This document shows, in pieces, positions 1 to 64,000 of a DNA stretch of 64,000 nucleotides. Numbering within the stretch: position 1 is the first letter of the stretch; each line of letters opens with the position of its first letter. Both the position numbers and the translations under genes were made by a program. The stretch covers positions 250,943 through 314,942 of the forward strand of contig NZ_JAUFPK010000004.1 of the NCBI RefSeq assembly GCF_030409225.1, given 5' to 3'. Origin of the DNA: Aquisalimonas lutea. Its GTDB lineage: Bacteria > Pseudomonadota > Gammaproteobacteria > Nitrococcales > Aquisalimonadaceae. Under the pieces are notes generated by a model. That model was not told the origin of the DNA and did not search any database. It worked only from the letters and a program-made list of their open reading frames with translations.

Positions 1-467
1 TCACGGCCCGGCGGCGGGAGATGCTGGCGGGCGTGATCCGCGAGCAGGCGCTGGCATGGGTGGTCGTCCGGGCGGAGCCGCACGAGATCGACGAGCTGAA
101 CATCCTCCAGGCGACCATGCGGGCCATGCAGCACGCCGTGTCGGCACTTCCGGTGCCCGCCCGGCGCGCCCTGATCGACGGCAATCGCTGTCCGCCGCTG
201 GACTGCCCGGCGGAGGCCGTCGTCGGCGGCGACGGCAGCGAGCCGGCCATCGGTGCGGCCTCGATCCTGGCCAAGGTCGCCCGGGACGGGGACATGGTGG
301 CCCTGGAGGAGCAGTGGCCCGGCTACGGCTTCGCCCGGCACAAGGGCTACCCCACCCGGGACCATGTCGCCGCACTCCGCCGCCTCGGCGCCTGCCCGGC
401 CCACCGGCGCTCGTTCGCGCCCGTCCGCGAGGCCCTGACGGCGCCCGAGCTGCCGCTGGAAGGGTAG
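1..467 (+). CDS. rnhB: Ribonuclease HII, 3' part
   Basis: RNase HII cleaves RNA in RNA-DNA hybrids and nicks at single ribonucleotides misincorporated in DNA. The reading frame is open from base 3, so the N-terminus with the first catalytic acidic residues lies outside the window. Visible family features are the EIDELNI stretch, the DGNRCP turn, the [17 protein letters not shown] segment typical of RNase HII, and the C-terminal KGYPT...HRRSF end. It stops with TAG at 465-467. In most Gammaproteobacteria rnhB lies between lpxB and dnaE. Here dnaE follows only after a repeat element and an inverted lpxA cluster, so the usual junction is interrupted. Confidence 0.93.
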
Positions 468-537
468 GGCGTCCCGGCGGAATGCCGACGCGGGATTCCC
501 GTTACTGCGTACCGTTCCGGCAGCGGGCTTCGATCGG

Positions 538-768
538 GTCGTTTCCTGGCGGTGGGCGAGACGCATCGGGCGACTTGCGCAGCGCCGGAGCGCAGGCCGT
601 CCGGCCCCGAAGGGGTGGCGGCAGGGATGCCGCCACCGGCTGTCAGCACAGGGATGTGCTGTCAGCCGGCCAGGCCGGAGCGGAGGATAGGCCCCTGCTT
701 CATCCGAAGCAGGGGCCGTAAGCGGAGCTCCGGAGCCCGATGCGTCTCGCCCACCGCCAGGAAACGAC
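538..768. repeat. Hairpin cassette with 34-bp terminal inverted repeats
   Basis: Bases 538-571 and 735-768 are perfect inverted repeats of 34 bp (outer sequence GTCGTTTCCTGGCGG). Between them lie three tight hairpins: 614-637 (10-bp stem, loop GGGA), 638-667 (two stem blocks separated by one T-T mismatch, loop GGGA) and 690-717 (12-bp stem, loop ATCC). All three apices contain GGAT on one strand or the other. The cassette fills most of the gap between convergent rnhB and gnnB and has no believable gene. It looks like a miniature repeat element (MITE or REP cluster) and would also form a strong RNA cruciform that could end transcription from both sides. No transposase or clear target duplication is visible. 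Confidence 0.8.
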
Positions 769-785
769 GGGCACTCTGCAGCCCG

Positions 786-1886
786 TCAGCCGTTGACCGC
801 GTGCCGGATGGTCTCCGTGACCCGGAGGATCTGCTGGTCGGCGAGCTCCGGGTAGATGGGCAGGGACAGGCAGTGCCGGGCGATCTTCTCGGATATGGGC
901 AGCTGGACGTGGCCGTGGGTGTCCCGGAACACGGGCTGCTTGTGCAGCGGCACCGGATAGTAGACGGCGCAGCCGATGTCGGCGGAGCGCAGGGCCGCGG
1001 CGATGGCGTCGCGGTCGCTGGCGAGAACGGTGTACTGGTGGTAGACGTGCCGGCCCACGCCGTCCTCGTGGGGCACGGTGATGCCCGGCACGCCGGAGAG
1101 GCGGTCCCTGTACGCATGAGCGACGCGGCGGCGGCAGGCGTTGTACTGATCGATGCGGCGCATCTTGGCCCGCAGGATCATGGCCTGGACCTCGTCCAGG
1201 CGACTGTTGTAGCCGATGACGTGATGGTGGTAGCGCTCGCGGCTGCCGTGGTTGCGCAGCACGCGCAGCTCCTCGGCGACCTTTGGGTCGCTGGTGGCGA
1301 CCAGCCCGGCGTCGCCGTAGGCGCCCAGGTTCTTGCTGGGAAAGAAGCTGAATGCCCCGGCGGCGCCGAAGGCGCCCGTCATGCGTCCGCCCACCGCGGC
1401 GCCGAAGGACTGGGCACAGTCCTCCACCACCAGGACGCCGTGGCGGTCGGCCAGGCGCATGAGCTCCGGCATGTCCACGGGCTGGCCGAACAGGTGCACC
1501 GGCAGTACGGCGCGGGTGCGCTCGGTGATCGCCGCCTCTACCTGCTCCAGGTCCAGGTTGAACGTGGCGTCGTCGATGTCCACGAACACCGGTGTGGCGC
1601 CCACGTAGTGGATGGCCTCGGCGGTGGCGATGAAGGTGAACGGCGTGGTGATCACCTCGTCCCCCGGGCCGATCCCCAGGGCGGCCAGGGCGAGATGCAG
1701 GGCGTCCGTGCCGGAGTTGCAGGCGACGGCGTGGGGCGTACCCAGGTAGCGCGCGACCTCCTCCTCCAGGGCCTGGACGTTCGGGCCCAGGATGAACTGT
1801 GCGCTGTCGAGCACCTCCCGGAAGCCCTGCTCGATCTCGGAGCGCAGGTCGGCGTACTGGGCCTTCAGGTCAACCATGGGGATCAT
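786..1886 (-). CDS. gnnB: GnnB-like sugar nucleotide aminotransferase (DegT/DnrJ/EryC1 family)
   Basis: A PLP-dependent aminotransferase of 366 aa, the normal size for the DegT/DnrJ/EryC1/StrS family. The PLP lysine is K185 in FFPSKNLGAYGD and the ring-nitrogen aspartate is D156 in VEDCAQSFG. These enzymes transaminate keto sugars bound to nucleotides. The neighbours (a Gfo/Idh/MocA dehydrogenase and lpxA) match the arrangement known in Acidithiobacillus ferrooxidans. There GnnA oxidises UDP-GlcNAc at C3 and GnnB aminates it to UDP-2-acetamido-3-amino-glucose for lipid A. The gene follows gnnA by 24 bases. Start ATG at 1886; a second ATG lies three codons on. A role in O-antigen sugar synthesis (WbpE/WlbC type) is the main alternative. 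Confidence 0.75.
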   Translation of the reverse strand: MIPMVDLKAQYADLRSEIEQGFREVLDSAQFILGPNVQALEEEVARYLGTPHAVACNSGTDALHLALAALGIGPGDEVITTPFTFIATAEAIHYVGATPVFVDIDDATFNLDLEQVEAAITERTRAVLPVHLFGQPVDMPELMRLADRHGVLVVEDCAQSFGAAVGGRMTGAFGAAGAFSFFPSKNLGAYGDAGLVATSDPKVAEELRVLRNHGSRERYHHHVIGYNSRLDEVQAMILRAKMRRIDQYNACRRRVAHAYRDRLSGVPGITVPHEDGVGRHVYHQYTVLASDRDAIAAALRSADIGCAVYYPVPLHKQPVFRDTHGHVQLPISEKIARHCLSLPIYPELADQQILRVTETIRHAVNG

Positions 1887-1910
1887 GGCGCGGCGTGTCC
1901 TCTCGGGTTC

Positions 1911-2876
1911 CTACTGGGATGGCTGGTCGGGCAGGGGATTGTCCCGCAACTGCCGCGTGATTTCGATGGCCGTGGCCAGGGCCTGCCGCCCGTCGGCCCC
2001 GGTCACCAGCGGCGTACGCCCGTGGACGACACAGTCGACGAAATCCGCGATCTCGGCGCGGATGGCGTCGCCGTCGTCGAAGGCGCGCTGCTCGCTGCGG
2101 ATGTCCTCCATGGCCGGCACGTCCCGGTCGGTGTGGATGCGGGAGCGGATGTCCAGGGAGCGCTGCTGGAAGTCCAGGGCGATGTAGCTGTTGCGCTGGA
2201 ACAGGCGCATCTTGCGCTCGGCCTTGAGGCTGACCCGGCTGGCGGTGACATTGGCCACACAGCCGTTGTCGAACTGGATGCGGGCGTTGGCGATGTCGAT
2301 GTCGGAGGAGATCACCGGCGCCCCGTTGGCGTCGATGCGGCTCACGGGCCGGTCCACCAGCTTCAGGATGATGTCGATGTCGTGGATCATCAGGTCCAGC
2401 ACCACGCTGACATCCGCGCCCCGGGGGTTGAACGGCGCCAGCCGGTTCGACTCGATGAACATGGGCGTGCCCACCAGCTCGGCGAGACCGCGGACGGCGG
2501 CGTTGAAGCGCTCCAGGTGCCCCACCTGCAGCACGAGGTTGTTCTGCGCCGCCAGCCGGATGAGGTCGTCCGCCTCCTCCAGGGTGGTGGTGACGGGCTT
2601 TTCCACCAGTACGTGCACGCCGCGGTCGAGGCACTGAGCCGCCACCGCGTGGTGGAAGCGGGTGGGCACCACGATGCTGACAACGTCCACGCTGTCGAGC
2701 AGCGCCCCGTGGTCGGTGAACGCGGTGGTGCCCACCTCCTCGGCGACCGCCCGCGCGCGGCTCTCGTCGGCGTCGACCACGCCCACCAGCTCGACGGACT
2801 CCAAGGCGGCGTACTTCTGGGCGTGGAATCGCCCCAGGTAGCCGACTCCGATGACGGCGGCGCGCACGGGCTTCAT
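1911..2876 (-). CDS. gnnA: GnnA-like UDP-GlcNAc 3-dehydrogenase (Gfo/Idh/MocA family)
   Basis: A 321-aa NAD(P)-dependent oxidoreductase. The Rossmann motif GVGYLGRFHA is at residues 10-19, the family EKP motif at 92-94 (catalytic K93), and a D161...H165 pair in LDLMIHDIDI, where the family usually carries its catalytic His. Its ATG overlaps the lpxA stop by four bases (ATGA at 2873-2876), which implies translational coupling with the acyltransferase. Coupling to lpxA and the downstream aminotransferase is the basis for naming it GnnA, the enzyme that makes the 3-keto intermediate from UDP-GlcNAc. Substrate assignment is inference from context; the oxidoreductase family is clear. Confidence 0.75.
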   Translation of the reverse strand: MKPVRAAVIGVGYLGRFHAQKYAALESVELVGVVDADESRARAVAEEVGTTAFTDHGALLDSVDVVSIVVPTRFHHAVAAQCLDRGVHVLVEKPVTTTLEEADDLIRLAAQNNLVLQVGHLERFNAAVRGLAELVGTPMFIESNRLAPFNPRGADVSVVLDLMIHDIDIILKLVDRPVSRIDANGAPVISSDIDIANARIQFDNGCVANVTASRVSLKAERKMRLFQRNSYIALDFQQRSLDIRSRIHTDRDVPAMEDIRSEQRAFDDGDAIRAEIADFVDCVVHGRTPLVTGADGRQALATAIEITRQLRDNPLPDQPSQ

Positions 2877-3646
2877 CGCGTGATGCCCCGTGTCGACGAA
2901 CCCAGGAACTGCGCCAGGTGGCGCACGCGGGGGTTGTCCAGGTCGTGGCGCTGTTCCAGCTCGGCCAGCGCCTCGGCCAGGCGCTTGCCGGAGCCGAAGA
3001 CGATGCGATAGGCCGTCCGCAGGGCCTGGACGTGCTCCGGCGGAAAGCCGGCGCGCTTGAGGCCGCGCCGGTTGAGCCCGTACAGGCGCGCGTGGTTGCC
3101 CGAGACCATGGCGTAGGGGGGAATGTCCATGGTGGTCATGGTACCGCCGCCCAGCATGGCGTACTCGCCGATGCGCACGAACTGGTGGATGCCGCACATG
3201 GCCGACATGTTCACCCCGTCCTCCACGATGACGTGCCCCCCGAGCATGGCACTGTTGGCCATGATGACATGATTGCCGACGATGCAGTCATGGCCGACGT
3301 GGGCATAGGCCATGAACAGGTTGTCGTCGCCCACCGTGGTGACGCCGCGGTCCTTGGGGCTGCCCCGGTGCAGGGTGGCGAACTCGCGGATGTGATTGCG
3401 CGCGCCGATCTCCAGGCGCGTGGGCTCATCGCGGTAGCCGATATCCTGGGGCGCCGTCCCGACCACGGCATGGGGGCCGACGGTGTTGTCCGGCCCCATC
3501 TGCGTGGGCCCTTCAATGATGGCGTGGGCGCCGATGCGGCAGCGGGGCCCGATGCGGACCCCCGCCTCGATGCAGGCGTACGGGCCCACGGCCACGTCCT
3601 CGCCGATGTCCGCGTCCGGGTGGATCACCGCGGTGGAGTGAATCAT
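2873..3646 (-). CDS. lpxA: UDP-N-acetylglucosamine O-/N-acyltransferase LpxA
   Basis: LpxA transfers the first 3-hydroxyacyl chain from acyl carrier protein to the UDP-sugar in lipid A synthesis. The 257-aa protein has an N-terminal left-handed beta-helix of hexapeptide repeats (about residues 1-190) and a helical C-terminus ending in STRGITR, typical of LpxA. H116 and H119 (AHVGHDC) align with E. coli H122 and the catalytic H125. The start is ATG at 3646, matching MIHSTAVIHP; the frame stays open further upstream but that part is not family-like. LpxA usually sits in lpxD-fabZ-lpxA-lpxB. Here it heads an inverted trio with gnnA and gnnB, as in A. ferrooxidans, where LpxA prefers UDP-GlcNAc3N. 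A second lpxA may exist outside the window. Confidence 0.9.
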   Translation of the reverse strand: MIHSTAVIHPDADIGEDVAVGPYACIEAGVRIGPRCRIGAHAIIEGPTQMGPDNTVGPHAVVGTAPQDIGYRDEPTRLEIGARNHIREFATLHRGSPKDRGVTTVGDDNLFMAYAHVGHDCIVGNHVIMANSAMLGGHVIVEDGVNMSAMCGIHQFVRIGEYAMLGGGTMTTMDIPPYAMVSGNHARLYGLNRRGLKRAGFPPEHVQALRTAYRIVFGSGKRLAEALAELEQRHDLDNPRVRHLAQFLGSSTRGITR

Positions 3647-3832
3647 TGCGTCGTACTGCCGTGTGTGGAATGGCCGGGTACCGTACCGCGTTCCGCGGGC
3701 ACGGGCCAGACCCCGCCCGCCGGCCGCCCGTGTCCGGGTTCCACGGGCCGGGTGGGAGCCGGCATTTCCGTACCGGTGCGAGTGCTTCATAATACGGCCC
3801 TACCCGCCCCAGCGCACAGGAACGGCCGGAGC

Positions 3833-6800
3833 ATGACGCAGCAGTATGTCCATCTGAACGTCCATACCGAGTTCTCCCTGGTGGACGGCATCGTCCGCAT
3901 CAAGCCCCTGGTGGAGGCTGCGGCCGCCAGCGGCATGCCGGCGGTGGCGATTACCGACCAGGGCAACCTCTTCGGCATGGTCAAGTTCTACAAGGCGGCG
4001 CTGGACGCCGGCGTCAAGCCCATTGTCGGCGCCGACCTCTGGGTGGAGGACCCGGACGCGCCGGAAGGCCGCTCGCGGTGCGTTGCGCTGTGCCGTAACA
4101 GCACCGGCTACACCAGCCTCACGCGGCTCATCAGCCGCAGCTATCTCGAGGGGCAGCAGGGCGACCGGCCGGTGGTGCAGCGGGACTGGCTGCGCACGGA
4201 CAACGCCGGGCTGATCGTCCTCTCCGGCGGGCGCGAGGGCGACGTGGGGCGGGCCCTGGTCAACGGCGACCACGCCCAGGCGCGGCGCAAGCTCGCCTTC
4301 TGGCAGGAGCTGCTGGGCCAGGACTATTACCTGGAGCTGCACCGGTGCGGGCGTCCGGGCGACGAGGAGCACCTGCACCAGGCGGTGGCCCTGGCGGCGG
4401 AGACGGATGCGCCCGTGGTCGCCACCAACGCCGTGCGCTTTGTCAACAGCGATGATTTCGAGGCCCACGAGGCCCGGGTGTGCATTCACGAGGGGCGAAC
4501 CCTGGAGGACAGCCGCCGGCCCCGGGACTTCGCGCCGGAGCAGTACCTGCGCACGCCGGAAGAGATGGCGGCGCTGTTCGAGGATCTCCCGGAGGCGCTG
4601 GAGAACACGGTGGAGATCGCCCGGCGGTGCAACCTCGAGCTCACCCTGGACAAGGACTACCTGCCGGACTTCCCCATCCCCGAGGGGCTCACGGTGGACG
4701 AGTACCTGGCTCAGGAGGCCCGCCGCGGGCTGGAGGAGCGCCTGCCGCGGCTGCTCGATCTCGAGGCGCCGGGGGCGGACGAGCGGCGCGTTCAGTACCA
4801 GGAGCGCCTGGAGCGCGAGCTGGGCGTCATCAGCCAGATGGGGTTTCCGGGCTACTTCCTGATCGTCGCCGACTTCATCCGCTGGGCCAAGGGCGAGGAC
4901 ATCCCGGTGGGGCCGGGCCGGGGCTCCGGCGCCGGCTCCCTGGTGGCCTACGCGCTGGAGATAACCGACCTGGATCCGCTGCGTTACGACCTTCTCTTCG
5001 AGCGCTTTCTCAATCCCGAGCGCGTGTCCATGCCGGATTTCGACGTGGACTTCTGCATGGAGAAGCGCGACCGGGTCATCGACTATGTGGCCGACAAGTA
5101 CGGCCGCGAGAAGGTCTCGCAGATCGCTACCCACGGCACCATGGCCGCCCGGGCGGTGGTGCGCGACGTCGGCCGCGTGCTCGGTCACGGCTACGGATTC
5201 GTGGACCGCATCGCCAAGATGATCCCCTTCGAGCCGGGCATGACCCTGGACAAGGCGCTGGAGCAGGAACCCGACCTGCGCGCCCGCTACGACGAGGACG
5301 AGGAGGTCGCGGCGCTGCTCAACCTGGGCATGAAGCTCGAGGGCATCGCGCGCAACGTCGGCAAGCACGCCGGCGGCGTGGTAATCGCGCCGTCGCCGCT
5401 GACCGATTTCACGCCGCTGTACTGCGAGCCCAACGGCCAGGGGCTGGCGACCCACTACGACAAGGATGACGTCGAGGCGGTGGGCCTGGTGAAGTTCGAC
5501 TTCCTGGGCCTGCGCACGCTGACCATCATCGACTGGACCGTGAGGGCCGTGAACGCCATCCGCGGCGAGCGCAACGAGACGCCGCTGGATATCGGTACGG
5601 TGCCGCTGGACGACCCGCCGACCTTCGAGCTGCTCAAGCGCTGCGCCACCACGGCGGTGTTCCAGCTGGAATCCCGCGGCATGAAGGACCTGATCAAGCG
5701 CCTGCAGCCCGACAGCTTCGAGGACATCATCGCCCTGGTGGCGCTGTTCCGCCCCGGCCCGCTGCAGTCGGGCATGGTCGAGGACTTCATCAGCCGCAAG
5801 CACGGCCACTCGCGGGTGGCGTACCCGACGCCGGAGCTGGAGCACCCGGAGCTGGTCGAGGTGCTCAAGCCCACCTACGGGGTCATCCTCTACCAGGAGC
5901 AGGTGCAGCGCATCGCCCAGGTGCTCGCCGGCTACAGCCTGGGGGAGGCGGACCTCCTCCGGCGGGCCATGGGCAAGAAGAAGCCCTCGGAGATGGCCAA
6001 GCAGCGGGAGATCTTCCTCAAGGGGGCCATGGCCAACGGGCTCAGCGAGCAGCACGCCGAGGGCATCTTCGACCTCATGGAGAAGTTCGCCGGCTACGGC
6101 TTCAACAAGTCCCACTCCGCGGCCTACGCGCTGCTGTCCTACCAGACCGCCTGGCTCAAGGCGCACTATCCGGCGCCGTTCATGGCGGCGGTGCTGTCGT
6201 CGGATATGGATCACACCGACAAGGTGGTGACGCTCATCGACGAGTGCCGGGCCATGGGCCTGGAGGTCCTGCCGCCGGACATCAATCGCTCGGATTTCCA
6301 GTTCCGGGCCGCGGACGAGCGCACCGTGGTCTACGGCATCGGCGCCATCAAGGGGGTCGGGCAGTCGGCCATCGAGGCCCTGGTCAGCGAGCGCGACGCC
6401 AACGGCGCATACGCCGACCTGTACGACCTCTGCCGCCGGGTGGACCTGCGCCGGGTCAACCGCCGCGTCCTGGAGGCCCTGGTGCGGGCGGGCTGCCTGG
6501 ACAGCATCGGCGCCAATCGCGCCACCCTGCTGTCGCAGATCGGCCCGGCGCTCAAGGCGGCGGAGCAGAGCGTGCGCAACGCCGAGGCCGGGCAGACCGA
6601 CATGTTCGGGCTGACCCTGGCCGGCGGCGGCGATGCCGACAGCGGCGAGCGCCCCCCGGATCTGCCGGAGTGGGACGAGGAGGAACGGCTGGCCGGCGAG
6701 AAGGAGACGCTGGGGCTGTTCCTCACCGGCCACCCGATCACGCGCTACGAGCCGGAGCTGGAGAGGATCGTCACCGGCCGCATCAGCGAGCTCGCCGGCG

Positions 6801-7339
6801 GCGGCGACAGCGGCAGCGGCCGGCGCGAGAAGAACGTCGTCACCGCCGGCCTGGTCATGTCGCTGCGGGTGCGCAACACCCAGAGCGGCAACAAGATGGG
6901 CTTCCTGGTGCTGGACGACCGCACCGGGCGCATCGAGGTCAACCTGTTCACCGAGGCCTACCGCAAGTACGGCGCGCTGCTGGGCAAGGACAAGCTGCTG
7001 GTGGTGGAGGGAGCGCTCGGCTACGACGACTTCAGTGACGCCTGGCGGATCAATGCCGACAAGGTCTACGACATCGGCGAGATTCGCAACGTCTACGCAC
7101 GGCGGCTGGTGGTGCGCATGCACAGCGACCGCCTCGGCAACGGTGCCCTGGATCATCTCCAGGAGGCACTGTCGCATTTCCGCGAGGGCCATTGCCCGGT
7201 CTGCCTGGAGTACCATCGGCCCGATGCGCGCGCCGTGCTGCGCTTCGCCGACGACTGGCGGGTGCGCCCCACGGACGAGCTCATCAAGCGGCTGGACAGC
7301 CTCTCGGGCGGGGCGGGCTCCGTGCGGGTCGAATACTGA
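3833..7339 (+). CDS. dnaE: DNA polymerase III alpha subunit
   Basis: Catalytic subunit of the replicative polymerase, 1168 aa (E. coli 1160). Order of domains: PHP domain (about 1-280, starting HLNVHTEFSLVDG), the C-family polymerase core, a helix-hairpin-helix region, and an OB fold near the C-terminus (about 990-1080). Catalytic aspartates are D402 and D404 in PDFDVDF and D556 in VKFDFLGLRT, at almost the same positions as E. coli D401, D403 and D555. ATG at 3833 was chosen because the family sequence starts there; the frame continues open upstream into the lpxA-dnaE spacer without homology. It diverges from lpxA across 186 bases. Confidence 0.98.
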   Translation: MTQQYVHLNVHTEFSLVDGIVRIKPLVEAAAASGMPAVAITDQGNLFGMVKFYKAALDAGVKPIVGADLWVEDPDAPEGRSRCVALCRNSTGYTSLTRLISRSYLEGQQGDRPVVQRDWLRTDNAGLIVLSGGREGDVGRALVNGDHAQARRKLAFWQELLGQDYYLELHRCGRPGDEEHLHQAVALAAETDAPVVATNAVRFVNSDDFEAHEARVCIHEGRTLEDSRRPRDFAPEQYLRTPEEMAALFEDLPEALENTVEIARRCNLELTLDKDYLPDFPIPEGLTVDEYLAQEARRGLEERLPRLLDLEAPGADERRVQYQERLERELGVISQMGFPGYFLIVADFIRWAKGEDIPVGPGRGSGAGSLVAYALEITDLDPLRYDLLFERFLNPERVSMPDFDVDFCMEKRDRVIDYVADKYGREKVSQIATHGTMAARAVVRDVGRVLGHGYGFVDRIAKMIPFEPGMTLDKALEQEPDLRARYDEDEEVAALLNLGMKLEGIARNVGKHAGGVVIAPSPLTDFTPLYCEPNGQGLATHYDKDDVEAVGLVKFDFLGLRTLTIIDWTVRAVNAIRGERNETPLDIGTVPLDDPPTFELLKRCATTAVFQLESRGMKDLIKRLQPDSFEDIIALVALFRPGPLQSGMVEDFISRKHGHSRVAYPTPELEHPELVEVLKPTYGVILYQEQVQRIAQVLAGYSLGEADLLRRAMGKKKPSEMAKQREIFLKGAMANGLSEQHAEGIFDLMEKFAGYGFNKSHSAAYALLSYQTAWLKAHYPAPFMAAVLSSDMDHTDKVVTLIDECRAMGLEVLPPDINRSDFQFRAADERTVVYGIGAIKGVGQSAIEALVSERDANGAYADLYDLCRRVDLRRVNRRVLEALVRAGCLDSIGANRATLLSQIGPALKAAEQSVRNAEAGQTDMFGLTLAGGGDADSGERPPDLPEWDEEERLAGEKETLGLFLTGHPITRYEPELERIVTGRISELAGGGDSGSGRREKNVVTAGLVMSLRVRNTQSGNKMGFLVLDDRTGRIEVNLFTEAYRKYGALLGKDKLLVVEGALGYDDFSDAWRINADKVYDIGEIRNVYARRLVVRMHSDRLGNGALDHLQEALSHFREGHCPVCLEYHRPDARAVLRFADDWRVRPTDELIKRLDSLSGGAGSVRVEY

Positions 7340-7489
7340 CCGGGCTGGTAACGGTTGCCACCCGGCTCGGGACTGGCATACGGTATGCGCTTCGTCGGCG
7401 TGGCCTCGCTGCGGCGTGGACCGGCATGAACGCCAGCAGGGCCCTGTGCCATGAATGAGTACCAAGTCGAGCAACCGGATCGCGAGGTC

Positions 7490-8449
7490 ATGAGCCTGAA
7501 TTTTCTGGATTTTGAACGCCCCATCGCGGAGCTCGAGGCCAAGATCGATGAGCTGCGCTACGTGGGTGACGACAACGATCTCAACATCAGCGAGGAGATC
7601 CGTCGCCTGCAGGACAAGAGCGTCCATCTGACCGAGCAGATCTTCTCGAACCTGTCGGCATGGCAGATCGCCCAGCTGGCGCGTCATCCACAGCGGCCCC
7701 ATACGCTGGACTATATCGGCCATATCTTCACCGAGTTCGAGGAGATGCACGGCGATCGGGGCTTCGCCGATGACCCGGCCATCGTCGGCGGCGCGGCCCG
7801 CCTGGACGGACGCCCGGTGATGGTCATCGGTCACCAGAAGGGCCGCGACACCCGCGAGAAGGTGCGGCGCAACTTCGGCATGCCGCGGCCGGAGGGCTAC
7901 CGCAAGGCGCTGCGGCTCATGGAGATGGCGGAGCGCTTCGATCTGCCGCTGATCACGCTCATCGACACCCCCGGGGCCTATCCCGGGGTCGGGGCCGAGG
8001 AGCGCGGGCAGAGCGAGGCCATCGCCCGGAATCTCATGGCCATGTCGCGCCTGCGCACCCCCATCGTCGCCACGGTGGTGGGCGAGGGGGGCTCCGGCGG
8101 CGCCCTGGGGATCGGCGTCGGCGACCAGCTCCTGATGCTGGGCTACAGCACCTACTCCGTGATCTCGCCCGAGGGTTGCGCCTCGATCCTTTGGAAGAGC
8201 GCCGACCGCGCCCAGGATGCGGCCGAGGCCATGGGCATCACGGCATCGCGGCTGCACGAGCTCGGCCTCATCGACCAGGTGATCCAGGAGCCCCTGGGCG
8301 GCGCGCATCGGGATCCGGCGGGCATGGCCCAGCGGCTGCGGGAGGTCCTCATCGAGAAGCTGGACATGCTGGCCGCCAAGGATTTCGAGACGCTCCTGGC
8401 GGAGCGCGAGCGCAAGATCCAGGGCTACGGCAACTTCCGCACGGCCTGA
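7490..8449 (+). CDS. accA: Acetyl-CoA carboxylase carboxyltransferase alpha subunit
   Basis: AccA pairs with AccD to transfer the carboxyl group from biotin to acetyl-CoA, the first committed step of fatty acid synthesis. Starting at ATG 7490 ([19 protein letters not shown]) the protein is 319 aa, identical in length to E. coli AccA. An in-frame ATG at 7451 would add 13 residues and has a slightly better spaced GGG upstream, so the start is not certain. The crotonase-fold core includes [19 protein letters not shown] and [14 protein letters not shown], which form the oxyanion hole and CoA site in this family. It follows dnaE, the usual gammaproteobacterial order. Confidence 0.96.
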
Positions 8450-8502
8450 GCCCGCACCGACCGCGGGCGCTTCCTGACCGGAACCCGTGTCCGGGAGGGA
8501 CG

Positions 8503-9813
8503 ATGACCATCACCGATGCCGCCATTGTCGAGCGCGTCCGGGCCCTGGGTGGCGCGGCCGGCTACGTGGTCGCCTACAGTGGCGGCCCGGATTCCCACGT
8601 TCTCCTGCACGCCCTGGCCCGGCGCCGCGAGGCACTGGGCGCGCCGCTGCGGGCCGTGCACGTCAACCACCGCCTGCACCCGGATGCGGCCGCCTGGGCG
8701 GAGCACTGCCGGGTACAGTGCCGGGCCCTGGACGTGCCCCTCCATGTCGCTCAGGCCCCGGAGGCGCCGCCGGCGGGCGCCGGCGAGACCTGGGCCCGCG
8801 AGGTGCGCTACGGGCTGTTCGCCGACGCGCTGGGCGACGACGAGCTGCTTGTCACCGCCCATCACCGGGACGACCAGGCGGAGACGGTGCTGCTGCGCCT
8901 GCTGCGCGGCAGCGGCGCGGACGGCCTCGGCGGCATTCCGGCGGTGCGGCGCCTCGGTGCGGGGCGGGTGGGGCGGCCCTTGCTGGATTGCTCCCGGGAG
9001 GCTCTCCAGGCCTACGCCGCCGAGCACCGGCTGCCGGTGCTGCATGATCCCGGCAACGACGATACCCGCGCCGACCGCAACTTCCTGCGGCAGCGGGTCC
9101 TGCCCGTGCTGCGGGAGCGCTGGCCGGCGGCGTGGAAGAGCATGGCCGCCTCGGGGGCGTTGCTGCGCGAGGAGCAGGAGCTGGTCGACCGCTATGCCGA
9201 CGCGCTGCTGACGGATGCGCAGTCCCCGCAGGGGGCGCTGCGCTGCGCGGCGCTGCGCCCGATGCCGCCGCCGGCGCGGCGGCGCGTGCTGCGGCGCTGG
9301 CTGCAGCGGCGGGGGCTGCCGCTGCCGGGAGGAGCCCGCCTGGAGGCCGGTGCGCACATGCTGCTGGAGGCGGGCGCGGACCGCGCGCCGGCCATGGTCT
9401 GGCCGGGCGGGCGGGTCCGCCGCTACCGGGACTGGCTGTACGCGGACACCGGCAGCGGCGGCAGCGCCGCGCACGGGGATGCCCTGGTCTGGGACCTGAC
9501 CGGGGACGTGCACCTCGGGCACGGCTGGCTGCGCGTGGTCCAGGATTCCCGCGGCCTGGACCCCGCGGCCGTCAGCGAGGGCGTGCGGGTCCGGTATCGC
9601 CGCTACGGCGAGCGCTGCCGCCCGCTCGGGCGACCCCGGCGGTCGCTGAAGAAGCTCTTCCAGGAGGCCGGCGTCCCGCCGTGGCAGCGCGATCACTGGC
9701 CGCTTCTGTGCCGCGGCGACGACGTGGTTGCCGTCCCCGGCATCTGCGTGTGCGAGGGCTACGCTGCGCCGGCGGGGCCGGAGGCGCTGCGGGTCCTCTG
9801 GGAGCCCGACTGA
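8503..9813 (+). CDS. tilS: tRNA(Ile)-lysidine synthetase
   Basis: TilS attaches lysine to C34 of the CAU-anticodon tRNA-Ile, switching it from AUG to AUA decoding; it is essential in most bacteria. The 436-aa protein has the N-type ATP pyrophosphatase P-loop SGGPDS at residues 26-31, HVNHRL and AHHRDDQAETVLLRLLRGSG in the catalytic domain, a linker domain, and the C-terminal tRNA-binding domain with RYGERCRPLGR. A good ribosome site GGGAGGG (8493-8499) sits just before ATG 8503. It follows accA by 53 bases as in E. coli, and is likely co-transcribed with it. Confidence 0.96.
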   Translation: MTITDAAIVERVRALGGAAGYVVAYSGGPDSHVLLHALARRREALGAPLRAVHVNHRLHPDAAAWAEHCRVQCRALDVPLHVAQAPEAPPAGAGETWAREVRYGLFADALGDDELLVTAHHRDDQAETVLLRLLRGSGADGLGGIPAVRRLGAGRVGRPLLDCSREALQAYAAEHRLPVLHDPGNDDTRADRNFLRQRVLPVLRERWPAAWKSMAASGALLREEQELVDRYADALLTDAQSPQGALRCAALRPMPPPARRRVLRRWLQRRGLPLPGGARLEAGAHMLLEAGADRAPAMVWPGGRVRRYRDWLYADTGSGGSAAHGDALVWDLTGDVHLGHGWLRVVQDSRGLDPAAVSEGVRVRYRRYGERCRPLGRPRRSLKKLFQEAGVPPWQRDHWPLLCRGDDVVAVPGICVCEGYAAPAGPEALRVLWEPD

Positions 9814-11643
<1,830 letters not shown>

Positions 11644-11667
11644 CGCCATCGGCGGGAGGTCGCGACC

Positions 11668-12513
11668 ATGGCAAGCATTGATCTGTGCGGATTCCGGGCC
11701 GGCCTGGACGAGCCCCTGTTCCTGATCGCCGGGCCGTGCGTCGTGGAGTCCGAGCAGCTGGCGCTGGATACCGCCGGCGAGCTGCGCGCCATCAGCGAGC
11801 GCCTGGGCGTGCCGTTCATCTACAAGTCCTCCTTCGACAAGGCCAACCGCTCCTCGCGCAGCAGTTTCCGCGGGCCGGGCATGGAGGAGGGGCTGCGGGT
11901 CCTCGAGACGGTCCGCCGGGACATCGGCGTGCCCGTGCTCACCGATGTCCACGAGGACACGCCCCTGGCCGAGGTGGCCAGCGTCGTCGACGTGCTGCAG
12001 ACGCCGGCGTTCCTGTGCCGGCAGACCAACTTCATCGAGAACGTGGCCCGGCAGGGCCTGCCCGTGAACATCAAGAAGGGCCAGTTCCTCGCCCCCTGGG
12101 ACATGGGCAACGTCGTGGACAAGGCCCGGGGCGCGGGCAACGACGCCATCCTCGTGTGCGAGCGCGGCGTCTCCTTCGGCTACAACAACCTGGTTTCCGA
12201 CATGCGCTCCCTGGCGGTGATGCGCGATACCGGGGCGCCCGTGGTATTCGATGCCACGCACTCGGTGCAGCTGCCGGGCGGCCAGGGCCATGCCTCCGGC
12301 GGCCAGCGCGAGTTCGTGCCGGTGCTGGCGCGCGCGGCCGTGGCGGCGGGCGTGGCGGGGGTGTTCATGGAAACGCACCCGGATCCCGAGCGGGCCCTGT
12401 CCGACGGGCCGAACGCCTGGCCGCTGAGCCGCATGGAAGAGCTGCTGGAGACGCTGCTGACGCTGGATCGCACCGTCAAGGCGAACGGCCTGGCCGAGCG
12501 GACGCTGCCCTGA
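11668..12513 (+). CDS. kdsA: 3-deoxy-D-manno-octulosonate 8-phosphate synthase
   Basis: KdsA condenses arabinose 5-phosphate with phosphoenolpyruvate to give KDO-8-P, the precursor of the inner-core sugar of lipopolysaccharide. It is 281 aa, the usual length. Visible motifs are [10 protein letters not shown] near the N-terminus, [12 protein letters not shown] for PEP binding, [11 protein letters not shown], and [12 protein letters not shown] family Cys is present in LCRQTNF. A ribosome site GGGAGGT precedes ATG 11668. It lies 24 bases after pyrG and 54 before eno, a likely single transcript. It supplies the same outer membrane as lpxA and gnnAB earlier in the window. Confidence 0.97.
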
Positions 12514-13857
<1,344 letters not shown>

Positions 13858-13870
13858 CCCCGCGACGGTC

Positions 13871-13900
13871 TCTGGCGCAATCGTGTATGGTTGCGCCAGA
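13871..13900 (+). terminator. Stem-loop between eno and ftsB
   Basis: A perfect 10-bp stem (TCTGGCGCAA at 13871-13880, TTGCGCCAGA at 13891-13900) with a 10-base loop, 13 bases after the eno stop. No T run follows, so it is not a classical intrinsic terminator. It may stabilise the eno 3' end or partly attenuate transcription into ftsB-ispD-ispF. Confidence 0.5.
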
Positions 13901-13920
13901 GAAGCTCTCGGACGGGCGGT

Positions 13921-14193
13921 ATGCGCATCGTAATCGGCGGACTGGCATTGTTGCTCGTGGTCCTGCAGGCCCAGTTGTGGTCCGCCAGCGGCGGATTGCC
14001 GTCGGTGTGGGAGATCCAGCGCGAGATCGCGGACCAGAAGGCCGAGAACGAGGAGCTGCGACAGCGCAACGCTGCCCTGGAGGCGGAGGTCCGGGACCTC
14101 AAGGACGGCCTGGACGCCGTCGAGGAGCGTGCGCGCAATGAGCTGGGCATGATCCGGGAGGACGAGGTGTTCTACCAGGTGGCCGATGAATGA
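13921..14193 (+). CDS. ftsB: Cell division protein FtsB
   Basis: FtsB is a small bitopic inner-membrane protein that joins FtsL and FtsQ at the septum. The 90-aa product has one membrane span (about residues 4-21, IVIGGLALLLVVLQAQLW). A periplasmic leucine-zipper coil follows (about 30-70, with KAENEELRQRNAALEAEV), then the conserved ARNELGMIREDEVFYQ end. ATG 13921 gives the normal short cytoplasmic tail; a longer in-frame start at 13891 lies inside the preceding stem-loop. Its stop overlaps the ispD start by ATGA, so the two are probably translated together. eno-ftsB-ispD is conserved in Gammaproteobacteria. Confidence 0.94.
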   Translation: MRIVIGGLALLLVVLQAQLWSASGGLPSVWEIQREIADQKAENEELRQRNAALEAEVRDLKDGLDAVEERARNELGMIREDEVFYQVADE

Positions 14194-14915
14194 CTGAAGG
14201 CATGGCCCCGCGGGTCTGGGCCGTGGTGCCGGCCGCAGGTGTCGGTCGCCGCATGTCCAGCCATGTACCCAAGCAGTATCAGCCCGTGCTCGGGCGACCG
14301 GTCATTACCTGGAGCCTGGAGACCCTGCTGGCAGTCCCCCGGGTGGCGGCGGCGGTGGTTGCCGTCAGCCCGGAGGACGGCTGGTGGGAGGGCACGGAGC
14401 CCCCGGACGGCAAGCCGACCTACCGGGTGACCGGCGGCCGGGAGCGGGCGGATTCGGTGCTTGCGGCACTGCGCTTCCTCGCCCGCGAGCTCGCCGGCGA
14501 GGGGGACTGGGTGCTGGTGCACGACGCCGTGCGGCCGTGCCTGCTGCCGGCGGCGGTGGAGAACCTGCTGGATGCCGGCCTGGCCGGCGACGGGCAGGGT
14601 GCCCTGCTGGCCATCCCGGTGCGGGATACGCTCAAGTACGCGAGCCCGGACGGCACCGTGGCGCGCACCGCCAGCCGTGACTGCCTGTGGCAGGCGCAGA
14701 CGCCCCAGCTGTTCCCGCTGGGGGCACTGCGGGATGCCCTGGAGGCGGCCCGCGGCCGGGGCGAGCCCGTCACCGACGAGTCCCAGGCCATGGAGCGGGT
14801 CGGATATGCCCCGAGGCTCGTCGAGGGCGACGCCGGCAACCTCAAGATTACCCGCCCGGAGGATCTGCTCCTGGCCGAAGGCATCCTCCGCGCCCGCCGG
14901 GAAACGGGGGAATGA
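14190..14915 (+). CDS. ispD: 2-C-methyl-D-erythritol 4-phosphate cytidylyltransferase
   Basis: IspD joins CTP and methylerythritol phosphate in the non-mevalonate isoprenoid pathway. It is 241 aa and has the nucleotidyltransferase signature [17 protein letters not shown], the GGRERADSV loop, VHDAVRPC and [11 protein letters not shown]. Start ATG at 14190 overlaps the ftsB stop. ispF follows after one base, forming the ispDF pair; ispG of the same pathway is at 57009-58265. Confidence 0.97.
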
Positions 14916-14916
14916 C

Positions 14917-15396
14917 ATGAACCTGCGCATCGGCCAGGGCTACGATGTCCACCGTTTCGGCGACGGTGGGCCGCTCGTCGTCGGCGGCGTGCCGATTCCC
15001 TGGGACCGCGGCGTGATCGCCCACTCGGACGGCGACGTCCTGCTCCACGCCATTGCCGACGCCCTGCTCGGGGCCCTGGCCGACGGCGATATCGGCCGTC
15101 ATTTCCCGGACGATTCGCCGCAATGGCAGGGGGCCGACAGCGCGGAGCTGCTCGCGCGGGTGCACGAGCGGGTCCGGCACCAGGGATACCGGGTGAACAA
15201 CGTGGATGCCACCATCGTTGCCCAGGCGCCGCGCATGGCCCCGTACATCGATGCCATGCGCGGGGTCGTCGCCGGCGCGCTGGAGGTGGACACGGACCGG
15301 ATCAGCGTCAAGGCGACCACGACGGAACGGCTGGGGAGCATGGGCCGGGAGGAGGGCATCGCCGCCCAAGCCGTGGTCCTGCTGGTGTCCCCGTGA
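14917..15396 (+). CDS. ispF: 2-C-methyl-D-erythritol 2,4-cyclodiphosphate synthase
   Basis: IspF cyclises the CDP-methylerythritol phosphate product of the pathway to the 2,4-cyclodiphosphate with loss of CMP. It is 159 aa, identical in length to E. coli IspF. Zinc ligands are D8 and H10 (GYDVHRF) and the His in [17 protein letters not shown]. The [17 protein letters not shown] segment near the C-terminus binds the cytidine. ATG 14917 is the family start. Its stop overlaps the GTG start of truD (GTGA at 15393-15396). Confidence 0.97.
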
Positions 15397-16457
15397 GCGG
15401 GAACGACGGCACCGCCCCGGGCCTGGAACAGGCCTGGCACGCGCTGCCGCGGGCCCACGGCGCGCCGCCGGTCACGGCGACGCTGCGGGCCGATCCGGCG
15501 GACTTCCGGGTCCGGGAGGATCTGGGGGTGGCACCGGACGGCGCCGGCGAGCATCTCTGGGTGCGTGTGCGCAAGACGGGCTGGAACACCGCGGATGCGG
15601 CCGCGTGGCTCGCCGAGGCCGCGGCGTGCAGGACGCGGGACGTCACCTGGGCCGGGCTCAAGGATCGCCGGGCGGTCACCGAGCAGTGGTTCGGGATGCA
15701 TCTGCCGGGGCGCACGGGGGGCCTGGAAGCCGGCACGGCGCCTGCCGGCATCGAGATCCTGGAGCAGGCCCGGAACACGCGCAAGCTGCGCACGGGCATG
15801 CTGCGCGGCAATGCCTTCGAGCTGACCCTGCGTGACGGCGAGGGGGCCTGGCCGGCCCTGGGCGCAAGGCTGGCGCGCATCGCCGGTTTCGGCGTACCCA
15901 ACTACTTCGGCGAGCAGCGCTTCGGCCACGACGGCGGCAATCTCGCCGGGGCCTGGCGCCTGTTCGACGGAGCGCGCCTGCGCAGCCGGCACCGGCGCGG
16001 GCTGTACCTGTCGGCGGCGCGCTCGTTCCTGTTCAACGCCGCCCTGGCGCGGCGCGTGGAGCAGGCGAGCTGGGACCGGCCGCTGCCCGGCGACGTCATG
16101 ACCTTCACCACCAGCGCCAGCCTGTTCCGGGCCGACGATCTCGCACCGGGCGACCCCCGGCTGGCCTCGGGGGATGTTCACCCGACGGGGCCGCTGCCCG
16201 GGCGCGGCGGCACCGGGCCGGACGGCGAAGCAGGCGCCCTGGAGGACGCCGTTCTCGGCCGCTGGCCGGGGGCGTGCCGGGGACTGGAGCGCCTGGGCGT
16301 GGATGCCGCCCGCCGGGCGCTGCGCCTGCCGGTGCGCGATCTCTACTGGTATCGCGAGGGCAGCACGCTGGTGCTGGGCTTCTGGCTGCCGGCCGGGGCC
16401 TATGCCACGGCGGTGCTCCGGGAGTGCGTGGCTCAGCGCGAGCGCAGCAGGACGTAG
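15393..16457 (+). CDS. truD: tRNA pseudouridine(13) synthase
   Basis: TruD makes pseudouridine at position 13 of tRNA-Glu. The 354-aa protein has the TruD-family motif [13 protein letters not shown] with the catalytic aspartate at D91, plus NYFGEQRFG and the inserted TRUD domain (about 150-300). The start is GTG at 15393, overlapping the ispF stop; this is where similarity to the family begins ([15 protein letters not shown]). Its 3' end overlaps the convergent Smr gene by 25 bases. Linkage ispD-ispF-truD-surE is typical of Gammaproteobacteria, but here surE is separated by the Smr gene on the other strand. Confidence 0.95.
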
Positions 16458-16969
16458 ACGGCACCGGTGCCGCCGTCCACCGGCCGGGCGGAGGCGAACG
16501 CCAGGACTTCCTCCAGCTGCCGCAGCCAGCGATCGACCAGCGTCTTGAGGACCGGCCCGCGGTTGCGGGAGCGCAGCCCCTTGCCGTGGATGATGCGCAG
16601 GCAGCGCAGGTCCCGCGCCCGGCAGTCGTTGATGAACCGGCGCAGCTCCTGCCGCGCGGTGTCCGCCGTCATGCCGTGGAGGTCCAGCTCGGCCTGGACG
16701 CTGTACTGGCCGCGGCGGAGCTTGCGCAGCGCACGCTTCTGCACCCCGGGGCGCAGGAATGCCAGCTCGTCGCCGGTCTCCACCTCGTCCGGTTCCAGGG
16801 GGCCGTCCAGGAGCTCCTCCATGACCCGGCGCTCGTCCATGTGGCGCTGGTGGGGCACGGGGCTGGGCCGGGGCTTCCGCGGTTCCACGCGGTTGTGCTG
16901 CAGCGGCTGCACGTCCTCGACGGCCGCGCGGAACAGGGCGCTGTCGTCGTTGTCGTCTTCCCGGCCCAT
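16433..16969 (-). CDS. smrB: Smr-domain endonuclease (SmrB/YfcN-like)
   Basis: A 178-aa protein with a disordered, charged N-terminus and a C-terminal Smr domain (about 90-178). The domain is marked by LDLHGMT at 95-101 and [10 protein letters not shown] near 127-136, the two conserved segments of bacterial Smr nucleases. In E. coli SmrB cleaves mRNA between collided ribosomes; length and layout match that protein rather than the Smr tail of MutS2. The N-terminal [11 protein letters not shown] stretch resembles the region SmrB uses to bind ribosomes, but I judge that by eye. It converges with truD (25-base overlap) and diverges from surE. Confidence 0.85.
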
Positions 16970-17051
16970 GGTGCGTCTCCGCAGGCGTTGGCGTTTCTCC
17001 CGAGTCTAGCGCGCCGGCCGGGGGCGTGACGACGTCGGCGGCAGGTGTCGG

Positions 17052-17057
17052 TATACT
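17052..17057 (+). promoter_or_regulatory. Possible -10 element for surE
   Basis: TATACT, five of six to the sigma-70 -10 consensus, lies 44 bases before the surE ATG. I find no matching -35 at the right spacing. The nine-base string GTATACTAC containing it recurs before the L,D-transpeptidase gene at 49935-49943. Confidence 0.3.
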
Positions 17058-17100
17058 ACACACCCAGCGCGCAGCTCATTTATCCTGCACGGAATTACGG

Positions 17101-17853
17101 ATGCACATACTGATCAGCAACGACGACGGCTACCAGGCCGAGGGAATCCAGCACCTGGCACAGGGGCTGGAGCACCTGGGCCGCATCACCGTCGTGGCGC
17201 CGGACCGGGATCGCAGCGGCGCCAGCAACTCGCTGACCCTGGATCTGCCCATCCGGGCGGTGGAGGTGAGCGCCCGGCGCTACCGGGTGGAAGGCACGCC
17301 CACCGACTGCGTGCACCTGGCGGTCACCGGCCTGCTGGACGAGGATCCGGACATGGTGGTCTCCGGCATCAACGCCGGCGCCAACATGGGGGACGACGTG
17401 CTCTACAGCGGCACCGTGGCGGCGGCCACCGAGGGGCGGTTCCTGGGCCTGCCGGCCATCGCCGTTTCCCTGGTCAGCCACGAGCCGCAGCACTACGCCA
17501 CGGCGGCACGGGTGGCCGCCTTGCTGGTGGAGCGCCTGACCCGGGACCCGCTGCCGGCGGATACCATTCTCAACGTCAACGTCCCCGATCGGCCCTGGGA
17601 GGAGCTGTGCGGCTTCGAGGCCACGCGCCTGGGGGAGCGGCACCGTTCCGAGCCGCTGATTCCGGCGACGGATCCGCGCAACCGCCCGATCTACTGGATC
17701 GGGCCGCCGGGGCCGGAGCAGGACGCCGGGCCGGGTACGGATTTCCATGCCGTGCGCCGGGGCTACGTCTCGGTGACGCCGATCCAGGTGGATCTCACGC
17801 GCTACGAGGCCCTGGAGAAGGTGGCAGGCTGGGTGACGGGACTGAACCGATGA
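17101..17853 (+). CDS. surE: 5'/3'-nucleotidase SurE
   Basis: SurE dephosphorylates nucleoside 5'- and 3'-monophosphates and is linked to stationary-phase survival. The 250-aa protein begins [14 protein letters not shown] with metal-binding D8 and D9, followed by [16 protein letters not shown] and [22 protein letters not shown] 17101 is the family start. There is no strong ribosome site, only ACGGAATTACGG upstream. It opens the stationary-phase operon surE-pcm-yqaA-like-nlpD-rpoS, the order conserved in E. coli and relatives. Its stop overlaps the pcm ATG. Confidence 0.97.
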
Positions 17854-18518
17854 AGGACGAGAACGAACGCCGGGGGATCGGCATGACCTCCCAGCGGACC
17901 CGCGAACGCCTGGTCCAGCGATTGCGCCAGGAGGGCATCCGCAACGAGGCGGTGCTCAACGCCGTCAGCAGTACACCGCGGCACCTGTTCGTGGACGAGG
18001 CCCTGGCGAGCCGGGCCTACGAGGATACGGCCCTGCCCATCGGCGACGGCCAGACCATCTCCCAGCCGTTCGTTGTCGCGCGCATGACCGAGGCGCTGAT
18101 CGACGACGGCATCCCGCAGCGGGTCCTGGAGCTGGGAACCGGATCCGGCTACCAGGCGGCGATCCTGGCGCAGCTCGTTCCGGAAGTGTTCACCGTGGAG
18201 CGGATCCAGCGGCTCGCCGACCAGGCGCGGCGGCGCCTGCGGGAGCTGGACTACCGCAACGTGCGCGTGCGCCACGGCGACGGGGTCACGGCCTGGGAGG
18301 GGGAGGCGCCCTTCGACGGCATTCTGGTCACGGCGGCGCCGCGGGGAGTGCCGCAGGAGCTGTTCGCGCAGCTCGCCGACGGCGGCCGGCTGGTGGTGCC
18401 GGAAGGCCCGCAGGGCCATCCCCAGGAACTGGTCGCCTACCACCGGCACGGCGACGAGCTGAGCCGGCACGGCATGGGCCTGGTCAATTTCGTTCCCCTG
18501 GTCGGCGGCACGCAATGA
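17850..18518 (+). CDS. pcm: Protein-L-isoaspartate O-methyltransferase
   Basis: Pcm methylates isoaspartyl residues so that aged proteins can be repaired. The 222-aa sequence has the PCMT signature: [26 protein letters not shown], and the S-adenosylmethionine motif [18 protein letters not shown] 17850 overlaps the surE stop (ATGA). A further in-frame ATG at 17883 would shorten it by 11 residues. The end overlaps the next ORF by four bases, so surE, pcm and the membrane protein are coupled. Confidence 0.97.
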
Positions 18519-19096
18519 CCGGGATCTTCTCCCGGCTCTACACGCGGACCCTGCGGCTGGCGGCCCACCGGCACGCGCCGCGGTGGCTGTTCGCGCTGAG
18601 CTTTGCCGAGTCGTCCTTTTTCCCCATTCCCCCGGACGTGATGCTCATGCCCATGGCGCTGGCACGGCCCGCCCGCGCCATGCACCTCGCCCTGCTGACC
18701 ACGGTGGCGTCCGTGCTGGGCGGCCTGCTGGGCTACCTCATCGGCTACTTCGCCCTGGAGCTGGTGGAGCCCTGGATCCGGCAGGCGGGGTACGGGCACG
18801 CGCTGGCCACGGCCCGGGAATGGTTCCGTCTTCACGGCTTCTGGGTGGTGCTGCTGGCCGGGTTCTCGCCCATTCCCTACAAGGTCTTCACCGTGGCGGC
18901 GGGTGGCCTCGCCCTGCCGCTGCTGCCGTTCCTCCTTGCCTCCCTGGTCGGGCGGGGCAGTCGCTTTTTCCTGGTGGCCGCGCTGGTGGGCTGGGGAGGC
19001 GCCCGTGTGGAGCCGTGGCTGCGCCAGTACGTGGACTGGATCGGCTGGGCGTCGGTGGCGGTGCTCGTGGCCGCGTATTTCGTGTTCGTTCACTGA
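18515..19096 (+). CDS. YqaA-like VTT/SNARE-associated membrane protein
   Basis: A 193-aa polytopic membrane protein of the YqaA/DedA-related superfamily. The N-terminal [20 protein letters not shown] segment is the re-entrant acidic/proline motif of this group. It is followed by a span with [11 protein letters not shown], then the [16 protein letters not shown] loop and hydrophobic segments to the C-terminus. Members are thought to act in lipid handling or proton-coupled membrane homeostasis; no substrate can be named here. It is inserted between pcm and nlpD, overlapping the pcm stop by ATGA, which is common in Gammaproteobacteria outside the enterics. Confidence 0.88.
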
Positions 19097-19176
19097 GGGC
19101 GTTTCCCGGCGCACACGGCCGGACGGGCGTGGCAGAATGAGCGTCATCGCCGCTTCGCCGAGCATGGATTCATGCC

Positions 19177-19935
19177 ATGGATCGTGGTAATCCGCTGACA
19201 CCGCTTGTGCTCGTTGCTGCCCTGCTGACGGCCGGGTGCGCGGGCGACCATCTCGCCCCGGTGTCGGAGCGCAGTCGCGGCGGGGCCGGGGCCGGCAGCG
19301 GCTACTACGAGGTCCGGCGCGGCGATACCCTCTACGGCATCGCCTGGGACCACGGCCTGGATCACCGCAAGCTCGCCCGGTGGAACGATCTGGACTCGCC
19401 CGACCGGATCTACGCAGGGCAGCGATTGCGGCTGTCGCCGCCGCCGACCACGGGCAGCAGCAGCCGGCAGCGGGCGAGCTCCGGTACGAGCGCTTCGTCC
19501 GGGCAACAACGCGCGTCTTCCCGCGGCTCCGGGGCGGGTACCGAGGGCGCGGCTTCGGGACCGGGGCCGGACGAGTGGCGCTGGCCCACCGAGGGTGAGG
19601 TGGTCAAGTCGTTCTCCGCGGAGGCCGACGGCAAGCAGGGGATCAGCATCGGCGGCGAAGCCGGGCAGTCCATCCGGGCCGCCGCCGACGGCGAGGTGGT
19701 CTACAGCGGCGCCGGGCTCGTCGGCTACGGCAATCTCGTCATTCTCAAGCATTCCGGCAACTTTCTTACCGCCTACGGCTACAACCGGCGCCTTCTCGTC
19801 GAGGAGGGCCAGCGCGTCAGCGCCGGGGAGGCCATCGCGGAGATGGGCTCCGCCATCGGCGAGGACGGCACGCGGCTGCACTTCGAGCTCCGCAGCGACG
19901 GTCGGCCGGTCGATCCGCTGCGCTACCTGCCCTGA
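19177..19935 (+). CDS. nlpD: NlpD-type LysM/M23 lipoprotein
   Basis: NlpD activates the amidase AmiC to split septal peptidoglycan. The 252-aa precursor has a lipoprotein signal with lipobox LTAGC (lipidated C21). A LysM domain follows (about 42-87, [14 protein letters not shown]...YAGQRLRLS), then a Ser/Gly-rich linker (90-130) and a C-terminal M23 domain (about 134-252). The M23 zinc ligands are degenerate (GKQGISIGG replaces the HxxxD motif), as expected of the amidase-activating EnvC/NlpD class rather than a hydrolase. It immediately precedes rpoS, as in E. coli. Confidence 0.94.
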
Positions 19936-19966
19936 GCACGGGCCGCCGTTCCGGTGGCCCGTGCTC
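19934..19966 (+). terminator. Stem-loop after nlpD
   Basis: Perfect 11-bp stem GAGCACGGGCC (19934-19944) with GGCCCGTGCTC (19956-19966), overlapping the nlpD stop codon. No T run follows. It may reduce read-through from nlpD into rpoS, leaving rpoS to its own promoter. Confidence 0.5.
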
Positions 19967-20021
19967 GCCTTCCCGAACGTTTGTAACTCTCTGTAAAAAA
20001 AGAAAATTGCGGTGCATCAAC

Positions 20022-20057
20022 ATGGGCGTTGCACGCCCATTGACAGGGGCATATAGT
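20022..20057 (+). promoter_or_regulatory. Candidate rpoS promoter with overlapping palindrome
   Basis: TTGCAC (20029-20034), 17 bases, TATAGT (20052-20057) is a fair sigma-70 promoter about 90 bases before rpoS. An A-rich tract (19995-20008), rare in this genome, lies upstream where an UP element would be. An 8-bp inverted repeat, ATGGGCGT and ACGCCCAT separated by TGC (20022-20040), covers the -35 box and is a candidate operator. Confidence 0.45.
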
Positions 20058-20147
20058 GGGAATCGGACGCCCTTCGGTTGTCCATTCGGGTCCCCGTACC
20101 AGGGATCTGTTCCCCGGACGGGCGGCAGGTATGGTGGAGGGGAAGCC

Positions 20148-21176
20148 ATGACAAGAAAACGAAGCGCGGAAGCAACGCTGGTTGCTTTCGACGACGCCTC
20201 AGGCATCGCTGCAGACAAGGCTACGGAGGAGAACAGGGAGGACGAGCTGCCCATGGACGGCCCGGAGGAGAGCGTCGTGGTCCCCGAGGCCGGGGCAGTG
20301 GACGCGGAGGAGACGCAGTTCGCTCCCGGCGAGAGTTCCGGCGCCAGCCTGGATGCCACCCAGATCTACCTCAACGAGATCGGCTACTCGCCGCTGCTGA
20401 CAGCGGAGGAGGAAGTCTACTATTCCCGCCGGGCGCAGAACGGATGCGAGGCCTCGCGGCGGCGCATGATCGAGAGCAACCTGCGTCTGGTGGTCAAGAT
20501 CGCGCGGCGCTACATGAACCGCGGGCTCGCCTTCCTGGACCTCATCGAGGAGGGCAATCTGGGCCTGATCCGCGCCGTGGAGAAGTTCGACCCGGAGCGG
20601 GGCTTCCGGTTCTCGACCTATGCCACCTGGTGGATCCGGCAGACCATCGAGCGGGCCATCATGAACCAGACCCGCACGATTCGCCTGCCGATCCACGTCA
20701 TCAAGGAGATCAACCAGTGCCTGCGCACGGCGCGCAGGCTGACCCAGACCCTGGACCACGAGCCCACCGCCGAGGAGATCGCCCGGGTGCTGGACCGGCC
20801 CCTGGCGGACGTGCAGCGGATGCTGGGGCTCAACGAGGGAACCACCTCGGTGGATACCCCCATCGGCAAGGACGCGGACCGGGTGCTCCTGGACGCGATC
20901 CCGGACGAGAACAATCCCGACCCCTCGGCCGTGCTCCAGGACGGCGACGTGTACAACCACATCGACTCCTGGCTGGAGCAGCTCACGGAGAAGCAGCGGG
21001 CGGTGGTGGAGCGTCGCTTCGGTCTCCACGGCCACGAGCGTTCCACGCTGGAGGACGTGGGCCGCGATATCGGGGTCACCCGCGAGCGTGTCCGGCAGAT
21101 CCAGATCGATGCGCTGCGCAAGCTGCGCGAGGTCATGGAGCGCGAGGGGTTCTCCCAGGACGCCGTGTTCGGCTGA
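20148..21176 (+). CDS. rpoS: RNA polymerase sigma factor RpoS
   Basis: The general stress and stationary-phase sigma factor, 342 aa (E. coli 330). An acidic N-terminal tail (1-65) leads into region 1.2 ([20 protein letters not shown]). Region 2 contains [38 protein letters not shown] and [18 protein letters not shown]. Region 3 follows, then region 4 with [23 protein letters not shown]. The ATG at 20148 follows an excellent ribosome site (GGAGGGGAAG) and gives the expected N-terminus; the longer open frame upstream runs through the promoter. Placement downstream of nlpD and the intact region 3 separate it from RpoH and RpoD. Confidence 0.97.
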
Positions 21177-21201
21177 AGCCGGCGGGCGGGGGCAGCGGCG
21201 G

Positions 21202-21585
21202 TCAGGTGTCGCGTTCGATCATGAACAGCACCGCGGCCACGTGCCGCTCCTCCGCCGCCAGGACGTTGTACGTGCGGCAGGCGGCTTCGGTGGTCATCAC
21301 CTCGATTCCCACGCCGGCCTGAATGGCGCGCGCCATCAGTCGCCGGTCCGGGAACTGCTGGTAGCGTCCCGTCCCGATCAGCACGATCTCCGGCTGCATG
21401 GCGACCAGCTCGTCGAGATGCGCCTCCGTCAGCCCCGGCGGCTGCTCGGGACCCCAGTCGTCGTGGAGGCGCTCCGGCGTCAGCAGCAGCGTGCGCGTCA
21501 GCACCGTCTCGTTCACGGTGACCGTGCCCGTGTCGTAGCTGCGGATGCGGTTGGATTGGCCGGTGTGTTCCAGGGTCAGCTTCAT
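21202..21585 (-). CDS. Mth938-like (DUF498) protein
   Basis: A 127-aa protein of the Mth938/DUF498 family. Recognisable are MKLTLE at the start, a central LVAMQPEIVLIGTGRYQQFPD segment (family signature LLIGTG) and TTEAACRTYNVLAAEERHVAAVLF. The eukaryotic relative NDUFAF3 assists complex I assembly, but bacterial members have no settled function. ATG 21585 was preferred over a frame extension to 21621 because the family starts at MKL. It stands alone, convergent with rpoS and divergent from the aminotransferase. Confidence 0.8.
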   Translation of the reverse strand: MKLTLEHTGQSNRIRSYDTGTVTVNETVLTRTLLLTPERLHDDWGPEQPPGLTEAHLDELVAMQPEIVLIGTGRYQQFPDRRLMARAIQAGVGIEVMTTEAACRTYNVLAAEERHVAAVLFMIERDT

Positions 21586-21657
21586 ACCGGGAACGATACG
21601 AGTTTGTCCGCAGGTGATCAATCGGACGAGCCGCCCGGTCCGGCCACCGGGCGGCCG

Positions 21658-21686
21658 TGCAGAACCGGCTCCCGATCATTTACAAT
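21658..21686 (+). promoter_or_regulatory. Candidate promoter for the alaC-hom unit
   Basis: TACAAT (21681-21686) is five of six to the -10 consensus, 36 bases before the GTG start. The -35 at 17 bases (TGCAGA) is poor, so only the -10 is persuasive. Confidence 0.35.
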
Positions 21687-21721
21687 GCTGCCCTTCCGCA
21701 GGGTTCAACGGATGGTGACTG

Positions 21722-22924
21722 GTGGACGCCGACTTTCCCCGAATCAAACGACTGCCGCCGTACGTGTTCAACATCGTCAATCAGTTGAAGGCGGAGGCGC
21801 GTGCGCGCGGGGAGGACATCGTCGATTTCGGCATGGGCAACCCGGACCGGCCGACGCCGCAGCACATCGTCGACAAGCTCACCGAGGCGGTGCAGCGCCC
21901 TGATACCCACCGCTATTCCGTCTCCCGCGGCATTCCGCGGCTGCGCCGGGCGGTGTGCAACTGGTACGCGGACCGGTTCGGCGTGTCGCTGGACCCGGAG
22001 GGCGAGGCCATCGTGACCATCGGCTCCAAGGAGGGGCTGGCCCACCTCGCCCTGGCGACCCTGGGGCCGGGCGACACGGTGCTGGTGCCGAATCCCGCGT
22101 ATCCGATCCACCCGTATGGCGTCATCATCGCCGGCGCCGATATCCGGCATGTCCCGCTGGTCCCGGGAGTGGACTTCTTCGCGGAGCTGGAGCGGGCGAT
22201 CCGGGAGAGCTGGCCGCGACCCAAGATGCTGGTGCTGAACTTCCCGGGCAATCCCACCGGGCAGTGCGTGGATCGGGAGTTCTTCGAGAATGTGGTGGCC
22301 ATCTGCCGCGAGCACGAGATCTGGGTGGTGCACGACCTGGCCTACGCGGAGATCACCTTCGACGGCTACCGTGCGCCGTCCATCCTGGAGATCCCCGGCG
22401 CCAAGGATATCGCCGTGGAATCGTACTCGCTGTCGAAGACCTACAACATGCCCGGCTGGCGGGTGGGGTTCGTCTGCGGCAACCCCGATCTGATCGCGGC
22501 GCTGGCGCGCATGAAGTCGTACCTGGATTACGGTATGTTCACGCCCATCCAGGTGGCCGCGATCTCGGCCCTGGAAGGACCCCAGGAGTGCGTGGACGAG
22601 ATCCGCGAGATGTATCGCCGCCGGCGCGATGTCCTGTGCGACGGGCTCAACGCCCTGGGTTGGGCGGTGGATAAGCCGCGGGCGACCATGTTCGTCTGGG
22701 CGCCGATCCCCGAGGCCTACCGGGACATGGGCTCGCTGGAGTTCTCCAAGAAGCTGCTGCGGGATGCGAAAGTGGCGGTATCCCCCGGAATCGGTTTCGG
22801 CGACTATGGCGACGATCACGTGCGTTTCGGGCTGATCGAAAATGAACATCGGACCCGTCAGGCGCTCCGGGGCATCAAGGCGATGTTCCGGCGGGATGCC
22901 GAGGCGGGGGAGGTAAGTGCGTGA
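21722..22924 (+). CDS. alaC: AlaC-like alanine transaminase
   Basis: A fold-type I PLP aminotransferase, 400 aa, of the AlaC/YfdZ group that makes alanine from pyruvate with glutamate. Signature segments are [39 protein letters not shown], and [17 protein letters not shown], whose lysine binds PLP. The start is GTG 21722. The stop overlaps the GTG of hom (GTGA at 22921-22924), so the two are translationally coupled. Next to hom and thrC a role in the aspartate family (for example as a diaminopimelate or aspartate transaminase) is possible, but sequence similarity favours AlaC. Confidence 0.85.
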
Positions 22925-24231
22925 CTGCGGTGAAAGTAGGCCTGCTGGGGCTCGGTACGGTGGGTGCCGGGACCATCAATCTCCTGGAGCGGAACAACGA
23001 CGAGATCGCCCGCCGCGCCGGCCGCGGGATCAACGTGGTCGCGGCGGCGGCGCGCAATCTCGACCGCCCGCGCGGGTGCTCCACCCAGGGGATCCGCCTG
23101 ACCACGGACCCGTTCGAGGTGGTCAACGATCCGGAAACGGAGATCGTCGTCGAGCTCATGGGCGGCTACGAGCCGGCGCGGGAGCTGGTGATCCGGGCGC
23201 TGAAGAACGGCAAGCACGTGGTGACCGCCAACAAGGCGCTGATCGCCCTGCACGGCAACGAGATCTTCGCCCACGCGCGGGACAACGGCGTCACCGTGGC
23301 CTTCGAGGCCGCCGTGGCCGGCGGCATCCCGATCATCAAGAGCATTCGCGAGGGCCTGGCGGGCAACCGCATCGAGTGGCTGGCCGGGATCATCAACGGC
23401 ACCGCCAACTTCATCCTCTCGGAGATGTACTACGAGGGCCGGCAGTTCGCCGACGTGCTGGCCGAGGCCCAGCGCCTGGGCTACGCGGAGGCGGATCCCA
23501 CCTTCGACGTGGAGGGCGTGGACGCCGCCCACAAGCTGACTATCCTGGCGTCCATCGCCTTCGGCATCCCGCTGCAGTACGACAAGGTCCACGTCGAGGG
23601 GATCAGCCACATCAGCCGGGAGGATGTGGCCTACGCCGAGGAGCTCGGCTACCGCATCAAGCACCTGGGTATCTGCCGGCAGACCGACGAGGGCATCGAG
23701 CTCCGGGTGCATCCCACGCTGCTGCCCCAGCGGCAGCTCCTGGCCAGCGTCGACGGCGTCATGAACGCGGTCATGGTCATGGGCGACGCCGTCGGCCCGA
23801 CGCTCTACTACGGTGCCGGGGCCGGCGCCGATGCCACCGCTTCCGCGGTCGTGGCGGACCTGGTGGACGTGGTGCGGGAGTTCGAGCTGGACCCGGTCAA
23901 CCGCGTGCCGTACCTGGCATTCCAGTCGACGGCGCTGTCCGATGCGCCGGTGCTGCCGGTGTCCGCCATCGTGACGGCGTACTACCTGCGCATGGAGGTC
24001 CTGGATCAGCCGGGCGTGCTGGCGGATATCACCCGCATCCTGGGCGAGGCGGGGATCAGCATCGAGGCGATCCTGCAGAAGGAGCCGGCACCCGGGGCCG
24101 AGGACGTCCCGGTCATCCTGCTCACCCACCCGGTGCGCGAGCGCCAGATGGACGAGGCCCAGGAGCGCATGGAGGCCCTGGAGGCCGTGCAGGGGCGCAT
24201 CACGCGCATTCGCCAGGAACAGTTGCAGTAA
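22921..24231 (+). CDS. hom: Homoserine dehydrogenase
   Basis: Reduces aspartate semialdehyde to homoserine, the branch point for threonine and methionine. It is 436 aa, a monofunctional enzyme without an aspartokinase domain. The N-terminal NAD(P) motif is [13 protein letters not shown], followed by [26 protein letters not shown] (homoserine dehydrogenase signature), [16 protein letters not shown] with the catalytic region, and a C-terminal ACT domain (about 350-430) for feedback by threonine. The start is GTG 22921, overlapping the alaC stop. thrC follows after 37 bases. Confidence 0.97.
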
Positions 24232-24268
24232 ACGCCGGTTTGCCGGCCACGGACAACGGACACACACC

Positions 24269-25405
24269 ATGCCATTCCGACCGCGCTATACCGGGCTGAT
24301 CAGCAAGTACCGGGACCGCCTCCCCGTCAGCGACGACGCCCGCCCGGTGAGCCTGGGCGAGGGCAACACGCCGCTGATCCGGCTGAACCACATCCCCGGG
24401 GATCTCGGCCGCGACGTGGACCTGTACGTGAAGTTCGAGGGGCTCAACCCCACGGGCTCGTTCAAGGACCGCGGCATGACCATGGCCGTGACCCGGGCGC
24501 GGGAGGAGGGCAGCCAGGCGGTGATCTGCGCGTCCACCGGCAACACCTCGGCCTCCGCGGCCGCCTACGCGGCCCGGGCCGGCATGCGGGCGTTCGTGCT
24601 GATCCCCGACGGCAAGATCGCCATGGGCAAGCTCGCCCAGGCGATCATGCACGGCGCCGAGGTCCTGCAGATTGCCGGCAACTTCGACGCCGGCATGCGC
24701 ATCGTCAAGGAGATGGCGGACCACGCCCCGGTGACCATCGTCAACTCCATCAACCCGTACCGCCTGCAGGGCCAGAAGACCGCTGCCTTCGAGATCGTCG
24801 AGGAGCTGGAGCGGGCGCCGGACTTCCACTGCCTGCCGGTGGGCAACGCCGGCAACATCACCGCCCACTGGATCGGCTATTGCGAGGCCGCCGGCCGCCG
24901 CACCGACCACCTGACGGACGCCTGCAACTTCTGTCACGGCAGCTGCCGCTACACCAGCGCCGTGGTCGGCGACCGGCCCACCATGGTCGGGTACCAGTCC
25001 ACGGGCTCGGCGCCGTTCCTGCGCGGGGCGATGGTGGAGGAGCCGGACACCGTGGCCACCGCCATCCGCATCGGCCATCCGCAGTCCTGGGACAACGCCT
25101 GGAGCGCAAGCCGGGAGTCCGGCGGCTGGTTCGACGAGTGCACGGACGAGGAGATCCTCGAGGCCCAGCGATGGCTGGCCGCGCGCGAGGGGGTGTTCTG
25201 CGAACCCGCCTCGGCGGCATCGGTGGCCGGAGCCATGCGGGACATCCGCAGCGGCCGGATCCCCGAGGGCAGTACCGTGGTCTGCACCCTGACGGGGCAC
25301 GGCCTCAAGGACCCGGATATCGCCATCAGCCAGTCCGGCAACGCCATCCGCACCATCCCCGCGGAGCTGGACGACGTGCGCCGGGCGATTCTCGATCGCC
25401 TGTGA
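24269..25405 (+). CDS. thrC: Threonine synthase
   Basis: PLP enzyme that converts O-phosphohomoserine to threonine. It is 378 aa, the shorter fold-type II form rather than the long E. coli type. The PLP lysine is K66 in [18 protein letters not shown] and [13 protein letters not shown] bind the substrate phosphate and the cofactor. Odd feature: between GYCEAAGR and [14 protein letters not shown] lies an apparent insertion of roughly 18 residues carrying C219-x2-C222-x3-C226 (with H223), which standard short ThrC sequences I know do not have. It could bind a metal. Homoserine kinase is not in the window. The upstream ribosome site is weak. Confidence 0.95.
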
Positions 25406-25430
25406 CAGCGATGCGGCCGGTGGCGCGACC

Positions 25431-26477
25431 ATGACCGCACCCGGATCGACAACGCGGGCGCGTCTGTACCTGCGCCTGCCCGGGCTTCTGGGGCCGGTGC
25501 CGTCGGACGCGGTGTCGCTGGTGTCGTCCACGCCCGAGCACGAGCGCCTGGCACGGCTGCTCTCCCGGGGCCGGCGTCTGCCCCCGGTGGACCCTCGCTC
25601 GGCGCCGCCGGGGTTCCATCCCGGAGGGACGGACGACGCGCTGCCGGCCGGGCCGCTGGGCCTGCTCGGGGACGGCGGCGATCCGGGTCCGGACTTCTGG
25701 TTCCGCGCCGACCCGGTGCACCTGGTCGCCGACCGCGATCGCCTCCGGCTGCTCGGCCCCGAGGCCCTGGACGTCCGGCAGGACGAGGCGGACGCGCTGG
25801 TGTCCGCGTTCAACGACTTCTATGCCGACGACGGCCTGGAGCTGGCGGCGCCCACGGCGGCGCCGTGGTACCTGCGCTGCCGGACGCAGCCGCGGCTCGC
25901 CACCGTCCCCCTGGCCCGGGCCCTGGAGGCGACGGTGGACGAATCCCTGCCCACCGGACCGGATGCCCCGGCGTGGCGGGCGCGGCTCAACGAGATCCAG
26001 ATGTTCCTCCACGACCACCCGGTGAATCAGGAGCGCGAGAGCCGCGGTCAGCCCATGATCAACGGCATCTGGCCGTGGGGCGGGGGCGTGCTGCCGTCCA
26101 TTGCCGCGGACTGGCATCGGGTGCTGGGCGATGACCCGCTGCTCCTCGGGCTGGCGCGGGCCGGGTCCGTGGACACCGGACCATGGCCGCCGGACGCGCG
26201 CGCCCTGCTGGACGGCCCGATGCCGCCGTCCACCCTGGTGGTCACGGAAACGCTGCCGGTGGTCCGGGACGGCATGTCGTTCTCGGCCTGGGAAGAGGCC
26301 GTCGCCCGGCTGGCCGACCAGTGGGCCCAGCCCCTGGAATCCGCCCTGCGCGAGGGGCGCCTGGGCGAGCTGACCATCGATGCCGGCAGCGCCGGCCGCC
26401 GGGTGATCCAGCGGGCGAGCCTGCGCGCGTTCTGGCGGCGTCCGCGCCCGTTCACGCGGTTGCTCGCCACGTCATGA
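25431..26477 (+). CDS. RpfE-type conserved protein
   Basis: A 348-aa protein of a gammaproteobacterial family often labelled 'regulatory protein, RpfE type' and frequently found beside recJ. Typical features are FWFRADPVHLVADRDRLRLL near residue 85-105 and the QMFLHDHPVNQERESRGQPMINGIWPWGGG block around 190-220. This gives the protein a remote likeness to cofactor-independent phosphoglycerate mutases. No catalytic set is evident and the biochemical role is unknown. There is no signal peptide or membrane span, so it is cytoplasmic. Its stop overlaps the recJ start by ATGA, indicating coupled translation. Confidence 0.7.
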   Translation: MTAPGSTTRARLYLRLPGLLGPVPSDAVSLVSSTPEHERLARLLSRGRRLPPVDPRSAPPGFHPGGTDDALPAGPLGLLGDGGDPGPDFWFRADPVHLVADRDRLRLLGPEALDVRQDEADALVSAFNDFYADDGLELAAPTAAPWYLRCRTQPRLATVPLARALEATVDESLPTGPDAPAWRARLNEIQMFLHDHPVNQERESRGQPMINGIWPWGGGVLPSIAADWHRVLGDDPLLLGLARAGSVDTGPWPPDARALLDGPMPPSTLVVTETLPVVRDGMSFSAWEEAVARLADQWAQPLESALREGRLGELTIDAGSAGRRVIQRASLRAFWRRPRPFTRLLATS

Positions 26478-28210
26478 GGATCCGGCGCCGCTGTCCCGAC
26501 CCCGCGGCCGAGAGCGCGCTGTCCGGGCTGCCGCCGGTTCTCCGGCGCGTGTACGCCGGCCGCGGGGTCGATCACCCGGACGAGCTGCGCCAGGAGCTCG
26601 GGGCGCTGGCGCCGACCGACGGACTCCACGGCCTGGAGGCCGCGGTGGGGTGCCTGGCCCGCGCCATGATCGGCGATCGGCGCATCCTGGTGGTCGGCGA
26701 CTTCGATGCCGACGGCGCGTCGAGCTGCGCCCTGGCGCTGCTCGCCCTGCGGGGCATGGGCGCGCGGCACGTCGACTACCTGGTGCCGAACCGGTTCGAG
26801 TACGGCTACGGTCTCAGTCCCGAGATCGTGGCCGAGGCCGCACGTTCCGCGCCGGACCTCCTGGTGACCGTGGACAACGGCATCTCCAGTGCCGACGGCG
26901 TGGCGGCGGCGCACGCGCACGGCATGGAAGTGCTGGTCACGGACCACCACCTGCCCCCCGAGCACCTCCCCGACGCCCGGGCCATCGTGAACCCGAACCT
27001 GCCGGGCGACGGCTTCCCCAGCAAGCACCTGGCGGGTGTCGGGGTCATCTTCTACGTCCTGGCGGGGCTGCGGCAGGAGCTGCAGCGGCAGGGCTGGTTC
27101 GCCGATGCCGCGCCGCCACAGCTGGGCACTCTCCTGGACCTGGTGGCCCTGGGGACGGTGGCCGATCTCGTGCCCCTGGATCACAACAATCGCATCCTGG
27201 TGGAGCAGGGGCTCCGCCGCATCCGGGCCGGGCGCGGCCGACCCGGGATCATCGCATTGCTGGAGGTCGCGGGGCGCGACCCGTCCTGCTGCACCGCCAC
27301 CGATCTCGCCTTTGCGGCCGCACCGCGCCTGAATGCAGCGGGACGGCTGGACGACATGGCGGTGGGAATCGAGTGCCTGCTGGCGGGCTCACCGGGAGAA
27401 GCCGCGGAGCTCGCCGGTCGGCTGGACGCACTCAATCGCGAGCGCCGCAGCATCGAGAGCCGGATGGAAGAGGAGGCCGTGGCCGGCGTCAACGCGCTCA
27501 CGGATACCCTCGCCGAAGGGGGCGCGCCGCCGGGGATCTGCGTTACCGACGAGACATGGCATCAGGGGGTGGTGGGCATCGTGGCGTCACGACTCAAGGA
27601 ACGGTTCCACCGCCCCGTGGTCGCGTTCGCGCCCGTGGCCGCCGGTGAGCTCAAGGGCTCCGCCCGCTCGGTGCCGGGTCTGCACATGCGCGACGTCCTG
27701 GAGCGGGTGGCAACGGATCACCCGGGGCTGATCGAGCGATTCGGCGGCCATGCGGGGGCGGCCGGCCTGACGCTGCGGACGGATCATTTCGCCGCGTTCC
27801 GGGAGGCCTTCGTCGCGGCGGTGGATGCCGCACTGCCCGCGGAGGACCGCGATGGGGTCCACGAGACCGACGGCCCGCTGCGGCCCGGGGAGCTGACCCT
27901 GGAGCTCGCGCATGTCCTCCGTGATGCAGGACCCTGGGGCCAGGGGTTTCCCGAGCCGTCGTTCGACGGCTGCTTCCGGGTCCAGCAGGCCCGCGTGGTG
28001 GGCCAGCGCCATCTCAAGATGCGCCTGCAGCCCGAGGAGGGCGATACGGTCGTGGATGCGATCGCCTTCCGCGCCCTCGACGCGGGCTGGGACGAGCGGT
28101 TGCCGTCCCGGATTCACGCGGTGTACCGGCTGGACGTCAACCGCTGGCAGGGGCGCGAGAGCCTGCAGCTCGTGGTGGAGGCCATGGCGACTGCTGCGTC
28201 CCGTGAATAA
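26474..28210 (+). CDS. recJ: Single-stranded-DNA-specific 5'-3' exonuclease RecJ
   Basis: RecJ degrades single-stranded DNA 5' to 3' in recombination and mismatch repair. The 578-aa protein has the DHH phosphoesterase motifs in order: VVGDFDADGASS (motif I), LVTVDNG (II), VLVTDHH (III), the VALGTVADLVPL region, then the DHHA1 domain with FGGHAGAAGLTL, and a C-terminal OB fold. The ATG at 26474 overlaps the preceding stop; the frame is open further upstream but lies inside the neighbouring gene. E. coli RecJ is 577 aa. Confidence 0.97.
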   Translation: MRIRRRCPDPAAESALSGLPPVLRRVYAGRGVDHPDELRQELGALAPTDGLHGLEAAVGCLARAMIGDRRILVVGDFDADGASSCALALLALRGMGARHVDYLVPNRFEYGYGLSPEIVAEAARSAPDLLVTVDNGISSADGVAAAHAHGMEVLVTDHHLPPEHLPDARAIVNPNLPGDGFPSKHLAGVGVIFYVLAGLRQELQRQGWFADAAPPQLGTLLDLVALGTVADLVPLDHNNRILVEQGLRRIRAGRGRPGIIALLEVAGRDPSCCTATDLAFAAAPRLNAAGRLDDMAVGIECLLAGSPGEAAELAGRLDALNRERRSIESRMEEEAVAGVNALTDTLAEGGAPPGICVTDETWHQGVVGIVASRLKERFHRPVVAFAPVAAGELKGSARSVPGLHMRDVLERVATDHPGLIERFGGHAGAAGLTLRTDHFAAFREAFVAAVDAALPAEDRDGVHETDGPLRPGELTLELAHVLRDAGPWGQGFPEPSFDGCFRVQQARVVGQRHLKMRLQPEEGDTVVDAIAFRALDAGWDERLPSRIHAVYRLDVNRWQGRESLQLVVEAMATAASRE

Positions 28211-28338
28211 CTCGCCGTTGCCCGTGGCCGCCAGAATGTGACCTGTCTGGCAGATTGGCTGTCCGGCGCTTCACTGCCGATCCCACTTGGTTACGATGAA
28301 ATGCGGAGACGGAAGCGCTCCGGTTTCACGGGTGGTGC

Positions 28339-31300
28339 ATGACTGACTCAGGAAGGAGTGTGGCCGAGATCCCGGAGGTCTACGGCCTGGCCGCGGATGG
28401 CACTGGCAGCGAAGGGGGTGAGCGAAGCGCGTTCCTGCGCCTGATCGCGGACCTTTCCAGCCGGTTCATCGGGGTCCCGGCCGGCGAGGTCAATCGCGAG
28501 ATGGACCGGGCCCTGGCGGATATCGGCGCCCTGGCGGACGTGGATCGGGCCTATGTCATCCAGCGTGACGGCGGCCAGGACCTGCACTGCACCCACGAAT
28601 GGTGTGCCCCGGGTGTCAGCGGGCGCAGGAATCGCCTGCAGCCGGTGCCCGCCGATGCTTTCGACTGGGTGCGGGCCGAGCTCGATGCCGGGCGGGTGAT
28701 CCAGCTCGCCGATACCGCCGAGATGCCTGCCGAGGCCGCCAAGGACCAGGAGGTGCTGCACCGCTGGGACGTTCGGGCGCTGCTGGTTGCGCCGCTGGAA
28801 GTGGACGGCGAGCGGATCGGCTGCGTGGGATTCGACATGACGCGCGGCCCGCGTCGCTGGAGCCAGGAGGTCCGGCTGCTTCTCACGCTCACCGGCCAGA
28901 TGATGCTGGGCGTGCTCCAGCGCCAGCGCATGGACGAATCGCTGCTGGCCAGCCAGCAGCGGTACCGGGATCTCGTGGAGAACTCCGTCGAGGCCATCAT
29001 CGTCCTGGATGCGGACAGCAATCGCATCGTCGACATCAACGACAACACCGCGCGGCTGTTCCGTACCGACCGGACCACGCTCCTGACCACCTCGCCCGAA
29101 TGGGTGCTGCCGCCGCGGCAACCCGACGGCAGTGACTCCCTGGAGCGGGCACGGGAGATCTTCCGCAAGTGCCTCGGCGGCGAGCGCCTGGTATTCGACT
29201 GGACCTACCGGGATGCGGAAGGCAATCGCATTCCGTGCGAGGTCCGGGCGGTACCGTTACCGGAGACGGAAGGCCGGCGCATCCGCCTGTCCATCCTCGA
29301 CGTCAGTGAACGCAAGAAGGCCGAGGAGGAACAGCTCGACTATCTGCGCCGCACCCGCGAGCAGCACCTGCGCCTGGGGCAGATCGCGACCAGCCGGGCC
29401 CTGGCGGACGGCGACCTGCCGACCCTGTACCGCGAGGTCTGCGAGGCGGTGCAGGCGGTCCTCGGCGTCGCGCGGGCGAGCATCTGGACGTTCGGGGAGG
29501 ACGGCTCGGCACTGCAGTGCGACGGCCTGGCGGATGCGGAGCAGGGGGCCGCACCGGTGGTGGAGGAACTGCCCGTCGTCGACAACGCCGAGTACATCGA
29601 GAGCCTCCGCGGCGGGCGGGCCATTGCCGTGGAGGACACCGCCACGGACTCCCGGGTCGCGGGGATGCGCGCCGAGTACCTGTGGCCGCGGGGGATCCGC
29701 TCGATGCTGGATGCCCCGATCCGCGTCTCGGGGCGCGTGGTCGGGGCGGTCTGCGCCGAGCAGGCGCAGACCAGGCGCGTGTGGGAGGTGGACGAGATCG
29801 GCTTCGTCAGCGCCATGGCGGATCAGGTCGCCCAGGCGCTGATCAACCACGAGCGCGCCAGCGCGGCGGAAGCGCTGCGCCAGAGCGAGCAGCGTTACCG
29901 CGCGCTGTACGACGACAACCCGTCGATGTTCTTCACCGTGGACGAGACCGGGTTCATCCAGTCCGCCAACCGGTTCGCCGCGGAATCGCTGGGCTACGGA
30001 GTGGAAGAGCTGGTCGGGCTGCCCTTCGATGTGCTCCACGACGGCGAGGCCGCCGCTGCCGTCGACGGACACCTGCAGCTGTGCTATCGCACGCCCGGCG
30101 AGGTTCATCGCTGGGACTCGTCCCTGCGGTGCCGGGGCGGTGGCGTGGTCAGCGTGCGCATCAGCGCCCGCGTACAGCAGGACGCCGCGGGCGGAACGCC
30201 GGTGCTGATCGTCTGCGAGGACATCTCCGAGGCGCGCAAGCTGGCCGAGGAGCTCAGCTACCAGGCCCGGCACGACGCCCTGACCGGGCTGTTCAACCGA
30301 CGCGAGTTCGAGGGCCGCCTGAACACGGCCCTGGAGGAGGCGCACAATCGCGGCAGCGAGCATGTGCTCTGCTACCTGGATCTGGACCAGTTCAAGGTCA
30401 TCAACGACACATGCGGCCACATGGCCGGCGACGAGCTCCTGCGCCAGCTCAGCGCCATGCTCCGCGGGCAGGTGGGCGAGGGCGACCTGCTGGCGCGTCT
30501 GGGCGGCGACGAGTTCGGGGTGCTCCTGGAGCACCGCTCACCGGAGGCGGCGCTGCACGTGGCGGAGAAGATCCGGGAGAGCATCAGCGAGTTCCACTTC
30601 AGCTGGAACGGGCGCTCGTTCGGGCTCGGCGTCAGCATCGGCCTGGTGCCCATCGACCGCACCGTCGGCGCCCTGCACGACGTCATGAGCGTGGCGGACA
30701 CGGCCTGCTACGCCGCCAAGGACCAGGGCCGCAACCGCATCCACGTCTACCGCGAGGATGACGAGGAGCTGGCCCGGCGTCACGGCGAGATGCAGTGGGT
30801 CAGCGGCATCCGTCAGGCACTGTCCGACAACCGCTTCCGGCTCTATTACCAGCCCATCGTGCCGCTGAGCGGAACGGCGCAGAAGCAGCACTACGAGCTG
30901 CTGCTGCGCATGGAAGGGCGCAACGGCGAGATGATCCTGCCCAGCGCATTCCTTCCCGCCGCCGAGCGCTTCAACCTGATCCCGCTGGTGGACCGGTGGG
31001 TGATCGACCAGACCCTGTCCTGGCTGGAGGCGCGCCCGGCGCACCTGGAGCAGCTCGGCTCCTGCGGCATCAACCTCTCGGGGCTGTCCGTCGGTGACGA
31101 GGAGTTCCTCACCTGGCTGCTGCGGCGACTCGACGACGCGCGGGTGCCGCCGGAGAAGATCTGCCTGGAGATCACGGAGACCGCGGCCATCCGCAATCTC
31201 TCCCTGGCGACCGAGTTCATGCACCGGCTGCGGGCCCTCGGCTGCCGCTTCGCCCTGGACGACTTCGGCAGCGGGCTGTCGTCGTTCGCCTACCTCAAGA

Positions 31301-31545
31301 ATCTGCCCGTGGACTCGGTGAAGATCGACGGCGTGTTCGTGCGCGACATGCATACGGACGCCATCAACCACGCGGTGGTGAAGTCGATCAACGAGATCGG
31401 GCACGTGATGGGCAAGCAGACCGTGGCGGAGTTCGTCGAGTCCGAGGCGGTGCGGCAGGCGCTGCAGCGCATCGGGGTGGACTACGGCCAGGGCACCGGA
31501 CTGGCCGCCCCGCAGTCCATCGACCGGATGGACGCCTCCGGCTAG
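28339..31545 (+). CDS. GAF/PAS/GGDEF/EAL cyclic-di-GMP protein
   Basis: A 1068-aa cytoplasmic sensor with two enzymatic c-di-GMP domains. Order: GAF (about 30-195), PAS (205-325), second GAF (345-505), second PAS (515-630), GGDEF (640-805, motif RLGGDEF at 720-726), EAL (815-1060). The GGDEF motif is intact, but the upstream inhibitory-site motif RxxD is replaced by GEGD, so product inhibition may be lost. The EAL domain has E853-L-L at the signature position, with NLSG, EITE, DDFGSG, VKID, VAEFVE and GQG, so the metal and catalytic residues appear complete. Both activities are therefore possible. No membrane segments are seen; signals must be cytosolic. It stands alone, converging with prc. 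Confidence 0.93.
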   Translation: MTDSGRSVAEIPEVYGLAADGTGSEGGERSAFLRLIADLSSRFIGVPAGEVNREMDRALADIGALADVDRAYVIQRDGGQDLHCTHEWCAPGVSGRRNRLQPVPADAFDWVRAELDAGRVIQLADTAEMPAEAAKDQEVLHRWDVRALLVAPLEVDGERIGCVGFDMTRGPRRWSQEVRLLLTLTGQMMLGVLQRQRMDESLLASQQRYRDLVENSVEAIIVLDADSNRIVDINDNTARLFRTDRTTLLTTSPEWVLPPRQPDGSDSLERAREIFRKCLGGERLVFDWTYRDAEGNRIPCEVRAVPLPETEGRRIRLSILDVSERKKAEEEQLDYLRRTREQHLRLGQIATSRALADGDLPTLYREVCEAVQAVLGVARASIWTFGEDGSALQCDGLADAEQGAAPVVEELPVVDNAEYIESLRGGRAIAVEDTATDSRVAGMRAEYLWPRGIRSMLDAPIRVSGRVVGAVCAEQAQTRRVWEVDEIGFVSAMADQVAQALINHERASAAEALRQSEQRYRALYDDNPSMFFTVDETGFIQSANRFAAESLGYGVEELVGLPFDVLHDGEAAAAVDGHLQLCYRTPGEVHRWDSSLRCRGGGVVSVRISARVQQDAAGGTPVLIVCEDISEARKLAEELSYQARHDALTGLFNRREFEGRLNTALEEAHNRGSEHVLCYLDLDQFKVINDTCGHMAGDELLRQLSAMLRGQVGEGDLLARLGGDEFGVLLEHRSPEAALHVAEKIRESISEFHFSWNGRSFGLGVSIGLVPIDRTVGALHDVMSVADTACYAAKDQGRNRIHVYREDDEELARRHGEMQWVSGIRQALSDNRFRLYYQPIVPLSGTAQKQHYELLLRMEGRNGEMILPSAFLPAAERFNLIPLVDRWVIDQTLSWLEARPAHLEQLGSCGINLSGLSVGDEEFLTWLLRRLDDARVPPEKICLEITETAAIRNLSLATEFMHRLRALGCRFALDDFGSGLSSFAYLKNLPVDSVKIDGVFVRDMHTDAINHAVVKSINEIGHVMGKQTVAEFVESEAVRQALQRIGVDYGQGTGLAAPQSIDRMDASG

Positions 31546-31557
31546 CGTCCTCTGTAC

Positions 31558-31587
31558 GCCGAGGGCGGCGCATCGCCCGCCCTCGGC
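31558..31587. terminator. Hairpin between convergent GGDEF/EAL gene and prc
   Basis: Perfect 10-bp stem GCCGAGGGCG (31558-31567) and CGCCCTCGGC (31578-31587) with a 10-base loop that can extend the pairing. It lies in the 61-base gap between the two stop codons, a natural place for a two-way terminator. T tracts are short. Confidence 0.55.
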
Positions 31588-31606
31588 AGCGCCTTTCTCC
31601 GCAAGG

Positions 31607-33700
31607 CTAGTCGTCCGTGTTCAGCCCCCAGCGCTGGGCCATGCGCGGCTCCTGCTGCAACAGGTGCAGGTCCGTGACCACCTGGGCGGTGATGTCCAGG
31701 AGCGTGTCGGGGCGGTCCTCGCGGTCGAGCTCGTCGACACTGTCCAGGGGGTCGAGACCGCGGATGCGGCGATGCTCATTGGCAAGGGCCAGGCGTTCCT
31801 CGTTGCGTTGCTGTCGCTGGGCCTCGCGCGTGTCGCGGTTGAGGGATACCTCGGAGTCGTCCCGCATCGCGCGCAGGTACTCGAACTCTTCCATGAGGGC
31901 GTTGTACGCCGCGTGATCGGCAATGCGCTCCTCGTGGCGCTCGCGCAGCAGGGGAACGATATCGCCCAGCCGGTCCATGCGCGTGAAGTGGACGGGCTCG
32001 ATCTCGTCCCAGGGCAGGGGATTGTCCGCCGCGCTCTCGCCGACGGTATCCTCATTCACCACCGACGGTAGCGAGATATCGGGCTCCACACCGCGCTTCT
32101 GCGTGCTGCTGCCCGTCACCCGGTAGAACTTGGCCACCGTCAGCTTGAGGCGGCCGGTGTCGGAATCGGGGTCATTGCGGAAGCGGTCCAGGTCCACCAT
32201 GGTCTGGACGGTGCCCTTGCCGAACGTGCGCTCGCCCAGGATGACGCCGCGCCCGTAGTCCTGCATGGCAGCGGCAAAGATCTCGGAGGCGGAGGCGCTG
32301 CGGCGATCGACCATGACGGCGAGCGGTCCGTCGTAGGTAGTGCCCGCGTCCGGATCGCGCATGGTCTCGGTCTTGCCGTCGCTGCGCCGGATCTGCACCA
32401 CCGGGCCGCCCGGGAGAAAGAGGCCGGACATGTCCACCGCTTCCTGAAGGGATCCGCCGGAGTTGCCGCGCAGGTCGATGATCAGGCCGTCGACGCCCTC
32501 GTCCTTCATGGCCTCGATGTGCCGCCGTACGTCCCGGGTCGTGCTGCGGTAGTCCTCTTCGCCCGCCTGGGCGGCGGCGAAATCGGTATAGAAGGTCGGG
32601 ATGCGGATGACGCCGATGCGGTGGACGCCGTCGTCGCGCTCGATCTCCCTGACCTCGCGCTGGGCGGCCTGCTCCTCGAGCTCGATCTCGTCCCGCGTGA
32701 GTGTCACCGTGCGGGGCGCGGCATCGGAATCGCTTCCAGGGAGGATGCGCAGGCGCACCTTGGAGTGCTTCGGGCCGCGAATGCGATCGACCACGTCGCG
32801 AAGACGCCAGCCGACGACGTCGACCATCTCCTCGCCTTCCTCGGCGACGCCGATGATCCGGTCCCCCGGGGATAGCTCGCCGCTCTGGTCGGCCGGGCCG
32901 CCCGGCACCAGCTCGACGATCTCGGTGAAATCGCGTTCCGTGCGCAGCATGGCCCCGATGCCTTCCAGGGACAGCTGCATCTGGATATCGAATTCCTCGG
33001 AGTTGCGGGGCGACAGATAGTTGGTGTGCGGGTCGAAGGCCTGCGCCCAGGCGCCCATGTAGGTCTCGAAGACCTCCTCGGGGGTGGAGCGCTGCATGTT
33101 CTCGGCCACGTTGTCGTAGCGGCTGCGCAGCAGCTCCATGGTCCGCTCTTCGTCCTCCTCGCCCAGCAGCATGGTCAGCGCGTCGTTCTTGATGCGCTTG
33201 CGCCAGAGCCGGTCCAGCGCCTCCTCGTCCGCCGCCCACTCCTGCTCGCTGCGATCGAGATCCAGCATCTGGTCGGTGTTGAAGTCCAGCCCCTGGTCGA
33301 GGACGTTCTGGGCGAATTCGGCACGCTCGACGGCCCGGCGCGTCAGGCGGTCGAAGATCTTGTAGGGAAGCCCCAGCTCGCCGTCGAGGAGCATGTCGTC
33401 GAGCTCGTGCTCGTGGCGGTGGAATTCGTCGATGTCCTGTTGCGTGAAGTAGTAACGGTCCGGATCGAGGGCATCGAGATACGCGTCCAGGACCTGGGCG
33501 GAGAGGGCGTCATTGATGGGCTGCTCACGGAAGTGCTGGTGGGCCAGCAAACGCGCGATCAGGCGTGCCGTCTCCGGATGGCCCTCCGCCGGGCGTATCG
33601 TTTCACCGGAACCCGAGTCCGCCAGGGACGTGGACATGCCCGCCACCAGGGCCGCCCCCAGGATGATGACGGCGATGCGTCGGCACCATTGTTCCAGCAT
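31607..33700 (-). CDS. prc: Carboxy-terminal processing protease Prc (Tsp)
   Basis: A periplasmic serine protease (family S41) that recognises C-terminal nonpolar tails and regulates cell-wall hydrolases. The 697-aa protein starts with a signal sequence (IAVIILGAALVAGMSTSLA), then a long N-terminal domain, a PDZ domain (about 250-325) and the protease core. The Ser-Lys dyad is S470 within RSASASEIFAAAMQDYG and K495 in TFGKGTVQ, 25 residues apart as in E. coli Prc. A C-terminal DUF3340-like region follows. ATG 33700 has GGTGGAA six bases upstream; a GTG twelve bases earlier is possible. It is a single gene unit. Confidence 0.95.
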   Translation of the reverse strand: MLEQWCRRIAVIILGAALVAGMSTSLADSGSGETIRPAEGHPETARLIARLLAHQHFREQPINDALSAQVLDAYLDALDPDRYYFTQQDIDEFHRHEHELDDMLLDGELGLPYKIFDRLTRRAVERAEFAQNVLDQGLDFNTDQMLDLDRSEQEWAADEEALDRLWRKRIKNDALTMLLGEEDEERTMELLRSRYDNVAENMQRSTPEEVFETYMGAWAQAFDPHTNYLSPRNSEEFDIQMQLSLEGIGAMLRTERDFTEIVELVPGGPADQSGELSPGDRIIGVAEEGEEMVDVVGWRLRDVVDRIRGPKHSKVRLRILPGSDSDAAPRTVTLTRDEIELEEQAAQREVREIERDDGVHRIGVIRIPTFYTDFAAAQAGEEDYRSTTRDVRRHIEAMKDEGVDGLIIDLRGNSGGSLQEAVDMSGLFLPGGPVVQIRRSDGKTETMRDPDAGTTYDGPLAVMVDRRSASASEIFAAAMQDYGRGVILGERTFGKGTVQTMVDLDRFRNDPDSDTGRLKLTVAKFYRVTGSSTQKRGVEPDISLPSVVNEDTVGESAADNPLPWDEIEPVHFTRMDRLGDIVPLLRERHEERIADHAAYNALMEEFEYLRAMRDDSEVSLNRDTREAQRQQRNEERLALANEHRRIRGLDPLDSVDELDREDRPDTLLDITAQVVTDLHLLQQEPRMAQRWGLNTDD

Positions 33701-34245
33701 TGCGCTTTCCACCCGTTGCGAAATCCAGTGGTTATTCCCGGTCCGCGAAGCCCTGACCCCGTGTAACGTCTATTGGACAGCTTAAGCGCGTTTCCGATCC
33801 GTTCCAATTGCCGCCGCCCGGGCAGGGTGCCAGGCCGGCCCAGCGTGCCATGAGCCGCGGGGCGTCCCCGTCCGGGCGTGGCCCGGACCGTCAAGCTGAA
33901 CGGCCTCTCCGGCAGCCGCCGTGCAGCCGATCTCCCCTGGCGGCCCGATGGATTGACAGGTCTATCGGCGGAACACACCCAGGAGAAAGCGTACGCGGTT
34001 CGGGTTGCCTGTGTCGATGATGAACCCGCGGTGCGGCGCGGCTTGCCGCCGGGGTATCGTCGCGTCGCGATGCGGGCGGCTCGCTATTGCCCGTCGGTCA
34101 TCGGGAAGCGGAGGTTTGTGATCGACGTCCGTGAATGCACGCAAGCTTTCGGGTAGGCTCCTGTGAAGTGTAGCCTCGCCGGGCCGGAGGCGGCTGTGTG
34201 CGCCCGCGGTCGCGGGGAGTGTGATCAGGCCCTGGAAGGAGGGAA
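33701..34245. other. 545-bp intergenic region, no gene seen
   Basis: The spacer between prc (leaving on the minus strand) and the alpha/beta hydrolase (plus strand). A 92-codon open frame at 33878-34156 lacks a ribosome site and looks unlike a protein. I see an isolated TTGACA (33953-33958) without a -10, and GGGTAGGCT at 34151-34159, a possible weak -10 for the hydrolase. Nothing else can be supported. The length is unusual for this compact window. Confidence 0.4.
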
Positions 34246-35112
34246 ATGATGTTCGGGTTTTTCGGCTTAGGCTCGTTCGCTGCGGTGGACCAACCGGAGC
34301 TCGAGGTCGTGCACCGCAGGCCGGCCGCGGGCGGCGAACGGCGTGTCCCTCCGCTGCTGTTCATTCACGGGGCCTACGCGGGCGCCTGGTGCTGGGACGA
34401 GCACTTCCTGCCCTGGTTCGCGGAGCAGGGCTTCGACGCCTACGCCGTGAGCCTGCGCGGGCACGGCCGGAGCCAGGGCAAGGAAAGCCTCCACCAGTCC
34501 GGCATCCGCGACTACGTGGCCGACGTTCGCCAGGTCGTGGAAGGGCTGGAGAGCCCGCCGATCCTGGTGGGCCACTCCATGGGCGGCATGGTGGTCCAGA
34601 AGTACCTGGAGCAGTACCCGGCGGCGGCCGCGGTGCTCATGGCCTCGGTGCCGCCGGGCGGGCTGAGCAGCTCCGTCATGCGCCTGATGACGGCGGACCC
34701 GCTGCTGTTCGCCCAGATCTCCATGGTGCAGGGCGGCGCCCGGGACCTGGTGGATACCGAGAACGCCGGACGCGCCATCTTCTCCGACGACCTGCCGGCG
34801 GACATACGGGACGCCTACGGCGCCCGCATGCAGAGCGAGTCCCAGCGCGCGCTCATGGACATGACCTTCATGGACCTGCCGCGCCGCTGGCGCATGCACC
34901 TGCCGCCCATGCTGGTCCTCGGGGCCGGGCGGGATGCGCTGTTCTCCATCAGCGAGACCAAGCGCACGGCGCGCTCCTATCGCGCCGACTACCAGATCTA
35001 CCCCGAGATGGCGCATGCCATGATGCTTGAGACGGGCTGGGTACTCCCGGCCCGGGAGATCCGCGACTGGGTCATCGCCCATTCCGACCGCTTCGGCGAT
35101 CAGGGCCTGTAG
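34246..35112 (+). CDS. Alpha/beta hydrolase
   Basis: A 288-aa alpha/beta hydrolase fold protein. The nucleophile elbow is GHSMGG with S111, the oxyanion loop is LFIHGAYAGAWCW near residue 38, RGHGRS follows strand 4, and the catalytic acid and base are probably in LGAGRDALF and the His of EMAHAMMLETGW. No signal peptide is present. The N-terminus FGFFGLGSF is slightly hydrophobic but short. A strong ribosome site (GGAAGGAGGGAA) precedes two adjacent ATGs at 34246 and 34249. Substrate unknown; lysophospholipase-like and haloperoxidase-like relatives share this pattern. Confidence 0.88.
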   Translation: MMFGFFGLGSFAAVDQPELEVVHRRPAAGGERRVPPLLFIHGAYAGAWCWDEHFLPWFAEQGFDAYAVSLRGHGRSQGKESLHQSGIRDYVADVRQVVEGLESPPILVGHSMGGMVVQKYLEQYPAAAAVLMASVPPGGLSSSVMRLMTADPLLFAQISMVQGGARDLVDTENAGRAIFSDDLPADIRDAYGARMQSESQRALMDMTFMDLPRRWRMHLPPMLVLGAGRDALFSISETKRTARSYRADYQIYPEMAHAMMLETGWVLPAREIRDWVIAHSDRFGDQGL

Positions 35113-35122
35113 CGCCGCTGCC

Positions 35123-35151
35123 GGCGGAGGCAGGACGCGGAGGCCTCCGCC
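35123..35151. terminator. Hairpin between convergent hydrolase and sulfite-reductase operon
   Basis: Nine-bp stem GGCGGAGGC (35123-35131) with GCCTCCGCC (35143-35151) in the 43-base gap between two convergent stop codons. There is no T run, but position and pairing suggest transcription ending from both sides. Confidence 0.45.
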
Positions 35152-35155
35152 GCGC

Positions 35156-35674
35156 TCAGGACGCCGCGGCGGTCCGCGCCGGCGCGGCACGCTCACGGCG
35201 CAGCTCCCGCGGGCTCCGGCCGACGGGATTGAGCTGGTAATGGCCGGAGAATTCCTCGAACGCCCGCAGCGCGTCTTCCAGGGAGCGGTCCGCGCGCACC
35301 TCGAAGGCGTCGATGCCGACGCGGGCCATGTAGGCGAGCTGGTCCCGCAGCACGTCGCCGACGGCGCGCAGCTCCCCTGAATAGCCGAAGCGCTCCCGCA
35401 GCAGGCGTGCCTGGGAAAGGCAGCGCCCGTCCTTGAATGCGGGGAACTCCAGTGCGATGACCGCGAGGGAGTCGAGATCCGGAGCCAGTGCGCTCAGGTC
35501 CGTGTCGCCGTGGATCCGAACGCCGATGCACCCGTCGCGGGCCAGCAGCGTCTCCCGCTCGGCGTGCCAGCGCGCCTCGGTGACGATCACGTCCCCCTCG
35601 GGCAGGGCATCGTCATCGGCCACGTGCAGCCAGTGATCCTCGATGATGCCGCCGTGACGAATCATCCTACGCAT
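35156..35674 (-). CDS. DUF934 protein linked to sulfite reductase
   Basis: A 172-aa protein of the DUF934 family, which is almost always found directly after a CysI/NirA-type sulfite reductase. Recognisable are IIEDHWLHVADD near the start and the conserved core LALEFPAFKDGRCLSQARLLRERFGYSGELRAVGDVLRDQLAYMARVGIDAFEV, seen here as successive short blocks between residues 70 and 130. Function is unsettled; an accessory role in siroheme enzyme assembly or electron delivery is inferred only from context. Its start overlaps the reductase end by eight bases, so translation is coupled. Confidence 0.85.
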   Translation of the reverse strand: MRRMIRHGGIIEDHWLHVADDDALPEGDVIVTEARWHAERETLLARDGCIGVRIHGDTDLSALAPDLDSLAVIALEFPAFKDGRCLSQARLLRERFGYSGELRAVGDVLRDQLAYMARVGIDAFEVRADRSLEDALRAFEEFSGHYQLNPVGRSPRELRRERAAPARTAAAS

Positions 35675-37316
35675 AGGCCGCCTCCTTGAATGGTTTCACG
35701 CCGATGCGCCGGTAGGTGTCGATGAGCGGCTCGTCGCCCTCCCGGTGCGCAACGAAGGTGTGGAGAATCGACTCCAGCGTGTCGGCGACCCGGTCCTTCG
35801 CCACCGCCGGGCCGATGCGCTCGCCCATGCCGGCGTCGTTGGACGAGGAGCCGCCCACGGTGATCTGGTAGAACTCCTCGCCCTTCTTGTCCACGCCCAG
35901 GATGCCGATGTGGCCGACGTGATGATGGCCGCAGGCGTTCATGCAGCCGGACATGTTCAGGCGGATGTCGCCGAGATCATAGAGATCGTCGAGGTTGTCG
36001 AAGCGCTCGTTGATGTCCCGGGCGACGTCGATGGAGCCGGCATTGGCCAGGCTGCAGAAATCCAGCCCCGGGCAGCAGATCATGTCGGTCATGGTGCCGA
36101 CATTCGGGGTCGCCAGGTTCAGCTCCCGGAGCTCCTGCCAGAGCGCATGCAGCGCGTCCTGGCGCACATCCGGCAGGATCAGGTTCTGCGTATGGGTCAC
36201 CCGGATCTCGCCGAAGCCGTAGCGCTCGGCAAGAGCGGCCACTGCGTCCATCTGCGCGTCCGTGAGATCGCCCGGCGCCACGGCGGGTGCCTTCAGCGAA
36301 AGGAACACCGCCCGATAGCCCGGCTGCCGGTGGTCCACCGTGTTGTGCCGGTACCAGCGGGTGAACGCCGGGTCGCCGTCGAGGTGCTCCTTCAGCGCGC
36401 GGCCGTCGGCGGTGCTGTCGTACGGCGGCGCCTGGAAGAAGCCCTGCATGTAGGCCACGTCCTCGGGGGCCAGCGTCAGCCGGGGGTCGCCCCGGAGATG
36501 CTGCCATTCCGCCTCGACCCGCTGCCCGAACGCCTCGGCGCCCATGGCGCGGACCAGGATCTTGATCCGGGCCTTGTGGATGTTGTCCCGCCGGCCGTTG
36601 AGATTGTAGACGCGCAGGATGGCTTCCAGGTACGACAGCAGGTCCTCCTCCGGCAGGAACTCGCGGATGCACTCGCCGACGACGGGCGTACGCCCCAGGC
36701 CGCCGCCCACGAACACGCGGAAGCCGAAGCGCCCGTCATCGTCATGGACCACCTGCAGTCCGATGTCGTGGACGCGGATGGCCGCGCGGTCGGATTCCGA
36801 GGCGCTGACGGCGATCTTGAACTTGCGCGGCAGATACGAGAACTCCGGATGCAGCGTCGCCCACTGCCGGATCAGCTCGCAGTAGGGGCGGGGATCCGTG
36901 AGCTCGTCCGCGGCCACGCCCGCGAGGTGGTCCGAGGTGATGTTGCGGATGCAGTTGCCGCTGGTCTGGATGGCGTGCATCTCGACGCGTGCCAGGTCCG
37001 CCAGGATGTCGGGGACGCTCTCCAGCGCCGGCCAGTTGTACTGGATATTCTGCCGCGTGGTGAAATGCCCGTAGCCCCGGTCGTAGGTGCGCGCGATGTG
37101 CGCGAGCATGCGCATCTGCTCGCTGCTCAGCAGGCCGTAGGGGATGGACACCCGGAGCATGGGCGCGTGCCGCTGGATGTAGAGCCCGTTCATGAGCCGC
37201 AGCGGGCGGAATTCGTCGTCCGTGAGCTCGCCGGCCAGGTAGCGCCGTGTCTGGTCGCGGAACTGGGCAACGCGCTCGTCCACGAGCGTCTGGTCGAAAC
37301 TGTCGTACCTGTACAT
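35667..37316 (-). CDS. cysI: Sulfite reductase hemoprotein (CysI/NirA type)
   Basis: A 549-aa siroheme/[4Fe-4S] reductase that reduces sulfite to sulfide for cysteine synthesis. It contains two nitrite/sulfite reductase ferredoxin-like half domains, with FTTRQNIQYNWP and SGNCIRNITSDHLAG in the first repeat. The cluster-binding cysteines lie in CCPGLDFCSLA (about 411-420) and SGCMNACGHHHVG (about 455-465). It is the one-subunit type common in Pseudomonas-like bacteria, not the E. coli hemoprotein paired with flavoprotein CysJ. An assimilatory nitrite reductase is possible, but the DUF934 partner favours sulfite. The start is ATG 37316. Confidence 0.9.
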   Translation of the reverse strand: MYRYDSFDQTLVDERVAQFRDQTRRYLAGELTDDEFRPLRLMNGLYIQRHAPMLRVSIPYGLLSSEQMRMLAHIARTYDRGYGHFTTRQNIQYNWPALESVPDILADLARVEMHAIQTSGNCIRNITSDHLAGVAADELTDPRPYCELIRQWATLHPEFSYLPRKFKIAVSASESDRAAIRVHDIGLQVVHDDDGRFGFRVFVGGGLGRTPVVGECIREFLPEEDLLSYLEAILRVYNLNGRRDNIHKARIKILVRAMGAEAFGQRVEAEWQHLRGDPRLTLAPEDVAYMQGFFQAPPYDSTADGRALKEHLDGDPAFTRWYRHNTVDHRQPGYRAVFLSLKAPAVAPGDLTDAQMDAVAALAERYGFGEIRVTHTQNLILPDVRQDALHALWQELRELNLATPNVGTMTDMICCPGLDFCSLANAGSIDVARDINERFDNLDDLYDLGDIRLNMSGCMNACGHHHVGHIGILGVDKKGEEFYQITVGGSSSNDAGMGERIGPAVAKDRVADTLESILHTFVAHREGDEPLIDTYRRIGVKPFKEAAYA

Positions 37317-37428
37317 CTATGCCTCGTGCGGGTCGCGGACCATAGCGAATGGCGCTGACACTATCAGTGGATTGCTTATGCAGAGAAGGAATAATTCGGT
37401 ATAAATTAAGGCAGGTCGGTTATTTCCC

Positions 37429-37605
37429 AAGGGAAACGCTGAACCATTCGCCCGTGCTGCTCGGCCCCGAAGGGCGCTCCCCAGCGGCGTTGTGGTCTGC
37501 GTTGGCCTTCTTGTAAAGGGCGACGGCCATTCACGGCGAATGCCGCCTTGCCACAACGCCGCTGGGGAGCGCAGAGGCACGCGGGAATGGTTCAGCGTTT
37601 CCCTT
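37429..37605. repeat. 177-bp inverted-repeat element
   Basis: The outer arms AAGGGAAACGCTGAACCATTC (37429-37449) and its reverse complement (37585-37605) are perfect over 21 bp. Inner arms 37474-37495 and 37551-37572 are perfect over 22 bp (GCGCTCCCCAGCGGCGTTGT plus two bases). The core holds shorter pairings around GGCCATTCACGGCGAAT. It lies in the gap between cysI and the small orphan gene and codes for nothing believable. A 23-base copy of the right end, with one mismatch, recurs alone at 44378-44400, showing this is a dispersed repeat and not only a local hairpin. Confidence 0.8.
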
Positions 37606-37615
37606 GAGTTAGCCC

Positions 37616-38098
37616 TCACCAGCGGTACTTGCCCCAGAGCTCGGGATTCGCCCAGTAGCGGGGGTTGAGCCAGTCGGGCGTGGTCTTGTAGGTGCCCACG
37701 TCGAAGCCGTAGAGCAGGCCGTCGTCGCCGCCGAGATCGGCCAGCCGGGTGAAGCCGAACGCGGTCATGTCGTTGTTCTGCCAGGTATCCCCCGGGATGA
37801 TGCGGGCAACGACCCGGCGCGCGTAGAGGTCCCGCAGGCGCGACAGGAGGACCTCGCCGTCGGCCCGGGGCAGCTCCTCCAGGCCGGCGAGCAGCACCAG
37901 ATCCTGCCGTCCCAGGGAGGGCAGGGCGCCGGCGGCCTCCGTGACGGCGAGCCGGCGCGGTGCCACCGGGCCTTCGCCGTCGATGGTCGGCGTTGCTTCC
38001 AGCGGGCTGGGGTCTCCGATCACCAGGTAGCTGTGCGGCTGCTCGTCACGCAGGATGCGCTCCAGCATGGCCTGCGCTGTTTGCGCTTGCTCGGTCAT
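37616..38098 (-). CDS. Small conserved protein of unknown function
   Basis: A 160-aa cytoplasmic protein starting MTEQAQTAQAMLERIL. The sequence has an acidic middle with GALPSLGRQDLVLLAGLEELPRA and an aromatic, basic C-terminus ending NPRYWANPELWGKYRW. I believe it belongs to a small gammaproteobacterial family (possibly DUF6231), but I cannot confirm this. No catalytic motif, signal or membrane segment is evident. ATG 38098 was chosen; the frame is open for another 135 codons upstream, but that part overlaps the next gene and has skewed composition. It follows the membrane-coil gene by 90 bases on the same strand. Confidence 0.75.
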   Translation of the reverse strand: MTEQAQTAQAMLERILRDEQPHSYLVIGDPSPLEATPTIDGEGPVAPRRLAVTEAAGALPSLGRQDLVLLAGLEELPRADGEVLLSRLRDLYARRVVARIIPGDTWQNNDMTAFGFTRLADLGGDDGLLYGFDVGTYKTTPDWLNPRYWANPELWGKYRW

Positions 38099-38187
38099 GG
38101 CGCCTCGCGTGGTCCGCCGGGGCCGACGATGATAGTGCATGACCGCGAGTGATGCACGGAGCACCCGGCCGTGCGCGCCCCGCGCCG

Positions 38188-38817
38188 CTAGTCGCCGTCG
38201 CTGTCCGGCCCGGCCAGCTGGCCCGACTCCATGCGTTCGCGGATCTCGCGTGCCGACAGCTGTTCGTTGCGGTCCTGGTTGATCCCGAACATGGCGGTGT
38301 ACTCGGCGAATACCAGGTTGAGGGTCTGGCGGTAGGTCTGGATCTCCTCGTACATGTCCCGCCCCTCCGCGGTGGGCGGAACCGCATCCCTCGGCGTCGC
38401 ACCGGCATCGCCGTCGCCTTCGCCCTCGGCGTCCTGCGCGGGCGTGGCAACCTCGATCTCCGTGTAGGGGCGGATGACGTCCTGGAGGTACTCCTGGACG
38501 CACTCGGCCGCCTCCGGGTCGCGGTTGAGATAGAGATCCAGGAAACGCGCATAGAATTGCCGCTCGGCCTGAACCAGCTCGTGCACCTTCTGCTCGAGCT
38601 CGTCGCCCTCGTAGCCGAAGCGCTCGTGCAGCAGCTCCCGCAACTCCGTGTCGCGGGAGGACTCCTCGGATCGCACGCGCTCGGCGACGTTGTGGGCGGC
38701 GCGCTTCTCCCGGCGTTTGCGGCGTCCGGCCAGTACCAGCACGGTGAGGAGCACCAGGCCGATGATGACCACCAGCTCGACGAGAACAATGACCACGAGG
38801 AGTTCGGTGTTGCTCAT
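38188..38817 (-). CDS. Membrane-anchored coil protein A
   Basis: A 209-aa protein of unknown function. One N-terminal membrane span (about 5-31) contains an unusual glutamate (VIVLVELVVIIG), then a basic stop-transfer RRKRRE. A helical region follows with QFYARFLDLYLNRD (about 87-100) and, after an acidic linker, EEIQTYRQTLNLVFAEYTAMFG (about 158-179). The soluble part should be cytoplasmic if the positive-inside rule holds. Span, acidic residue and both helical blocks resemble the N-terminal part of the 418-aa protein at 43123-44379. ATG 38817 overlaps the VWA gene stop by four bases (ATGA). Confidence 0.8.
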   Translation of the reverse strand: MSNTELLVVIVLVELVVIIGLVLLTVLVLAGRRKRREKRAAHNVAERVRSEESSRDTELRELLHERFGYEGDELEQKVHELVQAERQFYARFLDLYLNRDPEAAECVQEYLQDVIRPYTEIEVATPAQDAEGEGDGDAGATPRDAVPPTAEGRDMYEEIQTYRQTLNLVFAEYTAMFGINQDRNEQLSAREIRERMESGQLAGPDSDGD

Positions 38818-40595
38818 GGGGTCTCCGTGTCGCCAGTGTGCTGTTCTTCTTCTTCGTTCGAGAGGGACGGGGGTGTCGTGCGGCGCTGCTGGAACAGGTA
38901 GAAGGCCAGGCCGACGACGCTGAACAGGATCAGGTTGAACACCACCAGCATACTCCCCAGGAGCAGCCAGCTGGGGCTCGCGCCGGACGCCGTCTCCCGG
39001 GCGAGCCCGGGGAGCTCGAATCGGGCGATGGTGGCCCGGAAGTCCCGCCCGTCCGGCATGGTCCCCACGGCCGTCGCGCGCACCGTGAAATCCTTGTGCG
39101 GGTCGAGAGTGTCCAGAAGGACGTCCCAGGTGCCGTCGGCGCCGGCCTCGGGAAAGCGCAGGAGCTGTTCGCTCGCCTGTGTCTGCACCGTCAGCTCGAC
39201 GGCGAGCTCGCCGGGGTCCACTGCGCTGGACGCGGGCCGGAATCGCAGGCGGCGGTCGAGCTCCGGCTGCTCGGGCAGGGCGGAGCGCTCCAGCTCCAGC
39301 GGCGTATCCAGTACCTCCATGCGGTGCCGGGTGATGCGCTCGAAGGTGTCGGCCGTTACCTGCAGCGTCAGCTGGCGGTCGCCCGCGGCGGGCGTGAAGG
39401 ACGTCGCGAAGTTCGCCTCGCCGCGTTCGCGCCGAAGCGAATGCTCGGCGCCGTCGTCGGTGGTCAGCGTGAACCGCGTCAGCTCCAGGAACTCGTCCCG
39501 GCGAATGGGATCGCCGCTCTCTGTCAGGCGTGCCCGGACCGCGATCGGCTCGCCGGCGATGGCGTAGGCGGGAAGGGCGTCCATCTCCAGCTGCAGGTCG
39601 GTCACCACCATGACCCGGTTGTCGGGGTCCTCCGCTCCCAGCAGCTCCCACTCGCCGGAGGCGGGGGCGTCCACGGTGATCAGGTCGTGGTTCGCTTCAC
39701 TGCGCCAGCGGACACCGCCCTCCGCCCGTTCCCGGGACAGGATGGTCCCGCCGGGGGTGCGCAGGCGAACGGGCTCGCCGTCGGCTTCCCGGAACGCGAC
39801 CACCGTCAGCTCGGACACGGAATCATCCACCCGGAAGAGATTGCCCTCCAGCGGGACGGAATCCCGCGGCGCGACCTGGGTGATCAGCCGCAGGAAGACG
39901 CGCTCCAGCTCGTCGGCGTCGCGGGTGGCCGTCATGTGGCCGCCGGTGTTCCGGGCCAGGGCCTGCATCAGCTCGTGATCGATATCCTCGGACAGGCCGA
40001 CGGTGTGGACATGAACCCCGTGGTCGCGCAGCTGCGGCGCCAGCTCCTCGAGGATCCGGCGGCGCTCGCGGCGGTCTTCCTCGGCGTCGCCCTCGCCGGT
40101 GATGTCGACCCGGCCGTCGGTGAACAGGATGACGTGCCGCGGGCGCTCGCTGCCGTGATCGTCCGCCAGCCAGTCGGCGGTGGCCGCTTCCAGGGCCGCG
40201 CCGATGTCGGTGTACTGATCCGAGGCATGGATGTCGCCGGAGCTCGCCCGCGCTGCCGCGCGCCAGTCATCGTCCACGGGCGCTGGGGCGGTGAGGGTGC
40301 GGACTTCGCCGCCGAATGCCCAGATGCCCGCACGACCGGCCTCCGGGAGCAGGTCGGCGGCCAGGCGGATGGCCGGCCGGCGCAGATTGTCCGGGTCCGT
40401 GCGCTGCATGCTCCCCGATACATCGACAAGGATGTGCACTTCCGGGCCGCCGGATTGCGCGGCGGCCGTTCCGGAACCGATCAGGAGAATCAGGAGCGCT
40501 GGCAGAAGACGCACGGACCACCTCGGGAGACGCGAGCGGCGAACGTTCACAGCGTAGGGCCGTCCGCTCCCCACGGGAACGGGCAAACGACGCAT
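38814..40595 (-). CDS. Von Willebrand factor A domain membrane protein
   Basis: A 593-aa exported protein. A signal sequence (LLPALLILLIGSGTAAAQ) is followed by a VWA domain (about 52-235) with a complete MIDAS set: DVSGS at 58-62, the threonine in QYTDIG, and FTDGRVD. A long all-beta region (240-530) follows, then a C-terminal membrane span (about 550-577) and a short acidic tail ending EEEEQHTGDTETP. The body thus sits in the periplasm, anchored at the C-terminus. ATG 40595 has AGGAA seven bases upstream. It is coupled to membrane-coil protein A downstream and lies 70 bases after the ParA-like gene. Function unknown; VWA domains usually mediate metal-dependent protein contact. Confidence 0.88.
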   Translation of the reverse strand: MRRLPVPVGSGRPYAVNVRRSRLPRWSVRLLPALLILLIGSGTAAAQSGGPEVHILVDVSGSMQRTDPDNLRRPAIRLAADLLPEAGRAGIWAFGGEVRTLTAPAPVDDDWRAAARASSGDIHASDQYTDIGAALEAATADWLADDHGSERPRHVILFTDGRVDITGEGDAEEDRRERRRILEELAPQLRDHGVHVHTVGLSEDIDHELMQALARNTGGHMTATRDADELERVFLRLITQVAPRDSVPLEGNLFRVDDSVSELTVVAFREADGEPVRLRTPGGTILSRERAEGGVRWRSEANHDLITVDAPASGEWELLGAEDPDNRVMVVTDLQLEMDALPAYAIAGEPIAVRARLTESGDPIRRDEFLELTRFTLTTDDGAEHSLRRERGEANFATSFTPAAGDRQLTLQVTADTFERITRHRMEVLDTPLELERSALPEQPELDRRLRFRPASSAVDPGELAVELTVQTQASEQLLRFPEAGADGTWDVLLDTLDPHKDFTVRATAVGTMPDGRDFRATIARFELPGLARETASGASPSWLLLGSMLVVFNLILFSVVGLAFYLFQQRRTTPPSLSNEEEEQHTGDTETP

Positions 40596-40665
40596 CTGTG
40601 TTCCTGTTCACACTATCGGCGGAAGTTCACGGGTCTTGAGGGCGGACGTCCCGTGATTCCGGCGA

Positions 40666-41430
40666 TCAGCCGTCCAGCGCCGAGAAAAGCTCCCGGTACT
40701 GACCGGTCACCTTGTGGCGCGGGGCGAGGTGGATGAGCGGGGTGGCGCGGTCATGGGCCTCCTTCACCTTGACGGAGGCCGTGATGTAGGGGCGGAGAAT
40801 CGAGTGGCCCTCGGACTCCAGCTCGTCGACGGCCTTGCGCAGCACGTTGGCGCGGGCGTTGTACTGGTTGACGATGATCCCCTCGATGGTGAGCTCCGGG
40901 TTGTGGTCCTCGCGGATCTCCATGAGAGCGTCGAGGAGGTCGTAGAGGGCATGGCGCGAGAAATCGTCGCAGTCGAAGGGGATCAGGCAGCGTTCCGCGG
41001 CGATGAGGGCCGAGCGGGTGTAGAAGTTCAGCGCCGGCGGTGTATCCATGTAGACGGCATCGTAGTCGTCCGCCAGCTCATCCAGGGCCTCGCGAAGCTT
41101 GTAGATCTTGTAGCGGGATTCCAGCTTGCCGCGCAGCTCCTCCAGCGCCCGCGAGGCGGGCATGACGTGCAGGCGCGGGAAGGGGGAGGCGTGGATGAAA
41201 TCCGACAGCGGCCGCTGGTGCAGCCGGAAGCTCAGTACCTGATCGAAGAAGTCGGCGAGGGTGGAGTCCGGCTCCTCGGCCCGTCCGAGCAGGTCGTAGG
41301 TCGTGTTGGCCTGGGAATCCAGGTCGATCACCAGCGTCCGCAGGCCTTCGTGGGCGCTGATCGCGGCGAGATTGCACGTAATCGTGGATTTGCCCACGCC
41401 ACCTTTCTGATTGAAAATCACTCGCCGCAT
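40666..41430 (-). CDS. ParA/MinD-family ATPase
   Basis: A 254-aa deviant-Walker ATPase. KGGVGKSTITCNLA (about 9-22) is the Walker A loop with the signature lysine, LVIDLDSQANTTYDLLG the A' region, and VYMDTPPALNF the switch/Walker B. No ParB gene or parS-like array is visible nearby, so it is unlikely to be the main chromosome-partition ParA. Orphan ParAs place polar complexes such as chemoreceptors, pili or carboxysomes. It may share a transcript with the downstream VWA and membrane-coil genes. It diverges from pyrD over 101 bases. Confidence 0.9.
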   Translation of the reverse strand: MRRVIFNQKGGVGKSTITCNLAAISAHEGLRTLVIDLDSQANTTYDLLGRAEEPDSTLADFFDQVLSFRLHQRPLSDFIHASPFPRLHVMPASRALEELRGKLESRYKIYKLREALDELADDYDAVYMDTPPALNFYTRSALIAAERCLIPFDCDDFSRHALYDLLDALMEIREDHNPELTIEGIIVNQYNARANVLRKAVDELESEGHSILRPYITASVKVKEAHDRATPLIHLAPRHKVTGQYRELFSALDG

Positions 41431-41465
41431 ATCGACCGGCCTCCCCGGCGTGCATCCGTTGGTTG

Positions 41466-41482
41466 CACTGCAGCATGCAGTG
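41466..41482. promoter_or_regulatory. Palindrome between parA-like gene and pyrD
   Basis: CACTGCA-GCA-TGCAGTG, a perfect 7-bp inverted repeat with a 3-base spacer, in the divergent gap. It sits where a promoter would lie (TTGGTT at 41459-41464 and TAAAGA at 41483-41488 are weak candidates), so it may be an operator for one or both genes. Confidence 0.4.
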
Positions 41483-41531
41483 TAAAGAACGCCGGTCGAG
41501 CGGTCGAGATGTTCCTGAGCGGAGAGTGCGC

Positions 41532-42587
41532 ATGACCTATCGATTGCTTCGCCGGCTCCTGTTCAAGCTGGATGCCGAGCGCGCCCACGCTGTTGCCCTG
41601 CATGCCCTGCGCGCGGGCCGTCTGATCGGCGCCAATGCGCTGGTAGCCGGTGATACGCCGGGGACGGAGCGCCGGGTCATGGGCGTGCGCTTCCCCAACC
41701 CGGTGGGCCTGGCCGCGGGGCTGGACAAGAACGGCGACGCCGTCGAGGCGCTGGCCTCCCTGGGCTTCGGGTTCGTCGAGGTGGGCACGGTCACGCCGCG
41801 CCCGCAATCGGGAAACCCGCGGCCGCGCCTGTTCCGCCTGCCCGAGGACGAGGCCCTGATCAACCGGCTCGGGTTCAACAACAAGGGCGTCGACTACCTG
41901 GCCCGGCAGCTGGAGAGGACGCGCTTTCGCGGCGTTGTCGGGGTCAACATCGGCAAGAATCGCGATACCCCGGTGGAGCGGGCGCTGGATGACTACGTCG
42001 CCTGCATGGGCCGGGTCTACCCCCATGCCAGCTACATAACGGTCAACGTCTCCTCGCCCAACACCCCGGGCCTGCGCGAGCTCCAGCACGGCAGCCTGCT
42101 GGACGATCTGCTGTCGGGCCTGAAGGCGGAGCAACAGCGGTTGAGCGCGGCCCACGAGCGCTACGTGCCCCTGGTGGTCAAGATCGCCCCGGACATGTCG
42201 GACGAGCAGCTCCTGGCCACGGCGGATGCACTGATCCGGCACGGCGTCGACGGGGTCGCGGCGACCAACACGACGCTGGAACGGCCCGGGACGACGGCGG
42301 CCCGCGTGCATGGGCAGGAAACCGGCGGCCTCAGCGGCCGGCCGCTCATGGAGCGGTCCACGGAGATCGTGCGCACCCTTGGCGAGCACCTCCAGGGACG
42401 GCTGGCGATCATCGGCATCGGCGGCATCGCCTCGGGGCAGGACGCGGTGCGCAAGGTTGATGCCGGCGCCAGCCTGGTCCAGCTGTACACCGGCCTGATC
42501 TACCGGGGCCCCGGCCTGGTGGGCGAGATCGTGCGCCACATGCACGGTCCGCAGAGCGACGGTCCGGTGGCGGGCCCCGTGCCGTGA
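41532..42587 (+). CDS. pyrD: Dihydroorotate dehydrogenase (quinone), class 2
   Basis: Oxidises dihydroorotate to orotate in pyrimidine synthesis, passing electrons to quinone at the inner membrane. The 351-aa protein has the class 2 N-terminal membrane-associating helix (LLRRLLFKLDAERAHAVAL), FMN-binding NPVGLAAGLDKNGD, NRLGFNNKG, VNVSSPNTPGLRELQ (catalytic Ser in this region) and GIGGIASG. ATG 41532 is the family start. With upp (44410-45042) the window carries both de novo and salvage steps. Confidence 0.97.
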   Translation: MTYRLLRRLLFKLDAERAHAVALHALRAGRLIGANALVAGDTPGTERRVMGVRFPNPVGLAAGLDKNGDAVEALASLGFGFVEVGTVTPRPQSGNPRPRLFRLPEDEALINRLGFNNKGVDYLARQLERTRFRGVVGVNIGKNRDTPVERALDDYVACMGRVYPHASYITVNVSSPNTPGLRELQHGSLLDDLLSGLKAEQQRLSAAHERYVPLVVKIAPDMSDEQLLATADALIRHGVDGVAATNTTLERPGTTAARVHGQETGGLSGRPLMERSTEIVRTLGEHLQGRLAIIGIGGIASGQDAVRKVDAGASLVQLYTGLIYRGPGLVGEIVRHMHGPQSDGPVAGPVP

Positions 42588-42648
42588 GAGGTTTGCCCCG
42601 GCGGCGGCGAACAAGGACAATACCGCCGGGAAGCGGCGCTTCCCCCGC

Positions 42649-42736
42649 GGAGAGGTGGCTGAGCGGTCGAAAGCGGCGGTCTTGAAAACCGTTGGCCCGC
42701 AAGGGCCCGGGGGTTCGAATCCCTCCCTCTCCGCCA
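42649..42736 (+). tRNA. serT: tRNA-Ser (anticodon UGA)
   Basis: An 88-base cloverleaf with encoded CCA. The acceptor strands GGAGAGG (42649-42655) and CCTCTCC (42726-42732) pair fully, followed by G and CCA. The anticodon loop CTTGAAA within GCGGT-CTTGAAA-ACCGT gives anticodon UGA (reads UCA/UCG). The long variable arm TTGGCCCGCAAGGGCC marks it as class II serine. The T loop is GGTTCGAATCC. A 7-bp hairpin (GGGAAGC/GCTTCCC, 42628-42644) lies just upstream and a strong hairpin starts at the final A. Confidence 0.97.
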
Positions 42737-42776
42737 TCTTCCCTGAGCGGGGCCGCAGGCCCCGCTCAGGGAAGAT
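42736..42776 (+). terminator. Strong hairpin at the tRNA-Ser 3' end
   Basis: ATCTTCCCTGAGCGGGGCC pairs perfectly with its complement across a GCA loop, a 19-bp stem immediately after the CCA. No T run follows, so it may act in 3' processing or in Rho-linked termination. Confidence 0.6.
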
Positions 42777-42779
42777 CAT

Positions 42780-42803
42780 GAACCCGGGGGATTCGAACCC
42801 TCG
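42780..42803. repeat. Degenerate copy of the tRNA-Ser T arm
   Basis: AACCCGGGGGATTCGAACCC resembles the tRNA-Ser 3' part at 42706-42725 (CCCGGGGGTTCGAATCCCTC) with one inserted base and one loss. Because the T arm is nearly palindromic it matches on both strands. No full tRNA can be folded here. It could be a leftover of an integration event at the tRNA gene, or chance. Confidence 0.4.
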
Positions 42804-43122
42804 GATCAACCCGTTGGTTCGACCCCTCCATTTGCCGGTACCGGTGCCCGTCGACGCGGCACGACACAGGGCTTGGTGCCGGCCACGCGCTGCATTCGTC
42901 AATGGCCATTCCGTGACCTTGGTCACTGACCATCCGGCCGGACGGATGGTGTAATCATTCCGCGGCCCGGCAGGGATACCTTCCGGGGCGTTGCGTGTCC
43001 GCGGCGCGCCGGTTCGGCTTCCTCCTGTCGTTTCCGGGCACGCGGGGCGTTCCCGTGGAAGGTGCTGGCGCCGAAGCGGCGGAACGGATCGAGCAGCAAG
43101 CCGCGTCGGCGGGAGCCTTCTG

Positions 43123-44379
43123 ATGGATGAATCCGCGCTCTTTATTCTGATCCTGATCCTGGTTACCGAGATCGCCATCGTGGCGGTGGTTCTGGGCGCC
43201 GTGGTCTGGCGCCTGTACCGCCGGGTCTCGCGGGAGGCCGAGGGATATCGCTCGGAGAAGCATCACCTGGAACGCAGGCGGGATGCCTACCTGCGATTCC
43301 TGGGCCAGCGGCTGGCGGACATCGATGCACGGGCCAGACGCGGGCCCGGTACGGAGTCGGGGCCCCAGATGCTGGCGCGGCGGTTCCTCCAGGAGGAGAA
43401 GTCCCATACGGAAGCGGCCCGGGACCGGGACGCGGAGATCTGGGACCTGCGCATGGCGTCGACCAAGGCGCTCATCGAGCTGTTCCGCACCCTCCATCCG
43501 AGCCTGAGCGCCGACAGCGCACAGGGTTCCGGCAATGGCCAGGAAATGGGCGTTGATGCGCTGCGGCGCAAGCTTCTCGAGCGCGATCAGGCGGTGGAGC
43601 GCCAGCGCCGCGAAATCCAGCAGCTGGCGCCGTTCCGTGACGCGTGGATGCGCCTGCATCGGCACGCGGCGCGGGAGAGCGCCGCAAGCGCGACGCTGCG
43701 CGAGACATTGCGGGGCATCCGGGCCGATGCCGACACCACCGAGGCGATCGAGGCGGCCCTGCAGGCCCACGCGGGGGATCGGGAGGTGCTCGACGACTAT
43801 CTGCAGGCCACCGCCAGCAGCTACGAGGAGGCCAACCCGCAGCAGGTGCGCCATGCACGGCGCCGTCAGCAGCGTATGAACCGCATGCACCAGGTGGTCG
43901 ATTCCGCCTCTTCGCGGATGGAGGCGGCCAGCCAGCGGTTTCCTGCCCTCATGGACGACCAGCGCAAGGCCATATCGGACCTGGAGACGAAGCTGGAGCG
44001 CGCGGAGCAGGCGCGCGAGGTCATCAAGCAGAGCTACAGCCGCGAGATCCAGGCGCTGAAGAAGAACAACCGGGACACCGAGAACAACGCCCGCAGCCTG
44101 GAGAAGGAGAACCGCCGTCTGCGCCAGCGCGTGCGCAACCTGATTCGGCTGACCCGCGACGACACCATGCCGTTCATGCCGGCCGCGCAGGAGCAGACAG
44201 CCGGGTCAGCGGAGGAAGCGGTGGCCCGCAAGGATGCGGAGCTGGATCAGCTGCACCAGTCGCTGCGCCAGGAGCAGGCGAAAAACGAGCGCCTGGAGAC
44301 GCAGCTGAAAAAGTTCGAGGACCTCCAGACCGCGATTCAGAGCACGTTCGAAGCCGACCACGGCGCCCCGCAGGCCTAA
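43123..44379 (+). CDS. Membrane-anchored coiled-coil protein B
   Basis: A 418-aa protein of unknown function. One N-terminal span (about 6-30, LFILILILVTEIAIVAVVLG) with an acidic residue in it is followed by basic RLYRRVSRE. DAYLRFLGQRLADID (about 53-67) and AEIWDLRMASTKALIELF (about 104-121) follow. Long coiled-coil segments make up much of the rest (about 145-180 and 255-345, then 365-412), rich in Glu, Arg, Gln and Lys. The N-terminal third resembles membrane-coil protein A. ATG 43123 follows GGGAGCC; the frame is open further upstream without a plausible signal. Its stop codon overlaps the solitary repeat end at 44378. Confidence 0.82.
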   Translation: MDESALFILILILVTEIAIVAVVLGAVVWRLYRRVSREAEGYRSEKHHLERRRDAYLRFLGQRLADIDARARRGPGTESGPQMLARRFLQEEKSHTEAARDRDAEIWDLRMASTKALIELFRTLHPSLSADSAQGSGNGQEMGVDALRRKLLERDQAVERQRREIQQLAPFRDAWMRLHRHAARESAASATLRETLRGIRADADTTEAIEAALQAHAGDREVLDDYLQATASSYEEANPQQVRHARRRQQRMNRMHQVVDSASSRMEAASQRFPALMDDQRKAISDLETKLERAEQAREVIKQSYSREIQALKKNNRDTENNARSLEKENRRLRQRVRNLIRLTRDDTMPFMPAAQEQTAGSAEEAVARKDAELDQLHQSLRQEQAKNERLETQLKKFEDLQTAIQSTFEADHGAPQA

Positions 44380-44400
44380 CGCTGAACAATTCCCGCGTGC
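44378..44400. repeat. Solitary end of the 177-bp repeat
   Basis: AACGCTGAACAATTCCCGCG plus TGC matches the reverse complement of the right end of the element at 37429-37605 at 22 of 23 positions. It stops abruptly, with no inner arms. It sits between two convergent genes and supplies the last two bases of the TAA stop of coil protein B. Confidence 0.7.
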
Positions 44401-44409
44401 GGCGGGCCG

Positions 44410-45042
44410 TCATTTGGTGCCGAACATCCGGTCGCCGGCATCGCCGAGTCCCGGCACGATGTACGCCTTGTCATTGAGACCGCGATCAACAGCGGCCGTA
44501 AAGACGGCGACGTCGGGATGCTCCCGGTGAAACGCCTCGATCCCCTCGGGGGCGGCCAGCAGGCAGAGAAAGCGGATGCGCGACGCACCCTCGCGCTTGA
44601 GGCGGTGCACCGCGGCCGCCGCCGAGTGACCGGTGGCCAGCATGGGGTCGACGACGATCACCTCCCGCTCGTGCAGGCGGGAGGGCACCTTGAAGTAGTA
44701 CTCGACGGCCTCCAGGGTCTCCGGATCCCGGTACAGGCCGATGTGGCCGACGCGTGCGGAGGGCACCAGCTCCAGGACGCCGTCGAGCAGGCCGCTGCCG
44801 GCCCGGAGAATGGACACGAAGCACAGCTTCTTGCCGTCGAGGGCCGGTGCTTCCATGGGCTCCAGCGGCGTCTCGATGGGGATGTTGGTCAGCGGCAGGT
44901 CCCGCGTGACCTCATAGCAGAGCAGGAGCGCGGTCTCCCGCAGGATGCTCCGGAACTTGGCCGTGGAGGTGGTCTTCTGGCGCAGCTGGGTCAGCTTGTG
45001 CTGGACCAGGGGGTGCTCGACGACGTGGATGTCTCGGGTCAT
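44410..45042 (-). CDS. upp: Uracil phosphoribosyltransferase
   Basis: Salvages uracil with PRPP to UMP. It is 210 aa (E. coli 208). Motifs are [15 protein letters not shown] at the start, [14 protein letters not shown] (uracil/PRPP loop), [14 protein letters not shown] (PRPP signature) and [16 protein letters not shown] at the C-terminus, which binds uracil. No uraA permease follows; downstream is the short gap with the solitary repeat end. Upstream lie 123 bases before the membrane gene of the ECF locus. Confidence 0.97.
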
Positions 45043-45165
45043 GGTCTGCTCCGGTGAGGTGCCGAGAATGCCCCTGTAGTATGCAGGCGCGACGTGCTCC
45101 CGTTCGACAGGGAACGGGGCGGCAATGCACCCGGTCCCGAACAGGGGCCCGGAGGTGCCGGTGCC

Positions 45166-45834
45166 TCAGCGTCCCATGGGCTCGGGCACCGGCAGATGCT
45201 GTACGCCGATGGCGCCGAGCACGAACAGGCCCGGAAGGATCGCCGTGGCCAAGGCGACGGTAACCGCGAACCGGGGCCAGGTCAGCAGGCGCGTGCCGCC
45301 GTACACCAGGGCGATGCCGCCACCGCCGCCCACGGCGGTGTTGCCGGGCAGGTTGAGGAGCAGGGCGAGCGTGGCGGCCGGCACGAGGCCGGTCGGCAGG
45401 CAACGGGCGAGGCGATCCATCCGGGCCTTGAGGGAGGCGGGAATCCGTATCTGCCTTGCATACGGCTGCCAGTCCAGGTGACGGCCGATGCCGAAGGCGA
45501 GATTGAGCCCCAGGGATGTCGCCGCGTAGGCGCCCAGGGCGCCGGCTTCGCCGAAGACAACCATGATCAGCACGCCGAGCTCCACGGACGGGACGAACGG
45601 CACCGTGAGCAGCAGCATGTAGACGAGGCAGGCAAGCAGGAGCACGGTGGTACTGTCGGCCCCGGCTTCCAGCCAGTGCGGTGCCACGGAGCTGAACGGG
45701 GCCACCGTGGCGGCAACGACCGCGATCAGCGCGACAACGCGGGCGGCGTGCACCCGCCGCCGGGCCGCGGCGGCGGTGCGCAGGCAGAGCCCGGCGCGGG
45801 CGGAGCAGCGATGATCAGCGGTGTCCGGGCGCAT
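45166..45834 (-). CDS. Polytopic membrane protein under the ECF-type promoter
   Basis: A 222-aa inner-membrane protein of unknown function with about five or six hydrophobic spans: 31-49, 60-83, 86-105 (MVVFGEAGALGAYAATSLGL), 145-180 and 190-215. The sequence PFVPSVELGVLIMVVFG and the glycine-rich LNLPGNTAVGGGGGIALV give it a faint likeness to VTT/TMEM64-type proteins, but I do not recognise a family with certainty. ATG 45834 lies 74 bases downstream of a GGGAAC-N17-CGTC promoter (45908-45934) identical in type to that of the divergent sigma factor gene, so it is probably a target of that sigma factor. Confidence 0.78.
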   Translation of the reverse strand: MRPDTADHRCSARAGLCLRTAAAARRRVHAARVVALIAVVAATVAPFSSVAPHWLEAGADSTTVLLLACLVYMLLLTVPFVPSVELGVLIMVVFGEAGALGAYAATSLGLNLAFGIGRHLDWQPYARQIRIPASLKARMDRLARCLPTGLVPAATLALLLNLPGNTAVGGGGGIALVYGGTRLLTWPRFAVTVALATAILPGLFVLGAIGVQHLPVPEPMGR

Positions 45835-45907
45835 GGCTTCACCTCGGGGCCGGCGGGGTGCAGTGATCTGGCCGGGCAGCCCGGCGCTTGCCCGGGGTGC
45901 TCGCAGG

Positions 45908-45934
45908 GACGCGGGGGAACAGCGGATGGTTCCC
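45908..45934 (-). promoter_or_regulatory. ECF-type promoter, minus strand
   Basis: Read on the minus strand: GGGAAC (45934-45929), 17 bases, CGTC (45911-45908). It points at the polytopic membrane gene, whose ATG is 74 bases beyond. Identical in core and spacing to the plus-strand promoter at 45958-45984. Its -35 half and GGGAAC at 45915-45920 also form an inverted repeat. Confidence 0.72.
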
Positions 45935-45957
45935 GGTGGCCGCGCAGGGCTGTGTCC

Positions 45958-45984
45958 GGGAACGTTTCGGGCACACAATGCGTC
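45958..45984 (+). promoter_or_regulatory. ECF-type autoregulatory promoter, plus strand
   Basis: GGGAAC (45958-45963), 17 bases, CGTC (45981-45984), a standard ECF-sigma promoter form. It points at the sigma-factor gene, ATG 76 bases downstream, and so would give autoregulation. The 225-base divergent gap holds only this and the opposing copy. Confidence 0.75.
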
Positions 45985-46059
45985 CTTGGGAGACCACGGC
46001 ATCGAAGGCCGGTGGGTCCGGCGATGTCGCGTGATGGCCCCGCGACCAGGGGGCGGGGA

Positions 46060-46731
46060 ATGATGGAGCCACCAGAGCCGAATGAGCGCACGTCCCCGGA
46101 CCGGGAGAAACGCCGCCGCCTCTTCGAGCAGGAGGTGATACGCCTGATGGACCGCCTCTACGGCACCGCGCTGCGACTGACCCGGAATCCGGATGATGCC
46201 GAGGATGTGGTTGCCGAGGCGGTGGAGCGGGCATGGACCCGGCTGGATGATCTCCGTGGCTGGGAGCACTTCGAAGGGTGGTTGTTCCGCGTCCTGAACA
46301 ACACCTTCATCAGCATGTGGCGGCGCCGCCGCAGCCGCCAGGACCGGGAGACGGAATTCGACGACCCGGATTCCGCCGCGTCTCCGGACGAGCGGGATTT
46401 CTCCCTGTACCGCAAGCTGCACCAGCCGTTCCTGCTGTGGTGGGGAACGCCCCAGGACCAGTTCCTCGACCGCCTGGTCCTCGATGACCTGCAGCGCGCC
46501 CTGGACTCGCTGCCCGACCCTTTCCGGGTCGTCGTTGTGCTGGTGGAGGTCCAGGGCTATACGTATGACGAGGTAGCAGGCCTGCTGGAGATTCCGGTCG
46601 GGACCGTGCGGTCACGGCTCAGCCGCGCCCGGGCGCTGCTGCAGAAGCGGCTCTGGGAGTACGGCAACCGGCCCGCAGCCGCACGGGATCCCCGCAACGG
46701 CGGATCCTCCACCGATGGAGAGCGCCCATGA
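46060..46731 (+). CDS. ECF-subfamily RNA polymerase sigma factor
   Basis: A 223-aa group IV sigma factor. Region 2 runs about residues 20-92 (LYGTALRLTRNPDDAEDVVAEAV, then FEGWLFRVLNNTFISMWRRRRSR). A linker of about 40 residues with FDDPDSAASPDERDFSLYRKL follows. Region 4 is about 135-205 (ALDSLPDPFRVVVVLVEVQG, YDEVAGLLEIPVGTVRSRLSRARALLQ). Two consecutive ATGs (46060, 46063) follow a G-rich ribosome site. The stop overlaps the anti-sigma start (ATGA at 46728-46731). Layout with a zinc-type anti-sigma resembles SigR/RsrA loci, though the promoter motif here is of the GGAAC/CGTC kind. Confidence 0.93.
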   Translation: MMEPPEPNERTSPDREKRRRLFEQEVIRLMDRLYGTALRLTRNPDDAEDVVAEAVERAWTRLDDLRGWEHFEGWLFRVLNNTFISMWRRRRSRQDRETEFDDPDSAASPDERDFSLYRKLHQPFLLWWGTPQDQFLDRLVLDDLQRALDSLPDPFRVVVVLVEVQGYTYDEVAGLLEIPVGTVRSRLSRARALLQKRLWEYGNRPAAARDPRNGGSSTDGERP

Positions 46732-46964
46732 GCAGCGATTCCCTCACCTGCGAGGAGGTCATCAGGCAGCTCTTCGCGTACCTGGACCGGGAGCTGGACA
46801 CCCAGGTCAGCGCCGAGATCGACCGTCATCTGGAAACATGCCGCGAGTGCTTCAGCCGGGCGGAGTTCGAGCGGCGGTTGCGGCAGAAGGTCCGCGAGAC
46901 GGCCCGGGAGGAGCCGCCGGAGCGACTGCAGCGCCGTATCCGGGCAATGCTCGACCGGTACTGA
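46728..46964 (+). CDS. Zinc-type (ZAS) anti-sigma factor
   Basis: A soluble 78-aa anti-sigma factor. The zinc-binding set is C8, H34, C38 and C41 (H-x3-C-x2-C in DRHLETCRECF). The spacing 26, 4, 3 between these residues is the same as C11, H37, C41, C44 of Streptomyces RsrA, which releases its sigma factor when a disulfide forms. No membrane segment is present, so the signal is cytoplasmic. The start overlaps the sigma stop, giving equal synthesis of the pair. Function follows from family and position; redox sensing is inference. Confidence 0.88.
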   Translation: MSSDSLTCEEVIRQLFAYLDRELDTQVSAEIDRHLETCRECFSRAEFERRLRQKVRETAREEPPERLQRRIRAMLDRY

Positions 46965-47001
46965 AACGGGGGATGCCCCCCAGGGGGAAGGGGAGGCTCG
47001 G

Positions 47002-48234
47002 ATGGTCGCTATCCTCGGTTATTCACGGGAGCAGATCTTCGCCGCGGTCAAGGAGATGTACACCACCGTGGCCGAGGCGCCGTCGTCGCCGTTCCATTTC
47101 CCGGTGGGACGTCCGGCGTGCGAGACACTGGGGTACACGCGCGAGCGCATCGAATCCGTGCCGTGGCAGTTGGTGGCGTCGTTCGCCGGCGTGGGCTGTC
47201 CGTTCAACGGCGAGGCCGTCGGCGTCGGCGACACGGCCCTTGATATCGGCGCCGGGGCCGGGAACGACTCCTTCATCGCCAGCGACATGGTCGGCCCCGG
47301 CGGGCGGGTGATCGCCATGGACATCACGCCGGCGATGGCGCGCAAGCTTGCTGAAACCGTCCGCGAAGCCGGTGTCGGCAACATCGACGTCCTGCTGGGC
47401 TCGGCGGAGCAGCTTCCCCTGCGCGACGGCGCCGTGGACAGCATCACCAGCAACGGGGTGCTCAACCTGGTTCCCGACAAGCGCCGCGCAGTCGCCGAGA
47501 TGTTCCGCGTGCTGCGCCCGGACGGGCGCCTGCAGATCGCCGACGTCGTCATCGACCGCCCGGTGAGCGTGGACTGCCACACGGACCCCCGGCTGTGGGT
47601 GGAGTGCGTGGTCGGAGCGACGGTGGAAGAAGACTTCCTGGCCCTGTTCCGGGATGCCGGATTCGAGGACGTGCATATCGTGCGCAGCATCGACTACTTC
47701 GCTCACAGTCCCAGCGCGCAGACCCGGGAGATCGCCGCGAGCTTCGGCGCGCGCTCCATCGAGGTAACCATGCGGCGGGGCCCGGTGGCGCCGAGTCGGG
47801 CACGGCAGTTCCTGCAGCGCATGAACCCCCGGCGCGTGGTCGCCTCGCTGTGGCGGCGCGGGTTCATGGGCGTTGCCGGGCTCGGCCTGGCCCTGCTGAC
47901 GTGCTACGGCACCGTTGTCGCGTTGACGCTGCTGGCAACCCTGGGCATGGGGCTGACCCTGGACCGGACCCTCTGGTCGGGGGCGATCGCGGGCTTTGCA
48001 TGGCTGACGGTGGCGGCCGTGGCACCGGGATCGCGTTTTCACGGGCGACCGTGGCCGGCCGTGGCGGCCGCGACCGGAGCGGCCGTCGTGTCCTTCGCGC
48101 TTTTCGTCCACTACTGGTTCGTGATCGAGCTCGGCGGCTTTCTGCTGCTGGGCGCCGCGGTATGGTGGGACATCCGGGCGAGGCGTCGGCAGGAGAGCCG
48201 GATCCTCGGGCTGGATGCCCATGCCGGGTCGTGA
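47002..48234 (+). CDS. ArsM-like methyltransferase fused to a four-span membrane domain
   Basis: A 410-aa fusion. Residues 1-255 are a class I methyltransferase with the SAM motif ALDIGAGAGNDS (79-90), MDITPAM and SNGVLNLVPDK, most like arsenite methyltransferases. C66 (AGVGCPF) and C202 (WVECVVGA) fall where ArsM has its metalloid-binding cysteines; C192 is extra. Residues 289-390 hold four hydrophobic spans (about 289-311, 324-342, 353-371, 373-390), with a cysteine at 301 (LLTCYGT), a little like MerC-type modules. It lies 37 bases after the anti-sigma gene behind a good ribosome site (GGGGAGG), so it is in the ECF operon. A metal- or chalcogen-methylating role is inference; another small substrate is possible. 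Confidence 0.83.
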   Translation: MVAILGYSREQIFAAVKEMYTTVAEAPSSPFHFPVGRPACETLGYTRERIESVPWQLVASFAGVGCPFNGEAVGVGDTALDIGAGAGNDSFIASDMVGPGGRVIAMDITPAMARKLAETVREAGVGNIDVLLGSAEQLPLRDGAVDSITSNGVLNLVPDKRRAVAEMFRVLRPDGRLQIADVVIDRPVSVDCHTDPRLWVECVVGATVEEDFLALFRDAGFEDVHIVRSIDYFAHSPSAQTREIAASFGARSIEVTMRRGPVAPSRARQFLQRMNPRRVVASLWRRGFMGVAGLGLALLTCYGTVVALTLLATLGMGLTLDRTLWSGAIAGFAWLTVAAVAPGSRFHGRPWPAVAAATGAAVVSFALFVHYWFVIELGGFLLLGAAVWWDIRARRRQESRILGLDAHAGS

Positions 48235-48316
48235 TCATGCCGGGCAGGGATGGGTTGGTGCCGGCGGCCGGGCCGTTGTAATCTAGTTTCATGAATGGAA
48301 TTCCGGGGCGGAACAG

Positions 48317-49006
48317 GTGGATGCCCGCCGCGTCCCCCGGATTCAATGGCAGGAGCTGACGCTGAACGCCGGGGCCGACGATACTACCTCTTTCTGTGAC
48401 CGGATTGCCCGCTGCCTCCATGATGCCGAGGCAGTGCAGCGGCCGGGATTCCCCTTCGATCCCGCGCGGTTGCGCAACGCCGCCGTACTCGTGCCGCTGA
48501 TCGACCGGCCCGACGGCGTGCACGTCCTTCTGACGCGGCGCAGCGAGTTCCTGAACAAGCACGCCGGCCAGATCAGCTTCCCGGGCGGACGTATCGAGCC
48601 GTCGGACGCCACGCCGCTGGCCGCGGCGCTCCGCGAAACCGAGGAAGAGATCGGGCTGGCGGCCCCCCAGATCCAGGTGCTCGGCGGGCTTCCCCGGTAC
48701 CCGACGATTACCGGGTTCATGATCCACCCCTACGTCGGCTTCGTGCGCGAGTCGGGGCTGCTGGTACCGCAGCCGGAAGAGGTCGCGGAGATCTTCGAGG
48801 TGCCGCTGGGATTCCTGCTCGACCCCGCCAACCATCGGCCTCACCAGGTGGAGCACCAGGGCAGGACGTACCACGTGGATTCCATGCCGTACGGCGAGTA
48901 CTTCATCTGGGGCGCCACGGCAGCGATCTTCCGGGCATTCTACGACCGGCTGCGCGCGGGCGCCCCCGAGCTGTTGCCCGCATCGGTGCCGTGCGACGAG
49001 CGCTAG
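48317..49006 (+). CDS. nudL: Nudix hydrolase (CoA pyrophosphatase, NudL-like)
   Basis: A 229-aa Nudix enzyme. The box GGRIEPSDATPLAAALRETEEEIGL (written in the usual consensus G-x5-E-x7-REUxEExGU) spans about residues 92-116. The preceding LLTRRSEFLNKHAGQISFPGG is the UPF0035/CoA-pyrophosphatase signature, so hydrolysis of CoA or acyl-CoA to phosphopantetheine and 3',5'-ADP is the likely reaction. The start is GTG 48317 without a strong ribosome site; the exact start is uncertain. Its last four bases (CTAG) are shared with the convergent FAH gene. Confidence 0.9.
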   Translation: MDARRVPRIQWQELTLNAGADDTTSFCDRIARCLHDAEAVQRPGFPFDPARLRNAAVLVPLIDRPDGVHVLLTRRSEFLNKHAGQISFPGGRIEPSDATPLAAALRETEEEIGLAAPQIQVLGGLPRYPTITGFMIHPYVGFVRESGLLVPQPEEVAEIFEVPLGFLLDPANHRPHQVEHQGRTYHVDSMPYGEYFIWGATAAIFRAFYDRLRAGAPELLPASVPCDER

Positions 49007-49896
49007 CCCCGCAGAGCCGGGGATGACACGATCCGGTTGCGCAGACTGCCGATACCGTCCACCCCGCATTCCACCACATCCCCGGGCTGCAGGAACCGCG
49101 GGGGATCCTGGGCGAAGCCCACGCCGGCGGGCGTGCCCGTGGCGATGATGTCGCCCGGCTCCAGGGTCATGACGGCGGACAGCCGAGCAATGGTCTCCGG
49201 GATGCGGAAGATCTGGTCGGACGTGTGGCCGCTCTGCTGGCGCTCTCCGTTGACATCGCACCACAGCGCCAGATCGTGGGGGTCGGGGATGCTGTCCGCG
49301 GAGACGATCACCGGGCCCATGGGACAGCCGCCGTCCAGGCTCTTGCCGAGGAAGAACTGCTTGTGCCGGAACTGCAGGTCCCGGGCGGAGATGTCGTTGA
49401 TCACGGTGTAGCCGAAGACATGCTCCATCGCCCGCGCTGCCGGGATGTGGCGACCGCCGCGGCCGATGACCGCCGCCAGCTCCACCTCCCAGTCAAGCTG
49501 GTCGGTAACGGTCGCATCCAGGGGGATATCCGCGAACGGGCCGTTGACGCTGGATGTCGCCTTGGTAAATACCACCGGGTGCTGCGGCAGCTCCACGGCC
49601 TGCCCCTTGGTCTGCTGCGATTCACGGGCATGCTCGGCGTAATTGAGGCCCAGGCACATGATGTTGCGGGGCGGGCGCGGCAGGGGCGCCGCCAGGGTGA
49701 CCTCGCCCAGGCGGCGGCGCTCGCCGGCGCCCTCCACCAGGCGCTGGCCGTACGCGGCCGCCGCGTCGCCGCCCGCAGTGATCAGTGCCAGCAGGCTTGC
49801 CGGCCAGTCCGGGTCGGCGGGTGCCAGGTAGACGAATTCGTCACGAAGGACCCCCCAGCGGCTCGCCTGCCCGTCGGCGATGGTCGTGTACTGCAT
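49003..49896 (-). CDS. Fumarylacetoacetate hydrolase family protein
   Basis: A 297-aa FAH-superfamily protein. The C-terminal catalytic domain (about 75-290) has NIMCLGLNYAEHARES, the metal ligands in LDWEVELAAVIGRGGRHI (E-x-E), GYTVINDISARDLQ, and KSLDGGCPMGPVIV and ATGTPAGVGFA. Members cleave or decarboxylate beta-diketone type acids (acylpyruvases, oxaloacetate decarboxylase, HpcE-like). Substrate cannot be fixed from sequence. ATG 49896 gives the family start MQYTTIADG. It diverges from the L,D-transpeptidase gene over 82 bases. Confidence 0.9.
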   Translation of the reverse strand: MQYTTIADGQASRWGVLRDEFVYLAPADPDWPASLLALITAGGDAAAAYGQRLVEGAGERRRLGEVTLAAPLPRPPRNIMCLGLNYAEHARESQQTKGQAVELPQHPVVFTKATSSVNGPFADIPLDATVTDQLDWEVELAAVIGRGGRHIPAARAMEHVFGYTVINDISARDLQFRHKQFFLGKSLDGGCPMGPVIVSADSIPDPHDLALWCDVNGERQQSGHTSDQIFRIPETIARLSAVMTLEPGDIIATGTPAGVGFAQDPPRFLQPGDVVECGVDGIGSLRNRIVSSPALRG

Positions 49897-49978
49897 TGCT
49901 TGCGACTCCGATGGTGTCTGCGGCGGAGGCACGAGTATACTACGTGACGGCCAGTGTTCACGGGAGAAGGGAGGCCGA

Positions 49979-51025
49979 ATGCTCCGGTATTGGCATGCAT
50001 GGTGTCTGCTGCTTGCGCTGGGCCTGGGAGCCGCAGCGCCGGGGCTCGCGGAGGAATCGCTCGACGGGCAGGCCCTGGACGGAGAGGGACAGGCGGATTC
50101 CGACGAGAGCCGGGACTACGGCACCGAGCAGAACGTTTTCACTCTCTCCGGGCCCGATGTCGACGTAGTCGGCGAGGTGACGACGGTTACCGCCCGGGAG
50201 GAGGACACGCTGCTGGATATCGCCCGCCGGCACGGCCTCGGCTACAGGGAGATCCGCCGGGCGAACCCGGAGGTCGACGTGTGGATGCCGGGTGAAGGCA
50301 CGGAGGTGACGGTCCCGACCCGCTTCATCCTGCCTCCCGGGCCGCGCGAGGGAATCGTCATCAACCTGCCGGAAATGCGGCTGTACCATTTCCCGCGGCC
50401 GGGCCCGGACGGCCGGCAGGTCGTGGAGACGTATCCCATCAGCATCGGGCGCATGGACTGGTCCACGCCCATCGGGGAGACGGAAGTGACGGTGCGCCTC
50501 GAGAATCCCGCCTGGTTCCCGCCGGAGTCCGTCCGCGAGCGCGCCGAAGCCAATGGGCGCACGTTGCCGAGGCGGGTCGAGCCCGGGCCGGACAATCCTC
50601 TCGGCAAGTATGCCATCGGCCTGGATCTGCCCGGGTATTTCATCCACGGGACCAACAAGCCGGCGGGCGTGGGCATGCGGGCTTCCAGCGGCTGTATTCG
50701 CATGTACCCGGAGGATATCGAGGGGCTGATTCACCGGGTGGACCGGGGCATGTCGGTGCGCATCGTCAACGAGCCGTTCAAGGCGGGCTGGTCGGAGGAT
50801 GGCGAGCTGTACCTGCAGGCCTACCCGGGGCTCGAGGAGGACGCCTCCGAGGACGGACGGAGGACCGCGGCGGTGAAGGCCGTGGCGGACGTCCTCACGG
50901 ATCGGCCGGCACGGGTGGATTACGAACGCCTCAAGCGGGTCGTTGCCGAGGCAAAAGGACGGCCGGAAGCCATTACCCGCGACGTGATCCGCTCGGGTGT
51001 GGCGCAGGCAGAGGCATCCCGGTGA
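49979..51025 (+). CDS. L,D-transpeptidase (YbiS/ErfK type) with LysM
   Basis: A 348-aa periplasmic enzyme. Signal peptide (CLLLALGLGAAAPGLA), an acidic spacer, a LysM-like domain (about 68-115, AREEDTLLDIARRHGLGYREIRRANP), and the YkuD catalytic domain (about 122-260). The latter has the nucleophile C239 in SSGCIRMYPED and the upstream His in YFIHGTNKP. A C-terminal helical tail (270-348) is typical of the YbiS/YcfS/ErfK group that attaches Braun lipoprotein to peptidoglycan. A ribosome site GGGAGG precedes ATG 49979. The next gene, convergent, encodes a small Lpp-like lipoprotein with C-terminal lysine, a fitting substrate. GTATACTAC at 49935-49943 may hold the -10. Confidence 0.92.
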   Translation: MLRYWHAWCLLLALGLGAAAPGLAEESLDGQALDGEGQADSDESRDYGTEQNVFTLSGPDVDVVGEVTTVTAREEDTLLDIARRHGLGYREIRRANPEVDVWMPGEGTEVTVPTRFILPPGPREGIVINLPEMRLYHFPRPGPDGRQVVETYPISIGRMDWSTPIGETEVTVRLENPAWFPPESVRERAEANGRTLPRRVEPGPDNPLGKYAIGLDLPGYFIHGTNKPAGVGMRASSGCIRMYPEDIEGLIHRVDRGMSVRIVNEPFKAGWSEDGELYLQAYPGLEEDASEDGRRTAAVKAVADVLTDRPARVDYERLKRVVAEAKGRPEAITRDVIRSGVAQAEASR

Positions 51026-51083
51026 CGGCGCCTGTCACGGGGTGAGAGTGCTCGCCGCGGCACCAGCGCCGCGGCGGGAGCAT

Positions 51084-51111
51084 AAAAAACCCCGCCGCAG
51101 CGGGGTTTTTT
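51084..51111. terminator. Bidirectional intrinsic terminator
   Basis: A6-CCCCGC (51084-51095), loop CGCA, GCGGGG-T6 (51100-51111). A perfect stem with A tract and T tract works on both strands. It separates the convergent L,D-transpeptidase and Lpp-like lipoprotein genes and is the only textbook intrinsic terminator I see here. Confidence 0.93.
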
Positions 51112-51125
51112 GCGCGGAGAACGAG

Positions 51126-51416
51126 TTACTTCTGCATGGACTCTTCGAACATGCGGTCGATCTTCTCGTTCAGCTCCTGGATCCGCTCTTCGTTGCGGTT
51201 GGCCTTGTACTCCGCGGCCTTGGCCGTGCCTTGGGCTTCCTGGGCCGTCTCGCGCGCCTCGTTGGCCACGTCCAGGGCCTCGGAGGACTGAGCCTGGGCG
51301 TCCTCGATCATCTGCTGCATTTCTTCCTGCTGTCCCTGGGCGGCACAGCCGACCAGAACGCCCATGGAAAGGCCCAGCGCGGAGAGCTTCAGCAGCGATT
51401 TCAGGCTGTACGACAT
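51126..51416 (-). CDS. lpp: Lpp/OprI-like alanine-zipper lipoprotein
   Basis: A 96-aa precursor with lipobox LVGC (lipidated C24). The mature 73 residues form one continuous helix rich in Ala and Glu (EALDVANEARETAQEAQG, then KAAEYKANRNEERIQELNEK) with coiled-coil heptads like Lpp and OprI. It ends in MQK; a C-terminal lysine is the residue through which Braun lipoprotein is linked to peptidoglycan. A ribosome site AAGGAGA precedes ATG 51416. Two L,D-transpeptidase genes flank it. A strong single-gene terminator downstream fits a highly expressed small mRNA. Confidence 0.9.
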   Translation of the reverse strand: MSYSLKSLLKLSALGLSMGVLVGCAAQGQQEEMQQMIEDAQAQSSEALDVANEARETAQEAQGTAKAAEYKANRNEERIQELNEKIDRMFEESMQK

Positions 51417-51660
51417 GTTTTGGGTCTCCTTACGGTTTGTTGTCTTGCCGAACAGCGATGAACGGCAATCGTTGAACATTCTAGAACCATTGCAGCGTGA
51501 AGCAAACTCAGTCGATTCCACGGTCGCAATGGTTCCGTCGGTGGCTTGGTTGAACCAGCGTGACGGCACAGCCGCAACGCTCACTGTAGAGAGTAACAGC
51601 CATTGTCGGTTCATGCGTCGTGTAGCGGAAAGACGACAGGCAGAATGGCAAAGGGGCGTT

Positions 51661-52236
51661 TCAGCGCGATGACGCCTGCGCCGTCCGTTCACCCTCGCCG
51701 GCGACCACGACGCGCGTGCCCACCTCGACGTACTCCGCGAGCTGGTCCATCTGCTCATCGGTTATGGCGATGCAGCCCTCGGTCCAGTTGGCGCGCCGGT
51801 GGAGGTCCGGGTCGCCCTCGCCGAGACCGTGGATGCCGATGTGGCCGCCCACGGAGGTGTCCTGCGGAGGCAGCCGCCGCGCCTTGAGCGCGTCCGTGAC
51901 CGACAGGAACTCGTCCAGGCTCATGGTGCCGTTGTTGTAGGCGTGACGGACATGGCGGAAATTGGGGAAATCCAGCCCGAAGAACTTGTGGAACCGGCTG
52001 TCGGGGTTGACCCAGGCGATGCGGAATTCGCCGATGGGCGTGGTCTGGTCGCCCTGCCGGCGGTGCCGGGATGCGCCCCCGCGGCCGATGGCGATGCGCG
52101 GGAAGTGCAGCACCTGCTCGCCGTCGGCGTAGACGCGCATCTCCTGGCGATGCGTGTCCACCAGGACCCAGGATTCGGCGGCAGGCAGCGCGGCCGGAAG
52201 CACGAGCAGGAGCAGCAGGGTGAGCAGTCGGGCCAT
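51661..52236 (-). CDS. L,D-transpeptidase YkuD-domain protein (short form)
   Basis: A 191-aa secreted protein: signal peptide (LLTLLLLLVLPAALPA) and a single YkuD domain. H136 (GIHGLGEGDP) and C155 (WTEGCIAITDEQMDQL) are the catalytic pair. The DQTTPIGEFRI and FPNFRHVRHAY segments match the YafK/ErfK-like short group that includes both transpeptidases and an amidase that releases Lpp. It lacks the LysM domain of the other copy. Its ATG overlaps the stop of the glutaredoxin-like gene upstream (ATGA at 52233-52236 on the minus strand), so the two are made together. Confidence 0.9.
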   Translation of the reverse strand: MARLLTLLLLLVLPAALPAAESWVLVDTHRQEMRVYADGEQVLHFPRIAIGRGGASRHRRQGDQTTPIGEFRIAWVNPDSRFHKFFGLDFPNFRHVRHAYNNGTMSLDEFLSVTDALKARRLPPQDTSVGGHIGIHGLGEGDPDLHRRANWTEGCIAITDEQMDQLAEYVEVGTRVVVAGEGERTAQASSR

Positions 52237-52517
52237 CAATGGTTTCCGGAACGGGTTGCAAGGAATGCCAGCACGTCGCCGACGGCGAAGGGCCAGTGGA
52301 GCTCGTGTCCGTCCTCGTGACGTCTCAGCACCGGTATACAATGGCCGTATTGGGCCATGAGCGCGTCATCATGGGCAATATCGACTTCACGAACCGTGAC
52401 GCCGTCCACAGGAAGGATCTGGTGCAGGACCCGGGCTGCCTCCTCGCAGAGATGGCACCCCAGCGTGGTGTAGAAGTCGTAGGGCGGGTGGCCCGGATGC
52501 AGGGCTTCGTCTACCAT
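52236..52517 (-). CDS. Glutaredoxin-like (DUF836) protein
   Basis: A 93-aa thioredoxin-fold protein with C21-x-x-C24 (TTLGCHLCEEA) and the cis-proline region HCIPVLRR. DUF836/glutaredoxin-like members of this size are widespread, and their electron donors are not defined. ATG 52517 was chosen; a TTG seven codons upstream would also fit. It is translationally coupled to the short L,D-transpeptidase, an active-site cysteine enzyme. It has no signal peptide, however, so direct reduction of that enzyme in the periplasm is not expected. Divergent from dusA. Confidence 0.82.
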   Translation of the reverse strand: MVDEALHPGHPPYDFYTTLGCHLCEEAARVLHQILPVDGVTVREVDIAHDDALMAQYGHCIPVLRRHEDGHELHWPFAVGDVLAFLATRSGNH

Positions 52518-52579
52518 GTGCGGCCTGTTACGGTCCAAACTGTTACGGGCATGACATCATTCCCGTTGCCGGGTTCACC

Positions 52580-53668
52580 ATGAACGATACCTCGTCTACC
52601 GCCATCGCCGGCGCCGAACGGCGCGAGCCGGCTCCCGGGGCCGATCATCGCCTGTCCGTGGCGCCGATGATGGATTGCACGGACCGCTACGCCCGCCGCC
52701 TCCTGCGCCTCGTTACGCGGCGCACGCTGCTGTATACGGAGATGGTGCCGGCGGCGGCCATTGTACATGGGCGGGTCGGGCTGTTCCTGGAGTTCGATCC
52801 GGCCGAGCATCCCGTGGCGGTCCAGTTCGGCGGCTCCGAGCCGGAGGAGCTGGCGACCTGCGCGCGCTGGGCCGAGCGCTACGGCTACGACGAGATCAAC
52901 CTCAACGTCGGCTGCCCCAGCGACCGGGTCCAGTCCGGCCGCTTCGGCGCCTGCCTGATGGCGGAGCCGGACCGGGTGGCGGCGTGCGTGGCGGCCATGG
53001 CCGATGCGACGACGCTGCCGGTGACGGTCAAGACCCGGATCGGCATCGACGAGCACGACTCCTGGCAGTTCCTGACGGATTTCGTCGGCACGGTGGCGCA
53101 GGCGGGCTGCCGGACGTTCATCGTGCACGCGCGCAAGGCATGGCTGCACGGATTGAGCCCGAAGCAGAACCGGGAGGTGCCGCCCCTGGATCATCAGCGC
53201 GTGCGGGACCTCAAGCAGGCGTTCCCCCACCTGCGGTTCGTCCTCAACGGCGGCGTCACCCGCCTCGACACCGTGTGCCGCGAGCTGTCTGCGGTGGACG
53301 GCGTCATGATGGGCCGTGAGGCCTATCACAATCCGTACGTCCTGGCGCAGGCCGATGCCCGGGTTTTCGGGGCGCAGAGCGCGGCGCCGAGCCGGCACCA
53401 GGTGCTGGCGGCGTATCTCCCCTTCGTCGAGGAGCAGCTCCGGCGCGGGGCGCCGCTGAGCGCCATGAGCCGGCACCTGCTGGGGCTGTTCCAGGGATGC
53501 CCGGGGGCGCGGGCATGGCGGCGGCATATCAGCGAGAACGCGCACAGGCGCGGCGCGGGGCCGGAAGTCCTGGAGCAGGCGGCCGCACATGTGCACGAGC
53601 AACCCCGGTCCCCGGCGTCCGCTGCGGTGCCGGACCGGGCCGCGGATTCCGGGCGCATCGGCGCCTGA
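52580..53668 (+). CDS. dusA: tRNA-dihydrouridine(20/20a) synthase
   Basis: FMN enzyme that reduces U20 and U20a of tRNAs to dihydrouridine. It is 362 aa and has the DusA-specific sequence set: APMMDCTDRYAR, LLYTEMV, NLNVGCPSDRVQSGRFGA (catalytic Cys), KTRIGID and HARKAWLHGLSPKQNRE, then NGGV and MMGREAYHNPY for FMN. The C-terminal 30 residues after RGAGPEVLEQA are a low-complexity extension. ATG 52580; a later in-frame ATG in APMM is too far in. It converges with tatD with a five-base gap. Confidence 0.95.
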   Translation: MNDTSSTAIAGAERREPAPGADHRLSVAPMMDCTDRYARRLLRLVTRRTLLYTEMVPAAAIVHGRVGLFLEFDPAEHPVAVQFGGSEPEELATCARWAERYGYDEINLNVGCPSDRVQSGRFGACLMAEPDRVAACVAAMADATTLPVTVKTRIGIDEHDSWQFLTDFVGTVAQAGCRTFIVHARKAWLHGLSPKQNREVPPLDHQRVRDLKQAFPHLRFVLNGGVTRLDTVCRELSAVDGVMMGREAYHNPYVLAQADARVFGAQSAAPSRHQVLAAYLPFVEEQLRRGAPLSAMSRHLLGLFQGCPGARAWRRHISENAHRRGAGPEVLEQAAAHVHEQPRSPASAAVPDRAADSGRIGA

Positions 53669-53673
53669 CTTCC

Positions 53674-54471
53674 TCAGCCCTGCGTGAGCTGGAAGAAGCG
53701 CTCGGCGACTGCGGTGGTGCTCGCGGCGACCTGCTCCGGCGTCTCTCCGCGATGGCGGGCAACGGCCTCGGCGATGTGCGGCAGGAAGGCCGGCTCGTTG
53801 CGCCCGCCGCGAGGCTTCGGGCGCAGGTCCCGCGGGAGCAGCCAGGGCGCATCGGTCTCGATCATGAGCCGCTCGGCGGGGATGTCCCGCACCAGCTCCT
53901 GGAGCTCCGCGCCCCGGCGCTCGTCGCAGATCCACCCGGTGACGCCGATATGCAGCCCCATGTCCAGGTAGTCGTGGAGCGCGCGGCGCGTGTCGGTAAA
54001 GCAGTGCACCACGGCGTCCACCAACTGGTCGCGGTGTTCCGCCAGGATGCCGATCAGCCGCTCGTGGGCGTCGCGCTGGTGAATGAACACGGGCAGCTGC
54101 AGCTCGGCCGCCAGCTCCAGGTGACGGGCGAACGCCGCCTCCTGGTCGGCGCGCGGGGAGAAGTCGCGGTTGAAATCCAGGCCCGTTTCCCCGATGGCGA
54201 CCACCGATGGGTTCGCGCGCGCGAGCTCGCGGATGGCGGCCACCGTTTCGGCGCTGCAGCTCCGCGCCCCGTGGGGGTGGACCCCGGTGGTCGCCCGGAG
54301 CTGATCCGGGTGCGCCCGTGCGAGGGTGCAGGCCTGCTCACTCTCGCTGACACTCGTCCCGGTAACGACGAGGGTCGTCACCCCGTGTTCGCGGGCGCGC
54401 TGGAGCACCGCCTCGCGGTCGTCGCGGAACCTGTCACTGGTAAGATTGACCCCGATATCGACAAGCTGCAT
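53674..54471 (-). CDS. tatD: TatD-family 3'-5' deoxyribonuclease
   Basis: A metal-dependent hydrolase of 265 aa (E. coli TatD 260). LVDIGVNLTSDRF at the start is characteristic of TatD itself rather than YcfH or YjjV. Further motifs are TGVHPHGA, AIGETGLDFNRDFSPR (metal-binding Glu), FIHQRDAH, VHCFTD and IETDAPWLLPRDL. It degrades single-stranded DNA and RNA 3' to 5' and aids oxidative DNA repair. ATG 54471 has GGAGGTGAC just upstream. No tat translocase genes are near, so the gene is away from its E. coli setting. Confidence 0.93.
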   Translation of the reverse strand: MQLVDIGVNLTSDRFRDDREAVLQRAREHGVTTLVVTGTSVSESEQACTLARAHPDQLRATTGVHPHGARSCSAETVAAIRELARANPSVVAIGETGLDFNRDFSPRADQEAAFARHLELAAELQLPVFIHQRDAHERLIGILAEHRDQLVDAVVHCFTDTRRALHDYLDMGLHIGVTGWICDERRGAELQELVRDIPAERLMIETDAPWLLPRDLRPKPRGGRNEPAFLPHIAEAVARHRGETPEQVAASTTAVAERFFQLTQG

Positions 54472-54590
54472 GTCACCTCCCGTCAGGAGCCGCGTATTAT
54501 GGGGCCGGGCAGGGGCATGTGTCAGCGTATCGGGCCCCGGGGGTCCGGAACAGCGAGCCAATGTAGCCAATGAATGCGAGAGGAGGCGGC

Positions 54591-56162
54591 ATGCCGCAGG
54601 AACCGAACTACGACATCCTGCCCATGGGGTGGATCGGCGACTGGGCCGGCCGGCGGGCGGCGCTCACGCCCCACCGCCCGGCCGTGTACGAGGTGGATGC
54701 GGATCAGCGGCTGACGTTCGCCGAGCTCGACCGGCGCGCCCGGCGGGTCGGGGCCTGGCTGGAGGACGAGGCCGGGCTCGACAAGGGCGACCCCATCTGC
54801 GTGATCAGCCGCAACCGCCTGGAGGCGCTGGATCTCTATCTCGCGTGCGGCAAGCTGGGAACCATTCTGGCGCCGCTCAGCTACCGCCTGCGGCCCCGGG
54901 AGCTCAACGAGCTCCTGGAGCGCATCCAGCCGCGGGCGTTCGTCCACGAGGATGTCTTCGACGATCTGGTCGCCGAGCTGACCCTCCCGGCCTCCGTGGC
55001 CCGGCAGGTCCGCATCAGCGACGGCGGCGACAGCGGCTTCGCCGCGCTCCTGGACCATCCGGACCGGGAGGTCAACCGGCCGCTGGCCCAGGCCGACACG
55101 TTCCTGTACATCCACACCGGCGGAACCACGGGCACGCCCAAGGTCTGTACCGTTCCGCACCGGCAGATGCTCTGGAACGCCCTGGACATGATCGTCACCA
55201 GCGGCAACCTCATGGACCAGCGGCAGCTGATCACCTTTCCCATGTTCCACATCGGCGGCTGGAACTCACTGACCCCCGTTTTCCACGCCGGCGGCTACTC
55301 CGTTCTGACCCGCCAGTTCGACCCCGGCCAGGTGCTGGACGTCATCGAGCGCGAGCGGATCCGGACGTTCGGCGGCGTCGAGGCCATGCTGCGCTTCATC
55401 GCGGAGCATCCCCGGTTTGCCGAGGCCGACCTGTCCAGCGTCGAGGGCATCACCAGCGCCGGGGCACCCTGCTCGGCGGAGGTCATGGAGCCTTTCTACC
55501 GCCGCGGCATCCCCGTGGCCCAGGCGTACGGCCTCACCGAGGCGGGACCGTCGAACTTCATGTACAACGGCATCGACCAGGACCTGGAAACCATCCGCGC
55601 CAACAATCGCAGTATCGGCACCAGCATGATCCACTGCGATTTCCTGATCGTCGACCAGGACAGCCGTGAGCCGGTGCCGCGGGGCCAGGTCGGCGTGCTG
55701 TACATGCGCAGCCTGCACAACTTCGGCGGCTACCTCGGCCAGCCGGAACGCACGCGGCGGGTGCTCCTCGACGATGGCTGGGTGGACAGCGGCGACCTGG
55801 CCGTCGAGGACGAGCAAGGCAACGTGCGCATCGTCGGGCGGGCGGACAACATGTTCATCAGCGGCGGCGAGAATGTCTCTCCGGAAGAGATCGAGAACGT
55901 CCTGATGGACTCCGGCCGCGTGTCGCAGGTCTGCGTGGTGGGCGTGGCCGACCCGCGCTGGGGCCAGGTGCCCGTGGCCGCGGTCGTCCCCGTGGCCGGT
56001 GCGGAAAGCGGGCTGGCCGATGACCTGCGCAGGCATTGCAAGGATCAGCTGGCCTCGTTCAAGGTGCCGGTCCGGTTCGAGATCGTGGAGACCATTCCCG
56101 TGACCGGGGCCGGCAAGCTGGATCGCAACGCACTGCGCAACCGCATCGAGGAGCAGACATGA
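54591..56162 (+). CDS. AMP-dependent acyl-CoA synthetase/ligase
   Basis: A 523-aa adenylate-forming enzyme that activates a carboxylic acid to acyl-AMP and then CoA thioester. Motifs: HTGGTTGTPKVC (P-loop, about 173-184), QAYGLTEAGPSNF (A5), DGWVDSGDLAVEDEQG (A7), GRADNMFISGGENVSPEEIE (A8) and the catalytic lysine in GAGKLDRNALR. The pattern fits medium- or long-chain fatty acyl or aryl-acid ligases; the substrate is unknown. AGGAGG precedes ATG 54591, making it a better start than ATG 54570. The stop overlaps the thiD start by ATGA, an uncommon partner. Confidence 0.9.
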   Translation: MPQEPNYDILPMGWIGDWAGRRAALTPHRPAVYEVDADQRLTFAELDRRARRVGAWLEDEAGLDKGDPICVISRNRLEALDLYLACGKLGTILAPLSYRLRPRELNELLERIQPRAFVHEDVFDDLVAELTLPASVARQVRISDGGDSGFAALLDHPDREVNRPLAQADTFLYIHTGGTTGTPKVCTVPHRQMLWNALDMIVTSGNLMDQRQLITFPMFHIGGWNSLTPVFHAGGYSVLTRQFDPGQVLDVIERERIRTFGGVEAMLRFIAEHPRFAEADLSSVEGITSAGAPCSAEVMEPFYRRGIPVAQAYGLTEAGPSNFMYNGIDQDLETIRANNRSIGTSMIHCDFLIVDQDSREPVPRGQVGVLYMRSLHNFGGYLGQPERTRRVLLDDGWVDSGDLAVEDEQGNVRIVGRADNMFISGGENVSPEEIENVLMDSGRVSQVCVVGVADPRWGQVPVAAVVPVAGAESGLADDLRRHCKDQLASFKVPVRFEIVETIPVTGAGKLDRNALRNRIEEQT

Positions 56163-56980
56163 CAACGCGTATCCACGGGCGCGTCCTGGTCGTCGCCGGT
56201 TCCGACTCCGGCGGCGGGGCCGGCATCCAGGCCGACATCAAGGCGATCACCGCGCTGGGCGGGTACGCGATGACGGCACTCACCGCGCTCACCGCCCAGA
56301 ATACCCGGGGCGTTCACGGGGTCCACCCGGTGCCGCCGGCGTTCCTGCGCCAGCAGATCGGTGTGGTCATGGACGACCTCGGGGCGGATGCGCTGAAGAC
56401 GGGCATGCTCCACGACGCGGCCACCATCGAGTGCGTCGTCGAGCTCGCGGATGGGGCCGGCCGTGGGCTGCCGCTGGTGGTGGATCCGGTGATGGTGGCC
56501 CAGAGCGGCGATCGCCTGCTGGACGAGAGCGCCGTGGCCCGGATGGTCGACGACCTGCTGCCGCGGGCGGCCCTGATCACGCCCAATCTTCCGGAAGCGG
56601 AAGTGCTCCTGGGGCGCACCATCCAGGACGACGGCGCGATGTCGGAAGCGGCCGCCGCGCTGCACGCCATGACCGGCAGTGCCGTGCTGCTCAAGGGCGG
56701 GCACCTGGACGGCGGAACGATCCGCGATGTCCTCGTGGACGCCGACGGACAGCTCGCCTCATTCCGGCACCAGCGCATCGCGACGAAGCACACGCACGGC
56801 ACGGGCTGCACCCTGGCCTCGGCCATCGCGGCGGGCCTGGCCCGCGGGCTGGCGATGCACGCCGCCGTGGAGGTCGCCCGCCGCTACCTGCTGGAGGCCA
56901 TCCGCACGGCGCCGGGGTTCGGCCACGGCGGCGGCCCCGTCAACCACTGCCACACGGTGCAGGAACCGGCACAGGGCTGA
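56159..56980 (+). CDS. thiD: Hydroxymethylpyrimidine (phosphate) kinase ThiD
   Basis: Phosphorylates hydroxymethylpyrimidine twice for thiamine synthesis. It is 273 aa with the ribokinase-like pattern AGSDSGGGAGIQADIKAI, AMTALTALTAQNT, DPVMVAQSG, LITPNLPEAEVLLG and the anion-hole motif HGTGCTLASAIAAGLARG. The start overlaps the acyl-CoA ligase stop. No other thi genes are in the window. It converges with ispG. Confidence 0.95.
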   Translation: MTTRIHGRVLVVAGSDSGGGAGIQADIKAITALGGYAMTALTALTAQNTRGVHGVHPVPPAFLRQQIGVVMDDLGADALKTGMLHDAATIECVVELADGAGRGLPLVVDPVMVAQSGDRLLDESAVARMVDDLLPRAALITPNLPEAEVLLGRTIQDDGAMSEAAAALHAMTGSAVLLKGGHLDGGTIRDVLVDADGQLASFRHQRIATKHTHGTGCTLASAIAAGLARGLAMHAAVEVARRYLLEAIRTAPGFGHGGGPVNHCHTVQEPAQG

Positions 56981-57008
56981 TCCGGTACACCATCGCCGGG
57001 GACAGCGA

Positions 57009-58265
57009 TTACGACTCCGCCGACCGGACCTGTGTGTCGCCCGTGCCGTATCGGCGGGCGACATAGCGCTCGATGACGGCCTTGAAGTCCTCGCCGAGGT
57101 TCTCGCCCTTGAGGGTCACGGTCTTCTCGCCGTCCTCGTAGACGGGCGCCACCGGCCGCTCGCCGGTGCCCGGCAGGCTGATGCCGATGTTGGCGTGCTT
57201 GCTCTCGCCCGGACCGTTGACCACGCATCCCATCACCGCCAGCGTCATGTCTTCCACGCCGGGGTAGTGACGGCGCCACTCGGGCATGCGCTCGCGTACA
57301 TAGGCCTGGACGTCTCCGGCAAGCTCCTGGAAGAAGCTGCTGGTGGTGCGCCCGCACCCGGGGCAGGCGGCCACCAGGGGCGTGAACGAGCGCATGCCCA
57401 TGGTCTGGAGGAGCTCCTGGGCGACCTGGACCTCCTGCGTGCGCGCGCCGCCCGGCTCCGGAGTGAGCGAGATGCGGATGGTGTCGCCGATGCCCTGTTG
57501 CAGCAGCACCGCCAGGGCCGCGGACGAGGCCACGATGCCCTTCGAGCCCATGCCGGCCTCGGTCAGCCCCAGGTGCAGGGGGTAGTCGCAGCGGCGACTG
57601 AGCTCACCGTATACTTCGATAAGATCCTGCACGCCACTGAGCTTGCAGGAAATAATAATCCGGTCATGGCCCAGGCCCAGTGCCTCGGCCCGGCTCGCGC
57701 TGTCCAGGGCGGAGACGATCAGGGCCTCCTTCATGACATCGCGCGCGTCCCGCGGCTCGCTCAACGCCGCGTTCTCGTCCATCATCCGCGCCAGCAGATC
57801 CTGGTCGAGGCTGCCCCAGTTGACGCCGATGCGCACGGGCTTGTCGAACCGGCAGGCCGTCTCGATCATGCGGGCGAACTGCGTATCCCGCCGCGCGCCG
57901 CGGCCCACGTTGCCGGGGTTGATACGGTATTTCGCCAGGGCCTCGGCGCAGGCGGGGTACTGCTCCAGGAGCTTGTGGCCGTTGAAGTGGAAGTCACCCA
58001 CCAGCGGAACGTCCACGCCCATGGAAGCCAGGCGGTCGCGGATATAGGGTACGGTTGCGGCGGCTTCCTCGTTGTTCACGGGAATCCGCACGATCTCGGA
58101 ACCGGCGCGGGCGAGATCCGCCACCTGCACCGCGGTGGCCACCTCGTCGGCCGTATCCGTATTGGTCATGGACTGGACGATCACCGGCGCGTCGCCGCCG
58201 ACGGTGACATCGCCGACCGGGACGGGGACGGTCCGGTGGCGCGGGGCTTGCTGTTGTGCACGCAT
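57009..58265 (-). CDS. ispG: 4-hydroxy-3-methylbut-2-enyl-diphosphate synthase
   Basis: The [4Fe-4S] enzyme that reductively opens methylerythritol cyclodiphosphate in the isoprenoid pathway, acting after IspF. The 418-aa protein starts with a TIM-barrel domain ([41 protein letters not shown]). It ends in the cluster domain with CPGCGRTT and [11 protein letters not shown], which hold the three cysteine ligands and the glutamate. ATG 58265 gives the family start; the frame is open for 90 more codons upstream without likeness. In many Proteobacteria ispG follows rodZ; here it stands apart. Confidence 0.96.
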
Positions 58266-58456
58266 GGGTCGCAAATGTCCTGCTGTGGGTGTCTCCGGTT
58301 CACGCACGGGCCGCCGGGCGTCCGCGGTCCCGACTGTGGTAGGGTGCCGCCTGCGGGAGACAGGGCATTCTGCCGCAGTGGCAGCGGTCGCGATCCCGCG
58401 ACCCGGAGCCGCACGGGCTGCAGGCGGCAATGATACAGCAGAAGGAGGGGTTTGCC

Positions 58457-58945
58457 ATGGACAGGACAATGACATGCACGCGCATCGCGCTGGCTGCGGT
58501 CGTCTTTGCCGCGCTTGCGACGGGCTGCGCGGCACCCGGCGGCGAGCCGGAGATGGAGCTGCTGGAGCTCAACCAGCAGGCCCTGGAAGCCCGCGAACGA
58601 GGCGATGACGCCGCGGCGCGGGCCGCCTATCGGCAGCTTCTGGATCGCGACCCCGAGCGCCCGCAGGCATGGTTCGAGCTCGGCAAGCTGGCGGCCGCCG
58701 CGGGCGACCTGCAGCAGGCGCGCGAGGCGTTCGCGCGGGCGCTGGAGTACGATCCGCAGTTCCACAAGGCCCGCTACAATCTCGGGCTCGTGCACATGCG
58801 ACTAGGCTCCGACCTGTTGCGCGAGGCGCGGGACAGCATGCCGGAGGACGCCTCGACCCGGACCACGGACGTCTACCTGAGCTGCCTGCTGGCCCGCACG
58901 GTGCGCCATCCGGAGCTGGAAATCCCGTGCCCGGAGCTTCCGTGA
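58457..58945 (+). CDS. TPR-repeat lipoprotein
   Basis: A 162-aa lipoprotein precursor. The lipobox LATGC places the lipid on C24; the mature part has two to three tetratricopeptide repeats (about 42-110, [39 protein letters not shown] and the next, seen as short helical pairs). It is reminiscent of PilF/PilW but lacks the full six-repeat array. An excellent ribosome site AGGAGGGG precedes ATG 58457. TGGTAGGGT at 58337-58345 may be an extended -10. Its function is unknown, probably in outer-membrane or pilus assembly by analogy. Confidence 0.82.
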
Positions 58946-58954
58946 GCGCACACT

Positions 58955-59587
58955 CTAGTCGGAGGCCGGTTGCAGGGTTGCGGCGGCGGCCTCCCCGGGG
59001 GCGAGCCCGCCGCGGATGAAGGCGACAGCCGCGTCCATGACGTCGTCCGGCGGCATGGTGCCCTCCCAGACGGGGTAGCGCAGGCCCAGGAACGAGGCCA
59101 TGCCCATGAGGGCCCAGGCCTGGCCGTACGCCGAGCCGGTACGGATCTGACCCTCCTTCTGCGCCTTCTCCAGGCGGACAGTGTAGACCCGCGCCATCTG
59201 CTCGTAGTACTCGCGATAGATGGACTCGTCGATGAACTGCGACTCCAGCACGACGCGATAGAGATTCTTGTCCTCCATGGCGAAGCGCAGGAACGCCTCC
59301 AGGCCCACGCGCTCGATCTCGACGCGGTCAGTGATGCCGTGCGTGGCCCGGGTCAGGGTGTGGCGGAGCTTGCGGTTCATGAAGCGCACCAGCTCCCGGA
59401 GGATCTCCTCCTTGGATTCGTAGTAGATGTAGAACGTCCCCTGGGCAACGCCGGCCCGCCGCGTGATGCTGCTGACCGAGGCGGTGTGGAACCCTTTCTC
59501 CCCGAACTCGAATTCCGCGGCAGCGAGAAGCTTCTGGCGGGTCTGTTCGCCCCGGGCGGTAACGGGTTTGCGTGATGTCCTTGCCAC
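58955..59587 (-). CDS. TetR-family transcriptional regulator
   Basis: A 210-aa repressor-type protein. The N-terminal helix-turn-helix (about 10-58) contains RQKLLAAAEFEFGEKGFHTASVSSITRRAGVAQGTFYIYY, seen here in order as helix 1, helix 2 and the recognition helix. The C-terminal ligand/dimer domain is of a common type. GTG 59587 follows AGCAGGGGA and gives a normal length; an ATG at 59641 would add 18 residues but lacks a ribosome site. TGAC-N6-GTCA at 59641-59654, just upstream, is a possible operator. The ligand is unknown. Divergent from mazG. Confidence 0.9.
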   Translation of the reverse strand: MARTSRKPVTARGEQTRQKLLAAAEFEFGEKGFHTASVSSITRRAGVAQGTFYIYYESKEEILRELVRFMNRKLRHTLTRATHGITDRVEIERVGLEAFLRFAMEDKNLYRVVLESQFIDESIYREYYEQMARVYTVRLEKAQKEGQIRTGSAYGQAWALMGMASFLGLRYPVWEGTMPPDDVMDAAVAFIRGGLAPGEAAAATLQPASD

Positions 59588-59703
59588 TGGGTCGTCCCCT
59601 GCTGTGAATCGTGCGTCAAAGGGTAAAGAGGTGTGATACATGACTCAATGGTCAGATGCACGCCGTGCATGGTGACGAGCGGCTGCGGCCGTCGCCTGTG
59701 GTA

Positions 59704-59733
59704 GGGTACGGCGGTATCATCGCCGCCGTACCC
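59704..59733 (+). promoter_or_regulatory. Hairpin adjoining the mazG ribosome site
   Basis: An 11-bp perfect stem GGGTACGGCGG (59704-59714) and CCGCCGTACCC (59723-59733) with an 8-base loop. It ends one base before the Shine-Dalgarno GAGGAGG (59734-59740). In mRNA it could stack against or hinder the ribosome site. TGGTAGGGT (59699-59707), a possible extended -10, overlaps its 5' arm. Confidence 0.45.
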
Positions 59734-59746
59734 GAGGAGGCCGCCC

Positions 59747-60544
59747 TTGAATGCGATGCAGGACCTGCTGACCCTCATGGCGACGCTGCGTGATCCGGAG
59801 CGCGGCTGCCCGTGGGATCTGCGCCAGGATTTCGCCTCCATCGCCCCGTATACGGTGGAGGAGGCCTATGAGGTGGCGGACGCCATCCAGCGGGAGAGCG
59901 CGGAGGACCTCCGCGATGAGCTCGGCGATCTCCTGTTCCAGGTGGTCTTCCATGCGCAGATGGCGCGGGAGGCGGGCTGGTTCGACTTTGACGACGTCGC
60001 CCGCACGATCCACGACAAGATGGTGCGCCGCCATCCCCACGTGTTCTCGGACGCGGGCGAGCGCACCCACGGTCCGGCCGCCTGGGAGGCGATCAAGGCG
60101 GAAGAGCGCCGGGCGCGACAGGATGGACAGGCGGATGCCGACCGGTCCGTGCTCGCCGGCGTGTCGGTAACCCTGCCGGGGCTGACCCGGGCGACGAAGC
60201 TCACCCGCCGGGCGGCGCGGCTCGGCTTCGACTGGCCGGCGGCGGACGGGGTGCTCGCCAAGATCCGCGAAGAGCTGGCGGAGCTGGAGGAGGCCCGGGC
60301 GACCGGCGGCGAGCGGGAGCAGGAGGAAGAGTACGGTGACCTGCTGTTCGCCTGCGCCAACCTGGGCCGCCACCTGGGCCTGGATCCGGAACGCGCGTTA
60401 CGCACCGCCAACAGAAAGTTCGAGGCGCGCTTCCGGTCCATGGAGAACGAGCTGGCCGCGCAGGGCGTCGATCTCCACGATGCCGACATGACTGTGCTGG
60501 AGGCGGCGTGGGGCCGCGCCAAGCGCAGAAACAAGGAGGAATGA
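59747..60544 (+). CDS. mazG: Nucleoside triphosphate pyrophosphohydrolase MazG
   Basis: MazG hydrolyses (d)NTPs, and in E. coli it lowers ppGpp, limiting MazEF toxicity. The 265-aa protein has two MazG domains: the first with LRDPERGCPWDLRQDF, EEAYEVADAI and ELGDLLFQVVFHAQMA, the second with KIREELAELEEA and EEYGDLLFACANLGRHLG (E-E-x-x-D metal sites). The TTG start at 59747 is spaced six bases from GAGGAGG and reproduces the family beginning M-N-x-x-x-x-LL; the first in-frame ATG (59756) is too far away. A TTG start and 5' hairpin suggest low or controlled translation. Confidence 0.95.
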   Translation: MNAMQDLLTLMATLRDPERGCPWDLRQDFASIAPYTVEEAYEVADAIQRESAEDLRDELGDLLFQVVFHAQMAREAGWFDFDDVARTIHDKMVRRHPHVFSDAGERTHGPAAWEAIKAEERRARQDGQADADRSVLAGVSVTLPGLTRATKLTRRAARLGFDWPAADGVLAKIREELAELEEARATGGEREQEEEYGDLLFACANLGRHLGLDPERALRTANRKFEARFRSMENELAAQGVDLHDADMTVLEAAWGRAKRRNKEE

Positions 60545-60551
60545 CCGAGCC

Positions 60552-61097
60552 ATGAGCCCGATACGCTCCCTGACCGCCGTGCTGATCCTCCTCGCTGTCG
60601 CGCTGCCGCCGGAGGCGGCCGCGGCGCAGACGGGCACCTGGTATGTCGCCCCGGGGGCGCGCGTGGTCAAGCTCGAAGGCTGGCAGGAAGGCTACGGCCG
60701 CTCCTTGACCGTGGGCTGGAAGCTGCCGTATCGCCACGATGACCGGCCGAGGTCGTCCGTCGCCCTGGAGGCGGAACTCGCGGATACCACCAATGCACTC
60801 GCGCGCCGTCGCGACGGCGCGCGGCAGCGGGCGGACATGCGGCACGCCGGCGGCTATCTGGCGCTGAACACCTACGTGAGCGACCGGGTCTTCCACCACG
60901 TGCGCTTCGGCGCCGTGCTGCGGGAGCAGCGCGGGCCGGGCGGCGACGACGTCAGCGGTCGCCTGGTGTTCGGCCTCGGGCTCGGTGCCCGGGTGACCGA
61001 GCGCCTGGAAGTCCTCGCCCGGGCCCAGACCCAGTTCTGGGACTTCCCCGAAGATCTCCTGCACGAGGGCACGGCCAGTCTCCGCTGGCACTTCTGA
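60552..61097 (+). CDS. Probable outer-membrane beta-barrel protein
   Basis: A 181-aa exported protein. Signal peptide (LTAVLILLAVALPPEAAAA) is followed by alternating amphipathic strands such as TWYVAPGARVVKL, GGYLALNTYVSDRVFHHVRFGAVL, RLVFGLGLGARV and RLEVLARAQTQFW, ending SLRWHF. A C-terminal phenylalanine is the usual BamA recognition residue. About eight strands fit an OmpA/OmpW-like small barrel. I do not recognise a named family. It begins seven bases after mazG and is probably co-transcribed. Confidence 0.78.
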   Translation: MSPIRSLTAVLILLAVALPPEAAAAQTGTWYVAPGARVVKLEGWQEGYGRSLTVGWKLPYRHDDRPRSSVALEAELADTTNALARRRDGARQRADMRHAGGYLALNTYVSDRVFHHVRFGAVLREQRGPGGDDVSGRLVFGLGLGARVTERLEVLARAQTQFWDFPEDLLHEGTASLRWHF

Positions 61098-61129
61098 GGC
61101 GGATCCGCAAAGCGCTCCGCGAGCCGCTG

Positions 61130-61861
61130 CTACTCGCCCGCAGGCGCGGCACGGATCAGCAGCCCCATCTCCGGGTGATCCAGGTAGTGCAGCTCGCCGC
61201 TGCGCATGCGCCGCTCCTGCCGCATGACCGGTACCGGCTGGACGCCGCCCAGCGAGGCCTCGCGGGCGCCCTGGTCCCCGGAGGCCGAATCACCTTCGGG
61301 GTCCAGCCAGCGCAGATCCGTTTCCACGTGCAGGTAGCGCCCGCGCCAGACCCGCAGCCAGCCGGACAGGCCTTCGGGAGGGCGCGGCGTGAGCGTCAGG
61401 CGGTCGGGCAGGGCGCCGGCGTCGCCGTTGTCGTCGCCGGCGGCGGTGTCACGTTCCGGTGGCTCGCTCCCCGGAGGCATGGGAACGGCGGCGGCTTCGC
61501 CGCGGTCGTTGGCGGGCTGGACCCAGCCGACGTGTTCCAGGACCCGGTAGCCGGCGGCATTGTCCAGCCGCCGCGCAATCCCCCCGAGGACGAGCTCCTC
61601 GCCGCGCAGGAGCCGGAAGTGCTCGCTGTCCGGTTCCTCGACGGCGCCGTCGAGCACGGCATAGCGCTCGAACACGGCGGGATCCGGATAGCGCGGCCAC
61701 TGCTCCGGCGTATTGTCCGTGGCGATGCCGGACTGGGTGAATATGACCACCTCCACCCGGTAGAGCTCCTGCTGGGCCTGGGCGGGCGCCGGCAGCAGGC
61801 TCCCCAGCAGGAGCGTGGCCAGGCCCAGTCCGGCGAGCCGGGGTGTGCGCTGGTTGTTCAT
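61130..61861 (-). CDS. csiV: CsiV-family exported protein
   Basis: A 243-aa exported protein with a signal peptide (LATLLLGSLLPAPAQA) and the CsiV-family opening LYRVEVVIFTQ, then YRVLEHVGWVQP, GWLRVWRGRYLHVETDLRW and the RMRSGELHYLDHPEMGLLI end. In Vibrio cholerae CsiV regulates the lytic activity of ShyA-type endopeptidases. A Ser/Pro/Asp linker fills about 125-150. It lies 62 bases after mfd on the same strand; mfd-csiV linkage is common in Gammaproteobacteria. Confidence 0.85.
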   Translation of the reverse strand: MNNQRTPRLAGLGLATLLLGSLLPAPAQAQQELYRVEVVIFTQSGIATDNTPEQWPRYPDPAVFERYAVLDGAVEEPDSEHFRLLRGEELVLGGIARRLDNAAGYRVLEHVGWVQPANDRGEAAAVPMPPGSEPPERDTAAGDDNGDAGALPDRLTLTPRPPEGLSGWLRVWRGRYLHVETDLRWLDPEGDSASGDQGAREASLGGVQPVPVMRQERRMRSGELHYLDHPEMGLLIRAAPAGE

Positions 61862-61923
61862 GGGCAGGTCTCCAGAAGATTTGCCGCAGTGTGCCCCGGA
61901 CGCGGCCTGCTTGCCAGCTGTCT

Positions 61924-64000
61924 TCAGGCGGCGTCACGAACCCGCAAGCGGTCGAGGAGGTCCTCCATGACCGTGAACCGGTCCTCGTGCTCCGGCATCT
62001 CGCGGTGGACGCGCAGCCGGTGCTGCCCCTCCAGGCGGTAGTGCTGCGGGTTGCTCTGAATCAGCTCGACCAGCGTGGCCGGATCCACCAGGGCCTCGTC
62101 GCCGAAGACAAGCGTGCCGCCGTCCGCCCCCGCTTCCACCCGGACGATGCCGAAGGCCTCGGCCCGGAGCTTCAGCGCCGTCACCCGGAAGAGATTCCGG
62201 GTCGGCTCCGGCAGCAGCCCGAAGCGGTCGATCATCTCCACCTGCAGATCCTTCAGCTCGTCCTCGGACCGGGCGCTGGCAATCCGTTTGTAGAGCACCA
62301 GGCGCGTATGGACATCCGGCAGGTAGTCCTCGGGGATGATGGCCGGCAGGCGCAGGTCCACTTCCGCGCCGTGGTGCATGGGCTGCTCCAGGGCCGGCTC
62401 GCGCCCGCTCTTGAGCGCGTTCACGGCGCGCTCCAGCAGCTCGTTGTACATGCTGAAGCCGACTTCCGCCATCTGGCCGCTCTGGCCGCTGCCGAGCAGC
62501 TCGCCGGCGCCGCGGATCTCCAGGTCGTGGCTGGCCAGGGTGAAGCCGACGCCGAGATCCTCGTGGGCGGCGATGGCGTCGAGCCGCTTGACCGCGTCGG
62601 CGGTCATGGCCTTCTGCGGCGGCGCGATCAGGTACGCGTAGGCGCGGTGGTGCGACCGGCCCACACGCCCCCGCAGCTGGTGCAGCTGGGCCAGCCCGAA
62701 GCGGTCCGCGCGGTTCATGATGATGGTGTTGGCGTTGGGAATGTCGATGCCGGACTCGATGATGGTCGTGCACACGAGCACATTGTAGCGCTGATGGTAG
62801 AAATCCAGCATGACGTGCTCGAGCTCGCGCTCGGGCATCTGGCCGTGGGCGACCCCGACGCGCGCCTGCGGCACCAGGTCCTCCAGGTACTCGGCGGTGC
62901 GCGCAATGGTGTCGACGTCGTTGTGCAGGAAATAGACCTGCCCGCCGCGCTTGATCTCGCGCAGGCAGGCCTCCTGGATGAGCGTGTCGTTCCACTCGTT
63001 GACGAAGGTCTTCACGGCGAGCCGCCGTGCCGGCGGCGTGGCGATGATGGACAGGTCCCGCAGCCCGGCCAGGGACATGTTCAGGGTCCGCGGGATGGGC
63101 GTGGCCGTCAGGGTGAGCAGATCCACCTCGGCGCGCAGCTGCTTGAGCTTTTCCTTCTGCTGCACGCCGAAGCGGTGCTCCTCGTCGACGATCACCAGGC
63201 CGAGCTGCTTGGCATCCATCTTGCCCTGCAGCATGCGGTGCGTGCCGATGATGATATCCAGCGTGCCGTCCGCTAGCGCCGCCTGGGTCTCCCGGGTCTC
63301 GCGGGCGCTGTTGAACCGCGACAGCACGCCGATGCGCACGGGCCAGTCGGCGAAGCGGTCGCGGAAGGTCTGGTAGTGCTGCTGGGCCAGCAGGGTGGTG
63401 GGCACCAGCATCGCCACCTGCTGGCCGCTCTGCACGGCGACGAAGGCGGCCCGCATGGCCACCTCGGTCTTGCCGAAGCCGACGTCGCCGCAGACGACGC
63501 GGTCCATGGGCTGATCGGAGGCGAGGTCGGCGAGGACGGCGTCGATGGCATCCTGCTGGTCGGGCGTCTCCTCGAAGGGGAACGCCTCCGCGAAGCGCTC
63601 GTACTCGTCCGCGTCGCACTGCAGGGCCTGCCCCGTGCGGGATGCCCGGCGGGCATAGACATCCAGGAGCTCCGCGGCCACGTCCCGCGCCTTCTCGGCG
63701 GCCTTGCGCCGCGCCTTCTCCCACTGGTCGCTGCCCAGGCGGTGGAGCGGTGCCTGGCCTTCCTCGGCGCCGGTGTAACGGCTGATCAGGTGCAGCGATG
63801 ACACCGGTACGTAGAGCTTGTCGCCGCCGGCGTACTCCAGGGTCAGGAACTCGGTGGGATACTCGCCCACGGCGAGGCGCTGCAGGCCCTGGTAGCGGCC
63901 CACGCCGTGGTCCTCGTGGACCACGGGGGCGCCGATGTGGAGGTCGTTGAGATCCTTGATGATCAACGCCGGGTCGCGGTCCTGCTGACGCCGACGGCGG
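61924..64000 (-). CDS. mfd: Transcription-repair coupling factor Mfd, C-terminal part
   Basis: Mfd removes stalled RNA polymerase and recruits UvrA to transcribed-strand lesions. About 690 residues are present; the frame runs off the right edge, so the UvrB-like N-terminal third is missing. Visible are the RNA-polymerase-interaction (CarD-like) domain (GAPVVHEDHGVGRYQGLQ...LYVPVSSLHLI). Next is the RecG-like translocase with DVGFGKTEVAMRAAF (Walker A), IVDEEHRFGV (DEEH box), TATPIPRTLNM, and QLRGRVGRSHHRAYAYL (motif VI). The C-terminal TRCF domain closes the protein. Stop at 61924. Confidence 0.97.
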   Translation of the reverse strand, partial: RRRRQQDRDPALIIKDLNDLHIGAPVVHEDHGVGRYQGLQRLAVGEYPTEFLTLEYAGGDKLYVPVSSLHLISRYTGAEEGQAPLHRLGSDQWEKARRKAAEKARDVAAELLDVYARRASRTGQALQCDADEYERFAEAFPFEETPDQQDAIDAVLADLASDQPMDRVVCGDVGFGKTEVAMRAAFVAVQSGQQVAMLVPTTLLAQQHYQTFRDRFADWPVRIGVLSRFNSARETRETQAALADGTLDIIIGTHRMLQGKMDAKQLGLVIVDEEHRFGVQQKEKLKQLRAEVDLLTLTATPIPRTLNMSLAGLRDLSIIATPPARRLAVKTFVNEWNDTLIQEACLREIKRGGQVYFLHNDVDTIARTAEYLEDLVPQARVGVAHGQMPERELEHVMLDFYHQRYNVLVCTTIIESGIDIPNANTIIMNRADRFGLAQLHQLRGRVGRSHHRAYAYLIAPPQKAMTADAVKRLDAIAAHEDLGVGFTLASHDLEIRGAGELLGSGQSGQMAEVGFSMYNELLERAVNALKSGREPALEQPMHHGAEVDLRLPAIIPEDYLPDVHTRLVLYKRIASARSEDELKDLQVEMIDRFGLLPEPTRNLFRVTALKLRAEAFGIVRVEAGADGGTLVFGDEALVDPATLVELIQSNPQHYRLEGQHRLRVHREMPEHEDRFTVMEDLLDRLRVRDAA

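Follow-up and report, generated by a model that had tools for sequence, protein, structure and literature searches.

Autoregulated ECF sigma factors paired with a zinc-binding anti-sigma factor are a known kind of system. The promoters of SigH have the form GGAAYR-N17-GTT (PMC4803200), and soluble zinc-binding anti-sigma factors are often tied to intracellular redox sensing (PMC7406223). In Haemophilus influenzae, the ECF sigma factor RpoE2 controls neighbouring genes under oxidative (HOCl) stress (PMC7907618). In the hrpL-hrpJ region of Pseudomonas syringae, RNA polymerase bound with its sigma factor at one of two divergent promoters represses the other, affecting expression of the sigma gene (PMC5263251). 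The locus described here lies in the window (the whole 64-kb stretch of DNA that was analysed), where an ECF sigma gene on the plus strand and a membrane gene on the minus strand are separated by an intergenic gap of 225 bp (45835-46059; Table 1). In our main reading, to which we assign a probability of roughly 0.86 on comparative grounds, this gap would carry two promoters, placed back to back and read by the adjacent sigma factor, which a redox or metal signal would release from its zinc anti-sigma factor, and the same sigma factor would serve an unlinked operon consisting of a UbiE-like methyltransferase (MT2) and DsrE. Literature searches for the sigma factor with methyltransferase, MerC, Halomonas or Marinobacter returned nothing relevant; no earlier description of the promoter code and target set was found in the literature searched, and the phased geometry considered below is possibly novel.

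Table 1. Genes and predicted promoter elements of the sigma locus (window coordinates)
Feature	Coordinates	Strand	Description
Polytopic membrane protein	45166..45834	-	222 aa; predicted target of the minus-strand site; DedA/VTT resemblance distant, by motif only
Predicted ECF promoter, facing membrane gene	45904..45935	-	C-GGGAAC-N16-GCGTCC-CTG; -35 at 45934-45929, CGTC at 45911-45908
Gap between the two GGAAC boxes	45934..45958		25 bp; belongs to the recurrent 22-26 bp class
Predicted ECF promoter, sigma operon	45957..45988	+	C-GGGAAC-N16-GCGTCC-TTG; -35 at 45958-45963, CGTC at 45981-45984
ECF sigma factor	46060..46731	+	223 aa; SigH-like; linker FSLYRKLHQPFLLWWGTP; Pfam Sigma70_r2/r4_2
Zinc-binding (ZAS) anti-sigma factor	46728..46964	+	78 aa; soluble; 4-bp overlap of its start with the sigma stop
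ArsM-like SAM methyltransferase with C-terminal MerC-like membrane domain	47002..48234	+	Pfam Methyltransf_31, MerC (E 1e-7); ArsM 5evj (E 2e-27)

The initial annotation had reported GGGAAC-N17-CGTC on both strands of this gap, each copy about 75 bases from its ATG, and the coordinates bore this out: the spacer is N17 in each copy, and CGTC is situated 73 nt from the ATG at 45834 (minus strand) and 75 nt from the ATG at 46060 (plus strand). Taken alone, the bare pattern was statistically unremarkable: at spacings of 15-18 the window contained 2 matches against 0.9 expected, and 20 of 100 window shuffles also reached two. The genome-wide search for GGGAAC-spacer-CGTC that had been proposed as a check did produce 31 matches in the 4.2-Mb genome, but the reversed control was commoner (45 matches), so that the bare motif was not enriched there; these counts, like the other genome-wide statements given here, come from exact-core pattern searches, which sites with a degenerate core could escape. 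The meaning of the pattern therefore had to be tested by comparison with relatives. What went beyond chance was the presence of two back-to-back sites in one gap, together with their conservation in these relatives.

A search of the family and order turned up eight orthologues of the sigma factor (55-65% identity), and a collection of 84,980 species contained 80 named loci, carried mostly by Halomonadaceae, Marinobacter, Ectothiorhodospiraceae and Saccharospirillum; some belong to Alpha-/Betaproteobacteria and Nitrospirae. Of the 46 loci that have a divergent neighbour and were kept after dereplication, 38 had GGAAC-N17-CGTC directed at the sigma gene, 42 had it directed at the facing gene and 37 had both; any other spacing was seen in three loci at most, and the reversed pattern was absent at N17 and present at most once at any spacing. 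An autoregulated ECF sigma factor is expected to have a GGAAC-type -35 box and a GT-containing -10 box at a constant distance ahead of its own gene, and 38/46 loci show this arrangement at N17. Autoregulation is not universal, since five close relatives (L062/L072, L063, L065/L086, L066, L068/L104) had no recognisable site toward the sigma gene. In more distant relatives (L117, L120, L124, L129, L137, L140, L142) the sigma-ward site had a 16-bp spacer instead of the 17-bp one (scores 8-20). In codirectional loci the site moved ahead of the first gene (L122, L132, L135, L141).

The extended consensus of the sites was C-GGGAAC-[CA]-n-T-T-N-[TC]-GCGTCC-[T/C]-[T/G]-G. A scoring matrix was built from 78 sites, excluding the window, and the lowest score of a trained site was 18.5; the training sites were chosen by a fixed pattern, which biases the matrix toward that pattern. 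The two sites in the window scored 25.6 (minus strand) and 24.7 (plus strand), and the next-best of about 128,000 positions scored 4.2, i.e. 20 bits lower. The shuffles and the commoner reversed pattern described above might suggest that both motifs arose by chance in GC-rich DNA, but this explanation, to which we give practically no weight, is already contradicted by conservation: a single spacing is kept in dozens of species, the reversed twin pattern had zero matches in 438 genomes and the matrix scores are far above background. It is very probable that the adjacent sigma factor uses both sites as ECF promoters, the plus-strand site for the sigma/anti-sigma/methyltransferase-MerC operon and the minus-strand site for the membrane gene.

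In all 84 loci analysed the sigma gene and the gene of a small zinc-finger anti-sigma factor were adjacent, an ArsM-like methyltransferase gene came next in nearly all, and a MerC-like domain ended the methyltransferase in 63. The sigma factor has the regions 2 and 4 only that define the ECF (group 4) type (PF04542, 50.7 bits; PF08281, 55.5 bits; TIGR02937, 94.7 bits vs a cut-off of 42.9). Its best PDB relatives were Mycobacterium tuberculosis SigH structures 6jcy and 5zx2 (E 2e-31 and 6e-30), while the score of 132 bits with TIGR02947 (SigH_actino) was below the curated cut-off of 251.55. The 78-aa anti-sigma factor matched zf-HC2 (E 5e-10) and RsrA (5frf, E 1e-4) and had no obvious membrane segment; the ZAS signature, a C followed by H-x3-C-x2-C, was invariant in 84/84 proteins, with a C-to-H distance of 26 residues.

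The methyltransferase reached 32.8 bits with the MerC model PF03203 (gathering score 27.6) and remained below the PRK11873 cut-off. The catalytic SNC motif of ArsM was replaced by SNG in all 82 aligned relatives, and a downstream cysteine (LWxEC) was retained in 80 of them. The loss of the SNC cysteine makes classical arsenite methylation doubtful, and it was disfavoured as the activity of this protein. The facing gene differed between the loci: it encoded a cupin in 25, a second ArsM-like methyltransferase in another 25 and MT2 in two, and in the window the membrane gene stood alone. In locus L064 a stand-alone MerC-like gene (41.1 bits) faced the sigma operon, with MT2, a YHS-domain gene and DsrE as neighbours. 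The membrane protein had no match in Pfam or NCBIfam, DedA/VTT families included; its structure model was of medium confidence (pLDDT 75) with no PDB match below E 1, and plasmid homologues of its gene were not found. Its predicted membership in the regulon is supported by loci L073 and L084, where the membrane gene and MT2 form a separate divergent pair, each with a site in front, because these homologues again have the site in front of them at another place.

The extended pattern was largely confined to the sigma locus, which held 20 of the 23 matches found in 12 genomes (3.6-5.5 Mb). The initial annotation had ascribed to the adjacent sigma factor the control of its own operon and of the membrane gene, which comparative genomics upheld, and had seen in these genes a complete regulon in 3 kb, which was not borne out, given the unlinked sites in this and other genomes. 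The best-scoring site found in the window's genome (35.8), and the only other convincing one, lay on another contig (C13), where it preceded an MT2-DsrE operon by 66 bp. MT2 was preceded by a site in five sigma-bearing genomes (G000, the genome of the window, G038, G034, G066 and G064) and had none in the three genomes without a sigma orthologue (G001, G004, G022); in G011 and G065 both the sigma factor and MT2 were present, the latter without a site. Unlinked sites scoring 27-32 were also seen in another set of 30 genomes. These were found ahead of MT2 (G071, G083), ahead of a secreted truncated globin (Bac_globin) in the Halomonadaceae genomes G073 and G082 (L236: 983-1456 and L237: 1659-2132; 30.9 and 29.1), and ahead of a conserved protein of 102 aa, which belongs to no Pfam or NCBIfam family, in the Halomonas genomes G085 and G088 (L246: 1585-1893 and L249: 1146-1454; 31.8 and 27.3). 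The globin as a predicted target may hint at a nitrosative or oxidative signal. The sigma factor thus seems to control at least one further methyltransferase operon elsewhere in the genome, judging from these site matches, and the regulon would be small but not limited to 3 kb. A site 176 bp upstream of ahcY, encoding S-adenosylhomocysteine hydrolase (C1:125033-125059, L032), scored 11.7, below every trained site, and ahcY was therefore not counted as a target; control of this gene would fit well with a regulon of methyltransferases.

A sigma paralogue with 43% identity (C13:154920-155492; L069: 6446-7114) immediately precedes the strongest site and its MT2-DsrE operon; it has no adjacent anti-sigma gene and reads GAVQAQL in region 4 in place of the GTVRSRL of the family. 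Its presence bears on the question of which sigma factor reads the sites. The pairing with the adjacent one, which we infer from linkage and co-occurrence, leaves room for another ECF sigma factor of the same cell, which could read them. In that case an RpoE-like factor or the C13 paralogue would recognise the promoters and the adjacent sigma gene would be merely one of the targets; the genome does hold several further ECF-like matches besides the paralogue, and the GGAAC -35 box is common to many ECF sigma factors. We consider this improbable, however, given the concentration of the extended motif at the locus of this very sigma factor and the lack of the site ahead of MT2 in genomes lacking it, while the paralogue is further disfavoured as the reader by the missing anti-sigma neighbour and its diverged region 4.

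The distance between the two -35 boxes in the twin loci fell into clusters of 3-5, 10-13, 22-26, 31-35, 39, 43-48 and 55 bp. In the dereplicated set (n=37) the scan for a period peaked at 10.5-10.75 bp (R 0.59), and the observed periodicity was reached by none of the jittered data sets, either in the scan (0/4,000) or at a fixed period (0/20,000); tree-based thinning (n=34) gave a period-scan p of 0.0005. The periodicity test was devised post hoc and shared descent was only partly removed from these statistics, so that helical phasing is regarded as a lead. It is conceivable, although we would sooner bet against it, that the twin promoters are one phased bidirectional unit with the gap under selection for helical phase. 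If so, two sigma holoenzymes, or one choosing its direction, would interact from the same side of the double helix, and autoregulation would be coupled to the output of the facing gene.

A helical period of the inter-box gaps would also be expected from cooperating DNA-bound proteins, which raises the question of whether the boxes are operators of a separate repressor or activator instead of promoters. The window even contains a perfect inverted repeat, GGGAAC-N8-GTTCCC, at 45915-45934, inside the spacer of the minus-strand promoter, but this repeat was present in only 1 of 51 twin loci, being private to the window, and is therefore probably incidental. The sites are, moreover, directional: they have the -35/-10 architecture of ECF promoters, are aimed at the operon they precede and occur singly at the unlinked targets, and no sigma70-like promoter was found at 45000-48400. 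Operators in place of promoters are accordingly very unlikely in our opinion.

In the mechanism that we propose, the sigma factor would be held in the resting state by the small zinc anti-sigma factor, and a thiol-reactive, oxidative or metal signal would release both the zinc and the sigma factor, as the RsrA-like anti-sigma factor suggests. Given the redox link of soluble zinc-binding anti-sigma factors mentioned at the outset, we regard a thiol or metal signal as the most plausible guess and not as a result. The holoenzyme would then read CGGGAAC-N16-GCGTCC in both directions. Rightward transcription would yield the sigma factor, the anti-sigma factor and the ArsM-like methyltransferase-MerC protein, combining positive autoregulation with its own brake, while leftward transcription would yield the membrane protein. 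For the unlinked methyltransferase-DsrE operon of this genome, the holoenzyme would likewise read a stronger promoter copy. The methyltransferases may have a detoxifying role.

From sequence alone it was possible to define the promoter code and the compact predicted regulon of an ECF sigma factor and its zinc anti-sigma factor, a widespread pair that occurs chiefly in halophilic Gammaproteobacteria. An unexplained stress or detoxification response becomes testable through the set of predicted targets: ArsM-like methyltransferases that lack one ArsM cysteine, together with MerC, cupin, DsrE, truncated globin and the membrane protein. Having a defined motif and essentially one or two promoters in each genome, the system also offers a simple case for asking why an ECF sigma factor has two identical promoters in back-to-back arrangement and if their helical phase is of consequence.

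Among the described systems, SigH-RshA and SigR-RsrA are similar in that SigH is nearest to our sigma factor among solved structures and the anti-sigma factor shares the RsrA signature C...H-x3-C-x2-C; GGAA at -35 and GT at -10 are likewise found at the same spacing (PMC4803200, PMC10012870). Written in the manner of the SigH promoters, the sites here are GGAAC-N18-GTC, i.e. equally spaced with GTC replacing GTT. The -10 box is CGTCC[T/C][T/G]G, not GTT, and the TIGR02947 cut-off is not reached. In contrast to M. tuberculosis SigH with at least 25 genes, the regulon is very small, consisting of methyltransferases and membrane proteins, and the hosts are Proteobacteria plus some Nitrospirae and not the Actinobacteria of SigH/SigR. 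RpoE2 of H. influenzae is likewise a gammaproteobacterial ECF sigma factor with a short cytoplasmic anti-sigma factor, but its targets are msrAB and a transporter, its autoregulation is reported to be weak and it has no methyltransferase module (PMC7907618). The hrpL-hrpJ region resembles our locus in that one intergenic region is shared by an ECF sigma gene and a sigma-dependent promoter facing it (PMC5263251); hrpL itself, however, is sigma54-dependent and negatively controlled, whereas here the same predicted ECF promoter is present in either direction. The fusion protein is similar to ArsM in its N-terminal domain, which aligns with ArsM structures, and to MerC in its C-terminal domain, which exceeds the Pfam cut-off; it differs from ArsM in the glycine at the SNC cysteine position (82/82 relatives) and in the score under the PRK11873 cut-off. 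To our knowledge, both this fusion partner and the ECF control are unlike those of known ars or mer operons.
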